A stretch of DNA of 64,000 nt from Neorhizobium petrolearium (GTDB taxonomy: Bacteria; Pseudomonadota; Alphaproteobacteria; Rhizobiales; Rhizobiaceae). This document shows positions 1 through 64,000 of the stretch, piece after piece. The translations under genes were made by a program, and so were the position numbers. Position 1 is the stretch's first letter, and each line of letters begins with the position of its first letter. The stretch spans positions 248,001 through 312,000 of the forward strand of contig NZ_JAGGJW010000005.1 in assembly GCF_017873175.1 (NCBI RefSeq), in the 5' to 3' direction. The notes below the pieces were generated by a model. That model saw only the letters and a program-made list of their open reading frames with translations. It searched no databases and was not told the DNA's origin.

Positions 1-451
1 CTTTATAAATGATCTCAAACGCCTTATTTCGGAATTTCCGGAACTACCTATTGTCATTCTGGCGGAAAATCGTGACCTCCGGCAAATTCTCCGGGCTTTT
101 GAAGCCGGTGTTCGAGGATACATTTCCTCGGCGATCGGGTTGAATGTTTGCGTCGGCGCCATTTCACTGGCTCTGGCGGGAGGCAAGTTTATCTCGGTGG
201 AAAACCCGGATGACCTTCGTCAGTTGCTGGTTGTAGCCGAGGACAAGGAGCGGCGCCGGACGGCCATGTTCACACAACGTGAAGCCGATGTGATCGACGC
301 ACTGACACGCGGAAAGCCCAATAAGATCATTGCCTATGAGCTCAACCTCCGCGAAAGCACGGTCAAGGTCCACATCCGGAATATCATGAAAAAGCTGCAT
401 GCCAGAAACAGGACGGAGATCATTTTCAAGATATCCGATCTGTTTAAGTAG
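1..451 (+). CDS. LuxR/NarL-family response regulator, 5' end outside window
   Basis: This is the C-terminal half of a DNA-binding regulator; its reading frame is open from base 2, so the gene starts before the window. The visible part has the last strands of a receiver-like domain (PIVILAENRD, then EAGVRGYISS), a linker, and a LuxR-type helix-turn-helix (FTQREADVIDALTRGKPNKIIAYELNLRESTVKVHIRNIMKKL). It closely resembles the complete regulator at 8455-9225 in both the receiver end and the HTH, so the two are paralogues flanking the sugar-modifying genes. Such proteins control transcription of neighbouring operons, here probably polysaccharide genes, which is inference. The phosphoacceptor position lies outside the window. 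Confidence 0.85.
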   Translation, partial: FINDLKRLISEFPELPIVILAENRDLRQILRAFEAGVRGYISSAIGLNVCVGAISLALAGGKFISVENPDDLRQLLVVAEDKERRRTAMFTQREADVIDALTRGKPNKIIAYELNLRESTVKVHIRNIMKKLHARNRTEIIFKISDLFK

Positions 452-820
452 AAATCCCCAATCTGGCTTCTCTATCAAGGCCGCGCGGTGATCCTCGTCT
501 GAGACGTGCTCGCCTCGATGGATTTTGGGTGTTCACTCCGAATAATTGACGGATATGCGTCGGTCGCACGTCATCTGCCCCTCGGAAGAGAACGATCTCC
601 TGTGACCGGCTCTTTGTCGCAACGGACTCAAAAATAGAGACGTTGTCAGCTCATTTGCTCTTCGTAGCCAAAGAAATCCGCTCATATCGTTTTCGATCCG
701 GTTCATGGATGCATAACCTAAACCTTTCGATCGAGCCGGCCCGTCAAATGGTGGAATGAAAACGTGCAGCCCGGATGCGGTATTAATCGTCATTCGAAGA
801 TCGCAACCGGGGCCTCGTAA
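452..820. other. Intergenic region, no gene seen
   Basis: These 369 bases separate the truncated regulator from the aminotransferase. I see no credible coding frame with a ribosome binding site, no strong hairpin followed by T residues, and no obvious repeat. It presumably holds the promoter of the sugar-modifying genes. The only open frame here is antisense and runs into the aminotransferase. Confidence 0.4.
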
Positions 821-2227
821 ATGGAAAACCTGATCCAAGATTTTGAAAACTCTGATCGTCTTCGCAAGCGGGCACGTCAACTCATACCCGGCGGTGCCCA
901 CACTTATGCGAAGGGAGACGATCAGTATCCCATCCTTTCCCCCGGCTTCATCGAAAAAGGGTATGGCTGCCACGTCTGGGATGTCGATGGCAACGAATAT
1001 ATCGAGTACGGAATGGGCAACAGGGCTGTCGGCCTCGGCCACGCCTATTTCCACGTTGTCGATGCGGCCAGAGCAGAACTGGAACGAGGCTGCAATTTCA
1101 CGCGTCCGTCCCGGATCGAGATTGATTGCGCCTCCGCATTTCTGGAAACGATTACAACCGCCGAGATGGTCAAGTTCTGCAAGAATGGTTCGGATGCGAC
1201 GTCAGCGGCCATACGCCTTGCAAGGGCGGTCACGGGGCGGGATCTCATCGCCCGTTGCAGCGATCACCCATTCTTTTCGGTCGATGACTGGTTCATCGGG
1301 ACAACCGAGATGAATGCGGGAATTCCAAAAGCGATTCAGGCTCTTACAGTCGGCTTCAAGTACAACGATCTGGAGCGCGCGCGCAGTCTCTTCAGCCAAT
1401 ATCCGGGCCAGATCGCGGCATTCATCCTGGAAGCGTCGCGCGGAGAAGATCCAAAGGACCATTACCTTCACGAGCTGAAAAGACTATGTCACGAAAACGG
1501 TACCTTGTTCATTCTTGATGAGATGATCACCGGTTTTCGGTGGCACACCGGCGGCGCACAGAAAGCCTATGGTATCGTTCCGGATTTGTCGTGTTTCGGC
1601 AAAGCGCTGGGCAACGGTTTTTCCATTTCCGCGCTTGCTGGAAAGCGGGAATTCATGGAACGTGGCGGTATCGAGCAAACTTCCAAGCCGCGCGTATTTC
1701 TGCTTTCGACGACCCATGGTGCGGAAACCCACACAATGGCGGCGGCTATCGCCACCATGCATGTCTATCGGCACGAACCCGTCGTTGAGCATCTCGTCCG
1801 CCAGGGAAATCTGTTGCGGGCAGCAGTCAACCAGGTCGCCGCAGGCCATGGGCTTGCAAACCACTTTAGCGTCCACGGTCATCCGGCCTGCCTCACCTAT
1901 TCGACCCTTGATGAAGAAGGCAAACCCTCCCAGGCCTTTCGCTCCCTCTTCCTGCAGGAAACCATACGCCGGGGTCTTCTCGCCCCGTCGCTGGTCGTCA
2001 GCTATACACACATGGATGACGACATAGAAAGAACGGTTGGCGCTATCGATGGAGCGCTCGGCATCTACAAGAAAGCACTGGAACATGGCGTCGAGAAATA
2101 TCTCATCGGGAGACCCTCCGATGTCGTCTTCCGACGCTTCAACCAACAATCGCTGGTCGCACACGACCCGGAGCCAATGCCAGCTGCGCCAACTGCTCTG
2201 AGATCATCTGAAAGACGTAGCGGCTAG
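821..2227 (+). CDS. Class III PLP aminotransferase, glutamate-1-semialdehyde aminomutase-like
   Basis: This 468-residue protein has the fold-type I PLP aminotransferase layout: a substrate-side N-terminus ([20 protein letters not shown]), the [10 protein letters not shown] cofactor-aspartate region, and the lysine segment [18 protein letters not shown] where K should bind PLP. The N-terminus resembles HemL, but HemL would be expected near tetrapyrrole genes. Next to epimerase, nucleotidyltransferase and PIG-L genes, a role in aminating or isomerising a sugar or small substituent for a surface polysaccharide is more likely (inference). It is about 40 residues longer than typical HemL, with a low-complexity C-terminal tail. 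A HemL-like enzyme acting on a different substrate is the main alternative. The next gene follows after 110 bases. Confidence 0.8.
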
Positions 2228-2299
2228 GATCACCTCATCCAATCGCATGCCTGCGGCGACCGGTTTCCTCAGTCCTACGCGGTCGGCCGAGGCGATACG

Positions 2300-2327
2300 C
2301 TTCTCCGCGTCAAGAGCTGCGGAGAAG
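2300..2327 (+). promoter_or_regulatory. Hairpin sequestering the Shine-Dalgarno of the epimerase gene
   Basis: CTTCTCCGC (2300-2308) pairs perfectly with GCGGAGAAG (2319-2327) across a 10-base loop. The right arm contains the ribosome binding site GGAGAAGG (2321-2328) of the gene starting at 2338. A nine-base-pair stem covering the only good SD suggests translational control or coupling of the epimerase. The pairing is seen directly; the regulatory role is inferred. Confidence 0.55.
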
Positions 2328-2337
2328 GAAAACGGCA

Positions 2338-3411
2338 ATGAGAGTTCTGGTTACCGGCCACAGAGGGTATATCGGCTCGGTCATGGTGCCCATGCTGCTG
2401 AAGGCGGGCCATGAGGTGCACGGGTACGACAGCGAATTCTACCATCGCTGCACCTACTTTCCCGGAGGGCAGTTGCCCAGGGTCCCGGGCGTGTGCAAGG
2501 ACGTTCGCGACATAACACAAGCCGACCTCGAGGGATTTGAGGCGGTCATCCATCTGGCCGCACTTTCCAATGACCCGCTGAGTAATCTCAATCCGGAGAT
2601 AACCTACGAAATCAACTACCGCGGCAGTGTCCGCACGGCGGTCGCTGCCAAGAAAGCCGGCGTGAAGCGCTTTCTGTTTGCTTCGTCCTGCAGCAACTAT
2701 GGCGCAGCCGGCGAAGGCTTCGTCAATGAGACCGCGGAACTGAAACCCGTCTCGGCCTATGGCATCTCCAAGGTTCTCGCCGAGCAGGAAATCGCAGGCC
2801 TTGCCGACGCCAACTTCTGCCCCGTGTACATGCGGCCGGCGACCGCCTACGGGCTTTCTCCCATGCTCCGTTTCGATATCGTGCTCAACAATCTTACGGC
2901 TTGGGCCGTCACCGAAAAGCTTATCCTGCTGAAGTCTGATGGCACGCCATGGCGTCCGATCGTTCATATCGAGGATATATCGCGCGCATTTCTGGCGGCG
3001 CTGGAGGCACCGGCCGACGACGTCCGCAATCAGGCGTTCAATGTGGGCCAGGACGCACACAATTATCAGATCAAGGAGATCGCCGAGATCGTCGCCATGA
3101 CGGTTCCGGGATGCCGCCTGCAATATGCAAGTGACGCCAGTCCGGATACCCGCTCCTATCGCGTGGATTTCAGCAAGATTAAGCGAACGCTCCCGGCTTT
3201 CAAACCGACCTGGACCGCGGCCGCCGGCGCCGCGCAACTTTACAAGGCCTATACGAGCGCCGGCCTCACGCTCGCCGAGTTCGAAGGCCCGCATTATCAG
3301 CGCATCGGTCAGATTCAAAAGCTTATCCGTGATCACGAGATCGATGAAAATCTGCGACGCCCACCGCGGATACCGGAACCCGCCACCCATATTGCGGTAG
3401 CCGGAATGTGA
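2338..3411 (+). CDS. NAD-dependent nucleotide-sugar epimerase/dehydratase (extended SDR)
   Basis: This 357-residue protein starts with the Rossmann motif [19 protein letters not shown] (GxxGxxG). It has the conserved ASSCSNYG strand and the catalytic YGISK motif (YxxxK, near residue 141), so it belongs to the extended short-chain dehydrogenases acting on nucleotide sugars. Such enzymes epimerise, dehydrate or reduce a sugar bound to NDP, using tightly bound NAD(P). The exact sugar cannot be read from sequence. The start ATG at 2338 has GGAGAAGG ten bases upstream, but this site is folded into a hairpin. The stop is seven bases before the next start, so the two are co-transcribed. Confidence 0.88.
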
Positions 3412-3418
3412 GGCCGAC

Positions 3419-4762
3419 ATGGATAGCGTTGGGAAAACGCTCGGCTCATCCGCGACTTCCCGGAATGACAGAGAAATGGGACAGGCGATCTACATGCTTG
3501 CCTGCCGGCTCTTTCCGATATGCCGTAGCATCACGGGCAAGGGCGTCAGGGATACGATCCGCATCATGCGAGATTATATCGATGTCGAATGCCGGGAGGT
3601 TCCGAGCGGTACACGCGTTTTCGATTGGACTATTCCCGACGAATGGATCGTCAGAGATGCCTATGTGAAGGATTCCCGCGGACGGAAAGTTATCGATTTC
3701 GCGGCGTCCAACCTCCACCTCATGAACTACAGCATTCCGGTACGGCGGGTTATGCCGCTGGCGGAGCTAAAAACTCATATCTATACCTTACCGGCGCAGC
3801 CGGACCTCATTCCTTACAAGACCGCCTATTACACCGATGCCTGGGGCTTCTGCATGGCGCACCGGGAGTTCCTGAAACTCCGGGATGACGTCTACGACGT
3901 CGTCATCGATACAGAAAAGCGGCCGGGCCATCTCGTCTATGGCGAATATCTTCACGCGGGGGGGAGTAAAAAGGAAGTCCTCCTTTATGCACACATCTGC
4001 CATCCGTCGCTCGCAAATGACAATTGCTCCGGGTTGGCATTGCTTACATGCCTCGCCGCGTACCTGAAGGCGGCCAGCACGCATTATAGCTATCGTTTCA
4101 TCTTCGCGCCGGGAACCATTGGTTCGCTTGCCTGGCTGGCCAATAACGAACATCGCCTTTCGGATATAGCTCACGGCCTCGTTCTGTCCTGCATTGGAGA
4201 CGGCGCGGTTCCGAACTACAAGCGAAGCCGGCGAGGCAATACGATGATCGATCGCATTGCCGCCTGTACGCGTTGCGGAGATGAGAGTATCCCTCTCACT
4301 ATCAAGGACTTCAGTCCCTACGGATATGACGAGCGACAGTTCTGTTCGCCAGGTTTCGATCTTCCCGTGGGCCTTCTGCAGAGAAGTGCATTCGGCACCT
4401 TTCCCGAATATCATACATCAGCTGACAATCTTGATTTCATTCGTCCGGAACATCTCGGAACCTCCTTCCGAATGGTAAAGGACATGATCGATGCATTGGA
4501 AGGGAACTGGACACCTCTGAACCTCTCTCCCAAGGGAGAGCCGCAATTGAGCAAGTACGGGCTTTTCTCCGTCATCGGAGGACACAAGACCAACAGCGAC
4601 CGAACCCTGGCATATCTATGGGTGCTCAATCTCTCCGATGGGCACAACTCATTGCTGGACATTTCGGAAAGATCGAAGATGCCTTTTTCGGAAATCGCCG
4701 CTGCGGCCGCGGCGCTTCAGGAAGTCGGACTGATTGCGAACCTGGGCTTCACAGAACGGTAG
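3419..4762 (+). CDS. DUF4910/M28-like zinc aminopeptidase-type protein of polysaccharide loci
   Basis: The 447-residue product matches the DUF4910 type: an N-terminal domain of about 110 residues inserted before an M28-like zinc peptidase core, then a winged-helix-like C-terminus (LAYLWVLNLSDGHNSLLDISERS...). The metal-site segment YAHICHPSLANDNCSG carries the His and Asp expected for two-zinc M28 peptidases. Proteins of this type recur in O-antigen and exopolysaccharide loci beside aminotransferase and epimerase genes; their substrate is unknown to me. The start at 3419 has GAGG upstream. The stop overlaps the 3' end of the convergent rfbC-like gene by 14 bases. Peptidase activity on a sugar-linked amide is a guess. 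Confidence 0.75.
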   Translation: MDSVGKTLGSSATSRNDREMGQAIYMLACRLFPICRSITGKGVRDTIRIMRDYIDVECREVPSGTRVFDWTIPDEWIVRDAYVKDSRGRKVIDFAASNLHLMNYSIPVRRVMPLAELKTHIYTLPAQPDLIPYKTAYYTDAWGFCMAHREFLKLRDDVYDVVIDTEKRPGHLVYGEYLHAGGSKKEVLLYAHICHPSLANDNCSGLALLTCLAAYLKAASTHYSYRFIFAPGTIGSLAWLANNEHRLSDIAHGLVLSCIGDGAVPNYKRSRRGNTMIDRIAACTRCGDESIPLTIKDFSPYGYDERQFCSPGFDLPVGLLQRSAFGTFPEYHTSADNLDFIRPEHLGTSFRMVKDMIDALEGNWTPLNLSPKGEPQLSKYGLFSVIGGHKTNSDRTLAYLWVLNLSDGHNSLLDISERSKMPFSEIAAAAAALQEVGLIANLGFTER

Positions 4763-5300
4763 AAATGTCGGACATGGCCCATCTGGGCCAGCTCAGATCC
4801 CGTTCCGAAATCACCGATGGCTTTGCCGGCCAGCTGATACCGAGCGCAGGCTCATCATAGCGTATACCACAGGCACTATCTGCGACATATGGTGTTGAGA
4901 TCATGTAAGAAACGGCGACGTCATCGCTAAGCGACTGGAAACCGTGCGCAAATCCCTCGGGAATATAGAACTGCAATCCATTCTCGGCCGAGAGTACCGC
5001 GGCAACCCAATGCAGGTAGGTTGAAGAGCTGCGGCGCAAATCCACCGCCACATCCCAGATCGCTCCCCTTACACAGGAGACCAGTTTGGTCTCCTGATGC
5101 GGTGTTTTCTGGAAATGAAGTCCACGCAGCGTGTGTTTGAGTGTCGATATGGAAATGCTGTGCTGAACGAAGTCGGTCGCCAGGTTGTGGTCAGAGAATT
5201 CTTGCTTGCAGAATGTCCTTGCGAAAGAGCCGCGCTGGTCAACGAACCGCTCTGGCTCAATGAGCCAGAGATCTTCAATTTTCGTTCTGACAAACCGCAT
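4749..5300 (-). CDS. rfbC: dTDP-4-dehydrorhamnose 3,5-epimerase-like protein
   Basis: The protein is 183 residues, the usual size of RmlC/RfbC cupin epimerases. It begins FVRTKIEDLWLIEPERFVDQRGSFARTF and has the conserved TLRGLHFQ segment with the catalytic histidine, then AIWDVAVDLRRSSSTY and IPEGFAHGF. RmlC converts dTDP-4-keto-6-deoxyglucose to the L-lyxo form on the way to dTDP-rhamnose; relatives do 3- or 5-epimerisations of other keto sugars. The ATG at 5300 is chosen over one 30 bases upstream because GGAGG lies directly before it. The gene is the only minus-strand member of the block, converging on the DUF4910 gene. rmlA, B and D are not in the window, so the precise sugar is open. 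Confidence 0.85.
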   Translation of the reverse strand: MRFVRTKIEDLWLIEPERFVDQRGSFARTFCKQEFSDHNLATDFVQHSISISTLKHTLRGLHFQKTPHQETKLVSCVRGAIWDVAVDLRRSSSTYLHWVAAVLSAENGLQFYIPEGFAHGFQSLSDDVAVSYMISTPYVADSACGIRYDEPALGISWPAKPSVISERDLSWPRWAMSDISTVL

Positions 5301-5593
5301 TGCTACCTCCGCAGCGGACGTGATCCCCATCCCTCAAGACCAATGACTTTCCTTCACCCCGCTCATCCCGCAAAGTGATCTATAAGTTGTATTAGCCACC
5401 GCCCCCCAAATGTGATTACAAAACTGAAAAACTACAACCATTTGATAAGATCGCTAAAAGACAGATGTCTAATACATCTTTTGGATGATACCCTACATCG
5501 GAATACAATATCGCTTCCTCCGTCCTTCCGTAATAAAGTCTTTCCAATAATAAAAACGGCATTCAATTAATATACGTAACCGGGGGTGACGAT

Positions 5594-6886
5594 ATGAATG
5601 GCGGTACTGAAGTTTCCTTCAGCATGGATACTGCTCAAAACGTGGGACTGTGCCGGCTATGCGGCTCACCACTCCAACATACATTCGCCGACCTCGGTAT
5701 GTCGCCGCCATGCGAAAGTTTTGTGCCTGCCGGTGCTATCAACAGCATGGAGCCATATTATCCGCTGCACGCTTTCGTTTGCAGTGAATGTTTCCTCGTC
5801 CAGCTCCAGGAATATGTCGAACCGCGGGATATATTTGAAGAATACGCTTATTTTTCTTCGTACTCGGATAGCTGGGTTGCGCACGCGAAGCAGTATTGCG
5901 AAGCGTCGATCGAGCGGTTTGCATTGGATCACAATAGCTTTGTTGTTGAGATTGCCAGTAACGACGGCTACCTGCTGCAGCACTTCCTGAAGAAAGATAT
6001 TCCCATCCTCGGCATCGAGCCGGCGCTCAACGTTGCGAAGGTCGCGGTACAAAAGCGTGTTCCGACCATCACCGATTTCTTCTGCAAGACATTGGCAAAG
6101 CAGATGGTAGCGGAAGGGCGACAAGCCGACCTCATCATCGGCAACAATGTCCTTGCTCAGGTGCCCAACCTCAACGATTTCGTTGCCGGCATGAAGGTCC
6201 TGCTCAAGCCGTCGGGTGTGGTTACGCTCGAATTCCCGCATATCGCGAGGCTGATCGAGGAAAACCAGTTCGACACGATCTATCACGAGCACTTCTCCTA
6301 CTTCTCGCTTCTGACCATCGAAAAAATGGCTGAGCGGCATGATTTGAAGGTGTTTGACGTGGAGGAACTGCCCACCCATGGGGGGTCCCTGCGAGTCTAT
6401 CTCACCCACGCCTCCAGCTTAAGGCCGCGTGAACCCCGGGTGGACGCATTGCGGCACCGTGAGAGCGAAGCCAGGCTTGACCAGATCGAAACTTACACCG
6501 CATTCGCCGACGCGATACAGCAGACAAAGCGAAACCTCCTGTCGTTCCTCATACGTCTCAAGGAGATGCGCAAATCCATCTGCGCCTATGGCGCGCCCGG
6601 AAAAGGCAACACCCTGCTCAACTACTGCGGCATCGGCACGGATTTCATCGATTTCGCGGTGGATCGGAATCCCTACAAACACGGCCGTTTCACGCCCGGC
6701 ATGCATATCCCGATCAAGCCCGTCAGCGAGATCGAGCGTGCCAAACCGGATTACATTCTCATCCTACCTTGGAATCTCAAGAGTGAAATCGTCAGTCAGA
6801 TGAAGGACATCGGCAATTGGGGCGGCAAGTTCGTCATCCCGATACCGGACGTCTCCGTCATCGATCCGAAGGAGCTCGGACAATGA
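5594..6886 (+). CDS. Sugar C-methyltransferase, zinc-binding class I SAM type
   Basis: The product (430 residues) has an N-terminal zinc-binding knuckle (CRLCGSPLQHTFADLG, then FVCSECFLVQL). A SAM-binding domain (VVEIASNDGYLLQHFL near residue 120; IIGNNVLAQVPNL) and a C-terminal domain (ICAYGAPGKGNTLLNYCG...PWNLKSEIVSQM) follow. This three-part layout is that of NDP-sugar C-methyltransferases such as TylC3-type enzymes, which add a branch methyl to a 3- or 4-keto sugar. The C-terminal Rossmann-like half is normal for the family. The start has GGGGGTGA upstream and follows a 290-base AT-rich divergent region shared with rfbC. The stop overlaps the next start by four bases (ATGA), so translation is probably coupled. 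Confidence 0.85.
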   Translation: MNGGTEVSFSMDTAQNVGLCRLCGSPLQHTFADLGMSPPCESFVPAGAINSMEPYYPLHAFVCSECFLVQLQEYVEPRDIFEEYAYFSSYSDSWVAHAKQYCEASIERFALDHNSFVVEIASNDGYLLQHFLKKDIPILGIEPALNVAKVAVQKRVPTITDFFCKTLAKQMVAEGRQADLIIGNNVLAQVPNLNDFVAGMKVLLKPSGVVTLEFPHIARLIEENQFDTIYHEHFSYFSLLTIEKMAERHDLKVFDVEELPTHGGSLRVYLTHASSLRPREPRVDALRHRESEARLDQIETYTAFADAIQQTKRNLLSFLIRLKEMRKSICAYGAPGKGNTLLNYCGIGTDFIDFAVDRNPYKHGRFTPGMHIPIKPVSEIERAKPDYILILPWNLKSEIVSQMKDIGNWGGKFVIPIPDVSVIDPKELGQ

Positions 6887-7695
6887 AGGTCGTCTTGTTC
6901 TGCGGCGGCAGAGGCACACGCATCCGCGAATATTCGGAAAGCGTCCCGAAGCCCCTCATCCCGCTCGGCTCCCAACCCATCATGCGCCATGTCATGGAAT
7001 ATTACTCCAGTTTTGGGCATGACGACTTCATCCTCTGCCTTGGCTACAAGGCGAGCACCATCAAGGACTTCTTTCTCAACAGCAGGCCGGAAAGCTACAG
7101 TGATTGCATCATATCGAGCTCCGGACGGGTCGAGATGCTCGAGGGTCCGCCCAGAGATTGGCGTGTGTCGCTGATCGACACCGGCATCTGGCGCAATATT
7201 GGCGAGCGTTTATGGGCGGTGCGCCATCACCTCGACAACGAAAAGATATTCCTGGCGAACTATAGCGATGGCCTGACGGATGTCGATCTCGACGACATGA
7301 TCGAGCGGTTTGAAAAAAGCGACAAGATTGCGTGTTTCCTCGCGGTGCGTCCTCCTCTCACCTACCACCTTGCCGATATCGAGGAGAACGGACGGGTCAA
7401 GGAATTCAGGTCGTCAGAGACGTCCGACATGTGGATCAACGGCGGCTATTTTCTGATGCGGAGAGAGATCTTCGACTACATGCGTGACGGCGAGGAACTC
7501 GTGCTGGAACCGTTCGCCCGTCTCATCGCCGAAGACAAACTGATGGCCTACAAGCATGAGGGCTTCTGGCGATCCATGGATACGCTTCGCGACTGGCAGA
7601 CTCTGGAAGCCATGGTGGAGCGTGGTGATATGCCTTGGATAAGGCGCAATGCCACGACAAGAATGGCTCCCCAGGCGGCGGTACAGATCCCATGA
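6883..7695 (+). CDS. Sugar-1-phosphate nucleotidyltransferase, RfbF-like
   Basis: This 270-residue protein starts KVVLFCGGRGTRIREYSESVPKPLIPLGSQPIM, the G-G-x-G-T-R...P-K-P signature of nucleotide-sugar pyrophosphorylases. It continues with the FILCLGYKASTIKDFF segment typical of glucose-1-phosphate cytidylyltransferase (RfbF) rather than RmlA. It would activate a hexose-1-phosphate as CDP- or another NDP-sugar. The ATG at 6883 overlaps the methyltransferase stop, which fixes the start; an upstream in-frame ATG at 6817 lies inside that gene and is rejected. The nucleotide specificity is inferred from similarity only. Confidence 0.83.
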   Translation: MKVVLFCGGRGTRIREYSESVPKPLIPLGSQPIMRHVMEYYSSFGHDDFILCLGYKASTIKDFFLNSRPESYSDCIISSSGRVEMLEGPPRDWRVSLIDTGIWRNIGERLWAVRHHLDNEKIFLANYSDGLTDVDLDDMIERFEKSDKIACFLAVRPPLTYHLADIEENGRVKEFRSSETSDMWINGGYFLMRREIFDYMRDGEELVLEPFARLIAEDKLMAYKHEGFWRSMDTLRDWQTLEAMVERGDMPWIRRNATTRMAPQAAVQIP

Positions 7696-8345
7696 AAAGG
7701 ATATGTCTGGCCGCACCCGGCGATCGGTTGTCCGTGCTTTGTGTCGGAGCACACTCCGACGATATTGAGATCGGTGCCGGCGGCACGATCCTAAGTCTGC
7801 TTTCGGAGGGCGTGCAACTCGACGTGCACTGGTGCGTGTTGAGCGGTGGGGAGGAACGCGCGGCCGAAGCGCGGAACTCTGCTGAAGCGTTTCTGAGAAA
7901 AGCGGCGTCCTATTCCATCGAACTCGGATCGTTCCGGGACAGCTTCTTCCCGAGCCAAAGCAACGAGATCAAGTCCTGGCTCCTGGCTCTGCGTGAGAAA
8001 ATCGATCCGGATGTGATCTTCACGCACAGTCGCGAGGATGCCCATCAGGATCATCGGGAGATCAACGAGTTAACGGCCAACGTGTTTCGAGATCATCTCG
8101 TAATGGAATACGAGATTCCGAAGTGGGATGGGGATTTCTGCAGTCGCAACACCTACGTGCCGCTGACTGAGGATGCCTTGAACATGAAGGTTGCGCTTCT
8201 CCTGGAGCACTTCGGCACACAAAGGTCCAAAGACTGGTTCGATGCGGATACGTTCAGAGGCCTGGCCCGCCTGAGAGGCATGGAATGTCGTGCGCCGGCC
8301 CGTTTTGCAGAGGCATTTACCGTCAGGAAGTTTGTCCTGGTCTGA
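7692..8345 (+). CDS. PIG-L family deacetylase
   Basis: The 217-residue protein has the LmbE/PIG-L zinc motif VLCVGAHSDDIEIGAGGTILSL (AHxDD) near residue 20 and a later HSREDAHQDHRE segment giving the third metal ligand. Family members remove N-acetyl groups from GlcNAc-type sugars or similar conjugates. Its start overlaps the nucleotidyltransferase stop by four bases, so it is the last member of a tightly coupled trio. It probably trims an N-acyl group on the modified sugar or its precursor, which is inference. Confidence 0.83.
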   Translation: MKRICLAAPGDRLSVLCVGAHSDDIEIGAGGTILSLLSEGVQLDVHWCVLSGGEERAAEARNSAEAFLRKAASYSIELGSFRDSFFPSQSNEIKSWLLALREKIDPDVIFTHSREDAHQDHREINELTANVFRDHLVMEYEIPKWDGDFCSRNTYVPLTEDALNMKVALLLEHFGTQRSKDWFDADTFRGLARLRGMECRAPARFAEAFTVRKFVLV

Positions 8346-8454
8346 GTTCAATGAAAAGGCTGATCGGAGGGGGGGTCCTTCGATCGGTCAAGAAAGAAGA
8401 GAGCACATGTTCGTCTGAAATATCTGATGTCACAACAAGGGGGAGTACGTAGCG

Positions 8455-9225
8455 ATGGTAGAGAACGATGGAATTTATAATTCTGCTCGGCTCGACAAAT
8501 ACGATGAGCTGCGAGGGAAACTGCGACAAGACGACATCGAGAGCCCGCAGGTCGACCTTCGGTGCCGGGCAGAGAGCGGATACATCACACTCATAGACCG
8601 GCGAACGCTGGAGCGCGAATGCCTGGCACATGGCCTCAACTGCCATCATATCAACCGAAGGGTCTTCACATTTTCCGATCTTCAGGAATGGCAGGAAGCG
8701 AGAGCGGATCTCGGCATACCCTCGGCGGTACTTTTCAACGCCGGCAATTGCGCGGCCAGCAACCAGCAACTGGTCGCAGAGATCGCGGAACTCGTGGAGG
8801 CAGTGGCCCCGGCTGCGGTCGTGGTCCTGTCGGACAATCAGGATATCAACACGGTTCTGGACATAATCGGGCTCGGTGTTCGCGGCTATATACCGACCTC
8901 CGTCAGCATAGATGTGTGCATTCAGGCGATAAGTCTCGCGATCGCCGGCGGCAAGTTCATCCCGGCAAGCAGTATCGCCAATATAAGGGATCTTCTCGGC
9001 GTTTCGTCGCCCAGAACTATGCCGGCCATGAAATTCACAAATCGGCAATCCGCCATTGCACGGGCGCTGCGCTGCGGCAAGGCGAACAAGGATATCGCCT
9101 CGGAGCTCAACCTTTGTGAAAGCACGATCAAAGTGCATATCCGCAATATCATGAAGAAACTTGGCGCAACCAATCGAACTGAGGTGGCCTGCAAGATCGG
9201 CGATATGGTGGTGTGTGAGCACTAG
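8455..9225 (+). CDS. LuxR/NarL-family regulator with degenerate receiver domain
   Basis: This 256-residue regulator has a receiver-like domain (about residues 43-160) and a LuxR HTH (about 185-245: KFTNRQSAIARALRCGKANKDIASELNLCESTIKVHIRNIMKKLGATNRTE). At the end of strand beta-3, where a phosphorylated Asp is expected, the sequence reads SAVLFNAGN, so the acceptor position is Asn95. Phosphorylation is therefore unlikely and control may be by protein contact or amount. It is a paralogue of the regulator at the left edge. It sits 48 bases before the Wzz/BY-kinase gene, suggesting it controls export genes or the sugar block (inference). Confidence 0.85.
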   Translation: MVENDGIYNSARLDKYDELRGKLRQDDIESPQVDLRCRAESGYITLIDRRTLERECLAHGLNCHHINRRVFTFSDLQEWQEARADLGIPSAVLFNAGNCAASNQQLVAEIAELVEAVAPAAVVVLSDNQDINTVLDIIGLGVRGYIPTSVSIDVCIQAISLAIAGGKFIPASSIANIRDLLGVSSPRTMPAMKFTNRQSAIARALRCGKANKDIASELNLCESTIKVHIRNIMKKLGATNRTEVACKIGDMVVCEH

Positions 9226-9273
9226 CCGCACGTTTTGAGGCATATCGGAATACGGTTTACAGCAGGTATCGCA

Positions 9274-11430
9274 ATGATCCAGTCGTCGTCGCCTCCTAAC
9301 GAGCAGGATGGCATCCCTCGTTTCCTCTCGGTCATCTGGGAGCGCCGGAAGGTCATTTTCCTCTGCATGCTCGCCAGCTTCGCCATCGCCGCATTCGGCT
9401 ATTTTCACAGCCCCACGCGATACAAATCCGAGGCAATTCTTGCACTCGACGTCCGCAAACTCCAGGCTTTGCCAACTGAATCCGTGGTTTCGCCTCTGCC
9501 GCAGGAAAGCCCGGTCCTGCGCACTGAGCTTGACATCATAGGATCCAGATTGATGGCCGAAAGGGTTCTCATGAGCCTCCAGAAGGCCACTCCGGTCAAC
9601 GGCCCGCAAGGCAAATACGCCAGCTTGTATAACGAACCGGACTCTCTTCCCAACGATGCTGAAACTCGGAAGATGATCGACGATTTGATGAAGAACGTGC
9701 GCGTCATCAACGACGGGCGATCTTACACCATCTACATTTCCTACTATGCAAGCGACCCGGCTTATGCGGCAATGGTCGCCAATGCCTTTGGCGAAGCTTA
9801 CATCGACTACCAGATCGACCTTCAGACTACCGCGACACGTCGGGTCAGCGAGTGGCTGGGAGAACGCCTTGGTAGCCTGCGCACCAAGCTTGAAGAATCG
9901 GAGAGGGTGGCAACGGAGTTCCGCGAGAAATCGGGCCTGATTGACGCCGGCGGCGTCACGCTGCAGGCGCAGCGACTTTCAGGGCTGAATGTCGAACTGA
10001 CATCCCTGCAGGCAAGGCTTGCCGGGGCGAAAGCCCGTCTTGCAACCGCTTTGGAAGTGCAAAAAAGCGGTGATGGAATCGGTTTGACTGAGGTTCTTTC
10101 ATCACCCACGATTCAGGTCCTGCGTACCGAGCAGGCCCGCGTGATCAGGGCCATTGCGGAAATTGACCAAAGCGGTGCACGCATGAACGCCCAGCTGCCG
10201 CAGCTTTCCTCTCAACTCGCCTCGCTGAAGAAGCAGGTCGAACAGGAGATTGCCCAGATCATCGGCAGCCTGCGCAACGAGATCGAGGTGAATGAAAAAC
10301 AGCAGGAGGAAGTTGAGGCCAAGATCAATGAAGTGCAAGAGGCCATATCCGCAGCCAACATGGCTTTCGTCCAATCCGCTCAACTCGACCGGGAAGCCAC
10401 TGCAAACCGCACGATCTACGAAACCTATCTTACACGTTACAAGCAAACCATCGAACAGGACGGCATTGCTACTGCCGAAGCGAGAATCATCTCGCGTGCC
10501 ATGCCGAGCCGCAGGCCCACCAGCCCGGACGCGACGGTTTGGGGCTTGGCGGGGCTTCTACTGGGAGCGAGCACCGGCCTGGCCGCGGCCTTCGTCCTGA
10601 ACTTCACGGATCGGTCGATAGGATCCATTTCCTCCCTTCAGCAGAGGACAGGCCTCGCCGTAATCGGCCGCATACCACGCGTTCCTTCCAACATGCTCAG
10701 GAATAGCTTCGACAAGTTCAGTAGCGGCGCTGCCGATTTCTACAGCGCCGTAGCGGAGCTTCAGGCGTATATACAGCTGTCCGACGACAGAACCCGTGTC
10801 ATTGCGTTTACATCGTCCACTGATCAAGAAGGCAAGTCGTTCGTCATCGCAAACCTGGCCCGATCACTGGCCCTGAGCGGTGTCAGGCTGGTCGTAATCG
10901 ATGCGGATTTGCGGAATCCGGGGCTTAGCCGCGAGTTCGGAATTCAGCCCTTGCCCAACTTCGGACGCGCAATTGCCCGTGAGATTCCCTTCGATGATGT
11001 CATCCAACACGATAGCTCCTCTTCCGTGGACGTCATTGTCGCGCACGCGGACGCCGCGCCACCGGATTTCATGCTTGGCAACAAGGGATTTGCCGCTCTC
11101 GTCTCGGACATGAGGCAACGCTATGAATTCGTGCTGATCGATGCGCCGTCGGCGTCGCACGATCTTGATCTGCTGCGCATAGCAACCCTCGCGGACACTG
11201 TCGCCTTCGTGGCCAGAAAAGATGCTGCCGACAGTGCAATCATCCAGAATGCGGTCATCAAGCTTCGCGTGGCAGGCAGGCATATCATCGGAATCATTCT
11301 CAACGGTGTACATCGAGAAAAACAGCGGCGCCGGTCACGTTGGATCATGAGCTTCAAGGCCAAAAACCAGGCCATGCAGAAGCCGGCATACAATCCCCGT
11401 CCCCCAATCGCTGTCTCGAATACGAGGTGA
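9274..11430 (+). CDS. Polysaccharide co-polymerase / BY-kinase, ExoP-like
   Basis: The 718-residue inner-membrane protein has an N-terminal Wzz domain with a first membrane segment (VIFLCMLASFAIAAFGYF). A long periplasmic coiled coil and a second membrane segment (VWGLAGLLLGASTGLAAAFVLNF, about 415-437) follow, then a cytoplasmic BY-kinase domain. The kinase shows Walker A TSSTDQEGKS, Walker A' LVVIDADLRNP and Walker B FVLIDAPS. Such proteins set chain length of exported polysaccharide through cyclic autophosphorylation of a C-terminal tyrosine cluster. Here the last 40 residues contain a single Tyr. The ATG at 9274 is preferred to an upstream TTG. It pairs with the export protein that begins five bases after its stop. 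Confidence 0.88.
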   Translation: MIQSSSPPNEQDGIPRFLSVIWERRKVIFLCMLASFAIAAFGYFHSPTRYKSEAILALDVRKLQALPTESVVSPLPQESPVLRTELDIIGSRLMAERVLMSLQKATPVNGPQGKYASLYNEPDSLPNDAETRKMIDDLMKNVRVINDGRSYTIYISYYASDPAYAAMVANAFGEAYIDYQIDLQTTATRRVSEWLGERLGSLRTKLEESERVATEFREKSGLIDAGGVTLQAQRLSGLNVELTSLQARLAGAKARLATALEVQKSGDGIGLTEVLSSPTIQVLRTEQARVIRAIAEIDQSGARMNAQLPQLSSQLASLKKQVEQEIAQIIGSLRNEIEVNEKQQEEVEAKINEVQEAISAANMAFVQSAQLDREATANRTIYETYLTRYKQTIEQDGIATAEARIISRAMPSRRPTSPDATVWGLAGLLLGASTGLAAAFVLNFTDRSIGSISSLQQRTGLAVIGRIPRVPSNMLRNSFDKFSSGAADFYSAVAELQAYIQLSDDRTRVIAFTSSTDQEGKSFVIANLARSLALSGVRLVVIDADLRNPGLSREFGIQPLPNFGRAIAREIPFDDVIQHDSSSSVDVIVAHADAAPPDFMLGNKGFAALVSDMRQRYEFVLIDAPSASHDLDLLRIATLADTVAFVARKDAADSAIIQNAVIKLRVAGRHIIGIILNGVHREKQRRRSRWIMSFKAKNQAMQKPAYNPRPPIAVSNTR

Positions 11431-11435
11431 AGAAC

Positions 11436-12707
11436 ATGCGATTCACGCGTCCCGCCCGACACTCACATCCGCAACGGCGATCCTGGCTCAAGAATACCCT
11501 CCTGCTTCTGATCCTGCTCTTGTCGCCAATGCAAGTGTCGGCCTCGGAGATCTCGGCCTACAAGGTCGCCGTTGGCGATGTGTTGATGATATCCGTCTAT
11601 GGGGATAGCGGCCTGACGGGCCTTTTCCCGGTCAGCGTGGAAGGCACTATCGGCTATCCTATCCTCGGCAACGTCGAGGTCGTTGACAAGACCGTTGACC
11701 AGATCGGCACCCAGATCGGCCAGGATCTCGCAAAGCACTTGGCCAATCTGTCGGTTGCCGTCGCCGTGAAGGAATATGCGCCGATCTTCATTGTCGGCGA
11801 TGTTCAGAAACCCGGAAAATACGAATACCGCCCCGGCATGACCGTGCTGGAACTGTTTGCACTCGGCGGTGGATTGCGCGAGCCGACGGCACGGGCGGAC
11901 ATGTCCGGCGTCCAGCTCATTTCCGCGCAGCAGGAATACGAGGATATGTCACTGCAGTTGCTGTCCCAGGACGTCAAGCGTGTTCGACTGGAGGCAGAGC
12001 TGAACGATACTGAGTTCGAGTATAAAACCAACGAAATCGGATTAACCAGGGATCCTGCCGTCGTTCAGAAGATCGTCGATGCGGAGCGAAGCCTTTACAA
12101 GCTCCGGCTGTCGGTCATGCGGGACGAAAAGACCAACCTGGAAGGGCAGCGGCAGAACTTTATCCAGGAAATCGAGACACTCGAAAAGAGCGCGTCCCTG
12201 CGCAACGAGCAGTTCCGCCTTCTGGGTCTCGATGTCAATGCGTCCGAGGAGCTTGTGACACGGGGAGCTGCCTCCCAGGCGGCGCTCAGGGAGCGTCAAC
12301 GTGAGTTGCTCGCGATGAACCAGCAATTGCTCGAATCAAGCTCCTTCCTTGCCCGCGCGCAGCAGAACAAGAATGAGGTCGAGCGACGAATTCTCGAACT
12401 CCAGAGCAAACGGCACAATGACGCGGCCACTGAATTGAGGGAGATCGAGCTCGACATGATCCGGCTGCAGAAAAAAATCGCCTTCAGTTTGCAGACAATC
12501 GCCGAGATCGGCGCGACGGCAAGGCGCGTCAGCAGTCTCGAAGACATGATTGAGACGAAATTCTCGGTCGTACGTCCGGTCAGCGGCGAATACAGGGAAA
12601 TGCCGGCGGGGGAGCATACGCGCATACAGGCCGGCGATGTCATTCGCGTAAGCCTTGCTCCATCCGGCTCTCTCTCCGCCTCAAAGGGTATCGCAAAGAT
12701 GAACTGA
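11436..12707 (+). CDS. Outer-membrane polysaccharide export protein (OPX), ExoF-like
   Basis: The product (423 residues) has an N-terminal signal sequence (WLKNTLLLLILLLSPMQVSA), then the polysaccharide-export domain (YKVAVGDVLMISVYGDSGLTGLFPVSVEGTIGYPILGNVEV) and an SLBB-like segment (APIFIVGDVQKPGKYEYRPGMTVLELFALGGGL). A coiled-coil C-terminal half and a second short beta-grasp-like part near the end (ITRIQAGDVIRVSL-type) follow. No lipobox Cys is present, as in ExoF rather than Wza. It would form the periplasmic/outer-membrane exit for the polymer handled by the BY-kinase partner. GAGGTGAAG lies just upstream of the ATG at 11436, which fixes the start. Confidence 0.85.
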   Translation: MRFTRPARHSHPQRRSWLKNTLLLLILLLSPMQVSASEISAYKVAVGDVLMISVYGDSGLTGLFPVSVEGTIGYPILGNVEVVDKTVDQIGTQIGQDLAKHLANLSVAVAVKEYAPIFIVGDVQKPGKYEYRPGMTVLELFALGGGLREPTARADMSGVQLISAQQEYEDMSLQLLSQDVKRVRLEAELNDTEFEYKTNEIGLTRDPAVVQKIVDAERSLYKLRLSVMRDEKTNLEGQRQNFIQEIETLEKSASLRNEQFRLLGLDVNASEELVTRGAASQAALRERQRELLAMNQQLLESSSFLARAQQNKNEVERRILELQSKRHNDAATELREIELDMIRLQKKIAFSLQTIAEIGATARRVSSLEDMIETKFSVVRPVSGEYREMPAGEHTRIQAGDVIRVSLAPSGSLSASKGIAKMN

Positions 12708-12901
12708 AAGAGCTCCGCGTCCTTTGCGCATCCTCCGGATGCGTGCGCTGTGTCTGCGTCGCGGGCGCTCACGGCCAGGCTCTCAGGCCTGATCGGGAGC
12801 GCTCTTCGCATTTTCCTGCCCTCTCAGACACCAGTCCGATCCGGCTTATGAGGGATGCCTGGAGCACGTCCTTCGGTCAAAAACGCCTGACGGAGTTTGG
12901 G

Positions 12902-13183
12902 ATGGAACCGACAATTAACGCCCTTGGATATCGCATGGTTGGACAGGATGCGCTCATCATCATGAGCGACGGCAAAAGCTGCCAACCCGTCCAGATCTCA
13001 CGCGATGCCTTGACAGGCATCCAATCCCCTCCCCGGTGTGATGCTACCCGGCTTGCACAATATCTCGATGTCTTCGCCGAGATCGCAACCCGAAAGATCG
13101 AAACCGAAAAGGCTGCATTCGACGGACGCATATGGATCACTGGTGACGACGTGCGGGCCTGGCGTTCGCTTAACAGGAAATGA
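12902..13183 (+). CDS. Hypothetical protein, weakly DUF1488-like
   Basis: This 93-residue protein starts at an ATG with GGAG seven bases upstream. It has no membrane segment or signal. The pattern is a short beta-rich N-terminus (YRMVGQDALIIMSDGKSCQPVQISRDAL) followed by a helix (RLAQYLDVFAEIATRKIETEKAAF) and RIWITGDDVRAW. It is loosely reminiscent of DUF1488 proteins common in rhizobia. Function is unknown. It lies 194 bases after the export gene and may be transcribed separately. A longer reading from 12743 has no better start. Confidence 0.5.
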   Translation: MEPTINALGYRMVGQDALIIMSDGKSCQPVQISRDALTGIQSPPRCDATRLAQYLDVFAEIATRKIETEKAAFDGRIWITGDDVRAWRSLNRK

Positions 13184-13888
13184 ACGAAGGGCCGAGGTGC
13201 CCAAGCTCCCCGCCATACGGCCGTTGGTGTCGGCTGCCGCCTTGCACTTATGGGCGCGACCTCACTGAACGGCTTCGAGACAATCCGTCAGGGATAACGA
13301 AATGTTCAACGCCTATACTTCTAATAGACGAATTGAATGAGAATGCTATTCGGCGCCTTCTTTGATTGCCCGCGCCCCCATTCCTTGCGGGTACCCGGTA
13401 CTACGGCCGTACCACGGGTGGGCTCGCTCTAACCCCCGGAGCGAGCCCGTCATCCGCCGTACATTCGGCAATGCCGTGTAACGATGGGTGTAGATGAATT
13501 CTCACGCCTCCGCGGTCCGAAATTGAGCGCGATATCTCCGCCAAACAATTCTTAATGAGCTACGATTACGGATCTGGAACCGCGGACCATTCATGACTGC
13601 TCATAAAGTCACAAACGGTCCGAGGCGTCCCCTCGTATGAGCCGAATGTCGTAGAACTGCCGGAGAAGCAAGGCTCAAGCGCCTGGGGCCATCGATCGAA
13701 GGATTTTCAACTGACGCGGCTGAAGCGTCAATTTACGGAAAATACTCCCTGCGAGAGAAAGCTGTGGATTTTCGCTGTAAGGCACCAATCGCACGGCTTA
13801 AGCGCAAAACGTAGCATACCGACAGATTTCACGACGCTGGACGGTATCCGCTCCCCGTCGAAGAGACTCGGCGAGGAGCGATAAAGGC
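13184..13888. other. 705-base intergenic region with structured RNA-like segment
   Basis: No coding frame here has a convincing start and composition. The region separates the plus-strand polysaccharide locus from the minus-strand sulfatase island. It contains two adjacent strong hairpins at 13393-13448 (separate entry); the rest shows nothing I recognise. Confidence 0.45.
13393..13448. other. Two adjacent strong hairpins
   Basis: The first hairpin pairs ACCCGGTAC (13393-13401) with GTACCACGGGT (13409-13419) with a two-base bulge. The second pairs GGGCTCGCT (13420-13428) perfectly with AGCGAGCCC (13440-13448) around a C-rich loop. Neither is followed by a T tract on either strand, so a simple intrinsic terminator is unlikely. 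A structured RNA or protein-binding site is possible. Confidence 0.4.
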
Positions 13889-14866
13889 TCAAGCGCCGGT
13901 AAACAGGTCAGCCGTGTAGAATTGCTCTGGCGGCAGCGGATCTTTCACCGTGCCGAATTCCTGGAACATCTTGTTGAAGTCCGACAGCCACTTGTTGACG
14001 GTGCCGTCCTTGGTGAAGTCGTCCAGTTCCTTGGCTGTCAGCATCTTGCGGCTGCGGGCAACCTTCTCGGTGGCATCAGCCGGCGCGTTGAGGAAGGCCG
14101 TGGTGATCTGGATGGACCTCTCGAGGTTGGCGGCGCGATAGTCCATCGCCTTCTTCATGACGCGCAGGAATGTCTTCACGAGGTCCGGATTCTCCTGGAC
14201 GATCTCGTTGCGTGCGACGAATGTGTTGATGAACGAGGTCTGCGGGTAGAAATCCTGGTTCGATGCCAGCTCCTTCATGTCCGGCACGCGTGGCTTGATC
14301 GTGTCGATCAGCGGATACCAGATGCCGGCGCCGTCGATCTGCTTCGACGTGAAGGCGGAGACAACCGTCGCCGGGTCCATCGGCACGACCTGGATGTCGC
14401 CGATCGTCATGCCGGCCTTGGTCAGCGCCATGCGCAGGATCATGTCGCCGGACGTCCCCTGGGGAACGCCTACCTTCTTGCCTTTGAGATCGGCAATCGA
14501 GTTGATCCCGGACTGCGCGATGACACGGTCGGAGAAGCCGATGTCGTTGACGCCGACCACCTTGGCGCGGCCGCTCGCCGGCAGCCACAAGGCCCCCGGA
14601 CCGATCGTGCCGAAGTTCAGGCTGCCAGCGCCCATAGCCTGGATCTGGATCGGACCGTTGGTGAACACCTTCACCGACGGCGTGATGCCTTCGGCTTCCC
14701 ACAGTTTCTGGTCCTCGGCGATCGCCAGCACACTGGCATTCGGGAAGTCGGCAATATAGCCGATGGTCATGTCCGCGGATTGGGCACGCGCCCTTCCGCC
14801 GATCGAAAACGCAGTCGCGGCAGTGATCGCCGCTGTCGCCTTGATCAGATTTCGTCTCGTCAGCAT
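13889..14866 (-). CDS. ABC substrate-binding protein, nitrate/sulfonate/taurine type
   Basis: This 325-residue periplasmic binding protein has a twin-arginine-like signal (TRRNLIKATAAITAATAFSIGGRARA). Its mature domain opens MTIGYIADFPNASVLAIAEDQKLWEAEGI, typical of the SsuA/TauA/NrtA group. It would capture a small anionic ligand for the adjacent permease and ATPase. The second of two close ATGs (14866) is chosen because GGAGGAG sits at proper distance from it and too near the first (14872). It is the last gene of the operon sulfatase - permease - ATPase - binding protein. With a sulfatase leading the operon, a sulfate ester or sulfonate is the likely ligand (inference). Confidence 0.85.
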   Translation of the reverse strand: MLTRRNLIKATAAITAATAFSIGGRARAQSADMTIGYIADFPNASVLAIAEDQKLWEAEGITPSVKVFTNGPIQIQAMGAGSLNFGTIGPGALWLPASGRAKVVGVNDIGFSDRVIAQSGINSIADLKGKKVGVPQGTSGDMILRMALTKAGMTIGDIQVVPMDPATVVSAFTSKQIDGAGIWYPLIDTIKPRVPDMKELASNQDFYPQTSFINTFVARNEIVQENPDLVKTFLRVMKKAMDYRAANLERSIQITTAFLNAPADATEKVARSRKMLTAKELDDFTKDGTVNKWLSDFNKMFQEFGTVKDPLPPEQFYTADLFTGA

Positions 14867-14907
14867 GTTCATCTCCTCCTTGTGACAGCCGATGATATGG
14901 CAGTGTT

Positions 14908-15678
14908 TCAGGCCGCGGCCGGGTGATAGACTGATCGCCAGACCTCGTTGCGCAATGTCGAAAATTCCGGCGAAAGGCGCATCTCCTCGGTGCGCGGATA
15001 GGGCAGATCGACCGGGATGATCCTGTGAAGCCTGCCCGGACGGGCGGCCATGACGACGACGCGGCTCGCCAGATAGACCGCCTCGTCGACATCATGGGTG
15101 ATGAAGATCACCGTGCGCCGCTCCTTGCTCCAGGTCGCCAGCAGCTGATCCTGAAGCTGGACGCGGGTCAAAGCATCCAGTGCCCCGAAAGGCTCATCCA
15201 TGAGCAAGATCTTCGGGTTGACGGCATAGGCACGCGCGATCGCGCAACGCTGTTTCATGCCACCCGACAACGTCTTCGGCAGCGAGTCCGCAAAATCGCT
15301 CAAGCCGACGAGCCCGATGAAGTGGTCGGCGATCCTGCGGCGATCCGCCTTGGGGTGCCTGGCAATCTGCAGGCCGAACTCGACATTCTCGCGAACCGTC
15401 AGCCAGGGGAAAAGCGCATATTGCTGGAATATGACGCCACGTTCGGGTCCCGGCCCTTTCACCGGCACATTGTCGACGAGCACCTGGCCCGAGGACGGCG
15501 CCGTCAAGCCGGCGGCGATGTTCATGGCGGTCGACTTGCCGCAGCCGGACGGGCCTACCACGGTGATGAATTCGCCGTCTTCGATATCGAGATTGAGGCC
15601 CTGCAACGCGTTGAAGGACGTCTGACCGGCAATGTTGAACGTCTTCGTGACGTTCTGGAACGAAATCTTGATGCTCAT
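14908..15678 (-). CDS. ABC transporter ATPase, SsuB/TauB-like
   Basis: The 256-residue protein has all nucleotide-binding motifs: Walker [11 protein letters not shown]-loop FQQYALFPW, signature LSGGMKQR, Walker [13 protein letters not shown] and H-loop FITHDVDEA. The closest general type is the nitrate/sulfonate/taurine importer ATPase. Its start overlaps the stop of the permease gene by four bases, so the two are translationally coupled. It energises uptake together with the permease at 15675 and the binding protein at 13889. Confidence 0.9.
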
Positions 15679-16487
15679 AGCTTTTCCTGCCAGGCGGTCA
15701 GCACGTTATCGAGTGCCATGACGATCCGGTCCATGATGAGGCCGAGGACGCCGATCGCGATGAGGCTGACGAAGATTGTCGGAAGGTCGTAATAGAGCTG
15801 CGCCTGCTGCATGCGGAAACCGAGGCCGGACTGTGCCGCGATGAGTTCTGCCGCGACCACCGTCGCCCAGGACGAACCGAGGCCGATGCGGACGCCGACC
15901 ATGATATAGGGCAGCGATGCCGGCACGATGACCCGACGGAAGATGGTGAAGTCGTTGGCGCCGAGAACACGGGCGGCGTTGATCAGCGTCTTGTCCACGT
16001 TGACGACCCCCTGGTAGGTCGCGACGACGCTCGATAGAAACGATGCCAGGAAGATGACGAAGATCTTCGGCGTCTCGTCGATGCCCATGGTGACGATCGC
16101 CAGCGGGATGATGGCGAGCGGCGGGATCGTGCGGAAGAACTGCACATAGGGCTCGATAATGCCGCGGGCGATGCGGTACCAGCCCATCAGGAAGCCGATG
16201 GGGATCGCCACGGCGATGCCGAGCGCAAAGCCGGTGAAGACGCGGCCGAGGCTTGCCAATGCATCGGACCAGAGAAGCCCGTTCTGCGCTTGAATGACCG
16301 CCTGCCTGGCAACCGCAAGCGGTGTCGGCAGGCCGACGACGCCCTGTGCGGTCACGATCGCCCAGAGAAGGATTCCGACAACAACAGCGGCGATATTGAT
16401 CGCCAGCATGCCCATCGGACGCGACAGCAGGGACGGCCGCTGTGCGGGTCCCGGCTTTTCCTCGGTCGTTGAAATTGACAAGGTCAT
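15675..16487 (-). CDS. ABC transporter permease, SsuC/TauC-like
   Basis: This 270-residue integral membrane protein has about six hydrophobic segments and the BPD_transp_1 EAA loop region ([49 protein letters not shown]), characteristic of sulfonate/nitrate/taurine permeases. The ATG at 16487 has GAGGGAG upstream and is preferred to an upstream in-frame ATG at 16541 that lies inside the preceding sulfatase gene. The 43-base gap to the sulfatase gene supports one operon. Confidence 0.88.
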
Positions 16488-16530
16488 GACTCCCTCACGA
16501 AAGCTTGTCCGGTTCGCGAATATCGATGGC

Positions 16531-17967
16531 TCATCGGGCACCGGCCATGACGTCGCGCGTCTTGAAATTCGACTCGATCAGCCAGTCGCGCATCACGTCC
16601 AGAAGCTCCCGCTTCTTTTCGGCATAGGCCGGATCACTCCAGAGGTTCTTCACCTCCTTCGGGTCGCTTTCGAGATCGAAAAGCTGCCCGTCGGATGAGC
16701 CTTTGAAATGCACGAGCTTCCATCGGTCGCTTCTGACGCCGGTCATGAATTCCACGCCGCCGGCCATCGCCACATCACCGATCTGCTCGCAGAAGACATG
16801 GGCGCGCGGCGTCCAGTCCTTGCCTTCCAGCGCCGGCTTGAGGCTCTGCGCTTCGAAGGATTTCGGCGGCGTGATGCCTGCATATTCAAGGATCGTTGGG
16901 CCGAGGTCGAAGAGCTGGCAGAGCCCGTCGATCGAGCGGCCGCCCTCGAACCGGTTTGCCGTCGACCAGATGACCGTCGGCACGCGCGTGACGATATCGT
17001 ACATCGACCACTTCTGGATCAGGCCGTGTTCGCCAAGGCACTCGCCGTGGTCGGACGTGAAGATGACGATCGCATCCTCCAGGTAACCGCGGGCCTTGAG
17101 CGCCTCGAGCAGTTCGCCGACCTTCTCGTCGATCAGCGTGACATTGCCGAGGTAGTGCGCCCAAAGCCGCTGCATCTGGTCCGGCGTCGGATCGAGGTTC
17201 CAGACGACGGAATCATGATCGACCTCGACGTCATGCCGGCGCTTGTCCTTCAGCTCCTGATGAAGCGAGTCCAGTTCTTCCTTCGCCGGCTTCGGCAGCG
17301 GCAGGTCGTTGCGTTTCAGATAGGGCTCCGAATAACGGGCCGGCGGATCGAACGGCGGATGCGGTCCCGGGAAGCCGACCTGCAGGAACAGCGGTTCGGT
17401 CGGAGGATAGGTATCCACCCACCACTTCGCCATGTTTCCGACGAACGCGTCGGCATGCAGCTCTTCGGGTAATTCCCAGTCGAAGCAGCCGAGCCGGTCG
17501 CGGTAGTCGTCGAGCTTGCGGTAGAGTTCGCGCTGCTGCTTGACGAGGCCATTGGCGGCAAGCGCCTTGTCCCATTCATCGAAATACCAGCGGCCTTCCA
17601 TGTAGCGGTCCTTGTTTTCCACCACATAACGTTCATGGAAACCGGAATCCGAATTGTAGGGGATGGTGTGCATCTTGCCGACGTTGACGCAGCGATAACC
17701 CGCATCCCGAAGCTGTTCGACCCAGGTCTGCTGCCATTTCTGACCGTTCGCCAGAACGCCCGTCGTATGCGGATAGTAGCCGGTGAAAAGGCTCGCACGA
17801 GACGGAACGCAGCTCGGCGCAGTGATATGGCAATTGGTCAGCGCCACGCCCTTCTCTACGAGAGCATCGATATTAGGCGTCACCGCATAGGGGAATCCGA
17901 GCGCCGCGATCGAATCGTAGCGCTGCTGATCCGTCATGATCAGAATGATGTTTGGCCTTTCAGCCAT
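16531..17967 (-). CDS. Cytoplasmic Cys-type sulfatase (sulfatase 1)
   Basis: The 478-residue protein belongs to the alkaline-phosphatase-like sulfatase fold. It has the N-terminal metal motif [21 protein letters not shown], the formylglycine core [11 protein letters not shown] with Cys53, and the later metal motif [16 protein letters not shown]. Cys53 would be oxidised to formylglycine by the FGE encoded at 24120-25073. There is no signal peptide, so it should act in the cytoplasm on an imported sulfate ester. The start at 17967 has AGGAG upstream. It leads the operon with the SsuABC-like importer and is divergent from a LacI regulator. It resembles sulfatase 2 (19267-20763). The substrate is not readable; choline-, aryl- or sugar-sulfate are all possible. 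Confidence 0.88.
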
Positions 17968-18077
17968 ATGACCTGCTCCTCCACGCCACCGATTTCGGCT
18001 GGCGCCAATCATTTCGGGCGAAAGAAACTGGTTTTGCCCCTCTTCCGCTTGCCTCACCATCAAAACGATGGCACAAA

Positions 18078-18089
18078 GTTAACGGTAAC
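18078..18089. promoter_or_regulatory. Candidate LacI-type operator between sulfatase 1 and its LacI regulator
   Basis: GTTAACGGTAAC is a CG-centred near-palindrome (10 of 12 positions symmetric: GTTAnCGnTAAC), the usual form of LacI-family operators. It lies 41 bases before the regulator start and about 115 before the divergent sulfatase start, so one site could control both. Binding is inferred. Confidence 0.45.
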
Positions 18090-18124
18090 GCAACGATCAC
18101 TCACACGTTTTTTTGGGCTCCGGA

Positions 18125-19171
18125 ATGAACATGGGCATTGCTGACAAAGAGACGCGCAACGTCCCGACCCTTGCCTCGATTGCGGAGCGGGTGGGCGTTT
18201 CGGTCAACACGGTCTCGCGGGCGCTGCGCGCTCCGAATACGGTACGGGTCGAGCTTCGCCGCCGTATCAACGCGGCGATGGAAGAGCTGAACTACGTGCC
18301 GAACCGGCTTGCCGGGGGCCTCTCGGGAACACGCTCGGATATCGTCGGCGTTGTCGTCACCTCGCTCTATTATTCGGAATTCGCCAGTATCGTCGACACG
18401 CTGCAGTCGGCCCTGCTGGAGCAGGATCTCCAGGTGATGCTGGCCAATACCAGATATAATCCCGACCAGGAGGTACGCCTGGTCCGCTCGATACTCAGTT
18501 GGAGGCCGGCGGCGGTCGCCATCATCGGCGTCGACCATCCCCCGAAGGTGGTGGAACTCCTGAAGGCCTCAGGCATCCCGATCATCGAGATGTGGGACGT
18601 CGGAGGCGAGGTAATCGATACGGCGGTCGGCATGGATCACGCGAGCATCGGCGCGGCACAGGCCACCCATCTGATCGCTGAAGGCTATGCGCGCCTGGCG
18701 TTTGTCGGCAGCCTTCGCGAAAACGACAGACGCGCGCAGAAGCGGTTACGCGGCGCTGAAACCGCGGTTGTCGCGGCAGGGCTTCCCGAAATCGTGAGGC
18801 TTACCACCCAGCAGAACGGCAGCCCCGATCTCGGAGAGCGCCTGACCCACGAATTGCTGGAGCAGCATCCCGAGGTCGACGCCATTGTCTGCAACAGCGA
18901 TGTCGTCGCATTTGGCGCGTTGCGGGCGCTCAAGAGAAGCGGCAGGCGGATACCAGGTGAAATCGGCGTCCTCGGGTTCGGAGACAACGAAGCATCAAGC
19001 TGCGTCAGCCCGTCTCTCACGACAGTCCGCCCCGATCGTGAGCGTATCGGCAAGCTGACCGCGGAAGCGATCCTTGCACGGATCAATGATGGAGCACCGA
19101 AGACGACAGTTGTCGATTGGGAGCTTATCATCCGTGAAAGCACCCGGCGGCGGGACTCTCAAAATCAGTGA
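18125..19171 (+). CDS. LacI-family transcriptional regulator (LacI-1)
   Basis: This 348-residue protein has an N-terminal LacI HTH (PTLASIAERVGVSVNTVSRALRAPNTVRVELRRRI), the hinge YVPNRLAGGLSG, and a periplasmic-binding-like effector domain. It is divergent from sulfatase 1 and its importer, so it most likely represses that operon until a substrate-derived inducer is bound. ATG 18125 is taken as start; a TTG at 18113 and an ATG at 18131 are alternatives. A palindromic operator candidate sits just upstream. Its 3' end converges on sulfatase 2 with a 95-base gap. Confidence 0.87.
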   Translation: MNMGIADKETRNVPTLASIAERVGVSVNTVSRALRAPNTVRVELRRRINAAMEELNYVPNRLAGGLSGTRSDIVGVVVTSLYYSEFASIVDTLQSALLEQDLQVMLANTRYNPDQEVRLVRSILSWRPAAVAIIGVDHPPKVVELLKASGIPIIEMWDVGGEVIDTAVGMDHASIGAAQATHLIAEGYARLAFVGSLRENDRRAQKRLRGAETAVVAAGLPEIVRLTTQQNGSPDLGERLTHELLEQHPEVDAIVCNSDVVAFGALRALKRSGRRIPGEIGVLGFGDNEASSCVSPSLTTVRPDRERIGKLTAEAILARINDGAPKTTVVDWELIIRESTRRRDSQNQ

Positions 19172-19266
19172 GGGCTCGCCTGTCATAGTGGCGGCAAAAC
19201 CTGCCTGTGCACAGCTTGCCCTCATGAAGGTGTGGCGTGGGTATCGCGCATGGCCGCCTCTGAAAG

Positions 19267-20763
19267 TTACCCCCCGTCCTGACGGGCATTGCTCTCCGGC
19301 GTGCGCCCGGAATTGGCGCCAAGCTTGGCGCTTGCCAACGTCCACCCTTGCGTCTTGAGCGAGCTTCTGATCCGCCATTTCAGGATTTCGGTGATGAGTT
19401 CCTGCTTGGTCGTCTGATACGCCGGATCATCCCAGAGATTGTCGATTTCCTTGGGATCGTTGTCCATGTCGAACAGCTGTCCCTCGTCGCTGTCGATGAA
19501 ATGGACGAGCTTGTAACGCTGGCTGCGGATCATCGTCATGAATTCCGTGCCGTTGAAGATCCGGTCTCCCGCATGTTCGGAGAACACGAATTTCCGCGGT
19601 TCGCATTCCTCGCCATTGAGATAAGGCAGGAGCGACCGCGCCTCCATCCAGGCGGGAACCGGCAGGCCGGCGAGTTCCAAAATGGTCGGCGCGAAATCGA
19701 AGAGTGACACCAGATCATCGACCACCCTGCCCTCCGCCACACGGCCGGGCGCCCAGACGATCGCCGGCACGCGGACGCTCTGTTCGTACATCGACCATTT
19801 CTGGCTGTGGCCGTGGTCGTTGAGGCTGTCGCCGTGGTCGGAGGTGAAGATGATGATCGTGTTATCGAGAACGCGGCGCCGCTCGACCGCCTCGATGAGT
19901 TTAGCCATCTGCGCGTCGATCATCGAGACATTCGCGAAATAGTGCTGCCGCTGACGCCGCAACTGCTCCTTGGTCGGGTTCGCGAGATGCACGACCGCGT
20001 CATGGTCTACGGCGAGATGCTGCTCCCGCAATTTCTTCAAGGCTGTCGGCTGAGCGACAAGATCCTCGTCGCTGAGGATTGCTTCCGGCAGGTCGGCATC
20101 GGCGTAGAGATCGAGATATTCCTGGGTCGGATCGTAAGGCGGATGCGGCCCCGGAATGCCTATCTGCAGGAAGAACGGTTCGTTGCCCGTATAGGAATCC
20201 AGCCACATCTGGGCGAATTCCGGCACGAAATTATCCGAATGCAGCTCGTCGGGCAGTTCCCAGACGAAGGCGCCGAGGGAGGAACGATAATCCTCCCGCC
20301 GGCGATAGGTTACGCGGCTCGGCTTTTCGAAACCGCGGGTCCAGATCGCCTTGTCCCAATGATCGAGAAAGAACGGTAGGCGCGCCGTGGCGCGATCCTT
20401 GTTCTCCACCACGTGCCGTTCATGGAAACCGAAGGAGTCCTCGAAGGGCGAAGTGTGCATCTTGCCGATATTGACGCAACGATAGCCGGATTCGGCCAGT
20501 TGCTGGACCCAGCTGAAGGCCCAGGGCTCGTCATTGCGGAAAACCCCGTTGGTGTGCGGATAGACACCGGTGAAAAGGCTCGCCCGCGACGGCGCGCAGG
20601 ACGGCGACGTTACATAGGTCTGCCGGAAATAGGTGCCTTCCCCGACCAGTCGGTCGAGGGTCGGCGTCTTCATGTAGGGGAACCCGCCGGCGGCAATCGT
20701 ATCGAAACGCTGCTGATCCGTGATCACGAAGATGATGTTCGGACGCTCCTGGGACTTTGACAC
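19267..20763 (-). CDS. Cytoplasmic Cys-type sulfatase (sulfatase 2)
   Basis: The 498-residue sulfatase has the metal motif RPNIIFVITDQQRFDTIAAGG, the FGly core [11 protein letters not shown] with Cys56, and IIFTSDHGDSLNDHGH. It is clearly paralogous to sulfatase 1, with the same order of motifs and the VGKMHT/IGKMHT segment. A GTG at 20763 with GGAGG at ideal spacing is the start; an in-frame ATG farther upstream overlaps the regulator gene and has no comparable site. There is no signal peptide. It follows LacI-2 by 43 bases on the same strand, so the regulator and sulfatase probably form an operon. The substrate is unknown. Confidence 0.87.
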   Translation of the reverse strand: MSKSQERPNIIFVITDQQRFDTIAAGGFPYMKTPTLDRLVGEGTYFRQTYVTSPSCAPSRASLFTGVYPHTNGVFRNDEPWAFSWVQQLAESGYRCVNIGKMHTSPFEDSFGFHERHVVENKDRATARLPFFLDHWDKAIWTRGFEKPSRVTYRRREDYRSSLGAFVWELPDELHSDNFVPEFAQMWLDSYTGNEPFFLQIGIPGPHPPYDPTQEYLDLYADADLPEAILSDEDLVAQPTALKKLREQHLAVDHDAVVHLANPTKEQLRRQRQHYFANVSMIDAQMAKLIEAVERRRVLDNTIIIFTSDHGDSLNDHGHSQKWSMYEQSVRVPAIVWAPGRVAEGRVVDDLVSLFDFAPTILELAGLPVPAWMEARSLLPYLNGEECEPRKFVFSEHAGDRIFNGTEFMTMIRSQRYKLVHFIDSDEGQLFDMDNDPKEIDNLWDDPAYQTTKQELITEILKWRIRSSLKTQGWTLASAKLGANSGRTPESNARQDGG

Positions 20764-20806
20764 CTGTTCCTCCGGGAATTGAGCTTGCAAGATCGCGGAT
20801 CTCCGG

Positions 20807-21826
20807 TCAGCCGGATGCGCGCACGATATGTTCGAAGCCAAGATCGATGGATACCGGCGCGCCCTCGCCCCGGAACCTTTCGAGCAACAGCTCTCCCGCC
20901 CGCCGGCCGATCTCGCGATCCGGGGGGCGGACGGAACTCAGCGACGGCGAGGTCGTCGTCGCGAAATCGAAGTCGCCATAACCGCAGAGCCTGACGTCGT
21001 CCGGAACGCGGATGCCGAGACGGCCGGCCTCGAACAACGCGCCAAGACAGAGCATGTCGTTTGAAAAGAAGATCGCCTGCGGCGCATCTGCCCGGCTCAT
21101 CAGCTCGCCAAACGCTGTGGCACCGACCTTCGACGAGGCCCGCTCGGGCGCGGTGAATTCTTCCAGATGAAGCCCGTCCTCCCGCGCGATATCGCGAAAA
21201 CCTGCGCCACGGTCAGCTGCCCGACGGTCGCCGGGCAGCGCCACGAGCACAAGCCCGAGGCGACTGACACCGAGGTTTGCAAAATGTCGGGCGACCCGCC
21301 GCCCGACATCCCGGTGCGAGAAGCCAATATTGCTGTCTATCGCGCCGTCCAGATATTCGCCTACTTCCACGACCGGCAGACCGTCCTCGAGCAGCACTTT
21401 CAACGTGCCGCGCGAATGATGCCGCCCGACCAGGACGATACCGGCCGGAGACCAGGAAAGCAGCGACTTGACGAGCTCTTCCTCGCGTTCGATGGAATAG
21501 TCATTGGATGCCAGCATAACTTGATAACCACGGCGGTTCAGGACGCTGCTCATCTCTTCCAGCATGAGCGCGAAGACGGAATTGTTGAGCGTCGGCACGA
21601 CAACGGCCACCATCTTGCTGCGCGTTGCAGCCAGGCTGCCTGCCATGACGTTCGGCACATAGGAAAGCGCCTGCGCCGCCTCTGCGATCCGCGCACGAAT
21701 CTTTTCCGACACGGCATCAGGCTCATTGTAGAAGCGGGAAACCGTCGTGACGGATACGCCCGCCATGCGGGCGACATCAGCCATTTTCGGACGACCGGAC
21801 TGCAGCTGTTTCACCTGGCCTTTCAC
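20807..21826 (-). CDS. LacI-family transcriptional regulator (LacI-2)
   Basis: This regulator has the HTH RPKMADVARMAGVSVTTVSRFYNEPDAVSEKIRARI, the hinge YVPNVMAGSLAATRS and a sugar-binding-type effector domain. I place the start at GTG 21826 (339 residues). An ATG at 21913 would give an unusual 29-residue extension and would put a LacI-type palindrome inside the coding region; ATG 21784 is also possible. It sits between sulfatase 2 (same strand, downstream) and a divergent SDR gene and likely controls both. Two operator candidates in its leader suggest autoregulation. Confidence 0.83.
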   Translation of the reverse strand: MKGQVKQLQSGRPKMADVARMAGVSVTTVSRFYNEPDAVSEKIRARIAEAAQALSYVPNVMAGSLAATRSKMVAVVVPTLNNSVFALMLEEMSSVLNRRGYQVMLASNDYSIEREEELVKSLLSWSPAGIVLVGRHHSRGTLKVLLEDGLPVVEVGEYLDGAIDSNIGFSHRDVGRRVARHFANLGVSRLGLVLVALPGDRRAADRGAGFRDIAREDGLHLEEFTAPERASSKVGATAFGELMSRADAPQAIFFSNDMLCLGALFEAGRLGIRVPDDVRLCGYGDFDFATTTSPSLSSVRPPDREIGRRAGELLLERFRGEGAPVSIDLGFEHIVRASG

Positions 21827-21840
21827 CGGCTCGCCCTTTT

Positions 21841-21854
21841 TGGAAGCGTTTTCA
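21841..21854. promoter_or_regulatory. Candidate LacI-2 operator, proximal copy
   Basis: TGGAAGCGTTTTCA is a CG-centred palindrome (10 of 14 positions symmetric) of the TGnAAnCGnTTnCA type used by LacI-family regulators. It lies 15 bases upstream of the preferred LacI-2 start codon. Confidence 0.5.
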
Positions 21855-21917
21855 TTTCTTGCCTTCGTAATGCCAGTTTTGCAACTGGTCAACGCAATTT
21901 TGCCTTGACGCATGTAA

Positions 21918-21931
21918 TGAAAACGCTACCA
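21918..21931. promoter_or_regulatory. Candidate LacI-2 operator, distal copy
   Basis: TGAAAACGCTACCA, in inverted orientation, shares GTTTTCA and the CG centre with the site at 21841. The two centres are 77 bases apart. It lies 31 bases before the divergent SDR gene, so it could block that promoter, and the pair could allow looping. Confidence 0.5.
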
Positions 21932-21961
21932 ATTTTTCAGATTCAATATTGCGAGCGACTC

Positions 21962-22633
21962 ATGGCGACCATACTGATTACCGGCTGCGACCGCGGCCTT
22001 GGCGAAGAATTTGCGCTACAATATGCGGCAAAAGGCGACCATGTCATCGCGACCTGCCTCTCCCCCGCTGATTTCTCGGCAAGACATCGCCTGGGCTCCA
22101 ATGTCGATGTCGTCGGGCTTGATGTAACCGATGAAGACGCCGTGCTGCAGCTTGCCGCCGATCTTCAGGACCGGGAGATCGATATCCTCATCAACAACGC
22201 CGGAGTTCCCGGCCCGCACCTTTCGCTGGCGGACACCGACCTCCACCTTTGGCGCCGGATGCTGGAAGTCAATCTCATCGCTCCTTTCGTCGTCTCGAAG
22301 GCATTCATCGAAAACGTGGCGCGAAGCGAGCAAAAGGTGATCGCCTTCATCTCCAGCCGCATGGGCTCGATCAGCCTCAACAATACCGGTATTTCCTACG
22401 CTTACCGGTCCAGCAAGGCCGGCCTCAACATGGTGATGAAAAGCTTCGCGATCGATCTGGCGCCGCGGCAGATCTGCGTGCTTGGCATCCATCCCGGAAA
22501 CGTACCGTTCGCCGCCAATGCGGGGCTTGCCGCATCGGCAAGCGTCAACCGCATGCGGGAAGTCATTGCCGAGGCAGGGCCGCATCAGACTGGCACATTC
22601 TACAACTACAATGGCCAGATTCTGCCTTGGTGA
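21962..22633 (+). CDS. Short-chain dehydrogenase/reductase (classical SDR)
   Basis: The 223-residue protein has the NAD(P) motif ATILITGCDRGLGEEFALQYA, the LINNAG strand and the catalytic YAYRSSK motif (YxxxK), which places it among classical SDRs. The specific reaction is unknown; a sugar-alcohol or desulfated product oxidation would suit the island. The start ATG at 21962 is just downstream of LacI-type operator candidates. An open reading frame running back to 21167 is antisense to LacI-2 and is rejected. It converges on sulfatase 3 with a 21-base gap. Confidence 0.82.
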   Translation: MATILITGCDRGLGEEFALQYAAKGDHVIATCLSPADFSARHRLGSNVDVVGLDVTDEDAVLQLAADLQDREIDILINNAGVPGPHLSLADTDLHLWRRMLEVNLIAPFVVSKAFIENVARSEQKVIAFISSRMGSISLNNTGISYAYRSSKAGLNMVMKSFAIDLAPRQICVLGIHPGNVPFAANAGLAASASVNRMREVIAEAGPHQTGTFYNYNGQILPW

Positions 22634-22654
22634 GGGCTTCCGCCCCCCATATGT

Positions 22655-24088
22655 CTAGCGGTCGACCTCGATCTGTAACTGTGCAAGCAATCGATCGCGG
22701 ACTTCGGCGGCACTTTCCCAAAGATTCTCGGTTTCGAGCGGATCTTTTTCGAGGTCGAACAGCAAGCCGGTCTCGAACGTCTCCGGCGTCAAGCTGCCGA
22801 ATTGCAGGTTCTCCTGGAATATTTCGGTCGTGAAGCCGACAAGCAGCTTGTAGCGCCCATCGGTGATTGCCCGCCAGCCGCCGAGGCCGGAGGTCAACAG
22901 CCGACCTTCGGGCGGTCTCTCGCCTTTCAGAATGCGGGTCAGGTCACAACCCTCATAGTCGCCCGGGACAGCAAGTTCCGCATGGGAAAGGAATGTGACG
23001 GGGAGATCGAGAAGGTTTGCAAGCAGACCCGGCACATGTCCCTGCGGCTTTACGCCGGGTCCCGCGAGCACCAGAGGCACCCGCACCGAGGCCTCGTACG
23101 GCACCTGTTTCTTCCAAAGATTTCTGTCGCCAAGCATCTCGCCGTGGTCGCTGGCGAAGACGATCAGCGTTTCGTCGAGTTGCCTGATCTCCCGCAACGT
23201 CTCGATATAGACGCCGAGCCAGCGGTCAACATTCTCGAGCATCGCGGCATAACGCCGACGGATGTCCTGCTGCAGCGCGGCATCGGCATTGTCTCTCAGA
23301 TGCGGGAGCGGAAACTTAACGTCCTTCCAGCGGGTGGCCATGTCTGCAGTTACGTCCATCGGCTCGTGCGGGCCGGGGAAATTGACGATCAGGAACCAGG
23401 GTTTTGCCGGATCGAAGTCACGGATGATGCGGTCCGCCGCCGCTCCGACGAAATTGTCGTTATAGGCATCGTCCGACAGGTCGACCGGCGCCACGTTGGC
23501 ATAAGCATCGGGCGGCCTCTGGATGCGGCCTTCGATCCAGTCCGCCATCGGCGGTTTTTCCTTGCCGACCGAACGATGCGCATAATCGGCCATGAAGCGG
23601 TCAATCAGGCCGCGGTGTTTCAGCATTTCGGTATAGGGTTCGGGACAAGCTTCGGCATAGGCTTTTTCGGCCGCCTTCTTGCCGGCGCTGTCGAAGCCGT
23701 GGCTGAAGCCGAGTTGAGCAAGCTGATCGACGCCATTCACCACGTGCCGGCCGTCGATGCCCCAGCTATGGGCGCCCTTGAGCAAATCGGATTTGCCTGC
23801 ATTGGCCACCTGATATCCGCCGTGACGCAGGCGGGCATAAAACGTGGGGGTGTCGGGCGGGTTGTCCATCAGATTGTTGGCGACGGGTGCCCGGCCGTAG
23901 CCCTTGCCAGTTGCAAAGCAGGAGCGCGCCGGTGCACAGAGGGGACTGGGCGTCCAAGCCCGGCCGAAGGAAACGCCTCTTGCGATCAGCGCATCGATGT
24001 TCGGCGTGCGCAACGGCAAGTTGCTGATCGCGCCCAGCCAGTCGCCGCGCCACTGGTCGGGAAAAAGCATCAGGATATTCGGACGCAT
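22655..24088 (-). CDS. Cytoplasmic Cys-type sulfatase (sulfatase 3)
   Basis: The 477-residue protein has the sulfatase N-terminus RPNILMLFPDQWRGDWLGA, the core CAPARSCFATGK with Cys51 (CxPxR) and IVFASDHGEMLGDRNLWKK. The replacement of the usual Ser by Ala before Arg in the core is tolerated in the family. It is diverged from sulfatases 1 and 2. GGAGG precedes the ATG at 24088; there is no signal peptide. It is the last gene of an eight-gene minus-strand operon that begins with sulfatase 4, and directly follows the FGE gene (31 bases), its probable activating enzyme. Confidence 0.87.
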   Translation of the reverse strand: MRPNILMLFPDQWRGDWLGAISNLPLRTPNIDALIARGVSFGRAWTPSPLCAPARSCFATGKGYGRAPVANNLMDNPPDTPTFYARLRHGGYQVANAGKSDLLKGAHSWGIDGRHVVNGVDQLAQLGFSHGFDSAGKKAAEKAYAEACPEPYTEMLKHRGLIDRFMADYAHRSVGKEKPPMADWIEGRIQRPPDAYANVAPVDLSDDAYNDNFVGAAADRIIRDFDPAKPWFLIVNFPGPHEPMDVTADMATRWKDVKFPLPHLRDNADAALQQDIRRRYAAMLENVDRWLGVYIETLREIRQLDETLIVFASDHGEMLGDRNLWKKQVPYEASVRVPLVLAGPGVKPQGHVPGLLANLLDLPVTFLSHAELAVPGDYEGCDLTRILKGERPPEGRLLTSGLGGWRAITDGRYKLLVGFTTEIFQENLQFGSLTPETFETGLLFDLEKDPLETENLWESAAEVRDRLLAQLQIEVDR

Positions 24089-24119
24089 GGCGGCTTTTTC
24101 CTCCCGGCTAACTAGCATG

Positions 24120-25073
24120 TCAGATCGCGTCGCCCTCGCACGGCCGCGCATCGTAGGCGATGCGGAAGCCGGTATTGCTCGACGCGCTGTCCGGCGAAAG
24201 CCCCATACGGGCGGCGATCCGGTAGCGGTAGCAATAACTCTTGTGGCAGAGGAAAGAGCCGCCCTTCAGCACCTTGTCGGCGCTCTTCTTCGACTGTTCG
24301 TTGCGCAGCTTCGCCTGACGCGATAGCGAGCGAACCCGGAACGGATCGCTCGTCCACTCCCAGGCATTGCCGGACAGATTATAGAAACCGTCCCCTGTCG
24401 GCGAGAAACTGCGCGAGGGTGCCGTGCCGAAATAACCGTCCGCCAGAGTATTCACCTGCGGAAACCGTCCCTGCCAGATGTTGCAGAACACTTCGTCGTC
24501 CGTCGGCTCCTCGTTACCCCAGGGATATTTCCGCCGGCGATTGCCGCCACGCGCCGCATGCTCCCATTCCGCCTCCGTCGGCAAGCGACCGCCGACCCAG
24601 GCGGCAAAGGCGAGCGCATCGTTCCAAGACACCTGCGTCACCGGGTGGTCCATGCGGTCTTCGATCGAGCTGCCCGGTCCTTCCGGCATGTTCCAGGCCG
24701 CGCCATCCACACGAGCCCACCAGGGCGTGCGGGCGACATTTTCGGCGATGAGCTTCTTATCCTCGAGCAGGCCGACAAACACCGCGGCGCAGCCGAACTT
24801 TTCCGCCTCGGTGACATAACCGGTGGTTGCCACAAATTCGGCGAAGCGAGAGACGGTGACGGTTTCGGCTTCGAGGAAAAAATCGGTGACTGTGACCTTG
24901 CGTTCCGGCCCTTCGCCATCGACGGTCAGGATCGGCTCACAGGTTCCAACAAAGCTTTCGCCGCCCTTCACCGCGACAACCGCACCGGCCCTGCCGCGCG
25001 ACGTGATCCTCGCAGCAGCGCCCAATGCTTCGTTTCCCATATTCCGACTCACCGCCGAACAGCATCCGCTCAT
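24120..25073 (-). CDS. Formylglycine-generating enzyme (sulfatase-activating)
   Basis: The 317-residue protein is an FGE/SUMF1-type enzyme that oxidises the core Cys of sulfatases to C-alpha-formylglycine using O2. The C-terminal motif KGGSFLCHKSYCYRYRIAAR contains Cys276 and Cys281 in the CHxSYC arrangement that forms the copper site of aerobic FGE, and FRIA closes the domain. WNDALAFAAWVGGRLPTEAEWEHAARGG and NLSGNAWEWTSD are typical of the fold. Many FGE-domain proteins lack the cysteine pair; this one keeps it. The ATG at 25073 has GGAAGA upstream and gives a family-sized protein. It lies in the operon between a DUF4432 gene and sulfatase 3 and probably serves all sulfatases of the island. 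Confidence 0.9.
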   Translation of the reverse strand: MSGCCSAVSRNMGNEALGAAARITSRGRAGAVVAVKGGESFVGTCEPILTVDGEGPERKVTVTDFFLEAETVTVSRFAEFVATTGYVTEAEKFGCAAVFVGLLEDKKLIAENVARTPWWARVDGAAWNMPEGPGSSIEDRMDHPVTQVSWNDALAFAAWVGGRLPTEAEWEHAARGGNRRRKYPWGNEEPTDDEVFCNIWQGRFPQVNTLADGYFGTAPSRSFSPTGDGFYNLSGNAWEWTSDPFRVRSLSRQAKLRNEQSKKSADKVLKGGSFLCHKSYCYRYRIAARMGLSPDSASSNTGFRIAYDARPCEGDAI

Positions 25074-25116
25074 TGTTTCTTCCAAGCGCCCCATATCGGC
25101 GAGCCCCTGCCGGACA

Positions 25117-26067
25117 TTATCTGCCGCTGTCGAAAAGCATCTCGAGATGGAACATGTGCGTGCCGCCGCGCTCCGTCGGCACCAGAGCGCCTGCCTCGCG
25201 CAATTCCTTTCGCGGTAGGCGATCATGCGTCGCAGGCTCAATGCAGAACACATTTACACCATCGTGCGAGTTGCGAAGCGTCTGCAGGGAAGGCAGTTTC
25301 CGCCCGTCATATTTCAGGCGGAAGCGCGAACCGCTGCCGGCACCAGCCGCTAGCTCGACCTCCGATACCGACGCGCCGGAGGGGTGGGTCTTGATCTTAT
25401 TCTCGCCCAGGCAATCCACTGAGATATCTTCGCCATTGAGATGCAGCACGCTTGCCGGGGTCATCGCCGGAAAACCAAGGTTGATGTGATACATCGCCAT
25501 GATCGGTAGATTGCCGGACAGCACGGTGACGCGGTCGGAAACCACCAGCGAGCGGCCTCCGAGCGGCACATAGATATGCCGCTGCAGCCGGATCGTGCCG
25601 TGGTTCAGGTTGAACTGGGTCACCTCGGCCTTGACCCGGAACAGGCATTCGTCGCCATCCCAGACCGTATCCGTGGTGGTGATCTTCGACGGCAGGTTCA
25701 TCATGTTGCCATGTAAAGGGAAACTCCGCCCCTGATCGGTGTCGGGCTGTCGGATATGGTCAAAGCCGCAGGTCATCATCAGACCGGAAAGAGCGTTGTT
25801 CTCGCCGATCAGGGACGGGAGGGACGTCCCCATCGGGCTGATCCAACCGAACGGGATATTGTCGCACCAGACCTGGCCGATATCGCAGCACCGGTCCGGC
25901 AGGAGATCGATCCGCAATCCGCCACCGCTGTCGATCTGGAGGAGCCGCATGCCGCGGCCCGCCCCATCCTCGACCGTCATCCTCTTGAAGCCCGCCACTT
26001 GCATGAGATCGGGAAAAACTCGTCCGAGTTCGCGCTTCGTGAACGTCTGGCCGAACAGCATCACCAT
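25117..26067 (-). CDS. DUF4432, aldose 1-epimerase-like protein
   Basis: This 316-residue protein matches the DUF4432 galactose-mutarotase-like fold: LLQIDSGGGLRIDLLPDRCCDIGQVW, FGWISPMGT, and LTCGFDHIRQPD-type segments, with HGNM and a late CIEPATH. Such proteins bind or interconvert sugars; the catalytic role is not established to my knowledge. Its place in an operon with a CUT1 importer, FGE and sulfatases suggests it handles the imported sugar. ATG 26067 has GAGGTG upstream. Gaps to the neighbours are 31 and 43 bases. Confidence 0.78.
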   Translation of the reverse strand: MVMLFGQTFTKRELGRVFPDLMQVAGFKRMTVEDGAGRGMRLLQIDSGGGLRIDLLPDRCCDIGQVWCDNIPFGWISPMGTSLPSLIGENNALSGLMMTCGFDHIRQPDTDQGRSFPLHGNMMNLPSKITTTDTVWDGDECLFRVKAEVTQFNLNHGTIRLQRHIYVPLGGRSLVVSDRVTVLSGNLPIMAMYHINLGFPAMTPASVLHLNGEDISVDCLGENKIKTHPSGASVSEVELAAGAGSGSRFRLKYDGRKLPSLQTLRNSHDGVNVFCIEPATHDRLPRKELREAGALVPTERGGTHMFHLEMLFDSGR

Positions 26068-26098
26068 TTCAGCACCTCGCACCTGACCGATTGGTTTG

Positions 26099-27202
26099 TC
26101 ATTCGGCCAGAAGGCTGTCGCCGCTCGCGATATCGAAAACGTGCCAGCGATCCGCGACCGGGCGGATGTTCAGGACATCGTTCGCCGCCGCCGCCATTCC
26201 TTCCGGCAGGCGCACGCCGATCGGCCCGAGCGCCGACTGGCCGAAGATGAATATCTCGTGGCCCAACCATTCCGTGACATTGACCTTGACCTCGAGCGCG
26301 CCCTCGGTGCCGGCCGCAACGATCTCGAAATGCTCCGGTCGGATACCGACCTTGACCTGCCTGCGGGAGGCCATCCCGCCAGCAAGCTTCGCCTGCCGCT
26401 CCGGCGACACCGGCAGCGAAATTCCGCTGGCGCCACCGAGCCAGAGTCCACCGTCGATCATCTCGACCTGGCTCGCCACGAGATTCATTTCCGGCGTGCC
26501 GATAAAGGTCGCCACGAAGGTATTTTTCGGCCTCAGATAGAGGTCCTGCGGCGAGCCGATCTGCTGCAGCTTGCCGTCCTTCAGGAGCGCGATGCGGTCC
26601 GCCATCGTCATCGCTTCCACCTGGTCGTGGGTGACGAAGATCGAGGTTGCGTTGAGCCTTTCGTGCAGGCGGCGGATCTCGATGCGGGTCTGGGCACGCA
26701 GCTTTGCATCGAGGTTGGAAAGCGGTTCGTCGAACAGGAAGAGTTTCGGATTGCGCACGACGCAGCGCCCCATTGCGACGCGCTGGCGCTGGCCGCCGGA
26801 GAGCTGTCCCGGCTTGCGGTTTTCAAGGCCGCCGAGATCGAGCATGACGACAGCTTCCTTGACCCGCCGGTCGATTTCGGCCGGATCCTCGCCACGCATC
26901 CGGAGCGCGAAGGACATGTTGTCCCTGACCGTCATATGTGGATAGAGCGCATAGGACTGGAACACCATGGCAAGGTCGCGGGCCGACGGGTCGAGATGGG
27001 TAATGTCCTCGCCATCAACCATGATCTTGCCGGACGTCGTTTCCTCCAGCCCCGCAATCATCTTGAGCAGCGTCGATTTTCCGCTGCCGGAAGGCCCGAC
27101 CAGAACCAGAAACTCGCCGGAATTGATCTCAAAATCGATGCCGGGAATGACCTCGACCGCGCCGTAGGATTTACCGACTTTCTGAAGCTGCAAGTGTGCC
27201 AT
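26099..27202 (-). CDS. CUT1 sugar ABC transporter ATPase, UgpC/MalK-like
   Basis: The 367-residue ATPase has Walker A GPSGSGKST, Q-loop FQSYALYPH, signature LSGGQRQR, Walker B LFLFDEPLSNLD and the H-loop FVTHDQVEA, plus the C-terminal TOBE/regulatory extension of MalK/UgpC proteins. It powers the adjacent MalF/MalG-type permeases. It begins eight bases after the MalG-like stop. Confidence 0.92.
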   Translation of the reverse strand: MAHLQLQKVGKSYGAVEVIPGIDFEINSGEFLVLVGPSGSGKSTLLKMIAGLEETTSGKIMVDGEDITHLDPSARDLAMVFQSYALYPHMTVRDNMSFALRMRGEDPAEIDRRVKEAVVMLDLGGLENRKPGQLSGGQRQRVAMGRCVVRNPKLFLFDEPLSNLDAKLRAQTRIEIRRLHERLNATSIFVTHDQVEAMTMADRIALLKDGKLQQIGSPQDLYLRPKNTFVATFIGTPEMNLVASQVEMIDGGLWLGGASGISLPVSPERQAKLAGGMASRRQVKVGIRPEHFEIVAAGTEGALEVKVNVTEWLGHEIFIFGQSALGPIGVRLPEGMAAAANDVLNIRPVADRWHVFDIASGDSLLAE

Positions 27203-27210
27203 TGGTTTTC

Positions 27211-28041
27211 CTATTTAACGGCGCCGGCGAGAAGACCGCGCACGACGAAACGCTGCCCGAACATGATGAAGGCGAGCGCCGGGATCATGGAGAGCATGGA
27301 GGAGGCGGCCATCTGCCCATAGAGGATCTGGTGTTCCTGGGCGAAGGTAGCGATCGCCACGGGTGCGGTCATCGTATCTTTGTTGGAGAGATTGAGGGCA
27401 ATCGCGAAATCGCTCCAGGCCGAGATGAAGGCGAGCGCACCGGCCGCTGCCATGCCGCCGAGCGACAGAGGGAAGATCAGGTGACGGAAGACCTGCGCAT
27501 AGGTGCAGCCGTCAAGCCGCGCCGCCTGAACGAGCTCCTTCGGGATGTTCATGACGAAGCCGATCATCAAAAATAGCGCCATCGGCAGCCCCTGCACCAC
27601 CTGCGCCAGAATAAGCGCCGTATAGGTACCGTGCAGGCCGACCTGCGTGAACATCACGTACCAGGACCCGACGAATGTCAGCGTCGGCAGCATGTGGAAG
27701 ACCAGCGCCCAGCCGAGCAGGATGAAGGTCACCCAGCGCGGCGGCTGGAGGCGCGCCACGGTGAAGGCCGCAACTGTTGCGATGGCCAGTACCAGCAGTG
27801 TCGCGATCACCGCGACAACGGCACTATTCCAGAGATTCCAGAGGAAGTGCGATTGCCGTGAATTGATGATGAGCTGGTAATTGACGAGCGTGATTGGCGC
27901 AACCGTTGTGCCCATCAGGATGTCGATCTGCCGTTTGAACGAATTAGACAGGATCCACAGCATCGGGCCCAGAATGATCAGGGCATAACCCCAAGCCATC
28001 ACGTTTCCGCCGATGCCGCTGAGACTTCTCTTGGCATTCAT
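27211..28041 (-). CDS. CUT1 sugar ABC permease, MalG-like
   Basis: This 276-residue permease has six predicted membrane segments and the EAA loop (KELVQAARLDGCTYAQVFRHLIFPLSLGGMAAAGALAFISAWSDF) of MalG-type subunits, ending with the short C-terminus typical of that subunit. Its start overlaps the stop of the MalF-like gene by four bases. Confidence 0.9.
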   Translation of the reverse strand: MNAKRSLSGIGGNVMAWGYALIILGPMLWILSNSFKRQIDILMGTTVAPITLVNYQLIINSRQSHFLWNLWNSAVVAVIATLLVLAIATVAAFTVARLQPPRWVTFILLGWALVFHMLPTLTFVGSWYVMFTQVGLHGTYTALILAQVVQGLPMALFLMIGFVMNIPKELVQAARLDGCTYAQVFRHLIFPLSLGGMAAAGALAFISAWSDFAIALNLSNKDTMTAPVAIATFAQEHQILYGQMAASSMLSMIPALAFIMFGQRFVVRGLLAGAVK

Positions 28042-28964
28042 GCTGCGGCATCCTTCTGTTTGCGGCGGCGGCGGACCACGGTATTTGCAACGACGATCAG
28101 TGCGGCAACGCCGAAGATCGTCAGGAGAGACATTGCCGATCCCATTCCGACCCGATCCTGCGCGAAGAACACGCGGTTGATCGAGAAATTGATGACTTCG
28201 GTTGCCGTACCGGGGCCACCGCCCGTCAGCAGGAAGACCTCGTCGAAGACCTTGAAGGACAGGATCATGCGGAATGCCAGCGTGATCAGGATGGTCGGCA
28301 TCATCAGCGGGATGGTCACGTAGCGCAATTCTTGCCAGCGGTTCTTGACGTCCAGCTTGGCAGCCTCGAACACTTCCTGATCGAGCGATTCCAGGCCGGC
28401 GAGCGTCAGGAGGAACACGAACGGCGTCCAGTGCCAGACGTCAACAACGACAACGGACATCAGCGCGAACCGCGGATCGCCGAGCCAGTCCACCTGCGGC
28501 AGGCTCAGGTAGCTCAGCAAGGAATTGACGATACCGAAATCACGGCCAAGCAGAAGGCGCCACATGGCCCCGATGACGATCGGAGGAATGACGATGGGCA
28601 AGAGGACGACCGCCGTCAGCACACTCCTACCGATCTTTGAAGCGCGACGCACCGCAAGCGCCATGGTGAACCCAAAAATCATCTGCAACGTCACGGCGCA
28701 AATCGCAAAGATGATCGTGTTCCTGACACCGGCCCAGTAGACCTCCTCGCCGGTGAAAAGCTCGTGAAAATTTCGCAACCCGACGAAATCGACGACGGCC
28801 GAGCCGGACACCCACTTGACGTCGGAAAGGCTCAGATAAGCCAAATTGAAGACCGGCCAGATCGACAGAAGAGCGAGGACGATGATGGCGGGTGCAAGGG
28901 AGCCCACCCTCCACCAGAAATTAGCGCGTTCGATTTTCGTCGCGTCTATGGGACGTATCGCCAT
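28038..28964 (-). CDS. CUT1 sugar ABC permease, MalF-like
   Basis: The 308-residue permease starts with a cytoplasmic tail and a membrane segment (IIVLALLSIWPVFNLAYLSL). It has the MalF-type EAA loop (QEVFEAAKLDVKNRWQELRYVTIPLMMPTILITLAF). ATG 28964 is used; an in-frame ATG at 29000 is possible but leaves a poorly conserved leader. It lies 58 bases after the binding-protein gene and overlaps the MalG-like gene. Confidence 0.9.
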   Translation of the reverse strand: MAIRPIDATKIERANFWWRVGSLAPAIIVLALLSIWPVFNLAYLSLSDVKWVSGSAVVDFVGLRNFHELFTGEEVYWAGVRNTIIFAICAVTLQMIFGFTMALAVRRASKIGRSVLTAVVLLPIVIPPIVIGAMWRLLLGRDFGIVNSLLSYLSLPQVDWLGDPRFALMSVVVVDVWHWTPFVFLLTLAGLESLDQEVFEAAKLDVKNRWQELRYVTIPLMMPTILITLAFRMILSFKVFDEVFLLTGGGPGTATEVINFSINRVFFAQDRVGMGSAMSLLTIFGVAALIVVANTVVRRRRKQKDAAA

Positions 28965-29022
28965 TGTGAAAGATAACTCCAGAAAGGGGTGTCCGGGCAT
29001 GGTGTCCCGGACACCGTGCGGC

Positions 29023-30366
29023 TCACAGCATCTTGGGAGGAGTGAGCTTGTAGCCGGCCGCAGTCAAAATCTGATTCATCTCGGTCGCGGCGCCGTTCAG
29101 AGCATCCTTGGCGGAAATCTCACCGATCAGCGCCCGGTTGAGATAAAGCGAAATGACCTCCTTCATACGCACGCCTTCCTTAAGCGGCGTATTCATTTTG
29201 GCGACATCGGCATTTTCCGAAAACGCCTTGATGAAACGGTACGCTGGATCGCCGGCAAGTGCGGTATCGCTGAGGTCCTTGCGGATCGGGATGCCGCCAG
29301 CCTGCGTATAGGCAACCTGCGTATCCTTTTGCAGGAACCACTTGAGGAATTTCAGCGCCGCCTTCTGGTTGGCCTCCGGCACGTTCTTCGGAATGCCCGC
29401 CATCCAGTGGCCGGCGACCGACGCGTGCTTGCCGCCCGGGCCGGCCGGCAGAAGCGCGGTTTCGATCGTGTCGGTGACGATCGACTTGTTAGGGTCCTGA
29501 AGGTCGGCGACGGCTGCGATGACCGCGGTGCCCTGGGCTGCCTTGCCGGTGGAAAGGAGCTGGATCAGTTCGGCCTGTTCAAGCGCGCCGGCATTGCCCG
29601 CGCCAACTTCCTTGTTGAGCTTGATGAACGTCTCCAGCGCCTGCAGGCCCTGTGGGCTGTTGAGCGTCACCGAAAAATCTCCGGTTTCCGGATCTGCAAA
29701 GAAGCTGCCACCATGGCTGAAGAGGACGGGCGAGAAATCGAACAGGATCGATTCACGCGTACCGCGCGACACAAAGCCGTAAGTCTTTGGCGGATTGTGC
29801 AGCTTCTTGGCATTGGCCAGCAGATCATCCCAGGTCTGCGGCACCTTCAGCCCGGCCTGCTTATAGAGGTCGCTCCGGTAATAAAGCACCAGGACGTTGC
29901 CATTGGTCGGAACACCGAGGAGCTCCCCCTTGGGATCGAAGCTGTTCTTGGAGGCGTTCCAGTGGGCTGAACCACCGAAATCCAGCACACCCTCCGGCAG
30001 GGAGAAGCTGGAATCGATCTCCTTGAGCGGCCTCAGGAAACCGCCGGCATACATTTCCGCAAGCCCTTGGGCATTGATATTGATAATATCGTACGAACCC
30101 TGCTGGGCGCGAACCGAGTTGCGCATCTTGTCGACCATGCCGCCAAAGGGCGTCACGTCGAGCTGGAATTTTGTGCCGGTATCCTTCTGGTATTGATCGA
30201 CAAGCGATACGAACGAGTTCAGCCAGGGCGACTGGCTGATCAGGACTCTGATCGTGCCCGCATCCTGCGCAAACGCCGGTGACGTAAGGTATGCTGCGAG
30301 GGAAAGGCCGGCAAGAAGCCTGCCCAGCGTCCTTCTCGTGTATCTGCCAATTTTTTTCTCAGACAT
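29023..30366 (-). CDS. CUT1 sugar-binding protein
   Basis: The 447-residue extracellular solute-binding protein has an export signal with an arginine pair (YTRRTLGRLLAGLSLAAYLTSPAFA) before QDAGTIRVLISQSPW. It has the size and motif pattern of CUT1 (family 1) binding proteins that take oligosaccharides or sugar derivatives. GGAGGAG upstream fixes the ATG at 30366; longer readings upstream run into the sulfatase gene. With the permeases and ATPase downstream it forms a complete importer, and a sulfated carbohydrate is the inferred ligand. Confidence 0.9.
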   Translation of the reverse strand: MSEKKIGRYTRRTLGRLLAGLSLAAYLTSPAFAQDAGTIRVLISQSPWLNSFVSLVDQYQKDTGTKFQLDVTPFGGMVDKMRNSVRAQQGSYDIININAQGLAEMYAGGFLRPLKEIDSSFSLPEGVLDFGGSAHWNASKNSFDPKGELLGVPTNGNVLVLYYRSDLYKQAGLKVPQTWDDLLANAKKLHNPPKTYGFVSRGTRESILFDFSPVLFSHGGSFFADPETGDFSVTLNSPQGLQALETFIKLNKEVGAGNAGALEQAELIQLLSTGKAAQGTAVIAAVADLQDPNKSIVTDTIETALLPAGPGGKHASVAGHWMAGIPKNVPEANQKAALKFLKWFLQKDTQVAYTQAGGIPIRKDLSDTALAGDPAYRFIKAFSENADVAKMNTPLKEGVRMKEVISLYLNRALIGEISAKDALNGAATEMNQILTAAGYKLTPPKML

Positions 30367-30397
30367 TTCGGTTCTCCTCCCTGAATTGAAATCTCGC

Positions 30398-31912
30398 TTA
30401 CGACTGTTCCAGACCCATCCAGTCGAAGAATTCCGGTGTTGCGGAATGCTGTCGGAGGATGGCCGATATGGCGTCCTTGAAGCGCTCCTCCAGGTCCGGT
30501 GCATCGAGCGGGTTCTGCTGGTACGGGTCTGCAACATTGTCGTAGAGCGCCGTCTTGAAGCTCTTGAAATGGGTGCGGTCGCCGCCGGGCGGGCGTCGGG
30601 CATCGTTCAGCGCCCGAATGCTCAGCACCGGCAGGCCCTTGGTGAAATCCATCGGCTCGTGAAGCTCTGCCGTCTTCAGCTCGTTCAGCGCGAAGAAGCT
30701 GTGCAGATGCGTCGGCATCAGGGTATATTCCCTGAGATTTTCGTCATCGAGATCAGGCGGATAAAGAAAGCAGGTATGCCTGCCGTCGGTCACGCCGATC
30801 GCGCCGCCGAACATGCCGAAGATCACCGACCTTTCCTGCTCCTCGCTTTCCACCAGGTCTAGAACCGAAGCGCCCTGCACCTCGGCTGGAATCTCCTGGT
30901 CGAAGAGCTTGAGGATCGTCGGCATCAGGTCAGGTGTCTGCGTCACGACATTGGTGCGCGTCCCTTTGCGGGCGTCGAGCTTCGGGTGGTGAACGATAAG
31001 CGGTATGTGCGAAATCTCCTCATAATAGGGCATGACGTTCTTCGCCCACCAATTATGCTCTGACAGGAGATAACCATGGTCGGTCGTCAGGATGAGGCAT
31101 GTGTCTTCCCAGAGATTGTGGGTATCGAAATAGTCGAGCAGCTTGCCGAAATATTCGTCGCACATAGCGACCAGGGCAGCATAATTTGCGCGTATTTCGG
31201 CGACCTCGTCCTCGCTTTCTGAAACCGGCGCGTATTTCGGCCAATCTATAATCGGGCCGTCATAATTCGTCTTGAGCTTCTCGCGAAACCGCTTCGGCGT
31301 GTAGAAGGGCTCGTGCGGATCGAAGCACTCCAAATGCAGCATCCAGTTGTCGGCGCCGCGGTTGTTGTCCAGGAATTCGAACGCCCGGTCAAAGCACTGG
31401 ACGGCCGGGAAATCCTTCTCTTCCTTGATGAACTCTCGATTGATCTGATGCTGCAGGCGGTTCGCCTGGTTCGGACCGTTATAATGCTGGTTGGAATACT
31501 CTTTGCGGAAGCGATCGAGCGGCGGCTGAACCAACGCCTTCCAGGTGTCGTACTCCTGGCCGCGCACGAAATCCCAGGTCGAATAACGGGAATGATACGT
31601 CGCTCCGCCGTCTTCGAAATAATGGAAGTGGTCCGTCAGGAGATGTGTGTAAACGCCGTTCTTCTTCAGAAGCTCCGGCATGGAATTGTCGAAGGGTTCG
31701 AGAGGCCCCCAAGATCGGTGCATGAAGTTGAGACGCCCTGTATGAAGGTCGCGCCGCGCCGGCATGCAGGGCAGGCTGCCGACATAATGATTATCGAAGG
31801 TCAGAGACCGCGCTGCAAACCGATCGAAATTCGGCGTCGGAACAGCTGTTCCCCCATAACAACCCAGAGCAAGCCTGTTCAACGAGTCGAACAGCACAAA
31901 AACTGCACGCAT
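30398..31912 (-). CDS. Cytoplasmic Cys-type sulfatase (sulfatase 4), operon leader
   Basis: The 504-residue sulfatase begins RAVFVLFDSLNRLALGCYGGT rather than RPNIxxI. It has the core CMPARRDLHTGR with Cys49 (CxPxR) and LILTTDHGYLLSEHNWW. It is the first gene of an eight-gene operon: sulfatase 4, CUT1 binding protein, two permeases, ATPase, DUF4432, FGE, sulfatase 3. GGAGG precedes ATG 31912. No signal peptide is present. It is the closest local paralogue of the broken sulfatase at 32963-37294, sharing the MHRSWGPLEP segment. It is divergent from a LysR regulator. Confidence 0.88.
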   Translation of the reverse strand: MRAVFVLFDSLNRLALGCYGGTAVPTPNFDRFAARSLTFDNHYVGSLPCMPARRDLHTGRLNFMHRSWGPLEPFDNSMPELLKKNGVYTHLLTDHFHYFEDGGATYHSRYSTWDFVRGQEYDTWKALVQPPLDRFRKEYSNQHYNGPNQANRLQHQINREFIKEEKDFPAVQCFDRAFEFLDNNRGADNWMLHLECFDPHEPFYTPKRFREKLKTNYDGPIIDWPKYAPVSESEDEVAEIRANYAALVAMCDEYFGKLLDYFDTHNLWEDTCLILTTDHGYLLSEHNWWAKNVMPYYEEISHIPLIVHHPKLDARKGTRTNVVTQTPDLMPTILKLFDQEIPAEVQGASVLDLVESEEQERSVIFGMFGGAIGVTDGRHTCFLYPPDLDDENLREYTLMPTHLHSFFALNELKTAELHEPMDFTKGLPVLSIRALNDARRPPGGDRTHFKSFKTALYDNVADPYQQNPLDAPDLEERFKDAISAILRQHSATPEFFDWMGLEQS

Positions 31913-31971
31913 CAACGATCCTCCATGAGCGGAAACTAGCGGCAGTCTTCGGCTTGCGCTAATACCTCTCA

Positions 31972-32010
31972 CATCGATGTCGATAACCTGGGGATATCGC
32001 TTGTGGCGAT
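31972..32010. promoter_or_regulatory. Candidate LysR-type binding dyads in the divergent promoter
   Basis: Two perfect dyads lie between sulfatase 4 and the LysR gene: ATCGA-TG-TCGAT at 31972-31983 and ATCGC-N5-GCGAT at 31996-32010. The second has the T-N11-A form of LysR sites and overlaps the start codon of the LysR gene, which would fit autorepression. Binding is inferred. Confidence 0.4.
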
Positions 32011-32959
32011 GCATCATATCTGGCGGCTGCATCATTTTCTGAGTGTTGCGGAACAGGGAAGCTTTCACGCGGCAGCAAGGGCGATCAATGTCAGCCAGCC
32101 GGCGTTGACCAAATCGATCCGCCTGCTCGAGCAGGATCTCGGCTGCTCGCTGTTCGTGAGGCTACCGGGTGGCGTGCGGCTAACCGAGGCGGGCGAGCTC
32201 TTCCGACACCGGGCACGGGAGATCGAGGCGTCATGGAATGCATCGCTGGTCGAACTCAAGGTGCAAACGCGCGGCCTCGGCGGCGAGATGCGCATCGGTG
32301 GCGGACCGGTTTATTCGGCAGTCTATTTTCCCAACATGCTGGCCGACCTGCGTACCAATTTCCCGAACCTGCGGGTCGCAGTGTCGACCGGTGTCGGCGC
32401 GGATCTTCTGCCGCTGCTGCAGCGCGGTGATCTGAGATGTTATGCTGGCGGCATTCCCACCGAGATCGACGGACTAGGCCGCGATTTCATCACGGATATC
32501 CTCTACGATCAGGAGAATTCACTGTTCGCATCCAGCCAGCATCCGCTGTTCGACGGGGGCGAGATCACGCCCGAGAAGCTTCTCGACTATCCCTGGCTGA
32601 GCCTGTTCAGCGGTGGACTGGCGAACGGCAAGATCGATCGATTTTTTGCAAGCCATGAACTGCCAGCACCGCCGCTTGCGCTCGAATCTCATTCCCTGCA
32701 GATTGCGCTCAAGATGCTGGTCGAGCACAATTTCATCGCCTGCATGCCGGTGCCGCTCGCCCAGAGCTATTCGACCCTGCAATTGCGCGAAATCCATATG
32801 GAAGGTTTCCATTGGAGCATTCCGACCGGCATCACCTATCATCGCTCCTCTAAGGAATTTCCGCCGATCAAGGTGATGCGGAAATTCCTCGAGAAGGCGA
32901 CTCCCTTTGCAGTGGCCCATCGATCCGACAAGAAAAAGGCCTCGCAAGCGGGGCCTTGA
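32009..32959 (+). CDS. LysR-family transcriptional regulator of the sulfatase/CUT1 operon
   Basis: The protein has the LysR HTH (WRLHHFLSVAEQGSFHAAARAINVSQPALTKSIRLLEQDLGCSLFVR) and the LysR effector domain (residues about 90-300). It is about 316 residues; GTG 32003 with GGGAT upstream is an alternative start two codons earlier. It is divergent from the eight-gene sulfatase operon with 96 bases between, the normal LysR arrangement, so it probably activates that operon in response to a substrate or product. Its last codons overlap a terminator hairpin for the opposite strand. Confidence 0.87.
   Translation: MHHIWRLHHFLSVAEQGSFHAAARAINVSQPALTKSIRLLEQDLGCSLFVRLPGGVRLTEAGELFRHRAREIEASWNASLVELKVQTRGLGGEMRIGGGPVYSAVYFPNMLADLRTNFPNLRVAVSTGVGADLLPLLQRGDLRCYAGGIPTEIDGLGRDFITDILYDQENSLFASSQHPLFDGGEITPEKLLDYPWLSLFSGGLANGKIDRFFASHELPAPPLALESHSLQIALKMLVEHNFIACMPVPLAQSYSTLQLREIHMEGFHWSIPTGITYHRSSKEFPPIKVMRKFLEKATPFAVAHRSDKKKASQAGP
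32933..32957 (-). terminator. Intrinsic terminator of the broken sulfatase transcript
   Basis: Read on the minus strand, AAGGCCCCGC and GCGAGGCCTT pair with one mismatch across a short loop and are followed by a run of T residues. It lies just downstream of the pseudogene stop at 32963. Confidence 0.6.
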
Positions 32960-32962
32960 AGG

Positions 32963-33475
32963 CTATTGCGTAAGCCCATACCACCGATAGACTTCCGGCG
33001 GCGCATCGTGTGCCGCGAGTTCACTGAGCAGTAGACGCGTGAGCCGTACCTGATGTCCGGCATCCTCGACAGTTATTTCCTGCTTCGGATCGTTGATGAC
33101 GTTGTAGAGACGCGTGCCGAGATCCTCGAAACCCTTGCCGTCATTCCGGGGCGGACGAGGCACGCCCTTCAAGGCATCAATGGCGAGCAGCGGTATGCCC
33201 TTGGTAAAATCAAACGGCGGCGCCAACCTGGCCGTGCGCAGTTCTTCCGCATCGAACGGCACGGTCATATGCGCGGGCGCCAGCGTGTATTCCACCAGTC
33301 CGCCCGCCAGAATATCCGGCGGATAATGATAGAGCACCCATTCGCCATCCGTCACGCCGATCGGCCCGGAAAACACGCCGAATGCCGCAACATCGCGCTG
33401 GCGGACATCCTTTTCGAGCAGCGGCAGCAGGCTGCGGGCTCGCACCTCACCTGGGATCTCCAGGCCGTAAAAATC
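32963..33475 (-). pseudogene. C-terminal part of sulfatase 5, cut off by IS66
   Basis: This piece encodes the C-terminal 170 or so residues of a sulfatase like sulfatase 4: GYDFYGLEIPGEVRARSLLPLLEKD, VFSGPIGVTDGEWVLYHYPPD, PFDFTKGIPLLAIDALKG, ending YRWYGLTQ. It lacks the catalytic core. It joins in frame to the N-terminal piece at 36285-37294 when the IS66 element and one copy of the 8-base duplication are removed. The last eight bases are the left copy of the duplicated target. Confidence 0.88.
33468..33475. repeat. Target-site duplication of IS66, left copy
   Basis: TAAAAATC borders the left end of the element and is repeated exactly at 36285-36292. IS66-family elements make 8-base duplications. 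Confidence 0.9.
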
Positions 33476-33518
33476 GTAACCGCCCGATTGTGACCGCCTG
33501 CCGGATTGGGGCTTGATG

Positions 33519-33564
33519 GCCTAAGACACGTGTTTAACGACGTCGTTAGGGACGTGTCTTAGGC
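33519..33564. repeat. Large foldback inside the left end of IS66
   Basis: GCCTAAGACACGT (33519-33531) and ACGTGTCTTAGGC (33552-33564) are perfect inverted repeats, enclosing a perfect 14-base palindrome TAACGACGTCGTTA (33535-33548). It lies directly upstream of tnpA. Such a structure could limit transposase expression from read-through transcripts. Confidence 0.7.
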
Positions 33565-33574
33565 GAGTGTTACG

Positions 33575-33943
33575 ATGCGCGTGGAAATTCTTGGGCAGGA
33601 ACGGCGGCGGCGATGGCGCGACGAAGAAAAGCGCGAGATCGTCATGTCGGTTGGGGTTTCGGGAGCTACGGTGACGGAGGTGGCTCATCGGCACCACGTG
33701 ACGCGGCAGCAGATTTACACCTGGCGCAGCGAGCTGAAGAAGAAGGGATTGTTGTCGTCATCCGCCAATGCGGTGTTTATTCCCGTCGATATGAGTGCCG
33801 TGCAGACCGAGCAATATGGCGATCAACAAGACCGATCTGGGATGATCGAGTTGCGATTGCCCCGCGGTCGCAGCCTTTGCTTCGACAGCGGCGTGAACGC
33901 CAGCGTCCTGACGCGGCTTATCCGGGCGGTGGAAGCGGCATGA
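33575..33943 (+). CDS. tnpA: IS66 TnpA accessory protein
   Basis: This 122-residue protein has an HTH of the transposase_8 type (RWRDEEKREIVMSVGVSGATVTEVAHRHHVTRQQIYTWRSELKKKG). It is the first IS66 gene product and is needed with TnpB for transposition in this family. The stop overlaps the tnpB start by four bases. Confidence 0.88.
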   Translation: MRVEILGQERRRRWRDEEKREIVMSVGVSGATVTEVAHRHHVTRQQIYTWRSELKKKGLLSSSANAVFIPVDMSAVQTEQYGDQQDRSGMIELRLPRGRSLCFDSGVNASVLTRLIRAVEAA

Positions 33944-34287
33944 TCGGACCAGGAACTGGCGTACGCGTGTACCTGGCTTGCGGGGTTACGGACATGCGCA
34001 AAGGAATAGAGGGCCTGGCTGCGCTGGCGCAGGACGTATTGCGCCAGAAGCCGACCGGGGGCGCGGTCTTCGCCTTTCGAGGCAGACGTGGTGATCGTTT
34101 GAAGCTCCTTTATTTTGATGGGCAGGGCTTCTGCCTGTATTACAAAATTCTGCAAAAGGGACGTTTCCCCTGGCCTTCGGCGGCCGACGGGACAGCCCGG
34201 CTGACGTCGGCGCAGATGGCGATGTTATGGGAAGGGATCGATTGGCGGCGTCCAAACTGGGGCGCACCACCGGCACGTGTCGGCTGA
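33940..34287 (+). CDS. tnpB: IS66 TnpB (Orf2-like) protein
   Basis: This 115-residue protein matches the IS66 Orf2 family: VRVYLACGVTDMRKGIEGLAALAQDVL, FAFRGRRGDRLKLLYFDGQGFCLYYKILQKGRFPWP. The ATGA overlap with tnpA fixes the start and implies coupled translation; an upstream frame reading from 33613 is out of phase with the element's known layout. Confidence 0.88.
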   Translation: MIGPGTGVRVYLACGVTDMRKGIEGLAALAQDVLRQKPTGGAVFAFRGRRGDRLKLLYFDGQGFCLYYKILQKGRFPWPSAADGTARLTSAQMAMLWEGIDWRRPNWGAPPARVG

Positions 34288-34351
34288 TTCTTATCTCTCT
34301 GAATCTTATTGTTTTTATGGCAATTCGTCCTGATTTTTGATAGTCATGCTC

Positions 34352-35973
34352 ATGTCGAACGCGACCCAAAATCTTCCCGATGATCCCGCCTTCCTGAAGG
34401 CGATGATCGCTGCCTTGCAGGCGGAAAATGCGAAGATGTCGGCGACGTTGCGGGCGCACGACCAATTGATCCAGGACCTGCGGCTGCGCATCGCCAGGCT
34501 AAGGAAACAGGCCTTCGGCAAATCCTCCGAGAAGATCGAGCGCGAAATCCAGCAATTGGAACTGGCGCTGGAGGATTTGTTGATCGCAGCGTCGGAGAAC
34601 AGCACCAAACCAATAGACGAGGACGATGAGATCGTCCCGGAGGCGTCCACAGATCCTTCCAGGGAGAAGGTGATCCGCAGGCGTCCACGCGTATCAGAAA
34701 AGGCCGTGCGCGAGCGCAGGGAAATCGATCCCGGCAGAGTCTGCCCCGATTGCGGAGGAGAACTGCGCCTGGTGGGTGAAGACGCCAGCGAAATCCTCGA
34801 CATGATCGCGGCGCAGATGAAGGTCATCGAGGTCGCCCGGTTAAAGAAGTCCTGCCGTTGCTGCGAGAAGATGGTGCAGTTGCCGGCGCCAAGCCGCCCG
34901 ATACCGGGCAGCATGGCAGGTGCCGGGCTTCTGGCTTATATCCTGGTCTCGAAGTTCGACGACCATCTGCCCCTCTACCGCCTGAACGAGATCTTCGCCC
35001 GCATGGGCGCCGACATTCCCGACAGCACGCTGGTCGATTGGTGCGGTCGCGCCATGCGGGTGCTTCAGCCTTTGATCGAGCGGATCGAGGCGGCGGTCAT
35101 GGGCAGTGACCTTCTTCATGCCGACGACACCCCGATCCGGGTGCTCGATCGTTCGCTGCGGGATAAGGGGCTGGGCAAAGGCGTGAAGAAAGGCAGGTCT
35201 GGGCCTATGTCCGCGATCAACGTCCCTGGGCGGGTGTGGCTCCACCGGGTGCGGTCTATTACTTCGCCCCCGACTGGAAGGAAGAGCACGTACACCGTCA
35301 CCTCGAACAGACAAGCGACATCCTTCAGGCTGATGGCTACAAAGGCTATGGCAAGCTGTATGATCCTGGAGGGGATGGGACATCCCGCTTCCGTGAGGCG
35401 GCCTGCTGGGCACACTGGCGACGCGACTTCCACGATATCTGGACCTCGAATAAATCCGAGATCGCACGCGAGGCTCTCGACCGTATCGGCGCGCTTTACG
35501 ACATTGAACGTGAGATTGTGGGTCAGCCTGCCGATATCCGCCTCGCCGCGCGTCAAAAGCACAGCAAGGCAAAAGTCGAAGCCTTGCGCGTCTGGACCGA
35601 GGCGCAGTTGACCCGCATTCCGGGCAAGGGCGATCTGGCGCAAGCTTTCCGCTATGGCCTGAGTCGGTGGCCATCATTCTGCCTGTTCCTGGAGGACGGC
35701 CGTGTCGCGATCGACAACAATGCTGCTGAGCGAGCCCTGCGCCCGGTTGGAATTGGAAGGAAAAATTGGCTCTTTGCCGGCGCAGACACCGGTGCGGAGA
35801 CACTGGCGCGTGCCATGACGATCATCGAAACGGCCAAGATGAATGGCCTCGATCCGCAGGCCTATCTGGCCGATGTGCTCGATCGTATCCACGATCACAA
35901 GATCAATCGCCTCGACGAACTGCTCCCCTGGAATTGGTCACCTGTTGCCGTCATCTGCGCCGAGGCGGCCTGA
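34352..35973 (+). pseudogene. tnpC: IS66 transposase TnpC, frameshifted
   Basis: The N-terminal half (from ATG 34352) has the leucine-zipper region (AENAKMSATLRAHDQLIQDLRLRIARLRKQAFGKSSEKIE), the zinc-binding part (CPDCGGEL...KSCRCCEKMVQLP) and the start of the DDE domain (DLLHADDTPIRVLD). The frame breaks at about 35192-35199 (AAAGGCAGGTCTGG). The expected continuation ([31 protein letters not shown]) runs one frame over and ends at 35973 with [27 protein letters not shown]. One missing base explains it. The alternative is a sequencing error. Confidence 0.85.
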
Positions 35974-36269
35974 TGGCAACAGTCACTTATGTCCGCACCA
36001 TCAAATACGTTGCCGAAATTCTTGGCGAGGATCCGGAGCTTCTCCAGGCGATCGTCAGCAACGATGACAACCTGACCTACGGCAGTATCATCAGCGTCTA
36101 TAACGGTGAGGACGAATCCATCACCGCCCTGACAGACGACGGCATGGAGGAGTTGGAACAAATGTTCTCCTATGCTCGCCGCTCAACTCAGGAATGGAAC
36201 GACTTCCTCGACAGCTTTATCGACGACGAAGAACTCATCGCCCGCATCAAAGCAAAATCTCCGCGGTAG
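35973..36269 (+). CDS. IS66 passenger gene, small acidic hypothetical protein
   Basis: This 98-residue acidic protein (MATVTYVRTIKYVAEILGEDPELLQAIVSNDDNLTYG..., ending IARIKAKSPR) begins in the TGATG overlap with the tnpC stop, so it is translationally coupled. It lies inside the right end of the element. Similar small proteins follow tnpC in other rhizobial IS66 copies as I recall. The function is unknown. The well-kept reading frame contrasts with the broken tnpC. Confidence 0.75.
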   Translation: MATVTYVRTIKYVAEILGEDPELLQAIVSNDDNLTYGSIISVYNGEDESITALTDDGMEELEQMFSYARRSTQEWNDFLDSFIDDEELIARIKAKSPR

Positions 36270-36284
36270 CAATCGGCCGGTTAC

Positions 36285-36292
36285 TAAAAATC
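36285..36292. repeat. Target-site duplication of IS66, right copy
   Basis: TAAAAATC directly follows the right inverted repeat and matches 33468-33475 exactly. Confidence 0.9.
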
Positions 36293-37294
36293 CAGGAAGG
36301 TCGGCATCAGATCGCCGGTCTGGGTCAGGCTCAGCCGGTGTTCTCCTGCCCGGTTCTTGAAATCCGGGTGATGTATCATCAGCGGAATATGGGAGATCTC
36401 TTCGTAATAGGGCATGCGGATCTTGCCCCACCAACCATGTTCCGACAGGAGGAACCCATGGTCGGTGCTCAGCACGACGCAGGTGTCGTCCCACATATGG
36501 TGTTCGTCCATGTAGTCGAGCAGCTTGCCGAAATAGTCGTTGCACATCGCCACAAGCGCCGCATAATTCGCGCGGATTTCGGTCATCTCTTCCGGATTTT
36601 CGGCCACCCTGTCGTAATGCGGCCAGTCCAGGATACTGCCCTGATAACCTGTCGCATACAGTTCCTTGAAGCGATCCGCCGCATGGAAAGGCTCATGTGG
36701 ATCGAAGCATTCGAGCATCAGGAACCAATTGTCGGCCATCCGGTTGCGGTCAAGGAAATCAAAGGCCGAGGCAAAGCAGCGCGGACCGGGCATGTCCTGC
36801 TCCTGCTGCATCTCAGTCCGGTTGATCGCATGCTGCAGCCGCTTGCTCGGCTTTTTGACATTGTAATGCCGCTGGTCGAATTTCTCGGCGATCATGTCCA
36901 GCGGCGGCGCGACCATCGGAACCTAAGGATCGTATTCCTGCCCGCGGATATAGTCGTAGCTCGAAAATTTCGTGTGAAAACCATGCCCGCCATCTTCGAA
37001 GTAGTGCAGGTGATCGGTGATCAGGTGGGTATAGACGCCCTTCCGCTTCATGATCTGCGCGAACGAATTGTCGTATGGCTCCAGAGGTCCCCAGGAGCGG
37101 TGCATGAAGTTAAGCCGGCCGGAATGCAGATCGCGCCGTGCCGGCATGCAGGGCAGCGAGCCGGCATAGTGTCTGTCGAAGGTAACTCAGCGCTCGGCGA
37201 ACCGGTCGAAATTGGGCGTGGCGATGCCGGTTCCGCCATAACAGCCAAGAGCGTCGCGGTTGAGCGAGTCAAAAAGGACGAAGATCGTTTTCAT
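36285..37294 (-). pseudogene. N-terminal part of sulfatase 5, with two nonsense codons
   Basis: Starting at ATG 37294 (GGAGG upstream) the frame reads KTIFVLFDSLNRDALGCYGGTGIATPNFDRF, then contains TGA after AER. It continues through the intact core CMPARRDLHSGR and MHRSWGPLEPYDN, hits TAG after GQEYDP near 36920, and continues to LTQTGDLMPTFLDF at the IS66 boundary. Sulfatase 4 has sense codons at both places. The gene is thus dead three ways: two stops and the insertion. It was a paralogue of sulfatase 4. Confidence 0.9.
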
Positions 37295-38107
37295 GAGGGT
37301 CCTCCCTGCTACCCGTTTAAGGCAAAGATCATCGCCCGCATAATCGCTCCCGGTACTGAGGAGATAACCAGCGGTGATCAGTCATGTACATTTTCGACAT
37401 TTGCGCTCTGCTGTTTTAGGCAACCAGCCGTGCTCGCCAAGCGCATTGCAAGCCATGTGGGCTTCCGCCGTGTTAAACGCGTACCTCCATAGGAGAAGTC
37501 CCATGATCAGGCAGTCTCGAAACATAGATGCGGTCCTTGCCTCGCTTCTCGTCGCTTTCGTTCTGTTGCTCCTGGGACCGAGCGCCGCAACTGGCTGGTG
37601 GTCGTCATGAAGGCTGACAAGAAGAAGGTCTACGCCTTCGAAAATCAGAGGCACGGCCTCATCCGGGAGCCGAAGGCTTGGCGGTGCCGTCGGAACTGCG
37701 GGGCCTGGCCTATGCTTCTTTGGCTGCCTTTGATGAGGGGGGTGAACTGGAGGATTCTCCGCCGGAACCGTGCTGTGGGGATGGATGCCACGAATGGAGA
37801 CGGTCAGCCGTACGAGCCTAAATCGCACCAAACTTATCATAGCGGGAACCCGTTCCTTCAGCCAGCGCTGCACGTCGCTGATATCCAAGTCGAGCTACAG
37901 CAGTTTCGTAGCCATGGCGTGCCGAAGCAGGTGCGGAAAGACTCGCCTCGTAATGCTCAGACATCGGGCAGTAAGGATATTTCCTAATTGCAGAGATTGC
38001 TAAAGTAAGGCATCAGAAACGACAGGAGGATAAAGGCTGCACTTTCGTAAGATGGTGCTGCCTATCATAGCCGACGTGAATTGGCTATTCGAGGGAGGGC
38101 AGCGAAC
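37295..38107. other. 813-base region, mostly without a recognisable gene
   Basis: Between the sulfatase 5 start and the TPR regulator I find only one small reading frame with a good ribosome binding site (37503-37610). A 129-codon frame at 37598-37987 has no SD, an odd composition and no recognisable motif. The region should hold the promoter of the regulator, whose SD GGGAGG is at its right end. Confidence 0.4.
37503..37610 (+). CDS. Possible small membrane protein
   Basis: This 35-codon frame starts at an ATG with AGGAG seven bases upstream. It encodes a basic N-terminus followed by one hydrophobic stretch (AVLASLLVAFVLLLLGPSA), the profile of a small single-pass membrane protein. There is no homology I can name and it could be chance. 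Confidence 0.3.
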   Translation: MIRQSRNIDAVLASLLVAFVLLLLGPSAATGWWSS

Positions 38108-39910
38108 ATGGTGGAGCACGGTCCCTCAGTCCGTTTACTCGGCGCTGCGCCGTTGGCTGGTTTCGTTCTGGAGGATACGCTGGAGCCAGAGCGCTTCGTT
38201 CTTGATGTAAAGGATCAACTGGATCGCATCCTGGCAAGCGAAGAACTTGCCGTTCCCGACCGTGCAAAGAAGTTCCTTAAATATCTGGTGGATGAGACGC
38301 TTGCAGGCAGGTCAGACCGAATAAAGGCCTACTCCATTGCAATCGAGGTATTTGGCCGCAGTCAATCATTCGATGCTCAGAACGATCCGGTTGTCCGCAT
38401 TGAGGCGGGTCGAATCCGCCGCGCACTTGAGCGTTATTATCTGATCGCTGGCCAAGCGGATCCCATTCTCATCAGCGTTCCAAAAGGCTGCTATATACCG
38501 CGCTTCGCTCGGCGCCTGACACAGAACACGGGCGGCTCACGGGCCGCCAATGAGTCCGGACAACGACCTGACGCGCAAGCTGAAGTTCCCCACCTGAACC
38601 GGAAGATGACGATACTTGGAGCGCTGGCCGCTTCCCTGGCCGTGGGTGCAACAGGTTATTACAATTGGAATGCATCGGACCAGCCGGCCAGCTATGTCGA
38701 ATATGCGCCGCGGGTGTTTATCAGAGAGTTCGAAGATCTTGGCATCAAGGATCATTCGACGGTATATGCCCGCGGAGTGTCTGCTGAAATTGCAAGTCGG
38801 CTCGCCAGATTCAAGGATATAATCGTAATCACCGCGCCTACAAAGGAGACTTATGAACAAGTTCCGGCCAGCGGCGGTATCTTTGACCTGGGCGGGTCCA
38901 TACATACCTCGGGAACCCATCTCCACCTGATAGTGAACCTTTTGGATGGATCAAGTGGAGAAGTTCTGTGGACTCGAACTTATGATGGTGAGGTCGACGT
39001 CGGGAACCCCGTCAACTTCCAGAAATATGTCGCCGACAGGGTCGCAACGGAAATCGGCCAAGCGTATGGAGTCATCGCTCGTGAAAATTTCGTGCGTCTG
39101 AAGTCGACTTCCAGCAGCGACACCGAGGCCTATACCTGCCTGATGTCTTACTACGGCTACAGGCAACAGCTCGATGGGAGCCGACGCCCTGATATTTTGA
39201 GCTGTCTTGAGAAATCCGTGGAGAGGTTTCCCGAGTATGCCACGGCCTGGGCTTTGCTGGCCGCCGTTCTCCTGGATGAGGAGCGCTTTGGCCCCAGCGA
39301 TGTCCCCAAAGACCCGACCTCTCTGGAACGCGCGTTTGCGGCCTCACGTACCGCAATCTCACTTGATCCGAACAATATTCGGGCTCAACAAGCCTTGATG
39401 ACAATCTATTTCCTGATGGACAATGTCGAGATGGGTTTACAGACGGGGCGCGAGGCATTGGCCCTTAATCCGAACGACATGGAACTCACCGGCGAGTTCG
39501 GCATTCGTCTGGCCGCATCGGGCTCCCTGGCAGAGGGAGCGGCCCTGATCGAGAAGGCGCTCGCAGACAATCCCAGCAACGCCAACTACTACCTGACGTC
39601 ACTGGCGATGATTAATTATCTGCTCGGACACTATGCCATTGCGGCAGATCTCATTCGTCGTGTCGAAAACGTCGACAATCCATTGCCGCACCTGATCGCC
39701 GCGGCAACCTATGCTCAGAGTGGAATGATGAAAGAAGCGCAAACAAGCGCGGGCCGCTTCTACGCCACGAAATCAGACTTTCTGGACAAGATCGACGCCG
39801 AATTGAAAAAGCGAAACTTCTCCGACAGCGACAAAGCGCACTTCCTGGATGGTATTCGCAAGGCCGGCCTGTCGTTTCGAAGCGCATCGCTTGCCTCGGC
39901 AGGCCAATGA
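38108..39910 (+). CDS. Membrane-anchored regulator-like protein with TolB-like and TPR domains
   Basis: The 600-residue protein has a conserved N-terminal cytoplasmic domain (RILASEELAVPDRAKKFLKYLVDETLAGRSDRIKAYSIAIEVFGRS...QNDPVVRIEAGRIRRALERYY...ISVPKGCYIPRF). A linker, one membrane segment (about residues 167-185), a TolB-like N-terminal domain (VFIREFEDLG...ARGVSAEIASRL) and TPR-like repeats follow to the C-terminus. Such proteins are common in rhizobia, often annotated as adenylate-cyclase- or CadC-like, but no cyclase domain is present here. It probably senses or regulates across the inner membrane. ATG 38108 has GGGAGGG upstream; TTG 38081 is rejected. Confidence 0.7.
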   Translation: MVEHGPSVRLLGAAPLAGFVLEDTLEPERFVLDVKDQLDRILASEELAVPDRAKKFLKYLVDETLAGRSDRIKAYSIAIEVFGRSQSFDAQNDPVVRIEAGRIRRALERYYLIAGQADPILISVPKGCYIPRFARRLTQNTGGSRAANESGQRPDAQAEVPHLNRKMTILGALAASLAVGATGYYNWNASDQPASYVEYAPRVFIREFEDLGIKDHSTVYARGVSAEIASRLARFKDIIVITAPTKETYEQVPASGGIFDLGGSIHTSGTHLHLIVNLLDGSSGEVLWTRTYDGEVDVGNPVNFQKYVADRVATEIGQAYGVIARENFVRLKSTSSSDTEAYTCLMSYYGYRQQLDGSRRPDILSCLEKSVERFPEYATAWALLAAVLLDEERFGPSDVPKDPTSLERAFAASRTAISLDPNNIRAQQALMTIYFLMDNVEMGLQTGREALALNPNDMELTGEFGIRLAASGSLAEGAALIEKALADNPSNANYYLTSLAMINYLLGHYAIAADLIRRVENVDNPLPHLIAAATYAQSGMMKEAQTSAGRFYATKSDFLDKIDAELKKRNFSDSDKAHFLDGIRKAGLSFRSASLASAGQ

Positions 39911-40071
39911 GCCCATTCCATGTTAAATGCCCTCTTCGCCCGAACATAGCCTACTTGCCGCTCGACGCGGAAGTCAACCGGCAGATAATATATCCTCTAC
40001 TCAACATATACAACATTCACCTTATACTATAAATCTTGATTCAGGCAGCAACTAATCAGGTCGAAGATTCT

Positions 40072-41214
40072 TTAGCGTCTCCCGCGATCTACAAGAGTGA
40101 TCGGAGCGGCCACTGTCGTCGCCGCAACCCTGCCCACCGTATCGACCGCGCGGTAGACAGTCTCGCCGATACCGACATCCGAGTCCGTGAGGGTCTGTCC
40201 CGTTACCAGCCGTGAGCCGATCAACTGCACAACCTCAGGGCTCTCCGCGAATTTGCCGTGGTTGAGCCAATCGTCGGTCTTGAGCCTGGTGAGGTCCACC
40301 ACCGTAACTCCGGCAGTTTCCAACTTGGTACGATATGGTTCGGCTGCAGGATTGATCAGTCCTACCCGGTCGACTCCGCCCGAGATCCGCCGCGACACTT
40401 TGAGCGCCCGGTCGTCTTGCGACACAAAAATGGTGATCTTCGGCTTGTTTTCCCCAAGTTCCCACCATTGGCGCCCAAAGACGTCGACGTCGAGATCCGG
40501 CGAGGCGAGGATGACATTCTTTATCTTGGCGGCGACCCTTCCGTCACGCAAAGCCATCTGCCTCAGCGATTCCATCGCCAGCCATGTGCCCATAGAATGG
40601 GCCATGACGGTTACCTCCTTCACCGTAGGGTCTTCCGCAATGATCCCGAGCCCCTCCTCCAATGCCGTGCGCGAGAAATTCGTGCTTTCCTTGTCATAGT
40701 TGTAGTCGAGCACATTTGCACGGGACGGCCATGCAAAGAGCAAGGGAACGACCTCCGCATCGGCATCGTGCACGATCTGTGCAAAGCGAAAAACCGAATC
40801 CTCGTAGCGATTATTGAACCCGTGGACGAAGACAAGAACGTGTCCCATCTTATTATACTTCTGAAACCATTTGCGCGCCTCGGTGCCTCGCTCCACATTC
40901 TGCGCCCTGACGACCGCAAACTCCTTGCCCGGATCAGGCGGCAACTTCTTTGGCCATTGCACCGTACCGGAGGACCGATGCGGTGGAATCGAAATGGTGA
41001 TGTCGGTCAACGATAGCGTCAGGCTGCGTTCCCCTGAAAACAGGGTCGCGGAATCACCTGATGGCTTTCGACTGGTGGCAACCAGCATCGTCACGGTCGA
41101 TGCCGACTGCTGGCCGGCGGCGATCGGGGTAAGAACACCCTCGGGACGTCCCGCACATCCGGCAACAGCCAGGCCGACCAGAAGAGCGACGACCTGGCTC
41201 GCACGCTTCCGCAT
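40072..41214 (-). CDS. DUF900 alpha/beta-hydrolase lipoprotein
   Basis: The 380-residue protein starts with a lipoprotein signal (VVALLVGLAVAGCAG, lipobox VAGC). It then has an alpha/beta-hydrolase of the DUF900 type: HVLVFVHGFNNRYEDSVFRFAQIVHD, PLLFAWPSRANVLDYNYDKEST, and the nucleophile elbow VMAHSMGTWL. It should be a membrane-anchored esterase or lipase-like enzyme of unknown substrate. The same frame stays open for another 388 codons upstream, but that part is antisense-frame to the MscS gene and is rejected; ATG 41214 begins the signal peptide. Confidence 0.8.
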   Translation of the reverse strand: MRKRASQVVALLVGLAVAGCAGRPEGVLTPIAAGQQSASTVTMLVATSRKPSGDSATLFSGERSLTLSLTDITISIPPHRSSGTVQWPKKLPPDPGKEFAVVRAQNVERGTEARKWFQKYNKMGHVLVFVHGFNNRYEDSVFRFAQIVHDADAEVVPLLFAWPSRANVLDYNYDKESTNFSRTALEEGLGIIAEDPTVKEVTVMAHSMGTWLAMESLRQMALRDGRVAAKIKNVILASPDLDVDVFGRQWWELGENKPKITIFVSQDDRALKVSRRISGGVDRVGLINPAAEPYRTKLETAGVTVVDLTRLKTDDWLNHGKFAESPEVVQLIGSRLVTGQTLTDSDVGIGETVYRAVDTVGRVAATTVAAPITLVDRGRR

Positions 41215-41396
41215 GGAGCCGACAGCTTCGCGGCACGTCCGCTCGCTTGCAGGCAGTGCGATATATCCAGGACCGGCGCGCCGTGGGGTACAATTACGAC
41301 GACCGATGGAACTCTCGACCAAACGATATCTCCTTTTGAATACTCGATGCCAAAAGGGAATGAGCCGTCCTGCGATCCCGATTTTTCCCGCGGTGC

Positions 41397-43247
41397 TCAA
41401 ACCCTCTGCTCGATATCGCCGCTGAACGGCTTGGGAACGGCACGAATGCCATTTTCCCGGAACGCTTGCAGTATTGCCTTCATGGCGGCCTTCCGGATCG
41501 GGAACTGCGTCCCGGGCTTTGCCATGAATTTCGCCTTGACGATGAGAGTGCCGTCTTCCACCTCTGTCGAGCCTTGGCTTTTCAAGGGCTGCAGCAGGTT
41601 CGGGCTTAGTTCCGGGTCGGCTGCAATTTGCTCTCCGATCGTCTTGAATATCTTGCGCACCAACTCGGTGTCGGTTTCCATGGCAACGCGAAGGGCGATC
41701 TTCTCGATGACCCAATCCCTGCTGAAGTTCTGGATCTTTCCCATCTGGCCATAGGGTACGGTTGCTATCGGACCGCGGGAGCCACGCAGGGAGACGGAGC
41801 GGATCGAGATTTTCTCGACCGTGCCTTTTGCCCCGGTCGTTTCGATGTATTCCCCATAACGAAAGGCATCGTCGATCAGGAAAAACAGACCTGAGACTAC
41901 ATCCTTGACCAGGGCCTGCGCACCAAAGCTGACGGCCAGGCCGAAGAAGCTCAGGCCGGTGATCAGCGGCCATACGTTGACGCCAACGGTCACCAGCATG
42001 GAAAGGATCGCGAAAGCGACGATCAACGACTTGCCGATAGAGCCGAATAGCGGAACAAGCGTGCCCAGCCGCGAACTTGGCATGTTGGATCCCGGCGCAG
42101 CATGGTCGGCGGCAGCCATTTGATCCGCCCGCGACACCCGCTCGATCGAAGTGCCGATCAGGTTCCAGCAGAACGCGGTAAACATCCCGATCAAGGCGAC
42201 CTTGAAAGCATCGAACGCGACATGCCTCAAATCTATGCCGAACCCTACCGCCAGGGGTGTTGCCCATAGCGCGCCCAATGATGCGAGCATGACGATCAGG
42301 ACGGCAAAACGTGCCGTTTGTCGCCATGCAGCGGCCACGGCGGAGATGTTCGGTGATTGCAGACCGCGTTGCCCCCAATCCCAGATGATCGCATCAAGAT
42401 GTGGCGTCGCGATCACCACGAGAGCCGTCATCATCACCGCGCCGCCTGGAAGCGCGACCCCCAGCGTTCGGGCCAACTGCGCGTTGGCGACAATCAAGAT
42501 AATGAAGCCGATCACTATAGCTGGCCATGATCGCGCGAAGCGACTGCGCCAGGCGGCGCGAGGTCGAGGCCCGGCCACTGCTCCGGCAAGCGTCCGCCTA
42601 TGGCGCCAAACAGCACCGCCAAACAGGATCAGCGTCGGAACGGCCACCAGTCCCGTTCCCAACAGGTCTACCAGGCCGGCACCGGCGCTCCAAAGCCGCA
42701 GCGTGGATATGAGCGCCAGCCCGGTGACCGCCCATATCACAGGGAAGGAAAGGTCGCGCACAAATACGGTCAAGCGACCCGGCCGAAGGCGAAAGTCCCG
42801 GGGCACCGACGGCAGCAACAACCAGTGCAGCGCAACAAGCACCATCCATCCCGCAACGGTAGATGTGGCCCAAAGCTGGAGAGTTTGCTGCGGCAGACCC
42901 TGGGTTGCCACTGCTCGCGCAACCAGGAAACCGATTGCCAGAGCGGTTGCCGCTGACGCCGCCAACAAAAACAAGCGGCGCCAAGCTGTACCGGTACTTT
43001 TCTGGATCCGCCGACCGGCAAGAAAAAGTGGAACAGCAACGAGCAAGACGATCAAAACGATCTGGGATCCCAGTGCGAAGGCGGATGTCGACGCTTCTGC
43101 TAAGGACGCACGGAATTCTTCATATTCCGCAGGCGCCGCCAACCACGCCAGATATCGCGCATGCAAGCCCTCCATGAATTGCTCGACAAGCAACTGCAGG
43201 CGGATAACGAGCAAGGCAAGACCGGTACTCGAAGTATTCTCATCCAT
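41397..43247 (-). CDS. MscS-family mechanosensitive channel
   Basis: The 616-residue membrane protein has around ten hydrophobic segments and a C-terminal MscS core: pore helix region SFFGLAVSFGAQALVKDVVSGLFFLIDDAFRYGEYIET, followed by the beta domain (GTVEKISIRSVSLRGSRGPIATVPYGQMGKIQNFSRDW). The extended N-terminus puts it with the large MscS/YnaI-like channels that release solutes on osmotic downshock. ATG 43247 has GGAGG upstream. The lipoprotein hydrolase follows 182 bases downstream on the same strand. Confidence 0.88.
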   Translation of the reverse strand: MDENTSSTGLALLVIRLQLLVEQFMEGLHARYLAWLAAPAEYEEFRASLAEASTSAFALGSQIVLIVLLVAVPLFLAGRRIQKSTGTAWRRLFLLAASAATALAIGFLVARAVATQGLPQQTLQLWATSTVAGWMVLVALHWLLLPSVPRDFRLRPGRLTVFVRDLSFPVIWAVTGLALISTLRLWSAGAGLVDLLGTGLVAVPTLILFGGAVWRHRRTLAGAVAGPRPRAAWRSRFARSWPAIVIGFIILIVANAQLARTLGVALPGGAVMMTALVVIATPHLDAIIWDWGQRGLQSPNISAVAAAWRQTARFAVLIVMLASLGALWATPLAVGFGIDLRHVAFDAFKVALIGMFTAFCWNLIGTSIERVSRADQMAAADHAAPGSNMPSSRLGTLVPLFGSIGKSLIVAFAILSMLVTVGVNVWPLITGLSFFGLAVSFGAQALVKDVVSGLFFLIDDAFRYGEYIETTGAKGTVEKISIRSVSLRGSRGPIATVPYGQMGKIQNFSRDWVIEKIALRVAMETDTELVRKIFKTIGEQIAADPELSPNLLQPLKSQGSTEVEDGTLIVKAKFMAKPGTQFPIRKAAMKAILQAFRENGIRAVPKPFSGDIEQRV

Positions 43248-43406
43248 TCCCCGGGTCCTCCAATGGCGCTCCAGCAGCAATCATGTGTGATCGTCTCCAG
43301 ACAAAAGGGGGTCGACGTATTGGCTGGCGCCCGCACTGTCGCCTCGTATAGGATCGTTAAAACGACGCACAACGGAACTGCGGCGGCCGGCCGGCGCCTT
43401 CCAAAT

Positions 43407-44225
43407 CTACTTCGGGAACAGCAGGGTGAGCCCCAGCCGGAACCCTATGCCCTCAGGCCCACCCTTGGGGCTTTCCGCCCAGTATCGGATACCGGCGGTC
43501 AAGCTGATCGGCTGCTTGTCCAGCACGATAAGTTTTGCAACCGAAAAGTTGACCGGGACAGACCATGAATCGTCCTCCCAGTTGTATGTGCTTTCGCTGT
43601 TGAGTGTGAATGTCCACGCGTCGGGCGTCGTGTATGAGAGGAAGGGCTGCAGGAACGTCGCGTTGACATCAGGCCGGCTGCCGTCTCCGCCGAATGACCA
43701 GATGTGATTGCCAAGCGCTCCGATGGTCCATCCGTCGCTCTGCTTCAAGGCGACGGTCGTCGGGCCGGCGCCCCATTTTTCGCCACCCAGCAGGTCGTCG
43801 GTTGCCGTCGGAAGAAGGAAGACGGGACCGACGCCCCAGACGATACCGCCCTCCGTCGGCTTGACCGGCGATAGAAAAAAGCTCTGGACCACGTCGCCTA
43901 GTCCGAACTGCTCACCCGATGGCCCGGCAATATCGTTCTGCCAGGTGATCGGGACGATTGTCCGGGAGATCAGGTTCCACTCGTCATTGATGGAGAACGG
44001 TATGACAGGCTGCACATTGACTAAGCCCCTGTCACCATCATCAGGTCCGTAACCGTGATCATAATTGAACTGAAAGGGCACGCTTATCAACGACGCGATC
44101 GGATTGGAAAGTTGCTTGGCCAGTTCCTGAGTTCCCTCCTGAGCCGCCGCGTGGCCGGCGATGGCCAAAGCCGCAATCATGACGGATGCGCAGGCTGCGA
44201 TTGAAAATTCTGATGCAGGTCGCAT
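43407..44225 (-). CDS. Predicted outer-membrane beta-barrel protein
   Basis: This 272-residue protein has a signal peptide (AACASVMIAALAIAGHAAAQ) and a mature part of alternating beta strands ending in a hydrophobic strand (GIGFRLGLTLLFPK). It resembles the neuromedin-U/transporter-like or phenol MetA-type barrels common in proteobacteria, with NPIASLISVPFQFNYD and SPVKPTEGGIVWGVGPVFLLPTATD. Function is unknown, possibly transport. It follows the HupE/UreJ gene by 91 bases on the same strand. Confidence 0.7.
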   Translation of the reverse strand: MRPASEFSIAACASVMIAALAIAGHAAAQEGTQELAKQLSNPIASLISVPFQFNYDHGYGPDDGDRGLVNVQPVIPFSINDEWNLISRTIVPITWQNDIAGPSGEQFGLGDVVQSFFLSPVKPTEGGIVWGVGPVFLLPTATDDLLGGEKWGAGPTTVALKQSDGWTIGALGNHIWSFGGDGSRPDVNATFLQPFLSYTTPDAWTFTLNSESTYNWEDDSWSVPVNFSVAKLIVLDKQPISLTAGIRYWAESPKGGPEGIGFRLGLTLLFPK

Positions 44226-44316
44226 GGCTCCCCTCCAGGGCCTGGTTCGTTTTTGCTGCTATTGCGTGTCGTTCCTCAGTTTTTAAAAACGAGCGGCCGG
44301 CGGTCGCATTTCATGG

Positions 44317-45306
44317 TCAGAAGCTGGCCAGCCTCCCCACCAGCCAGAATGTAGAAATCGCGCCGAGCAGATAGCCGGAAGCTGTGCGCAGCAAAGCGAA
44401 CGAGATGCTGAACAAGCCGATGACCGCCCGCAACAGGACGAAAGCCAGGGTCAGGAACAATAGCTGGCCCACCTCTACCCCCACATTGAATGTCAAAAGG
44501 GCGAGCGGTACATCGGATTGCGGCAGGCCGATCTCCTTTAGTGCACCGGCAAATCCAAATCCGTGAAGCAGTCCGAAAGCGAAAGCGACCAGCCATGGAT
44601 AGCTCTCGGAAAGGCGCTTGCTGCCCGGCTTCATCTTGACCAATTCGCTGGCGACGAAAGCGATGCTGAGTGCGATCGTCGCTTCCACCGGTTTCTGCGG
44701 CAGACTGAAATATCCCAGTGACGCTCCGGCCAGCGTAATGCTGTGGGCGATGGTGAAAGCCGTTACCGTCTTGATCAGGATCACGGGATCGCGGATCAGC
44801 AGAAAGAGGGCGAAAACGAACAGCAGATGGTCGAAGCCGGAGAGGATGTGATCGACGCCCAAACGGAAATAGGTCGACGCCACCTCGAGGCTGGTCTGCG
44901 CGTCCGCGACGATGAAGGTGGCCGCCTCCGGCTTGAGGCGCGAGATCTCCGTCGTACCGTCCCGGTGGGCGATGCGCGCCAGGGCATCGGTCATCGTCGA
45001 GCGCAGGCCATCGATGGCGATTTCCTTGCCTTTCAGCCCACCCTCGCAAGTAGCGCTCCAGCGCTCGATGTAGGCGCCGCCCTCGATCGATCTGCGGGGC
45101 TTGGCGTTCGCCCTGCAAGTGTCCGGCAAACGCACATAAAGCCCCAGGCGCATCTCGCCCTGCGCCGGCACTTTCCAGACCAGGGCGAATTCGTCGGGTG
45201 CGGTTTCCCGCATGTCGAGATAGGCCGGCCGCATCTCGTGAGCAGCCGCCGGTGACGCTACAAATGCCAGCGAGAGGATTGCCAGCAGGGTGCCGAATCG
45301 CATCAT
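44317..45306 (-). CDS. HupE/UreJ-family membrane protein
   Basis: The 329-residue protein has a signal peptide, an exported N-terminal domain of about 130 residues (HEMRPAYLDMRETAPDEFALVWKVPAQGEMRLGLYV...). Several membrane segments with the HupE/UreJ_2 hallmarks follow: FRLGVDHILSGFDHLLFVFALFLL, FTIAHSITLAGASLG, AFAFGLLHGFGFAGAL. HupE/UreJ proteins are thought to be metal (nickel or cobalt) permeases, but this long-N-terminal type is found away from hydrogenase and urease genes. Its start overlaps the parvulin stop by four bases, so the two are coupled. Confidence 0.83.
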   Translation of the reverse strand: MMRFGTLLAILSLAFVASPAAAHEMRPAYLDMRETAPDEFALVWKVPAQGEMRLGLYVRLPDTCRANAKPRRSIEGGAYIERWSATCEGGLKGKEIAIDGLRSTMTDALARIAHRDGTTEISRLKPEAATFIVADAQTSLEVASTYFRLGVDHILSGFDHLLFVFALFLLIRDPVILIKTVTAFTIAHSITLAGASLGYFSLPQKPVEATIALSIAFVASELVKMKPGSKRLSESYPWLVAFAFGLLHGFGFAGALKEIGLPQSDVPLALLTFNVGVEVGQLLFLTLAFVLLRAVIGLFSISFALLRTASGYLLGAISTFWLVGRLASF

Positions 45307-46157
45307 GGGACGATCCCCGCTACGGCAAGGTTCTCGATGGTCACGTCATAGCGCTTGAGAAGCTCAGCGAAGCGACGGTCTTCGAGCGCGACGCGTCTGT
45401 CATTCGCCCATTCGCGCATCACCGCGGCGCGAACGTCGCCGAGTGCCGGCAAACGACCCGGCTTGCGTTCCGTCACCCGAACCAGGTGAAGGCCGAAGCC
45501 GGAGGCGACAGGACCGATCCATTGGCCCACGGACGCCTTGTCGAGCGCTTCGGCGAATTCGCCGCCAAACATCTGGGCGATTGCTGTCTTGCCGGTCAAT
45601 TCCACCACCGGCGGAAGCTGCGTGACATCGCCGAGGGAAGCCGGATCCGTTGAAGGAACCGTCGCCAACGCCTCCAGGGTGGAAGCGGCGTTCCTGGCAA
45701 TCGCGTCGCCTTGCCGCTCGGGGTTGAGGAAGACCTGCTGGAAAGCCAGCATCGGATCGGTCTCGAATGCGCCGGGATGCGCATTCAGATAGACATTCAG
45801 TTCCGCATCCGTCGGCACCGGCGCATCGGCTTCGTCTATGACGAGAAATTCCATTTTCTGACGCAGCCGGCGTCGGATGACCGTGTCATCCTTGTCGAGC
45901 CCGAGTGCCAGCGCTTCACGAACAAGAATCTCTTCCCTGACATGATCGTCGATCAAGCCCTTCAGTTCACGCCCCGTCGGCGGCCGCTGCCAGGTCTTGG
46001 TGAAGACCGAGCCCATCTGCTCGATCTTCGAGGCCGTGACAACGATCACGTCCGGCGCCGGCACACTCTTGTCGCCGACAACGCCATGCATCGCGAAGAT
46101 GGCAAGGGCAATCAGAAAAAAATGAACGAGCGGTTCCTTCAGAAGTCGCTTCACCAT
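45303..46157 (-). CDS. Membrane-anchored PpiC-type peptidyl-prolyl isomerase
   Basis: This 284-residue protein has an N-terminal membrane anchor (FFLIALAIFAMHGVV), a SurA/PpiD-like chaperone region (LKGLIDDHVREEILVREALALGLDKDDTVIRRRLRQKMEFL) and a parvulin-like domain (VGQWIGPVASGFGLHLVRVTERKPG). It would fold envelope proteins, perhaps the HupE/UreJ partner whose gene overlaps it. ATG 46157 has GGAAG upstream and overlaps the previous short gene. Confidence 0.83.
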   Translation of the reverse strand: MVKRLLKEPLVHFFLIALAIFAMHGVVGDKSVPAPDVIVVTASKIEQMGSVFTKTWQRPPTGRELKGLIDDHVREEILVREALALGLDKDDTVIRRRLRQKMEFLVIDEADAPVPTDAELNVYLNAHPGAFETDPMLAFQQVFLNPERQGDAIARNAASTLEALATVPSTDPASLGDVTQLPPVVELTGKTAIAQMFGGEFAEALDKASVGQWIGPVASGFGLHLVRVTERKPGRLPALGDVRAAVMREWANDRRVALEDRRFAELLKRYDVTIENLAVAGIVP

Positions 46158-46591
46158 GACGCAGCACTTCCGCGCACCCAGGCAATCGCGCATGCTTCAT
46201 GCTGTGCATGTGCGACGAGAGACAGTGTAGGCACCAGGGCTGAAACGGCGGAAATCCATGAACCAGCGATACGCACGCCGATGCGTCGCCATTCTTTCGT
46301 CTGACCAATCGTCAGGCCTGTGACAATCGTCGCGACACAGAAGACACCGCAAGCCTGGCCTGCAAAGGCGACCAGTCCGTCCCGGTCGCTCGCATCCATC
46401 GGGGCGGAATCGAGACCGATCGCCAGACCGGCAATAGCTGCCGCCGGAACAATTGCACCCATGGGGGCCTGCCGGCCGAGTATGACCGCGTCGCCCGCGG
46501 GCAAGGCTCCGGCAAGGAGCCGCGGCTCGCTTGCCCCGCCGAAGCGAGTTGGCAGGATCCGCAATACCGACACTCCCCGCTTAAGCCACAC
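46151..46591 (-). CDS. Truncated HupE/UreJ-like membrane protein (C-terminal half only)
   Basis: This 146-residue frame starts at GTG 46591 and shows three hydrophobic stretches. IVPAAAIAGLAIGLDSAPM and EWRRIGVRIAGSWISAVSALVPTLSL resemble the C-terminal half of HupE/UreJ-type membrane proteins as I remember them. The N-terminal half is absent, since the DUF3604 gene ends only 15 bases upstream. It may be a remnant of a duplicated HupE gene or a small membrane protein in its own right. It overlaps the start of the parvulin gene. Confidence 0.5.
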   Translation of the reverse strand: MWLKRGVSVLRILPTRFGGASEPRLLAGALPAGDAVILGRQAPMGAIVPAAAIAGLAIGLDSAPMDASDRDGLVAFAGQACGVFCVATIVTGLTIGQTKEWRRIGVRIAGSWISAVSALVPTLSLVAHAQHEACAIAWVRGSAASW

Positions 46592-46606
46592 AGAAGCACC
46601 TCACCC

Positions 46607-48553
46607 TCAGGGCGTGTACCAGATGGGCGACGTGTAGGCGCGCTCCGTCATCGTCATCGTAGTCCCTTCCAGCGGTTTCGTACCGAAGCGCTTGGCGTCA
46701 TAGGCAGTCCAGCGCGGGGTCGGAATCTCTATCACGCGGCCATAATAGAAGGCCTTTTGCATCGGATCGAAATCCGGGTCAGTCCAGACCGCAATCAGTT
46801 CCGGTGCACCGATCGTGTTGGTCCAGGTCGCGTTCCCGACGTCGACAGTGCTGCCAACCGATGGCAGCTTGCCATCGGCATCGGGCTTGCGGTCACCACC
46901 CCATACCACATTATAGACCTGCTCATGGGTTTCACCCTTGTCATCAAGCCATCCCTTGACGATCTGATACCGGTCGAGATTGGCCCCTATGGGGTCTTTC
47001 AAAGCTGCGACGAGAAAGCTGGGCGCCTTATTCTCCGGGGCCGGCCCGAGATCGCCTCCCATCGGCACACCCTTGCCATAACCGATGGCGCCCGGATTGC
47101 GGTTTGAAGCGTCCGCCGGCTCGAAATCGAAACCGCCGAAGAAACGAACCATCATGCGCGACCCGGTGGTGGCGTAGGTCTCCTTACGCTGCATCGCGTC
47201 CCAGATCGCTTCACGAGTGTTGTCGGCTGCCCATACGGCGGCATAGCCGGAGGCGCTCACCTGCCAATCCATGACCTTGATATTGGTCTGCGGATTACTG
47301 ACGAAAGTGGCAGTAAGCCGCTCGGGGCTCGGTTCCTGCGGCGTTGTCTTGCCGAAGAAATTGTCTTCTTCCATCGCGGCAAGCCCGGTATGGGCGTCGG
47401 AACTGCCGATCATGCCGAACTTGTAGGGGTTGGTGCCAAGTTCGGCCTCGAGCTTGAGACCGTTCCGCAGCGCCGACCGTGCATATTCGAACTCGATCAT
47501 CTCCGGCTTCTTGGCTACGCTCGCGTCCAGATTGCCAAAATCCCAGGTCTCGAAATCGGCAAACTCGTCATTGGGGGAAAGCCTGGGATGGGTTTCCCCA
47601 TCGCCCTTTGTCTGGGTCGCTTCGTAGAGGCGCTCCCACCTTGCGCGCTCTTCCACATATTCCTTGTCCACCGGCTTGCCGGTGAAGGATTCGATCATCG
47701 GAAACATGATGCCGTTGGAGAGGTTGCCGTTATGGGCAATGGCGAGCACGCTCCCTCCCGTTTTGTCCTCATAGGCCTGCATCCATTTCCAGAGGTCGCG
47801 CGGGTTGTCGCTGCCGAGCGGTTTCATCGTCGTGTAAGGCACGATCTGCTCGGCCTTATCGCCATTGTCGCGCAAGATCACATTGCGGTGCAGGTTGTTG
47901 CCGCCCGTGTTCGAAGTCCACTCATAACCAATGAGGGCCGTGAACCGGCCTGGATCGTTGTATTCTTCCGCCGCCTTGACCGTATCCTGCCATGCCGACT
48001 TGTAGGGCCGCGTTTCGGGACCATAGATCATGCTCTTCGGCAGCGTCCCGGCGCTGAAACTCATGATGATCTGCAGTGCAGCCTCTCCTCCCCGCCCGGA
48101 TTTGATCATATCGTACCAGGTCTTGGCCTGCGGATCGGAAAGCACCTCGGCCTTGCCGGCAAACAGGTCCGGAAACATGCCCATATTGTCGGAATGGTCA
48201 GCCACAACCAGGAAGTCGAGCGGCCGCGACAGCCTGGCCGGCTCTCCGCCAGATGCAATGATCTGCTCACCTCGTGCAAAGCGATAGGCGTCGCGCGGCG
48301 TCAATCGCGCGCCGAATGCGCCAGCGTCGAAGGATGCAGCCGTGTGCAGATGGGTATCTCCGAACAAGGGTCGGGTCGGGAAACTGCGATCGGCATAGGG
48401 TGAATAAGGCCTTTTGCCGGGGAAGACCTTCTCCGCCTTCGCCTGATCGAGGGTGCCGACGTCGCTGCGGGCATCCACCGCAAGAGCGGGCAGGCCAAGA
48501 CAGGAGCAGGCGACAGCGGTCAAGAGAACCCTGATCGTTGATATTTCCACCAT
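46607..48553 (-). CDS. DUF3604 family protein, PHP-like metal-binding, exported
   Basis: The 648-residue protein has a signal peptide (VLLTAVACSCLGLPALAVDA) and the DUF3604 layout: PLFGDTHLHTAASFDAG (HxH metal ligands), FLVVADHSDNMG, ALIGYEWTS and GSSDAHTGLAAMEEDNFFGK. The spread of His/Asp ligands is that of PHP-type phosphoesterases, but the substrate is unknown. GGAGGA precedes ATG 48553. It heads a run with the HupE-like fragment, the parvulin and HupE/UreJ genes. Confidence 0.83.
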   Translation of the reverse strand: MVEISTIRVLLTAVACSCLGLPALAVDARSDVGTLDQAKAEKVFPGKRPYSPYADRSFPTRPLFGDTHLHTAASFDAGAFGARLTPRDAYRFARGEQIIASGGEPARLSRPLDFLVVADHSDNMGMFPDLFAGKAEVLSDPQAKTWYDMIKSGRGGEAALQIIMSFSAGTLPKSMIYGPETRPYKSAWQDTVKAAEEYNDPGRFTALIGYEWTSNTGGNNLHRNVILRDNGDKAEQIVPYTTMKPLGSDNPRDLWKWMQAYEDKTGGSVLAIAHNGNLSNGIMFPMIESFTGKPVDKEYVEERARWERLYEATQTKGDGETHPRLSPNDEFADFETWDFGNLDASVAKKPEMIEFEYARSALRNGLKLEAELGTNPYKFGMIGSSDAHTGLAAMEEDNFFGKTTPQEPSPERLTATFVSNPQTNIKVMDWQVSASGYAAVWAADNTREAIWDAMQRKETYATTGSRMMVRFFGGFDFEPADASNRNPGAIGYGKGVPMGGDLGPAPENKAPSFLVAALKDPIGANLDRYQIVKGWLDDKGETHEQVYNVVWGGDRKPDADGKLPSVGSTVDVGNATWTNTIGAPELIAVWTDPDFDPMQKAFYYGRVIEIPTPRWTAYDAKRFGTKPLEGTTMTMTERAYTSPIWYTP

Positions 48554-48833
48554 GTCTTCCTCCATTACCACACAAGACTTAGTAATTTTATCATAAAATA
48601 ATCGTTATTACATCAGTCAACCGAATATTACTTCCCTACAATAACATTATTTAGATAAAACGATCTATTTTCATAAAGTAAATTCACAGAAACCCGTCCG
48701 GAAAGTACAAATGCTGCACAGCAGACTTCCGAATCTGCTTTTCCTGCTGTCAACGCGATAGCCGGGAACGCTTCCGTTCGAAACAGCGTCGAGGAGACGC
48801 TCGATCTCTTGGTTTCGCGCAAACCATCCCGCA

Positions 48834-49160
48834 TCAGTCGACATAGACGACAACATAACGCCCACCATAGGATTGATAGTATGCTCCAGCGCAAGACCAC
48901 ATGGAAACGCCGTTGATAACGACGGTTGAGCAACCCCTTGGCAGCGTCGCAACATAGATGGTGGAGCGGCGCACGACGCGACGGGTGGTTCGGCGCGCCA
49001 CGCCCGCAACGCTGCCGGGAGTGGTTGGCCTGCCCACTCTCGCCTGTGCATCGGAGACCACGAAATCCGCAGGGATTACGGCGCCGTTCGTCCAGTAATC
49101 CGCCGCCATCAGGCCGCAGATGAGTGTTGCCGCCGACAGGCACCGACCTACCGATTTCAT
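48834..49160 (-). CDS. Small exported hypothetical protein
   Basis: This 108-residue protein has a hydrophobic N-terminus (CLSAATLICGLMAADYW) and the mature pattern ARVGRPTTPGSVAGVARRTTRRVVRRSTIYVATLPRGCSTVVINGVSMWSCAGAYYQSYGGRYVVVYVD. That C-terminal segment with two Cys recurs in small periplasmic proteins of rhizobia as I recall. Its start overlaps the stop of the DUF2092 gene by four bases, so the two are coupled. Function is unknown. Confidence 0.65.
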   Translation of the reverse strand: MKSVGRCLSAATLICGLMAADYWTNGAVIPADFVVSDAQARVGRPTTPGSVAGVARRTTRRVVRRSTIYVATLPRGCSTVVINGVSMWSCAGAYYQSYGGRYVVVYVD

Positions 49161-49978
49161 TGCGCATCCTCCAGAGTGATATCGCCGATCACATCGGAAC
49201 CGATCTGCTCGATTTTCTTCGCACCAGCGGGCGGAGAGAACGTGAATATCGACTCGTCGAGTTTGGGCTCGACATTCCAGTTGGTCAGCCGCACCGAGTA
49301 TTGCGGCGCTCCGGTCACCCATTTGGAGGTGATCACATATTTGACCGGCACCGGCTGCTCGCCCTTGCGTATCCAGATCTGCCAATCGACTATTTCCGTG
49401 CGGAAAGCGAGATGGTCGCATTCCACGCCACCGACAAAAGCCGTGCCGACGAAACTTCCTTCATCGACTGTTTCGGTGAGGACTGCGTAGGGATCAGCCG
49501 ACAGCAGATCGGCACCCGCAGCGTCCAGTCCTGTCGATATGCGGAATTCCTCAAGTCCCGTATCGATGGTCGTTCCTGGGTTTTCCATCTGGGCGAATAT
49601 GTTGAGCCCGCGGCCGTAGAGAAAAATGAGCTTTCCGTTCAACGTTGCTTCAACGTCGGCATAAGGACCTTTCCGCGTTACGTGCAGCTTGTCGGGCCGC
49701 GATGCCATCACCGCACCCGAGGCGCTGTACTGCAGCTTCTGCCCCCATCGATCAATGATCTCCTGGTCGGTATCGTAGTCGAAGCTCAGCGTCTTCAACC
49801 CACCGAGATAAGACGCCATCGCGTGCAATAGCTTGTCGGCATCCCCATCGATCGCGCTTTGGCTTGATGCCGGGGAACAGGACAACCCCAAGGCAAGCAA
49901 CGTCGCAAGAACAAGAAGATGAGGCCTTGCATGGTTTCGCCCATTCGAACGACCGCAACATATCCGGGTGTCCCTCAT
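49157..49978 (-). CDS. DUF2092 family periplasmic protein (LolA-like fold)
   Basis: The 273-residue protein has a signal peptide (HLLVLATLLALGLSCSPASSQ) and the DUF2092 pattern: LLHAMASYLGGLKTLSFDYDTDQEIIDRWGQKLQYSASGAVMASRPDKLHVTRKG, HLAFRTEIVDWQIWIRKGEQPVPVKYVITSKW, and FTFSPPAGAKKIE. It is a predicted LolA/LolB-like half-barrel that may bind lipids. It is transcribed with the small exported protein downstream. Confidence 0.78.
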   Translation of the reverse strand: MRDTRICCGRSNGRNHARPHLLVLATLLALGLSCSPASSQSAIDGDADKLLHAMASYLGGLKTLSFDYDTDQEIIDRWGQKLQYSASGAVMASRPDKLHVTRKGPYADVEATLNGKLIFLYGRGLNIFAQMENPGTTIDTGLEEFRISTGLDAAGADLLSADPYAVLTETVDEGSFVGTAFVGGVECDHLAFRTEIVDWQIWIRKGEQPVPVKYVITSKWVTGAPQYSVRLTNWNVEPKLDESIFTFSPPAGAKKIEQIGSDVIGDITLEDAQ

Positions 49979-50502
49979 GACTTCCTCGCCTGAAACAGTC
50001 TTTTCTATGCGGCTATTCTTTCCCTATCACGCCAGGCTGCCCACGATGTGGCGGAGCCCTGTAGCATCCTGTAGATTCGGGTATCGCTGAACAGGGATCC
50101 GCACCGACGACTTCGGAGCCTTGACTTGGAAGAGTGCTGGCGCCTTTGCCTTGGGAAAACCGCCGGCATGGGGACTAATAAACAGACGCACCCTCGGTTC
50201 GACGCTCGCCACCATATCGATCATGCCGCTTCTCTCGGTGCCACGACACCAGCGAGTCCACCGGATGAAGATACTTGGCAACGAGAGCCAGAAAATTTGC
50301 GGCACCAGTTCCCTACAAATTTATCGGCGATACCGCAATGTATCATACAGGTTCATCTTGATGTATTATACAAAAATAAGCTGTCTTTTGTGTAAAGATC
50401 AATTGAAACCGACAAAATCATCATTAGTATTTAAACATTCGCGCTTCGCAATTAAGATAAGTAGATTACCCGGGGAGATCACCGCGAACAAAGGAGATAA
50501 GC
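49979..50502. other. 524-base divergent promoter region
   Basis: This region lies between the minus-strand DUF2092 gene and the plus-strand barrel gene. Its right half is clearly AT-rich. It holds two perfect 11-base palindromes of one sequence family (separate entry) and a third, different perfect palindrome TATCGGCGATA at 50322-50332. A 92-codon minus-strand frame at 50027-50305 has no motif I recognise. Confidence 0.5.
50339..50372. promoter_or_regulatory. Tandem operator-like palindromes TGTATnATACA
   Basis: TGTATCATACA (50339-50349) and TGTATTATACA (50362-50372) are both perfect inverted repeats around one base. Their centres are 23 bases apart, about two helical turns, so two dimers would sit on the same face of the DNA. 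They precede the barrel gene at 50503. The regulator is not identified. Confidence 0.6.
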
Positions 50503-51294
50503 TTGCCAAACTACTTTGTATTTGGAATATCTCTCGCTTGCTATCTGATGGCTGGCACGGCGAGCCGAGCGGCCGACGTCACGCCCCTCCTGGCGCAGGA
50601 TCCCAACATGGTCGAGGCGCAGGATGGCTGGACGTTCACTTTCGCACCTTATTTCTGGGGCACGAGTATTTCCGGCGACACTGCACAATTCAGCCTGCCA
50701 AGCGTTCATATCGACGCCGATTTTGGCGACGTCCTCGATCATCTTGATTTCGCCGCCATGGCAGCGGGTGAAGCGCGATACGACCGCTTCAGCATTATTG
50801 GAGATATCGAATACGCGAAGCTCTCTGTGGGGGCGTCAACTCCGTTGGGCATATTGGCTTCGGACGTCGAGGTTGCGACGGAGATGTTTACCGGATTGGT
50901 CGGCGCGGGTTATTCCGTTCTGGCGGATTCATTCGGTTATCTCGACATCGTGGCCGGTATCAAGGTATGGTCCGTCGATACCACGATTTCGTTTAGTGGC
51001 GGCCTCCTTGACGGCGTGGAGCGCAGTGATAGCGCAACCTGGGTGGATGGATTGGCCGGCATTCGCGGTCGCTATTCGATAACGCCCGAAGTCTACATAA
51101 CCGGCTGGGGCCTTGTCGGAGGAGGCGGAGCCGATCTCGATTGGGACGTCGCATTGGCCCTCGGCTACAATTTCAACGAAAGATTCTCGATGATCGCGGG
51201 ATATCGGGCGGCAGGTGTGGACTATAGCGATGACGGGTTCGTTTTCGACGTCATCCAGCAGGGGCCTATCTTGAGCCTCGCCTTGCGGTTCTAG
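50503..51294 (+). CDS. Predicted outer-membrane beta-barrel protein
   Basis: The 263-residue protein starts at TTG 50503 with a perfect AAGGAG upstream, has a signal peptide (FGISLACYLMAGTASRA) and a beta-rich mature part with GWTFTFAPYFWGTSISGD and a C-terminal strand ending ILSLALRF. A terminal Phe is usual for barrels inserted by the BAM complex. It resembles the porin-like small barrels of rhizobia. Function is unknown. It is preceded by an AT-rich promoter with tandem palindromes. Confidence 0.72.
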   Translation: MPNYFVFGISLACYLMAGTASRAADVTPLLAQDPNMVEAQDGWTFTFAPYFWGTSISGDTAQFSLPSVHIDADFGDVLDHLDFAAMAAGEARYDRFSIIGDIEYAKLSVGASTPLGILASDVEVATEMFTGLVGAGYSVLADSFGYLDIVAGIKVWSVDTTISFSGGLLDGVERSDSATWVDGLAGIRGRYSITPEVYITGWGLVGGGGADLDWDVALALGYNFNERFSMIAGYRAAGVDYSDDGFVFDVIQQGPILSLALRF

Positions 51295-51622
51295 GGCAAT
51301 TCCAGCAGGAGGCGGGCAAGTTGCGACCCGGCGCCTCGATGAGCCCCACCACCTCTGCCTCGCTCGTCAGGCTGCAGAGGACGTATTTGCCGCGCCGCGC
51401 CGTCTCAACGAGGCGCGTGCGCCGAAGGATCTGGCACCCGCCCTGATCTGGCTGGGATGGAGGAACCATAGGATAGCGAGAGCCGCCATCGCGGGGGAAT
51501 GAAACAACAGTAGAGCGATCAAGCGAACTGTTGGCCTTCGGTCGACCGACAAGGGCCTGGCTTGCTTTGCCCGGTCCGAGGGGCATTGCGCCCCTCTCCC
51601 TGCTGCGGACTGCGGTCTTCGA
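51295..51622. other. 328-base region between convergent genes holding an ArsR remnant
   Basis: The barrel gene (plus) and the MFS gene (minus) converge here. The region contains the decayed ArsR regulator and a perfect hairpin GAGGGGC-ATTGC-GCCCCTC at 51578-51596. The hairpin has no T tract on either strand and could be a weak terminator. Confidence 0.5.
51318..51500 (-). pseudogene. Decayed ArsR-family regulator fragment
   Basis: On the minus strand, one frame gives AALAILWFLHPSQI and a second frame continues CQILRRTRLVETARRGKYVLCSLTSEAEVVGLIEAPG. Joined, this is the winged-helix core of an ArsR regulator (SQ...HLxxLRxAxLVxTxRRGKYVxYxL). There is a frameshift between the two parts and no N-terminus. 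It lies downstream of the MFS gene and may once have controlled the exporter or a neighbour. Confidence 0.5.
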
Positions 51623-53221
51623 TCAGGCTTTGCCAGGCCTGTTGATCGTCAGGAAGTGCCTTACCACCGGCTTTTCCGGGCCTGTATGATAGGCCAGTAC
51701 CTTGCCTTGCAGGTCTGCATCGGCATTGGAGACCCGTTTGTGCTGGCGAAGATGCTCCGCCCAAGATTCCACCATGAACCATTCGACCATTCTTTCCGGA
51801 TCAGCAGAGTCTTCGGTCACGCCCCAGCCATACGCTCCGTCGCGCCGACGTTCCTGGGAGAGTTCGTCTAATGCATGCAGGAAAGCGGTGCGGTGATGCT
51901 TTTCGACATGGTACTCGATGAGTATCAGGACCGGGCCGCGGTCATGGGCCACCGGTTCTGCCACGAGCGGCTCGGGCCAATGGTTCGACGGCACCATATC
52001 CGCGTCGCCTGCAGGCAGTTTCAGGCGATGCATGATGAAACCTGCGACGAGCAACCCGGCGGCGCCGATCAGCAAGGTACCCGGTACGCCTGCCGCTTCG
52101 CCGACGGCGCCCCAGCCGATGCTGCCGGCCGTCATCGCGCCATTGAAAACAGTCAGGTAGACGGCAAGACCACGGCCGCGCACCCAGTTTGGCAACACAG
52201 CCTGAGCTGTACCGTTGAGTGTGGTCAGCGCGGTAATCCAGGCGCCGCCGAGGAACAGCAGGACGACAATGGCAAACCATTTTGGCGGGGCAAGCGACAA
52301 GGTTCCCATTACAAGGGCGGTGACGACAGCCGCACCCAGAAGCAAACCATCTGCATCGAAACGTTCACGCAGCTTCGGCATGACCAATGCACCGCCGATA
52401 GCCCCTGCCCCGACCGAACCAAGCAGGATGCCGTAGAAGCTCGCATCTCCGCCGAGCAATTGACGCGCGACGAGCGGCAGGAGTGCCCAGACAGCACTCG
52501 CAAACGCGAAGAAGATGGCAGCACGCACCAGGACGACATGCAGCGGACGGCTGGCCCGGGTGTAGCGAAGACCGGCCCGGAAGGCACCGAAGAAGCCTTC
52601 TGCGAGTGCATCGTTGGCGTTCTTGGCACGCGGCCACCAGATCAGCGCGGCAATAACGACGATATAGCTGGCAACGTCCGCGCCGTAGGTGAGGGCCGCG
52701 CCGAAGGCAGCAAGAAGTAAACCACCAGCCGCCGGGCCGATCGATCGGGCGATGTTGATCCCGAGCGAGTTGAGTGCGACGGCGCTTTTGACATCCTCGC
52801 GCTTGACCAGTTCAGGCACGATTGCCTGCCAGGTCGGTCCCATCAGTGCAGCGCCGATGCCCCCGAGGAAAGTCAGTCCGATCAGGGCGCTGACGGAAAG
52901 CATCCCCGTATGCGCCAGAACCATCAGACCGATGCTGACGGATGCAAGCAGAAGCTGGACCGCGATCAGGAATTTGCGGCGATCGAGGATATCGGTCAGC
53001 ACGCCGGCCGGGATGGCGAGCAGGAAGATCGGCAGCGTACCTGCAGCCTGAACCATGGCGACGGCTGCCGGCGAAACGGACAGGTCCGTCATCAGCCACG
53101 AACTCGCAACATCGCGCATGAAACTGCCGGTATTGCCGAGAACCGTGGCGGCCCATAGAACTGCGAAGACCGGCTGCGCAAGGGGAGCGAAGCTGCTCGC
53201 TGGCGTTTTTGCGGCACTCAT
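51623..53221 (-). CDS. MFS exporter fused to a C-terminal monooxygenase-like (ABM) domain
   Basis: The 532-residue protein has 12 predicted membrane segments of the MFS_3/EntS type (FAVLWAATVLGNTGSFMRDVASSWLMTDLS; GVLTDILDRRKFLIAVQLLLAS). After about residue 410 a soluble ferredoxin-fold domain follows (GPVLILIEYHVEKHHRTAFLHALDELSQERRRDGAYGWGVTEDSADPERMVEWFMVESWAEHLRQHKR). The fusion is a recurrent one; the tail may sense or modify the cargo. Its start overlaps the DoxX stop by four bases. The cargo is unknown; an aromatic or quinone-like compound would suit the neighbours. Confidence 0.85.
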   Translation of the reverse strand: MSAAKTPASSFAPLAQPVFAVLWAATVLGNTGSFMRDVASSWLMTDLSVSPAAVAMVQAAGTLPIFLLAIPAGVLTDILDRRKFLIAVQLLLASVSIGLMVLAHTGMLSVSALIGLTFLGGIGAALMGPTWQAIVPELVKREDVKSAVALNSLGINIARSIGPAAGGLLLAAFGAALTYGADVASYIVVIAALIWWPRAKNANDALAEGFFGAFRAGLRYTRASRPLHVVLVRAAIFFAFASAVWALLPLVARQLLGGDASFYGILLGSVGAGAIGGALVMPKLRERFDADGLLLGAAVVTALVMGTLSLAPPKWFAIVVLLFLGGAWITALTTLNGTAQAVLPNWVRGRGLAVYLTVFNGAMTAGSIGWGAVGEAAGVPGTLLIGAAGLLVAGFIMHRLKLPAGDADMVPSNHWPEPLVAEPVAHDRGPVLILIEYHVEKHHRTAFLHALDELSQERRRDGAYGWGVTEDSADPERMVEWFMVESWAEHLRQHKRVSNADADLQGKVLAYHTGPEKPVVRHFLTINRPGKA

Positions 53222-53661
53222 TTGCCTTCTCCCTTCGTTAGATCGATTGCGGTAACAATGACGAATGCACCGGCGAGGCCGAGATGTTCAAAGAAAGCGT
53301 TGGTCGCCATCATGCGGTCCATGCCGGGCGGAAGTTCCCAGAAACGAAGGGCGATGAGTGTCGCCAGGAGAGTGAAACCGGCGAGCGCCAGAGCGCCCAC
53401 CCAGCGCAGGAAGCCGGAGACCACCATCGCGGAGGCCGTGAGCTCAAATACGATGACAACAACAGCAAATGCGGCTGCCGGATGAAGGCCGAAATGCTCC
53501 ATCTCGGCCAGTGCTCCGTTGAAATCGAAGATCTTGGTGAGCGGCCCTTGGATGTAGGCGGCGCAGAGTGCAAGAAGTGCTGCAGTCCGAGTGACGGGCG
53601 CCCCGACGATTTCTGCGAGAAATGTCTGGCGGCGCGTTGTGGAAGGACACTGATCAGTCAT
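53218..53661 (-). CDS. DoxX family membrane protein
   Basis: This 147-residue protein has four hydrophobic segments and the DoxX pattern (LCAAYIQGPLTKIFDFNGALAEMEHFGLHPAAAFAVVVIVFELTASAMVVSGFLRWVGALALAGFTLLATL). DoxX proteins act at the membrane in thiol or quinone redox, and bacillary MhqP belongs here. ATG 53661 has GGAG upstream. It is coupled to the MFS gene by overlap. Confidence 0.82.
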   Translation of the reverse strand: MTDQCPSTTRRQTFLAEIVGAPVTRTAALLALCAAYIQGPLTKIFDFNGALAEMEHFGLHPAAAFAVVVIVFELTASAMVVSGFLRWVGALALAGFTLLATLIALRFWELPPGMDRMMATNAFFEHLGLAGAFVIVTAIDLTKGEGK

Positions 53662-53803
53662 TGTTGGCTCCGACAATCTTGGCCGCCAATGAGGGCGGCG
53701 CTGCGTTTTCTGATGGAGCGATATTGGCGGGAACCATTCACGCCAACAATTGCATCAATTGTTTCGATTTAATTGCACTTTACGCAATAGATGTAGCATG
53801 AAG

Positions 53804-53836
53804 CCGGATGGGCACTGATAGACGCTGCCCATCCGG
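53804..53836 (-). terminator. Strong hairpin after the amidohydrolase gene
   Basis: CCGGATGGGC and GCCCATCCGG form a perfect ten-base-pair stem with a 13-base loop, 25 bases after the amidohydrolase stop on the minus strand. The T tract is weak (CTTC), so termination may be partial. Confidence 0.5.
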
Positions 53837-53861
53837 TGTCATCGTTAATGACCAGCCGAAC

Positions 53862-55842
53862 TCAAACTGCCCAGCATGAGCAGCCGAGTGCGCCGAAGAA
53901 GCCCTTGAGGTCGGCGATCGGAAGCTTCGATGTCCACGCTCCCGCATGGTCATGACCATGAACACCACAGTCATGGGTGCATCCGCAGGTCGAAATCGCT
54001 GTGCGACGTAGCGAGCGAGCACCTGCACCCTGCGGCTCGCCCCAGGCCGCGTAGCCGCCAAACTTTCGGACAGGAGACCAGTCTGGCATCGCGGGCGGCA
54101 GGTCGTTCTCGTCGAGCGCCTTGAAGTCGCCGGCACCATAGACGATCCGACCGCCGACCATGGTGAGCTCCGAAGTCAGGAAGGAGATCTCGTCCTCGGC
54201 GCAGGAGAAGAAGTCCTTATCCGGCACGATCAGGTCAGCGAACTGGCCCTTTTCGATACGGCCCTTCTTGCCTTCCTCGTTGGAGAACCAGGTGACCTTC
54301 TCCGTCCACATCCTGAGTGCCGTCTCGCGGTCGAGGCAATTGGCGCGCGGGTAGAGCTGCATGCCGCCCACGGTCTTGCCGGTGATCATCCACGACAGCG
54401 ACACCCACGGATTGTAGGAGGCGACGCGGGTCGCATCCGTGCCGGCGGAGACCTTCACGCCCTTCTCCAGCATCCGCGCGATCGGGGGTGTCGCCTCCGC
54501 CGCGCCATGGCCATAACGCTCGACGAAATATTCGCCCTGATACGCCATGCGATGCTGGGTGGCGATACCGCCGCCCAGCGCCGCAATACGGTCGATCGAA
54601 CGCTCGGAGATGGTTTCGGCATGGTCGAAGAACCAGTTCAGGCCTTCGAGCGGAATGTCCTTGTTGACCTTCTCGAAGACATCGAGGGCGCGCGCGATCG
54701 TTTCGTCATAGGTGGCATGCAGACGCCAGGGCCAGCGGTTTTCGGCAAGCACGCGGACGACTTCTTCCAGCTCGCCTTCCATCTCCGGCGGCATATCGGG
54801 ACGCGGCTGACGGAAGTCCTCGAAGTCGGCCGCGGAAAAGACCAGCATTTCGCCTGCGCCATTATGCCGGAAATAGTCGTTGCCCTGCTTGTATTTGACC
54901 GAACTCGTCCAGTTGAGGAAGTCCTCTCTCCTGCTTGGGCTTCTGGGTAAAGAGGTTGTAGGCAAGCCGAACCGTCATCTGACCGTCGTCAGAGAGCTTC
55001 TGGATCACCTCGTAATCGTCCGGATAGTTCTGGAAACCGCCTCCGGCATCGATGACACCGGTCACACCCAGCCGGTTGAGTTCACGCATGAAGTGTCGCG
55101 TGGAATTGACCTGATAATCAAAAGGTAGCTTGGGTCCCTTGGCAAGCGTCGAATAGAGGATGCCAGCATTCGGCTTTGCCAGCAGCATGCCGGTCGGATT
55201 TCCGTCGGCATCACGGGTGATCTCGCCGCCCGGCGGATTCGGCGTGTCGCGGGTATATCCGACGGCTCTCAGGGCAGCGCCGTTTAGAAGTGCCCGGTCG
55301 TAGAGATGCAGGAGAAAGACCGGCGTATCTGGCGCGATCGCATTAATCTCCTCGACGGTCGGGAGGCGCTTTTCGACGAACTGGTGTTCGGTAAAACCGC
55401 CGACGACGCGCACCCATTGCGGCGCGGGCGTATTCGCCACCTGGCGTTTGAGCATATCCATGGCATCGGCAAGCGAGCGTACGCCATCCCAGCGGAGTTC
55501 CATGTTGTAGTTGAGACCACCGCGCACGACGTGGGTGTGGTTGTCGATCAGGCCGGGCAGGACACGCTTGCCTTTGAGATCGACAATCTTCGTGTCGGAT
55601 CCGGCTAGAGCCATGATCTCACTATCGGAGCCGACCTCCAGAAACAGTCCGTCCTTGATGGCGACCGCGGTCGCGTTCGGGTTCCTCCGGTCAAGGGTCG
55701 TGAAGCGACCGTTGTGCAGGATCAGGTCGGGATGCATGGTGTCTACTCCAGTCTGGTTGGGATCGGTGGCTTTCGCCGTTGAGAAGAGGTTCGAAAACGC
55801 CAAACTCGACGCCCCTCCGAGAAAAGTTCGACGTGTCGTCAT
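53862..55842 (-). pseudogene. YtcJ-type amidohydrolase, frameshifted
   Basis: The N-terminal part starts at 55842 with a Tat-like signal (TTRRTFLGGASSLAFSNLFSTAKA), then GLFLEVGSDSEIM and the metal motif LPGLIDNHTHVVRGG, running to QKPKQE. The frame then goes wrong at a CTCTCTC (AG-repeat) stretch at 54924-54930. The C-terminal part continues one frame over: EDFLNWTSSVKYKQGNDYF, FDHAETISERSIDRIAALGGGIATQHRM, KVSAGTDATR, to a Cys/His-rich tail (CGCTHDCGVHGHDH...GALGCSCWAV). Loss of one AG unit explains it. It may be a true null, a phase-variable tract, or a sequencing error. It overlaps the XapX gene upstream. Confidence 0.82.
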
Positions 55843-56129
55843 CAGCTCTGCTCCTTTACTCGGGCATCCACGCGGTGAGCAACATCAATACGGTCGCGAC
55901 CCTTGGGAAGGTGACCAAACATGTGCGGCTTGATCTGGTGGAGCCACGAGACGGCGGCGGGCTCCTTGCTCCAGAGCGTCTTTGCAAGCGGGAGGATCTG
56001 CTCGCCAACGAGAATGCCGAGGAGACCCACGAGAGCGATGACCGGAGGTGCAGGCGAGCGGACGTTTAAGAGGCTATAGACGATGCCGACAAGCAGGCCT
56101 GCGCCGAGAGAGAAGAAATAGACTTTCAT
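55842..56129 (-). CDS. XapX-domain (DUF1427) small membrane protein
   Basis: This 95-residue protein begins KVYFFSLGAGLLVGIVYSLLNVRSPAPPVIALVGLLGILVGEQILPL, the XapX domain of two membrane segments, followed by a polar tail. Its function is unknown; it commonly accompanies amidohydrolase genes. It overlaps the amidohydrolase start, so they are coupled. Confidence 0.83.
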   Translation of the reverse strand: MKVYFFSLGAGLLVGIVYSLLNVRSPAPPVIALVGLLGILVGEQILPLAKTLWSKEPAAVSWLHQIKPHMFGHLPKGRDRIDVAHRVDARVKEQS

Positions 56130-56155
56130 GGGATATCTCCACGATTACGGAAAGG

Positions 56156-56181
56156 CCGCTCCGACGGGATTATCGGAGCGG
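56156..56181 (-). terminator. Hairpin between the isochorismatase-like and XapX genes
   Basis: CCGCTCCGA and TCGGAGCGG form a perfect nine-base-pair stem with an eight-base loop, 13 bases after the isochorismatase-like stop on the minus strand, followed by a short CCTTTCC. It may be a partial terminator within the operon. Confidence 0.5.
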
Positions 56182-56194
56182 TCTGTTCGGGTCC

Positions 56195-56884
56195 TTACTT
56201 GGCGGGGTTCGGGCCGATGCGCTTGCCGTGCTTGACGCGTTCTTCCGCGCCGTGAACCATGGTGTAGGCGTAATCGATGCCCATGCCGTAGGCGCCCGAG
56301 TGCTCCTTCACCAAGCTGGTAACGGCATCGTAGGTTTCCTTGCGTGCCCAGTCGCGCTGCCACTCAAGCAGGACCTGCTGCCAGGTGACCGGGATGACGC
56401 CGGCCTGCACCATGCGATCCATCGCGTATTTGTGGGCATCGGACGAAGTGCCACCGGAGGCGTCGGCGACCATGTAGATTTCGTAATCCGGGACATCATG
56501 GAGAGCGGAAAGCGCGAAGGTCGTGTTGCAGACTTCCGTCCACAAGCCAGAAACGACGATCTTCTTACGGCCGTCAGCGGCGTTCTTCGCCAGCGCATCG
56601 CGGACGTTCTGGTCGTCCCAGGAGTTCATCGAGGTGCGTTCGAGAATGTCGTTCTCCGGGTAGACCGCCAGCAGTTCTGGAAAGGTGTTACCGGAGAAGC
56701 TTTCAGTCTCGACCGTGGTGATCGTCGTCGGGATGTTGAAGATCCTGGCGGCCTTGGCGAGGCCGACAACGTTGTTCTTCAACGTCTGGCGGTCGATCGA
56801 CTGAACGCCAAAAGCCATTTGCGGCTGCTGGTCGATGAAGATGAGCTGGCTGTTGGCCGGGGTGAGGACTTCGAGCTTCGACAT
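56195..56884 (-). CDS. Isochorismatase-family cysteine hydrolase, YcaC-like
   Basis: The 229-residue protein has the family triad region: Asp18 in LIFIDQQPQMAFG, a Lys in RKKIVVSG, and Cys119 in GLWTEVCNTTFALSAL. The non-proline cis-peptide segment typical of these hydrolases fits the YcaC-like subgroup, whose substrates are mostly unknown. It sits between the VOC dioxygenase and XapX/amidohydrolase genes on the same strand. Confidence 0.85.
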   Translation of the reverse strand: MSKLEVLTPANSQLIFIDQQPQMAFGVQSIDRQTLKNNVVGLAKAARIFNIPTTITTVETESFSGNTFPELLAVYPENDILERTSMNSWDDQNVRDALAKNAADGRKKIVVSGLWTEVCNTTFALSALHDVPDYEIYMVADASGGTSSDAHKYAMDRMVQAGVIPVTWQQVLLEWQRDWARKETYDAVTSLVKEHSGAYGMGIDYAYTMVHGAEERVKHGKRIGPNPAK

Positions 56885-57019
56885 TGTGGTTCTCCTTCTT
56901 GATGTGTGGTGCCGATCAGCGGCGGTTGGATTTGAGACGCCTTCGGCGGTCGGCTGCCTGCGCCAGTCAGCCGTGTCGAAAGGTAAAGTTCTGTCTTGAT
57001 GAGGTTCGAAACCTCGATC

Positions 57020-57952
57020 TTACGCCGCAATCGGAACGAGGTTGGCTTCGATCTGAGCGCGGAAACTTTCGTAGCGGCTCGGCAGCTTGAGTGCCTCGCC
57101 AAGATGCGCGGTATCCTCGTCCCGGTCGAAACCAGGTTCGTTGGTAGCGATCTCGAACAGGATGCCACCCGGCGTGCGGAAGTAGATTGCCCAGAAATAA
57201 TCGCGATCGATGACCGGGGTCACCTGGTAACCGGTATCCATCAGCGCCTTCCTCACCTCGAGTTGCTTCTCGCGGGTTTCGACGGCGAAAGCAATGTGGT
57301 GGACCGAGCCGGCGCCCTGGCGGGCAAACGGCGTCTTCGGAAGCGCGGCAAGGTCTATCCTGTCTGCCCCGTTGCCTCCGGGAATGATGAAGCGGGTGAC
57401 GTTGCCCTCGGCCTCAGTTCGCTCATAGCCCATGAAGCGAAGAAGTTCTTCGGTCGCAGCCGTATCGTGCAGGTTGAAGCGGGCACCCGTGAAGCCGCGA
57501 ACGGCAACCTCTTCCGAAATACCCTCCCCGACCCAGGCCGGTCGGTTGTCGTCGGTGGTCTCAACGAGAGCGAAACCATCACCATCAGGACCGATGAAGC
57601 GCAGGCGATTGGCGCCGAACACGGTATCTGCCTCGACCCCGCCGACACCCTGGGCGGCAAAGCGCTCGTTCCAGAAGGAAAGCGACCCTCTGGGAACGGA
57701 AAACTGGGTTTCGCCGACTTCGCCGACCCCCGGGCGACCCAGCATCATGTTGGGAAAGGGGAAATACGTCATGACGGTGCCGGGCGTGCCCTTTTCGTCA
57801 CCGTAATAAAGGTGGTAGACGCTCGGCTCGTCGAAGTTGACGGTTTTCTTCACCCGCCGAAGGCCGAGAGTATCCGTGAAGAACCTGTTGTTCTGCTGTG
57901 CATCTGACGCCATCGAAGTGATGTGATGCAGTCCCTTGATGTCCTTGATCAT
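57020..57952 (-). CDS. VOC-family ring-cleaving dioxygenase, MhqO-like
   Basis: This 310-residue protein has two glyoxalase/VOC halves. The first opens IKGLHHITSMASDAQQNNRFFTDTLGLRRVKKTVNFDEPSVYHLYYGDEKGTPGTVMTYFPF; the second has GAGSVHHIAFAVETREKQLEVRKAL and TPGGILFEIATNEPGF. Metal ligands would be the two His and the late Glu. It matches the type named for Bacillus MhqA/MhqO, which degrade hydroquinones. ATG 57952 is used; the frame stays open upstream into the divergent LysR gene. It is divergent from LysR (58073) with 120 bases between. Confidence 0.85.
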   Translation of the reverse strand: MIKDIKGLHHITSMASDAQQNNRFFTDTLGLRRVKKTVNFDEPSVYHLYYGDEKGTPGTVMTYFPFPNMMLGRPGVGEVGETQFSVPRGSLSFWNERFAAQGVGGVEADTVFGANRLRFIGPDGDGFALVETTDDNRPAWVGEGISEEVAVRGFTGARFNLHDTAATEELLRFMGYERTEAEGNVTRFIIPGGNGADRIDLAALPKTPFARQGAGSVHHIAFAVETREKQLEVRKALMDTGYQVTPVIDRDYFWAIYFRTPGGILFEIATNEPGFDRDEDTAHLGEALKLPSRYESFRAQIEANLVPIAA

Positions 57953-58023
57953 GGCCCGTGCCTTTCTGCGCTGCCGATGTCCGTTTCGTTGGACAAAGGA
58001 GTAACCGGATTGATCGCGCCGCG

Positions 58024-58065
58024 GAATTGCAATATTCCTGTCGAATGAATTGCCGATTTTGCAAT
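58024..58065. promoter_or_regulatory. Repeats in the LysR/dioxygenase divergent promoter
   Basis: GAATTGC occurs twice as direct repeats (58024-58030 and 58047-58053), and ATTGC-N7-GCAAT (58049-58065) is a perfect dyad just before the LysR start codon. The 23-base spacing and location fit LysR binding to activation and recognition sites, which is inferred. Confidence 0.45.
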
Positions 58066-58072
58066 AATCGAG

Positions 58073-58972
58073 ATGAACGACTATAAAGCCCTGAAAACCT
58101 TCCTGCTGGCCGCCGAGAAGCGCAATTTTGCGCAGGTCGCGCGCGAACTCGACATGACCCCGGCCGCCGTGACGAGAGCAATCGCAGCCCTGGAGGACGA
58201 TCTTGGTGTCCAGTTGTTCGTCCGCACGACGCGCCAGGTATCGCTGACGACCGATGGGGCTGTTTTTGCCGCGCAGATCCAGCCGGCGGTCGAGGCACTT
58301 GAAACCGCCCGCAAGGACGTCCGCAATGCCCATAAGGCGGACCAGGGCCGTCTGCGGATCAGCGCTCCGACCTGGTTCGGCAAGGCAGTGCTGCCGCCAA
58401 TCCTTTCCGGCTTTCGACAGCTTTATCCGAAGATGAGCTTCGAGATCTCCCTGTCAGACGGGTTCGTAAACATCGTTGATGACGATTATGATCTGGCAAT
58501 CCGCATCTCGTCCCAACCATCGGACAAATTCACGATCTGGCGAAAGATCCGTGTCGTGCCGCGCATCCTCGTCGCTGCACCCGGAAGCCGGTTCGCCGAT
58601 ATGCAGCATCCCAGCGAGCTGACACCCGACGATTGCCTCGCCTATAGCGGCGAGAGCCGCCGGGAAAACTGGGTGCTGTCGGATGGGGGATCGAGTATGA
58701 CAATCTCGGCCGGTCGGGCCTTCAGCGCCAACAACGGCGAAATTCTTGCTGACATGGCCGCCGATGGCGCCGGCGTTGCCATGCTGCCGGGATTTCACAT
58801 CTCGGAACACTTGAGAACGGGACGGCTGATCCACATCATGCGTGGCTGGGCGCCGCCGGATCTGTGGCTGACGCTTTACTACCCCCCCTATCAGGCACTG
58901 CCGCCCCGCATCGCCTCGTTTTCGAAATTCTTCGAGGAGCAGGTCGCGGCTCATATGGTGATGCTCGGCTGA
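58073..58972 (+). CDS. LysR-family transcriptional regulator
   Basis: The 299-residue regulator has the HTH (YKALKTFLLAAEKRNFAQVARELDMTPAAVTRAIAALEDDLGVQLFVRTTRQVSLT) and a LysR substrate domain with DDDYDLAIRISSQPS. It is divergent from the VOC dioxygenase gene, so it probably controls the detoxification genes at 53.2-57.9 kb. No good SD precedes ATG 58073; the start is set by the HTH position. Confidence 0.88.
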   Translation: MNDYKALKTFLLAAEKRNFAQVARELDMTPAAVTRAIAALEDDLGVQLFVRTTRQVSLTTDGAVFAAQIQPAVEALETARKDVRNAHKADQGRLRISAPTWFGKAVLPPILSGFRQLYPKMSFEISLSDGFVNIVDDDYDLAIRISSQPSDKFTIWRKIRVVPRILVAAPGSRFADMQHPSELTPDDCLAYSGESRRENWVLSDGGSSMTISAGRAFSANNGEILADMAADGAGVAMLPGFHISEHLRTGRLIHIMRGWAPPDLWLTLYYPPYQALPPRIASFSKFFEEQVAAHMVMLG

Positions 58973-59059
58973 GCAATCGCATGCGCTAAACTGGCGGACG
59001 GAACGCTCGCCAGCACCACGTCCGATGCGGTAGCGCGCTGGCGGCTGGCGGTTCGAGCT

Positions 59060-59085
59060 GGCCGCGGCGGTATTCCACCGCGGCC
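59060..59085 (+). terminator. GC-rich hairpin after the LysR gene
   Basis: GGCCGCGG (59060-59067) and CCGCGGCC (59078-59085) pair perfectly with a small inner loop, between the convergent LysR and hydrolase genes. There is only a short T run after it, so it is a possible terminator. Confidence 0.4.
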
Positions 59086-59096
59086 AAACCTTTGCC

Positions 59097-60068
59097 TCAT
59101 GCCTTGACGAAGGCCAGCAGATCGGCATTCAGCACATCGGCATGGACGGTCAGCATACCGTGCGGGAAGCCGGGATAAGTCTTGAGCGTGCCGTTCTTCA
59201 GGAGCTTGACCGACTTCAGCGCCGAGTCCGCAATCGGCACGATCTGATCGTCTTCGCCATGCAGGACAAGCGTCGGAACGGTAATCGTCTTCAAGTCTTC
59301 GGTCTGGTCGGTTTCAGAGAAAGCCTTGATACCGTCGTAGTGAGCCTTCGCGCCGCCCATCATGCCCTGGCGCCACCAATTCTGGATTACGCCTTCCTGA
59401 ACCTTGGCACCTTCACGGTTGAAGCCGTAAAACGGACCGGCCGCGACATCGCGGAAGAACTGCGCCCGGTTGGCGGCAAGCCCGGAACGGAAACCGTCGA
59501 AAACTTCAATCGGCAGGCCTTCCGGATTGGCGGCGGTCTTGAGCATCAGTGGAGGTATCGCGGAAACGAGAACCGCCTTGGCGACGCGGCCGGCAGGCTG
59601 GCCGTGTTTGGCGACGTAGCGGGCAACTTCACCGCCACCGGTTGAGTGGCCGATATGAACGGCGTTCTTGAGATTGAGTGCCTCGACGACCGCAAAGGCG
59701 TCGGCAGCGTAATGATCGATGTCATGACCATCGGAGACCTGGGCTGAGCGGCCGTGGCCACGGCGGTCATGGGCAACAACGCGATAGCCTTTGGAGACGA
59801 AGAACAGCATCTGTGTGTCCCAGTCGTCTGACGACAGCGGCCAGCCATGGTGGAAGACGATCGGCTGCGCGTCCTTCGGACCCCAGTCCTTGTAGAAGAT
59901 TTCAACGCCGTCCTTGGTGGTTACAAAGTTATGCGTCATTGGTTCAAGTCCTTTTGGGTTGAGGGAAGGTTTCTTTTCCGAAGCCAGGGCCGGCACGGCC
60001 AAGGCCAGAGAAATGGTGGTGCCGGTCAGCAGGACCTGCCGGCGAGAAAGAGCAAAGTCATATGTCAT
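59097..60068 (-). CDS. Exported alpha/beta hydrolase, non-haem haloperoxidase-like
   Basis: The 323-residue protein has an N-terminal Tat-like signal ([22 protein letters not shown]). It then has a full alpha/beta-hydrolase: [17 protein letters not shown] (oxyanion region), HDRRGHGRS, nucleophile elbow GHSTGGGE with Ser142, [11 protein letters not shown] and [21 protein letters not shown] with the final His. This matches the cofactor-free haloperoxidase/esterase group. GGAGAG precedes ATG 60068. Its location beside Dps and the dioxygenase cluster suggests a stress role, but the substrate is unknown. Confidence 0.83.
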
Positions 60069-60136
60069 CGGTCTCTCCGATATTTTCGATCCGGCTCGAT
60101 GCTGGCCGGCACGACTCCTTGAAAGGTTCGAAGAGG

Positions 60137-60655
60137 TCACTCGGCGTCGCGAGTGCTTTCGAACAGGAACCATGCGCGACGCTCGGCCTCATCCACCCAG
60201 TTTTCAATCAGGCTCGCTGTGGCGATGTCACCATGTTCATCGCAGAGCTCGTGTGTCTCCTTCAGCAGCGAGACCAGCATGAGATTGTCATTGCGAAGTT
60301 CAGCCAACATGTCCTTGGGCGTGACGAAGGTGGCATCATTGTCGAGGAGCCGCTGTACCCGGGAGATATGACCGATCGAACGGATCGTCGTGCCGCCGAT
60401 CTTGCGAGCCCGCTCGGCGACGTCGTCGGTCATCGCAAAGATCTGCTCGCCCTGCTCATCGAGCATCAGGTGATAGTCGCGGAAATGCGGCCCGCTCATA
60501 TGCCAATGAAAGTTCTTGGTTTTGAGATAGAGCGCAAAGATATCCGCCAGCAGCGCGGTCAATGCACCGGCGATATCCGTTGTTGCATTTGAGCTCAGAG
60601 TTGTCGGCGTTGCGAGAGGCGACTTGCGATGTTTTTCAGTAAGCGTGCGGTCCAT
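60137..60655 (-). CDS. dps: Dps, DNA-binding ferritin-like protein
   Basis: This 172-residue protein has the Dps ferroxidase region [48 protein letters not shown] and the C-terminal [24 protein letters not shown]. Dps dodecamers oxidise and store iron with peroxide and protect DNA in stress. The family length is normal. ATG 60655 has GGAGA upstream; an ATG 12 bases earlier is an alternative. It lies 68 bases upstream of the haloperoxidase-like gene on the same strand. Confidence 0.92.
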
Positions 60656-60764
60656 GACGGTCTCCATTGGGGGGTGCAGGCTGTTGGAGACTTTTTAGAC
60701 GACGACGCCAGACCACAATATCCAATGCTTGGCTAGGCGAACCCACACCTTGGTATAGTTTCGC

Positions 60765-60923
60765 CAGGCGACCGCTGAAGCTACACATAATGCGTCTTCG
60801 ATCCCCTCCCAAGAAGACAGGCTGGGCACCATGGCCCTGACGGTTCAGGCATCCCCTCCCCTGAACCTCGGATGTCGCGATCCGGTTAAGGCCATCCCAG
60901 CCACCTGGGATGGCCTTTCTTTT
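60765..60923 (+). ncRNA. Candidate trans-acting sRNA with two anti-Shine-Dalgarno loops
   Basis: Three consecutive hairpins on the plus strand define this RNA. Hairpin 1 pairs GTCTTC (60794-60799) with GAAGAC (60813-60818). Hairpin 2 pairs GGTTCAGG (60842-60849) with CCTGAACC (60860-60867). Both loops expose the same decamer ATCCCCTCCC, complementary to a Shine-Dalgarno sequence. The third is an intrinsic terminator at 60888-60923. A possible promoter is TTGGCT (60729-60734) with GTATAG (60753-60758), 18 bases apart. The layout recalls the alphaproteobacterial ar14-type sRNAs, which block ribosome binding. The 5' end is estimated. Confidence 0.65.
60888..60923 (+). terminator. Intrinsic terminator of the candidate sRNA
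   Basis: AAGGCCATCCCAG and CTGGGATGGCCTT pair perfectly (13 bp) across a CCAC loop and are followed by TTTCTTTT. This is the strongest intrinsic terminator in the window. No protein gene on the plus strand ends before it. Confidence 0.88.
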
Positions 60924-60996
60924 AAGGACGTATGAGATTGAGTTTGCACGGCAATATTCGACATTGCGTTTGCTTTTTATCGACCGGAATGGCTTG

Positions 60997-62607
60997 ATGG
61001 TGCCATTGAAATCCAAGTGGGGGAAAGCATTGCGATCGCTCGCTCTTGTGAACCCGAAACGGCGTCTGCCGGCACGCCATGAGATCGGCATTCTTTCGTT
61101 CGCTGTTGTCCTTACAGCGACGGTTTTCTATCTCGACACTTTCACCGACATCCATAGCGCGCTGGCGACCCTCTATGTCATCACGCTGCTTCTGTCGGCA
61201 GAAACCCTGACGGAAAAGGGAACGCTGTCGCTGACGGCGATGTGCATCGGCCTGGCAGCATTCTCCTATGCAGTCGCCCATGGGCTGCAAGCCGACCTCG
61301 CCGCAACATTGCGTCTGACAGTGGCGGTCGCCGCGATGCTGATCACCTGCGCCTTGATCATCCGCAACCAGCGCGCCCGCCTGGACCTGGTAAAATTCAA
61401 TGTGGCTCTGCAGAGCAGCGAAGAACGCTACCGAACGATTTTCGAGCAGAGTCGCGTTGCTCTCTGGGAGCGCGATTATTCGCAGGTCCGGACTATGCTG
61501 ATGGCGCTCAAGGCCGATGGCGTCGAAGACCTCGGCGCTCATGTCAGGGCGAATCCCGACTTTCTTGAACAATGTATCACCCGCGTCCCGACCGTGGCCG
61601 CGAACGCGGCGGCACTCGAACTGCTCGGCAATGCGAGCGGCGAAAATGCCAGCTCGATGCGCCGCTTCATTGCCCAGAATGATGCGACCTTTCTTGAACT
61701 CATCGTGGCAATTTTTAACAATGAAACACATTTTGAGGGCAAGGGCAGCATCATCACCAGCGATGGCACCCACAAGCATGTGCTGCTGACTGTCGGCTTC
61801 CCGGAAGACCCCGCCAATTTCAACCGCGTTATCGTCGGCATGTTCGACATTACCGAGCGCGAACTGGCCCAGAAGGCATTGTTCGAGGCTCAGGCGGAAC
61901 TGGCTTTGGCATCGCGCGCGGCAACCGTCGGCGCGCTGTCGGCGTCACTCGCCCACGAACTCAACCAGCCGCTCGGTGCGCTGGTGGTCAACGCCCAGAC
62001 CCTGTTGCGCTGGCTCGATCGTGACCCGCCGGATCTCGAGGCTGTTGCCCGCTCGGCCGAGCGCATCGCGCGCGACAGCCAGCGCGCCAGCGACATCATC
62101 CAGAGCACGCGGTCCATGCTCGGCAAGCGGGCGCCGGTTCGTGAGCCGGTGTCGCTGGTCGATCTGGTCGGAGAGACGCGTGCGCTGATGGAGGGCGAGC
62201 TTGCCAGGAACCGGATCACGTTCGAGACCCGCACAGCATCCAACATATCCCCCGTCAGTGCCGTCCGGATCGAGCTGCAACAAGTGTTGATCAACCTTAT
62301 CACGAATGCCATCCAGGCCATGGGCGAGACGCCGGACGAACTGCGGCGGATCTCGGTCTTTATCGAACCGGCTGCTGCGGAAACTGTGGCAGTCCGCATT
62401 CATGACAGCGGCCCTGGCCTCAGCGCGGACATCCTCGCGAAATTGTTCAAGCCGTTTCACACCACCAAGGACACCGGCCTCGGCATGGGCCTTGCCATCT
62501 GCCGCAGCATGCTGGAAGCCCGTGGCGGCGCCCTGACCGCCAGCAATCACGCCGAAGGCGGCGCCCTGTTCGAAATGATCGTACCGATCGAGGCCCTCGA
62601 TGAATGA
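60997..62607 (+). CDS. Membrane PAS sensor histidine kinase
   Basis: The 536-residue kinase has an N-terminal membrane domain of three or four segments (IGILSFAVVLTATVFYLDTF ... LRLTVAVAAMLITCALII). A PAS-type sensor (about 140-310), a HisKA dimerisation helix with the phosphorylated His in SLAHELNQPLGALVVNAQTLLRWL, and an HATPase domain (LINLITNAIQAM, HDSGPGLSADILAKLFKPFHTTKDTGLGMGLAI) follow. This is the FixL/NtrB-like class. A longer reading from ATG 60910 is rejected, because that codon lies inside the terminator stem. The stop overlaps the response-regulator start by eight bases. Confidence 0.85.
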   Translation: MVPLKSKWGKALRSLALVNPKRRLPARHEIGILSFAVVLTATVFYLDTFTDIHSALATLYVITLLLSAETLTEKGTLSLTAMCIGLAAFSYAVAHGLQADLAATLRLTVAVAAMLITCALIIRNQRARLDLVKFNVALQSSEERYRTIFEQSRVALWERDYSQVRTMLMALKADGVEDLGAHVRANPDFLEQCITRVPTVAANAAALELLGNASGENASSMRRFIAQNDATFLELIVAIFNNETHFEGKGSIITSDGTHKHVLLTVGFPEDPANFNRVIVGMFDITERELAQKALFEAQAELALASRAATVGALSASLAHELNQPLGALVVNAQTLLRWLDRDPPDLEAVARSAERIARDSQRASDIIQSTRSMLGKRAPVREPVSLVDLVGETRALMEGELARNRITFETRTASNISPVSAVRIELQQVLINLITNAIQAMGETPDELRRISVFIEPAAAETVAVRIHDSGPGLSADILAKLFKPFHTTKDTGLGMGLAICRSMLEARGGALTASNHAEGGALFEMIVPIEALDE

Positions 62608-63241
62608 CGCCAAGAAGTCTGCAAAAGCCCCGGCAAACGACACACCCGTCGTCTATATCGTTGATGACGACCCCTCTATACGCGAGGCGCTGGTCGATCT
62701 TTTCCTGTCGACCCGCACGGATGCGACATCCTTCGAAAGCGCGCAGGACCTGCTCGATAATGCCGATCTCAAACGACCGGGCTGTATCCTGCTCGACGTG
62801 AGATTGCCCGGTGCGAATGGCCTGGATTTCCAGCTGCATCTGGAAAAGCTCGGCAACCAGATGCCGATCATCTTCATGACCGGCCATGGCGACATACCGA
62901 TGAGTGTGCGCGCGATGAAAGCCGGCGCGGTCGATTTCCTCGCCAAACCGTTCCGGGACCAGGACATTCTTGATGCCGTTGCGGCGGCGTTTAAGAAGGA
63001 CCGGGAAGTCCGCCTGCAATCTGCAGCCAATGATGCTGTCGCCAAGCTGGCCAGTACATTGACGCCCCGCGAACATGAAGTTATGGCGGCCGTGGTCAAG
63101 GGCCTGATGAACAAACAGATCGCCTTCAACCTTGGCATCAGCGAGATCACGGTCAAACTGCATCGCGGCAATGTGATGCGCAAGATGGAGGCGCGCTCGG
63201 TGGCGGATCTGGTGCGCAAGGCCGAGTTGCTGGGGCTTTGA
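62600..63241 (+). CDS. FixJ-like response regulator
   Basis: This 213-residue regulator has a receiver domain (VVYIVDDDPSIREALVDLF; phosphoacceptor Asp66 in CILLDVRLPG; IIFMTGHGDIPMSVRAMKAGAVDFLAKPF) and a LuxR HTH (LTPREHEVMAAVVKGLMNKQIAFNLGISEITVKLHRGNVMRKM). It is the cognate partner of the kinase whose stop it overlaps. The targets are unknown. Confidence 0.92.
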   Translation: MNDAKKSAKAPANDTPVVYIVDDDPSIREALVDLFLSTRTDATSFESAQDLLDNADLKRPGCILLDVRLPGANGLDFQLHLEKLGNQMPIIFMTGHGDIPMSVRAMKAGAVDFLAKPFRDQDILDAVAAAFKKDREVRLQSAANDAVAKLASTLTPREHEVMAAVVKGLMNKQIAFNLGISEITVKLHRGNVMRKMEARSVADLVRKAELLGL

Positions 63242-63258
63242 ATTCAAAAACCTAGACA

Positions 63259-63273
63259 CTTGTATGGTACAAG
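63259..63273. promoter_or_regulatory. Perfect dyad CTTGTA-TGG-TACAAG before the single-domain receiver
   Basis: This 15-base inverted repeat with six-base arms lies between the FixJ-like gene and the next receiver gene. It could be an operator or a short hairpin; there is no strong T tract. Confidence 0.35.
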
Positions 63274-63314
63274 GCCCTTTCTGTAAGTCGTATATGATGG
63301 GCAGTTGAATTGAT

Positions 63315-63704
63315 GTGGCAAGGCCCAAAAAATTGTCCAGAAAACCAGTCATAGCAATCGTTGACGACGATCAGTCGATCCGCGAAGCCCTTGACGATCT
63401 CGTTTTGTCATGCGGCTACAGGAGCCGACTGTTTAGCTCGGCGGAAGCTTTCCTCGCCGATGATGATCGCGCTGCGATCGATTGCATGCTCGTGGATGTC
63501 AAAATGCCGGGCCTGAGCGGCATCGAATTGCAGGCGGTGTTGAATTCGCAGAATGCACCCAAGCCGCCAATGATTTTCATGACGTCCTATCGGGACGAAC
63601 GAACGCGGGCGGCTGCGATGGACGGCGGCGCTTTTGCCTTTCTCGGCAAGCCAGTCGACTTCGACCAATTGGTGCGGTGTCTGGAACAGGCGCTGAAGCA
63701 CTGA
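63315..63704 (+). CDS. Single-domain response regulator receiver protein
   Basis: The 129-residue protein is a receiver domain alone: VIAIVDDDQSIREALDDLV, phosphoacceptor Asp61 in CMLVDVKMPGLSG, MIFMTSYRDERTRAAAMDGGAFAFLGKPVDFDQLVRCLEQ. It has no output domain. The start is GTG 63315. It may compete for phosphate or link the kinase upstream to another regulator, which is inference. Confidence 0.85.
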   Translation: MARPKKLSRKPVIAIVDDDQSIREALDDLVLSCGYRSRLFSSAEAFLADDDRAAIDCMLVDVKMPGLSGIELQAVLNSQNAPKPPMIFMTSYRDERTRAAAMDGGAFAFLGKPVDFDQLVRCLEQALKH

Positions 63705-63735
63705 AGATATGCCGATGTTATCCAGGAGCAAAAGC

Positions 63736-64000
63736 ATGGCCCACAACTGCTCTCACACGTCCACCATCCGCCCAGTTCGCCCCACGACGCTTGGCTGCGA
63801 GGAGTGCCTCAAGACCGGACAGGTCTGGCTCCATCTCAGGCTTTGCCGCGAATGCGGTCATGTCGGCTGCTGCGACCAGTCCCCTGGACGCCATGCGACC
63901 GGACATTTCCACGCCACCCGTCATCCGATCATCGAAGGCTACGACCCGCCGAAAGGCTGGGGCTGGTGCTATGTTGATGAGATGGTCGTGGACTTGCCGG
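63736..64000 (+). CDS. UBP-type zinc-finger protein, 3' end outside window
   Basis: The frame starts at ATG 63736 with AGGAG upstream and is open to the window edge (88 codons). It shows a UBP zinc-finger pattern: AHNCSHTSTIRPVRP, GCEECLKTGQVWLHLRLCRECGHVGCCDQSPGRHATGHFHATRHPII, with the Cys and His ligands in place. Such domains in bacteria often stand alone or join redox or regulatory domains; the rest is not visible. Confidence 0.82.
   Translation, partial: MAHNCSHTSTIRPVRPTTLGCEECLKTGQVWLHLRLCRECGHVGCCDQSPGRHATGHFHATRHPIIEGYDPPKGWGWCYVDEMVVDLP

Follow-up and report, generated by a model that had tools for sequence, protein, structure and literature searches.

A probable regulatory RNA with two anti-Shine-Dalgarno loops, encoded beside a sensor-regulator pair and a stress-protection gene in the Rhizobiaceae

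Genetic organization of the locus

The DNA stretch analysed here (the window, 64,000 nucleotides) is part of contig 5 of a 6.97-Mb genome, G000. Positions 60690-60960 are 98.9% identical to the corresponding sequence of a 0.92-Mb plasmid of Neorhizobium petrolearium OS53. In this region, between a dps-type gene and a divergently oriented kinase operon, lies a sequence that very probably encodes a regulatory RNA of about 130 nt (Table 1). The dps gene is annotated in relatives as "DNA starvation/stationary phase protection protein". The response regulator (RR) encoded next to the kinase combines a receiver domain with a GerE helix-turn-helix, as expected of a FixJ/NarL-type regulator, and FixJ is its top NCBIfam match, with a score under the cut-off of that family.

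The gene order hydrolase-dps / sRNA / kinase-FixJ-type RR-RR recurs in relatives, usually followed by a UBP-type zinc-finger gene, the place of which is taken in N. petrolearium by nap genes. The dps gene is missing at locus L006 and lies further away at L010. Related root and soil bacteria very probably keep the RNA beside a sensor-regulator pair and a stress-protection gene. At L085 (Agrobacterium sp. CGMCC 11546) no kinase is listed in the gene table of the record and the kinase sequence aligns in two different frames, which may reflect either a disrupted gene or a sequencing error.

Table 1. Features of the candidate sRNA locus (window coordinates)
Feature	Position	Strand	Remarks
dps-type ferritin gene	60137..60655	-	Divergent from the sRNA; Pfam Ferritin, 2.1e-25
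Probable -10 of divergent dps promoter, TAAAAA	60692..60697	-	Predicted; mean information 1.49 bits, n=19
Dyad, site 1, TATCCAATGCTTGGCTA	60719..60735	.	17 bp; 6/7 complementary pairs; mean information 1.76 bits, n=19
Operator-like dyad of sRNA promoter, site 2, ACCTTGGTATAGTT	60747..60760	+	Centre at about -40.5
Probable sRNA -10, TACACA	60782..60787	+	TA at same offset in 25/26 promoters
sRNA	60794..60923	+	About 130 nt; start predicted, end from terminator; covariance model matches, covariation, fold
Hairpin 1	60794..60818	+	Stem GTCTTC/GAAGAC; ATCCCCTCCC in loop at 60801-60810
Small hairpin	60824..60837	+	GGGC/GCCC; two-sided changes at 4/4 pairs in 19-sequence alignment A5
Hairpin 2	60842..60867	+	Stem GGTTCAGG/CCTGAACC; ATCCCCTCCC in loop at 60851-60860; two-sided changes at 8/8 pairs in A5
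Hairpin CGGAT/ATCCG	60869..60884	+	93.5% of cells paired; two-sided changes at 2/5 pairs
Intrinsic terminator	60888..60923	+	13 pairs at 60888-60917; tail TCTTTT
Sensor histidine kinase gene	60997..62607	+	HisKA and HATPase_c; start as in N. petrolearium record
FixJ-type response regulator gene	62600..63241	+	Response_reg and GerE; candidate activator of the sRNA
Single-domain response regulator gene	63315..63704	+	Domain search

RNA architecture and covariation

An earlier note on this DNA had proposed an sRNA in which two hairpins expose an identical decamer and are followed by a 13-bp terminator with a T tract. Both features were borne out. The decamer ATCCCCTCCC occurs three times in the window, against 0.19 expected, a count equalled in none of 100 shuffles; the count of the shorter core CCCCTCCC (three, against 2.52 expected) is unremarkable. 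When positions 60794-60923 were folded, five hairpins were obtained with both decamers in loops, their mean unpaired probability being 0.99 for the first and 0.90 for the second, the last base of which is paired. The terminator was recovered with all its 13 pairs and the T-rich tail. ATG 60910 falls within its 3' arm and, as the near-identical N. petrolearium record starts the kinase at the equivalent of 60997, the view that the kinase has no longer start is also supported. As to the third decamer copy (13024-13033), its minus strand reads GGGAGGGGAT before an ATG which opens a frame of only 47 aa.

The fold of 60766-60923 has a z-score of -3.99, none of 200 shuffles being as stable. When the terminator was excluded (60794-60884), the z-score was only -1.63 and 17 of 300 shuffles were as stable. 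Much of the single-sequence stability is therefore that of the terminator, and support for the other hairpins rests on covariation. In alignment A5 (19 sequences), which was fitted to the model and so leans towards the structure, two-sided changes were found at 26 of the 36 pairs, a value reached in none of 500 shuffles; 94.6% of cells pair, and the signal falls sharply when slid by one column. An unfitted, plain MAFFT alignment of seven sequences shows changes on both sides at 5 of the 36 pairs, with 1 of 500 shuffles as high.

These two-sided stem changes, together with indels among relatives and the retention of terminator and loops, make it scarcely credible that the element is protein-coding or a chance structure devoid of RNA function, the overlap of a minus-strand ORF (60636-61091) with the sRNA being what speaks for that explanation.

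On average, stem columns are about as conserved as loop columns (hairpin 1, 0.84/0.73; hairpin 2, 0.79/0.80), which leaves the loop cores as the only part to stand out. A C-rich core is present in both loops in 15 of the 19 sequences, the chance expectation being about 0.15 per loop. Neither loop has such a core at L065. With folding started from hairpin 1, 26 of 33 C-rich cores were at least 70% unpaired; the seven that are not open belong to one or both loops of L005, L009, L010, L012, L014 and the first L066 copy. More loop cores were closed when the fold was started further upstream. Conservation and covariation thus lend good support to the sRNA proposed in the earlier note, with its terminator and its pair of anti-Shine-Dalgarno (aSD) loops. 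Computationally, the RNA is conserved, its stems covary, both aSD loops are C-rich and the terminator is its own.

Relation to known RNA families

At the gathering threshold, Rfam models gave no match in the window. The search with the ar14 model (RF02344; cut-off 58.8 bits), which had been suggested as a check, yielded no match in 60500-61100 at E values up to 10. As a positive control, the same model recovers three ar14 copies (L027, L028 and L029) elsewhere in the same genome at about 102 bits; conversely, our covariance model R1, run on that genome, did not find these three copies. The sRNA is not an Rfam ar14 member. The label "ar14-like" given to it in the earlier note holds for the design, with aSD loops on variable stems and CCUCCUCCC in loop 1 of 7 of the 19 sequences, and fails for membership. 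As the ar14 model failed, we place the sRNA with RNAs of the aSD-loop (cuckoo-like) kind.

Three sets of described RNAs are of use for comparison. NfeR1 of Sinorhizobium meliloti, the ar14 representative, is described as having aSD loops on variable stems and as blocking the Shine-Dalgarno (SD) sequences of its targets (PMC10746234, PMC7143759), and its aSD loops match ntrB (PMC10746234). Our sRNA shares with it the aSD motif in hairpin loops, the variable stems and the alpha-proteobacterial host. It differs in having two aSD hairpins with loops AUCCCCUCCC where ar14/NfeR1 has three identical CCUCCUCCC loops (ar14 copy L029 has three C-rich hairpins), and also in its terminator hairpin, which lacks an aSD motif, in its gene context and in a conserved promoter block of its own; for the NfeR1 promoter an LsrB-type TGCA-N6-GCAT element is reported. 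The cuckoo RNAs SmelA075 and SmelA099 repeat a CCUCCUCCC-type loop on stems that diverge (PMC3927594), a design that resembles ours, whereas here the exact nonamer is confined to loop 1 of those seven aligned sequences and the window has a variant and no exact copy. AbcR1 and AbcR2 (ar15) have two CU-rich aSD motifs in unpaired regions, three stem loops and a location beside lsrB (PMC7143759). Two aSD motifs and a position beside a regulator gene are common to both; unlike AbcR, our sRNA has no Rfam match, and its neighbours and number of stem loops are different.

It could be argued that the sRNA is nevertheless a true, fast-diverging ar14/cuckoo member which is regulated like NfeR1 (LsrB/NtrC), its kinase neighbourhood being incidental. 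The aSD loops on variable stems, the nonamer in loop 1 of some relatives and the sub-threshold ar14 matches over the sRNA at two of seven relative loci (L008 and L086; 26.6 and 26.3 bits) would fit such an origin. We consider it quite improbable, in view of the failure of the Rfam model, which all three ar14 copies in that genome pass, of the failure of R1 to detect those copies, of the terminator without an aSD loop, and of a promoter dyad and an RR linkage that are specific to this sRNA.

In the seven relative loci a sub-threshold anti-hemB match lay twice over the sRNA, and a RAGATH-21 match on the minus strand near the sRNA was discarded as chance. Elsewhere in the genome (L020-L026) there are seven ar35 (RF02346) matches, two of them over the cut-off. 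A literature search returned no description of this sRNA, which is not proof of absence, and the 13 papers that contain the string CTAAGTATAG are all irrelevant by title.

Promoter block and operator-like dyad

Upstream of hairpin 1, the 19 sequences share a highly conserved block with sharp edges (60719-60762). The 5' boundary assigned to the sRNA in the earlier note (60729) lies within this promoter/operator block and is therefore too far upstream; the transcript probably starts near 60794. Two dyads are found in the block. Site 1 has a degree of complementarity (at least six pairs) reached by 0.27% of the 17-mers of the window; with its centre about 42 bp from the predicted dps start, it may serve the divergent dps promoter. 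Site 2, assigned to the sRNA promoter, is the sole match in the window for a slightly looser dyad pattern.

When promoters from related loci were compared, a TA was found to begin exactly 21 bp after the dyad ACC[TA]NNGTATAG[GT]T in 25 of 26 cases, L014 being the exception; the next best offset was found in 8 of 26. These 26 promoters (20 of the sRNA and 6 of the kinase operon) are in many cases orthologous and so not independent. Not counted among the 26 are four sRNA-less kinase loci that keep the block, L084 (near-identical), and sequences resembling the sites that lie 5' of dps or within the intergenic region of L135-L137. Among the sRNA-less loci, the TA at 21 bp is present in L011 and L080 and absent in L007 and L090; it is also absent after the dyads on the dps side in L135 and L137. 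Given the dyad-to-TA spacing, transcription of the sRNA would begin near 60794, where hairpin 1 has its base, and the dyad would stand some 40 bp 5' of this start, as class II activator sites do. Judged by this comparison, the sRNA is provided with its own promoter, as it is with its own intrinsic terminator.

Palindromy of the dyad is variable. The kinase promoters of genomes G207 and G179 carry the perfect form ACCTATGTATAGGT, and the window's site 2 is a weak palindrome (3 of 7 pairs) with a poor -10, TACACA being a weak match to the consensus TATAAT. Over the 17 sites tested, complementary pairs range from 2 to 6 of 7; at least five are found in 1.7% of the 16-mers of the window. In E. coli, the 7-2-7 sites of NarL are inverted heptamers for which a 2-bp spacing is preferred (PMC4549865). 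The putative operator resembles them loosely in its arrangement, and differs in its ACCTA-N4-TAGGT-like sequence and variable palindromy.

About 956 kb of fetched sequence, part of it overlapping, was scanned with a dyad pattern. Promoters of the sRNA slot, including those of loci that lost the sRNA, and kinase promoters were returned. The dyad with its 21-bp spacing was also found 5' of a FixJ-type RR gene (L148, about 11930 on the minus strand; G179), its first base lying 98 bp before the ATG; the remaining matches are one in G003 and one that precedes a CMD-family gene in G253. As the fetched loci are enriched for loci of this kind, the scan is not a genome-wide count. On the whole, computation shows the sRNA promoter to share its dyad and 21-bp spacing with the kinase operons that encode the orthologous two-component system of related genomes.

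A sigma-70 scan predicted no promoter. GTATAGT was considered as a -10 and dropped; given the constant 21 bp to the downstream TA, it is treated as part of the operator instead. An EcfG-type promoter was dismissed by eye, the spacing not being that of the EcfG consensus. With up to three mismatches allowed, the CCAATGC half of the block is unique in the genome. The dyad-half pattern was matched in 1 of 151 genomes, our own, at two sites, the second of which (L083) lacks the upstream block. The first half of the block, searched in 394 genomes of the family, has matches in 60 at up to three mismatches and in seven at 0-1. Among 30 fetched loci of this search, only L034, L057 and L058 (0-1 mismatch) are of the locus type described here; outside those 30, a three-mismatch site in G253 corresponds to its second sRNA copy.

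Distribution in relatives

A DNA search was positive in 3 of 60 relatives and 4 of 57 genomes of the genus, our own being counted in both; in one positive genome (G011) similarity is restricted to the surroundings of the terminator. Searching with the kinase protein gave 12 loci, namely 11 close full-length relatives and the distant L016. The sRNA lies upstream of the kinase at 8 of these 11 related loci, in degenerate form at L010 (55 bits) and L014 (32 bits); L006 keeps only the terminator, and L007 and L011 have neither. Model R1 gave 10 matches, including our own, in 9 of 388 Rhizobiaceae genomes; one of them (L069, 28 bits) was judged spurious by eye. Across 397 genomes of the order, model R2 gave seven matches in six genomes, of which, by eye, L091, L092 and L094 seem spurious and L093 and L095 cuckoo-like. 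The sRNA is present on six of seven plasmid records found by BLAST, the seventh, from Pararhizobium qamdonense, having the promoter block only. No annotated feature lies beneath the sRNA match in these records, whose gene table is without RNA genes and two of which are practically unannotated.

The sRNA is on the same strand as the kinase, about 74 nt separate the end of its terminator tail from the annotated start of the kinase, and loop 2 could pair (-13.2 kcal/mol) with a GUGGGGGA stretch before a downstream TTG. The element might on these grounds be a 5' leader or attenuator of the kinase operon, in which the terminator would set read-through and the hairpins would sense ligands or ribosomes. 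Such a role is very doubtful: copies with no kinase directly downstream exist (the second copy of G253 at L070/L072, G207, two in G179, and Sinorhizobium sp. RAC02, where no kinase match was found within 5 kb of the sRNA), a separate dyad promoter lies before the kinase of G003, 3' of the sRNA terminator, and attenuation leaves two aSD loops unaccounted for.

The two copies in G179 (L142, contig C16, 6769-6899 and 7084-7212) are arranged in tandem adjoining dps, with different stems. The second copy of G253 (L152/L072, contig C165) adjoins a dps fragment, a hydrolase gene and a paralogous kinase-RR pair. Between dps and the kinase of L135, L136 and L137 no R2 match was obtained; a degenerate site-2-like sequence followed by strong hairpins was read there by eye, and a different RNA may occupy the slot of the sRNA at these loci.

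Association with the two-component system

We compared 46 chosen genomes for the presence of sRNA and RR. All ten genomes with a convincing sRNA encode the RR at 70-100% identity. The 26 controls, of other genera, were chosen among genomes for which R1 gave no listed match; a few of them may lie outside the genome draw searched with R1. None of these controls has an RR at 60% identity or above, the best reaching 58%. In G207 and G179 the sRNA and the RR are about 8 kb apart on the same contig. When the sRNA was searched near RRs of at least 60% identity for which no sRNA was yet known, it was found in one of six stretches and one of four genomes: G003 has a diverged sRNA (56.9 bits), with a dyad, upstream of the kinase. 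In G001, G002 and G005, which have the dps/kinase synteny and an RR at 73-75%, there is no R2 match in about 20 kb around the RR, and dyads are kept before the kinase. The RR is present without a complete sRNA in G011, G463 and G247, and G373 has a weak cuckoo-like match (34.4 bits), its best RR reaching only 50%. Nine stretches near weaker RRs (L143-L151) gave 23.3 bits (E 0.007) at L145 and 14.4 bits (E 0.56) at L143; in L151, one pair was flagged by a hairpin-pair finder.

Considering this co-occurrence, the FixJ-type RR is a candidate activator at the dyad. The sRNA could instead be real and the dyad be bound by another regulator, or be part of an unusual sigma-factor promoter, the two-component system being merely a co-regulated neighbour. 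The loose resemblance of the dyad to NarL-type sites, an RR-dyad tie seen as co-occurrence, and the two sRNA-less loci in which the block persists but the 21-bp TA does not leave room for this explanation. We regard it as somewhat unlikely, since kinase operons, and also a gene for a FixJ-type regulator paralogue, are preceded by the dyad, and the presence of the sRNA is accompanied by the RR in every one of the ten carriers.

Proposed role and predicted targets

The explanation to which we give a slightly better than even chance is that the element is a trans-acting sRNA of about 130 nt, the output arm of the adjacent histidine kinase/FixJ-type system, which silences mRNAs through its aSD loops. 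The kinase would sense a stress, and the FixJ/NarL-type regulator would bind the dyad at about -40.5 and switch on the sRNA, and perhaps also dps by way of the facing site 1. By pairing of its loops with GGGAGGGG-type ribosome-binding sites, the sRNA would keep several mRNAs for metabolism and transport from being translated, in the mode of the NfeR1 aSD loops.

A broader proposal, more tentative and a little short of an even chance, is that of a Rhizobiaceae two-component regulon without a prior name, often plasmid-borne. In it, a FixJ-type regulator would act at one operator (ACCTA-N4-TAGGT-like, at about -40.5) to drive both its own kinase operon and an aSD-loop sRNA silencing many SD-rich mRNAs; dps and other protective genes would belong to the regulon. 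The RNA slot would be plastic, stems and even presence varying while the operator stays. Such a system would extend the known aSD-loop sRNAs of alpha-rhizobia (NfeR1, AbcR) by one that serves as a two-component output, and would demonstrate that the cuckoo-type design is not confined to RNAs which the ar14 model recognizes. Because the sRNA, kinase, FixJ-type regulator and stress gene form one conserved unit with a common operator, a single locus allows joint tests of signal, activator, RNA and targets.

The two exposed loops, which carry the complement of GGGAGGGGAU, look built to block the ribosome-binding sites of other genes. The pattern GGGAGGGG-N3-12-ATG occurs at 38 sites in the genome, against 10 for the reversed pattern. 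Thirty of the 38 sites were fetched as loci, 29 were read and nine reading frames were picked. Some of the predicted target sites would stand at the start of metabolic or transport genes: four of the nine N-terminal fragments scored over the Pfam cut-off, with matches to Gfo/Idh, TPP enzyme, FAD_binding_5 and ABC transporter.
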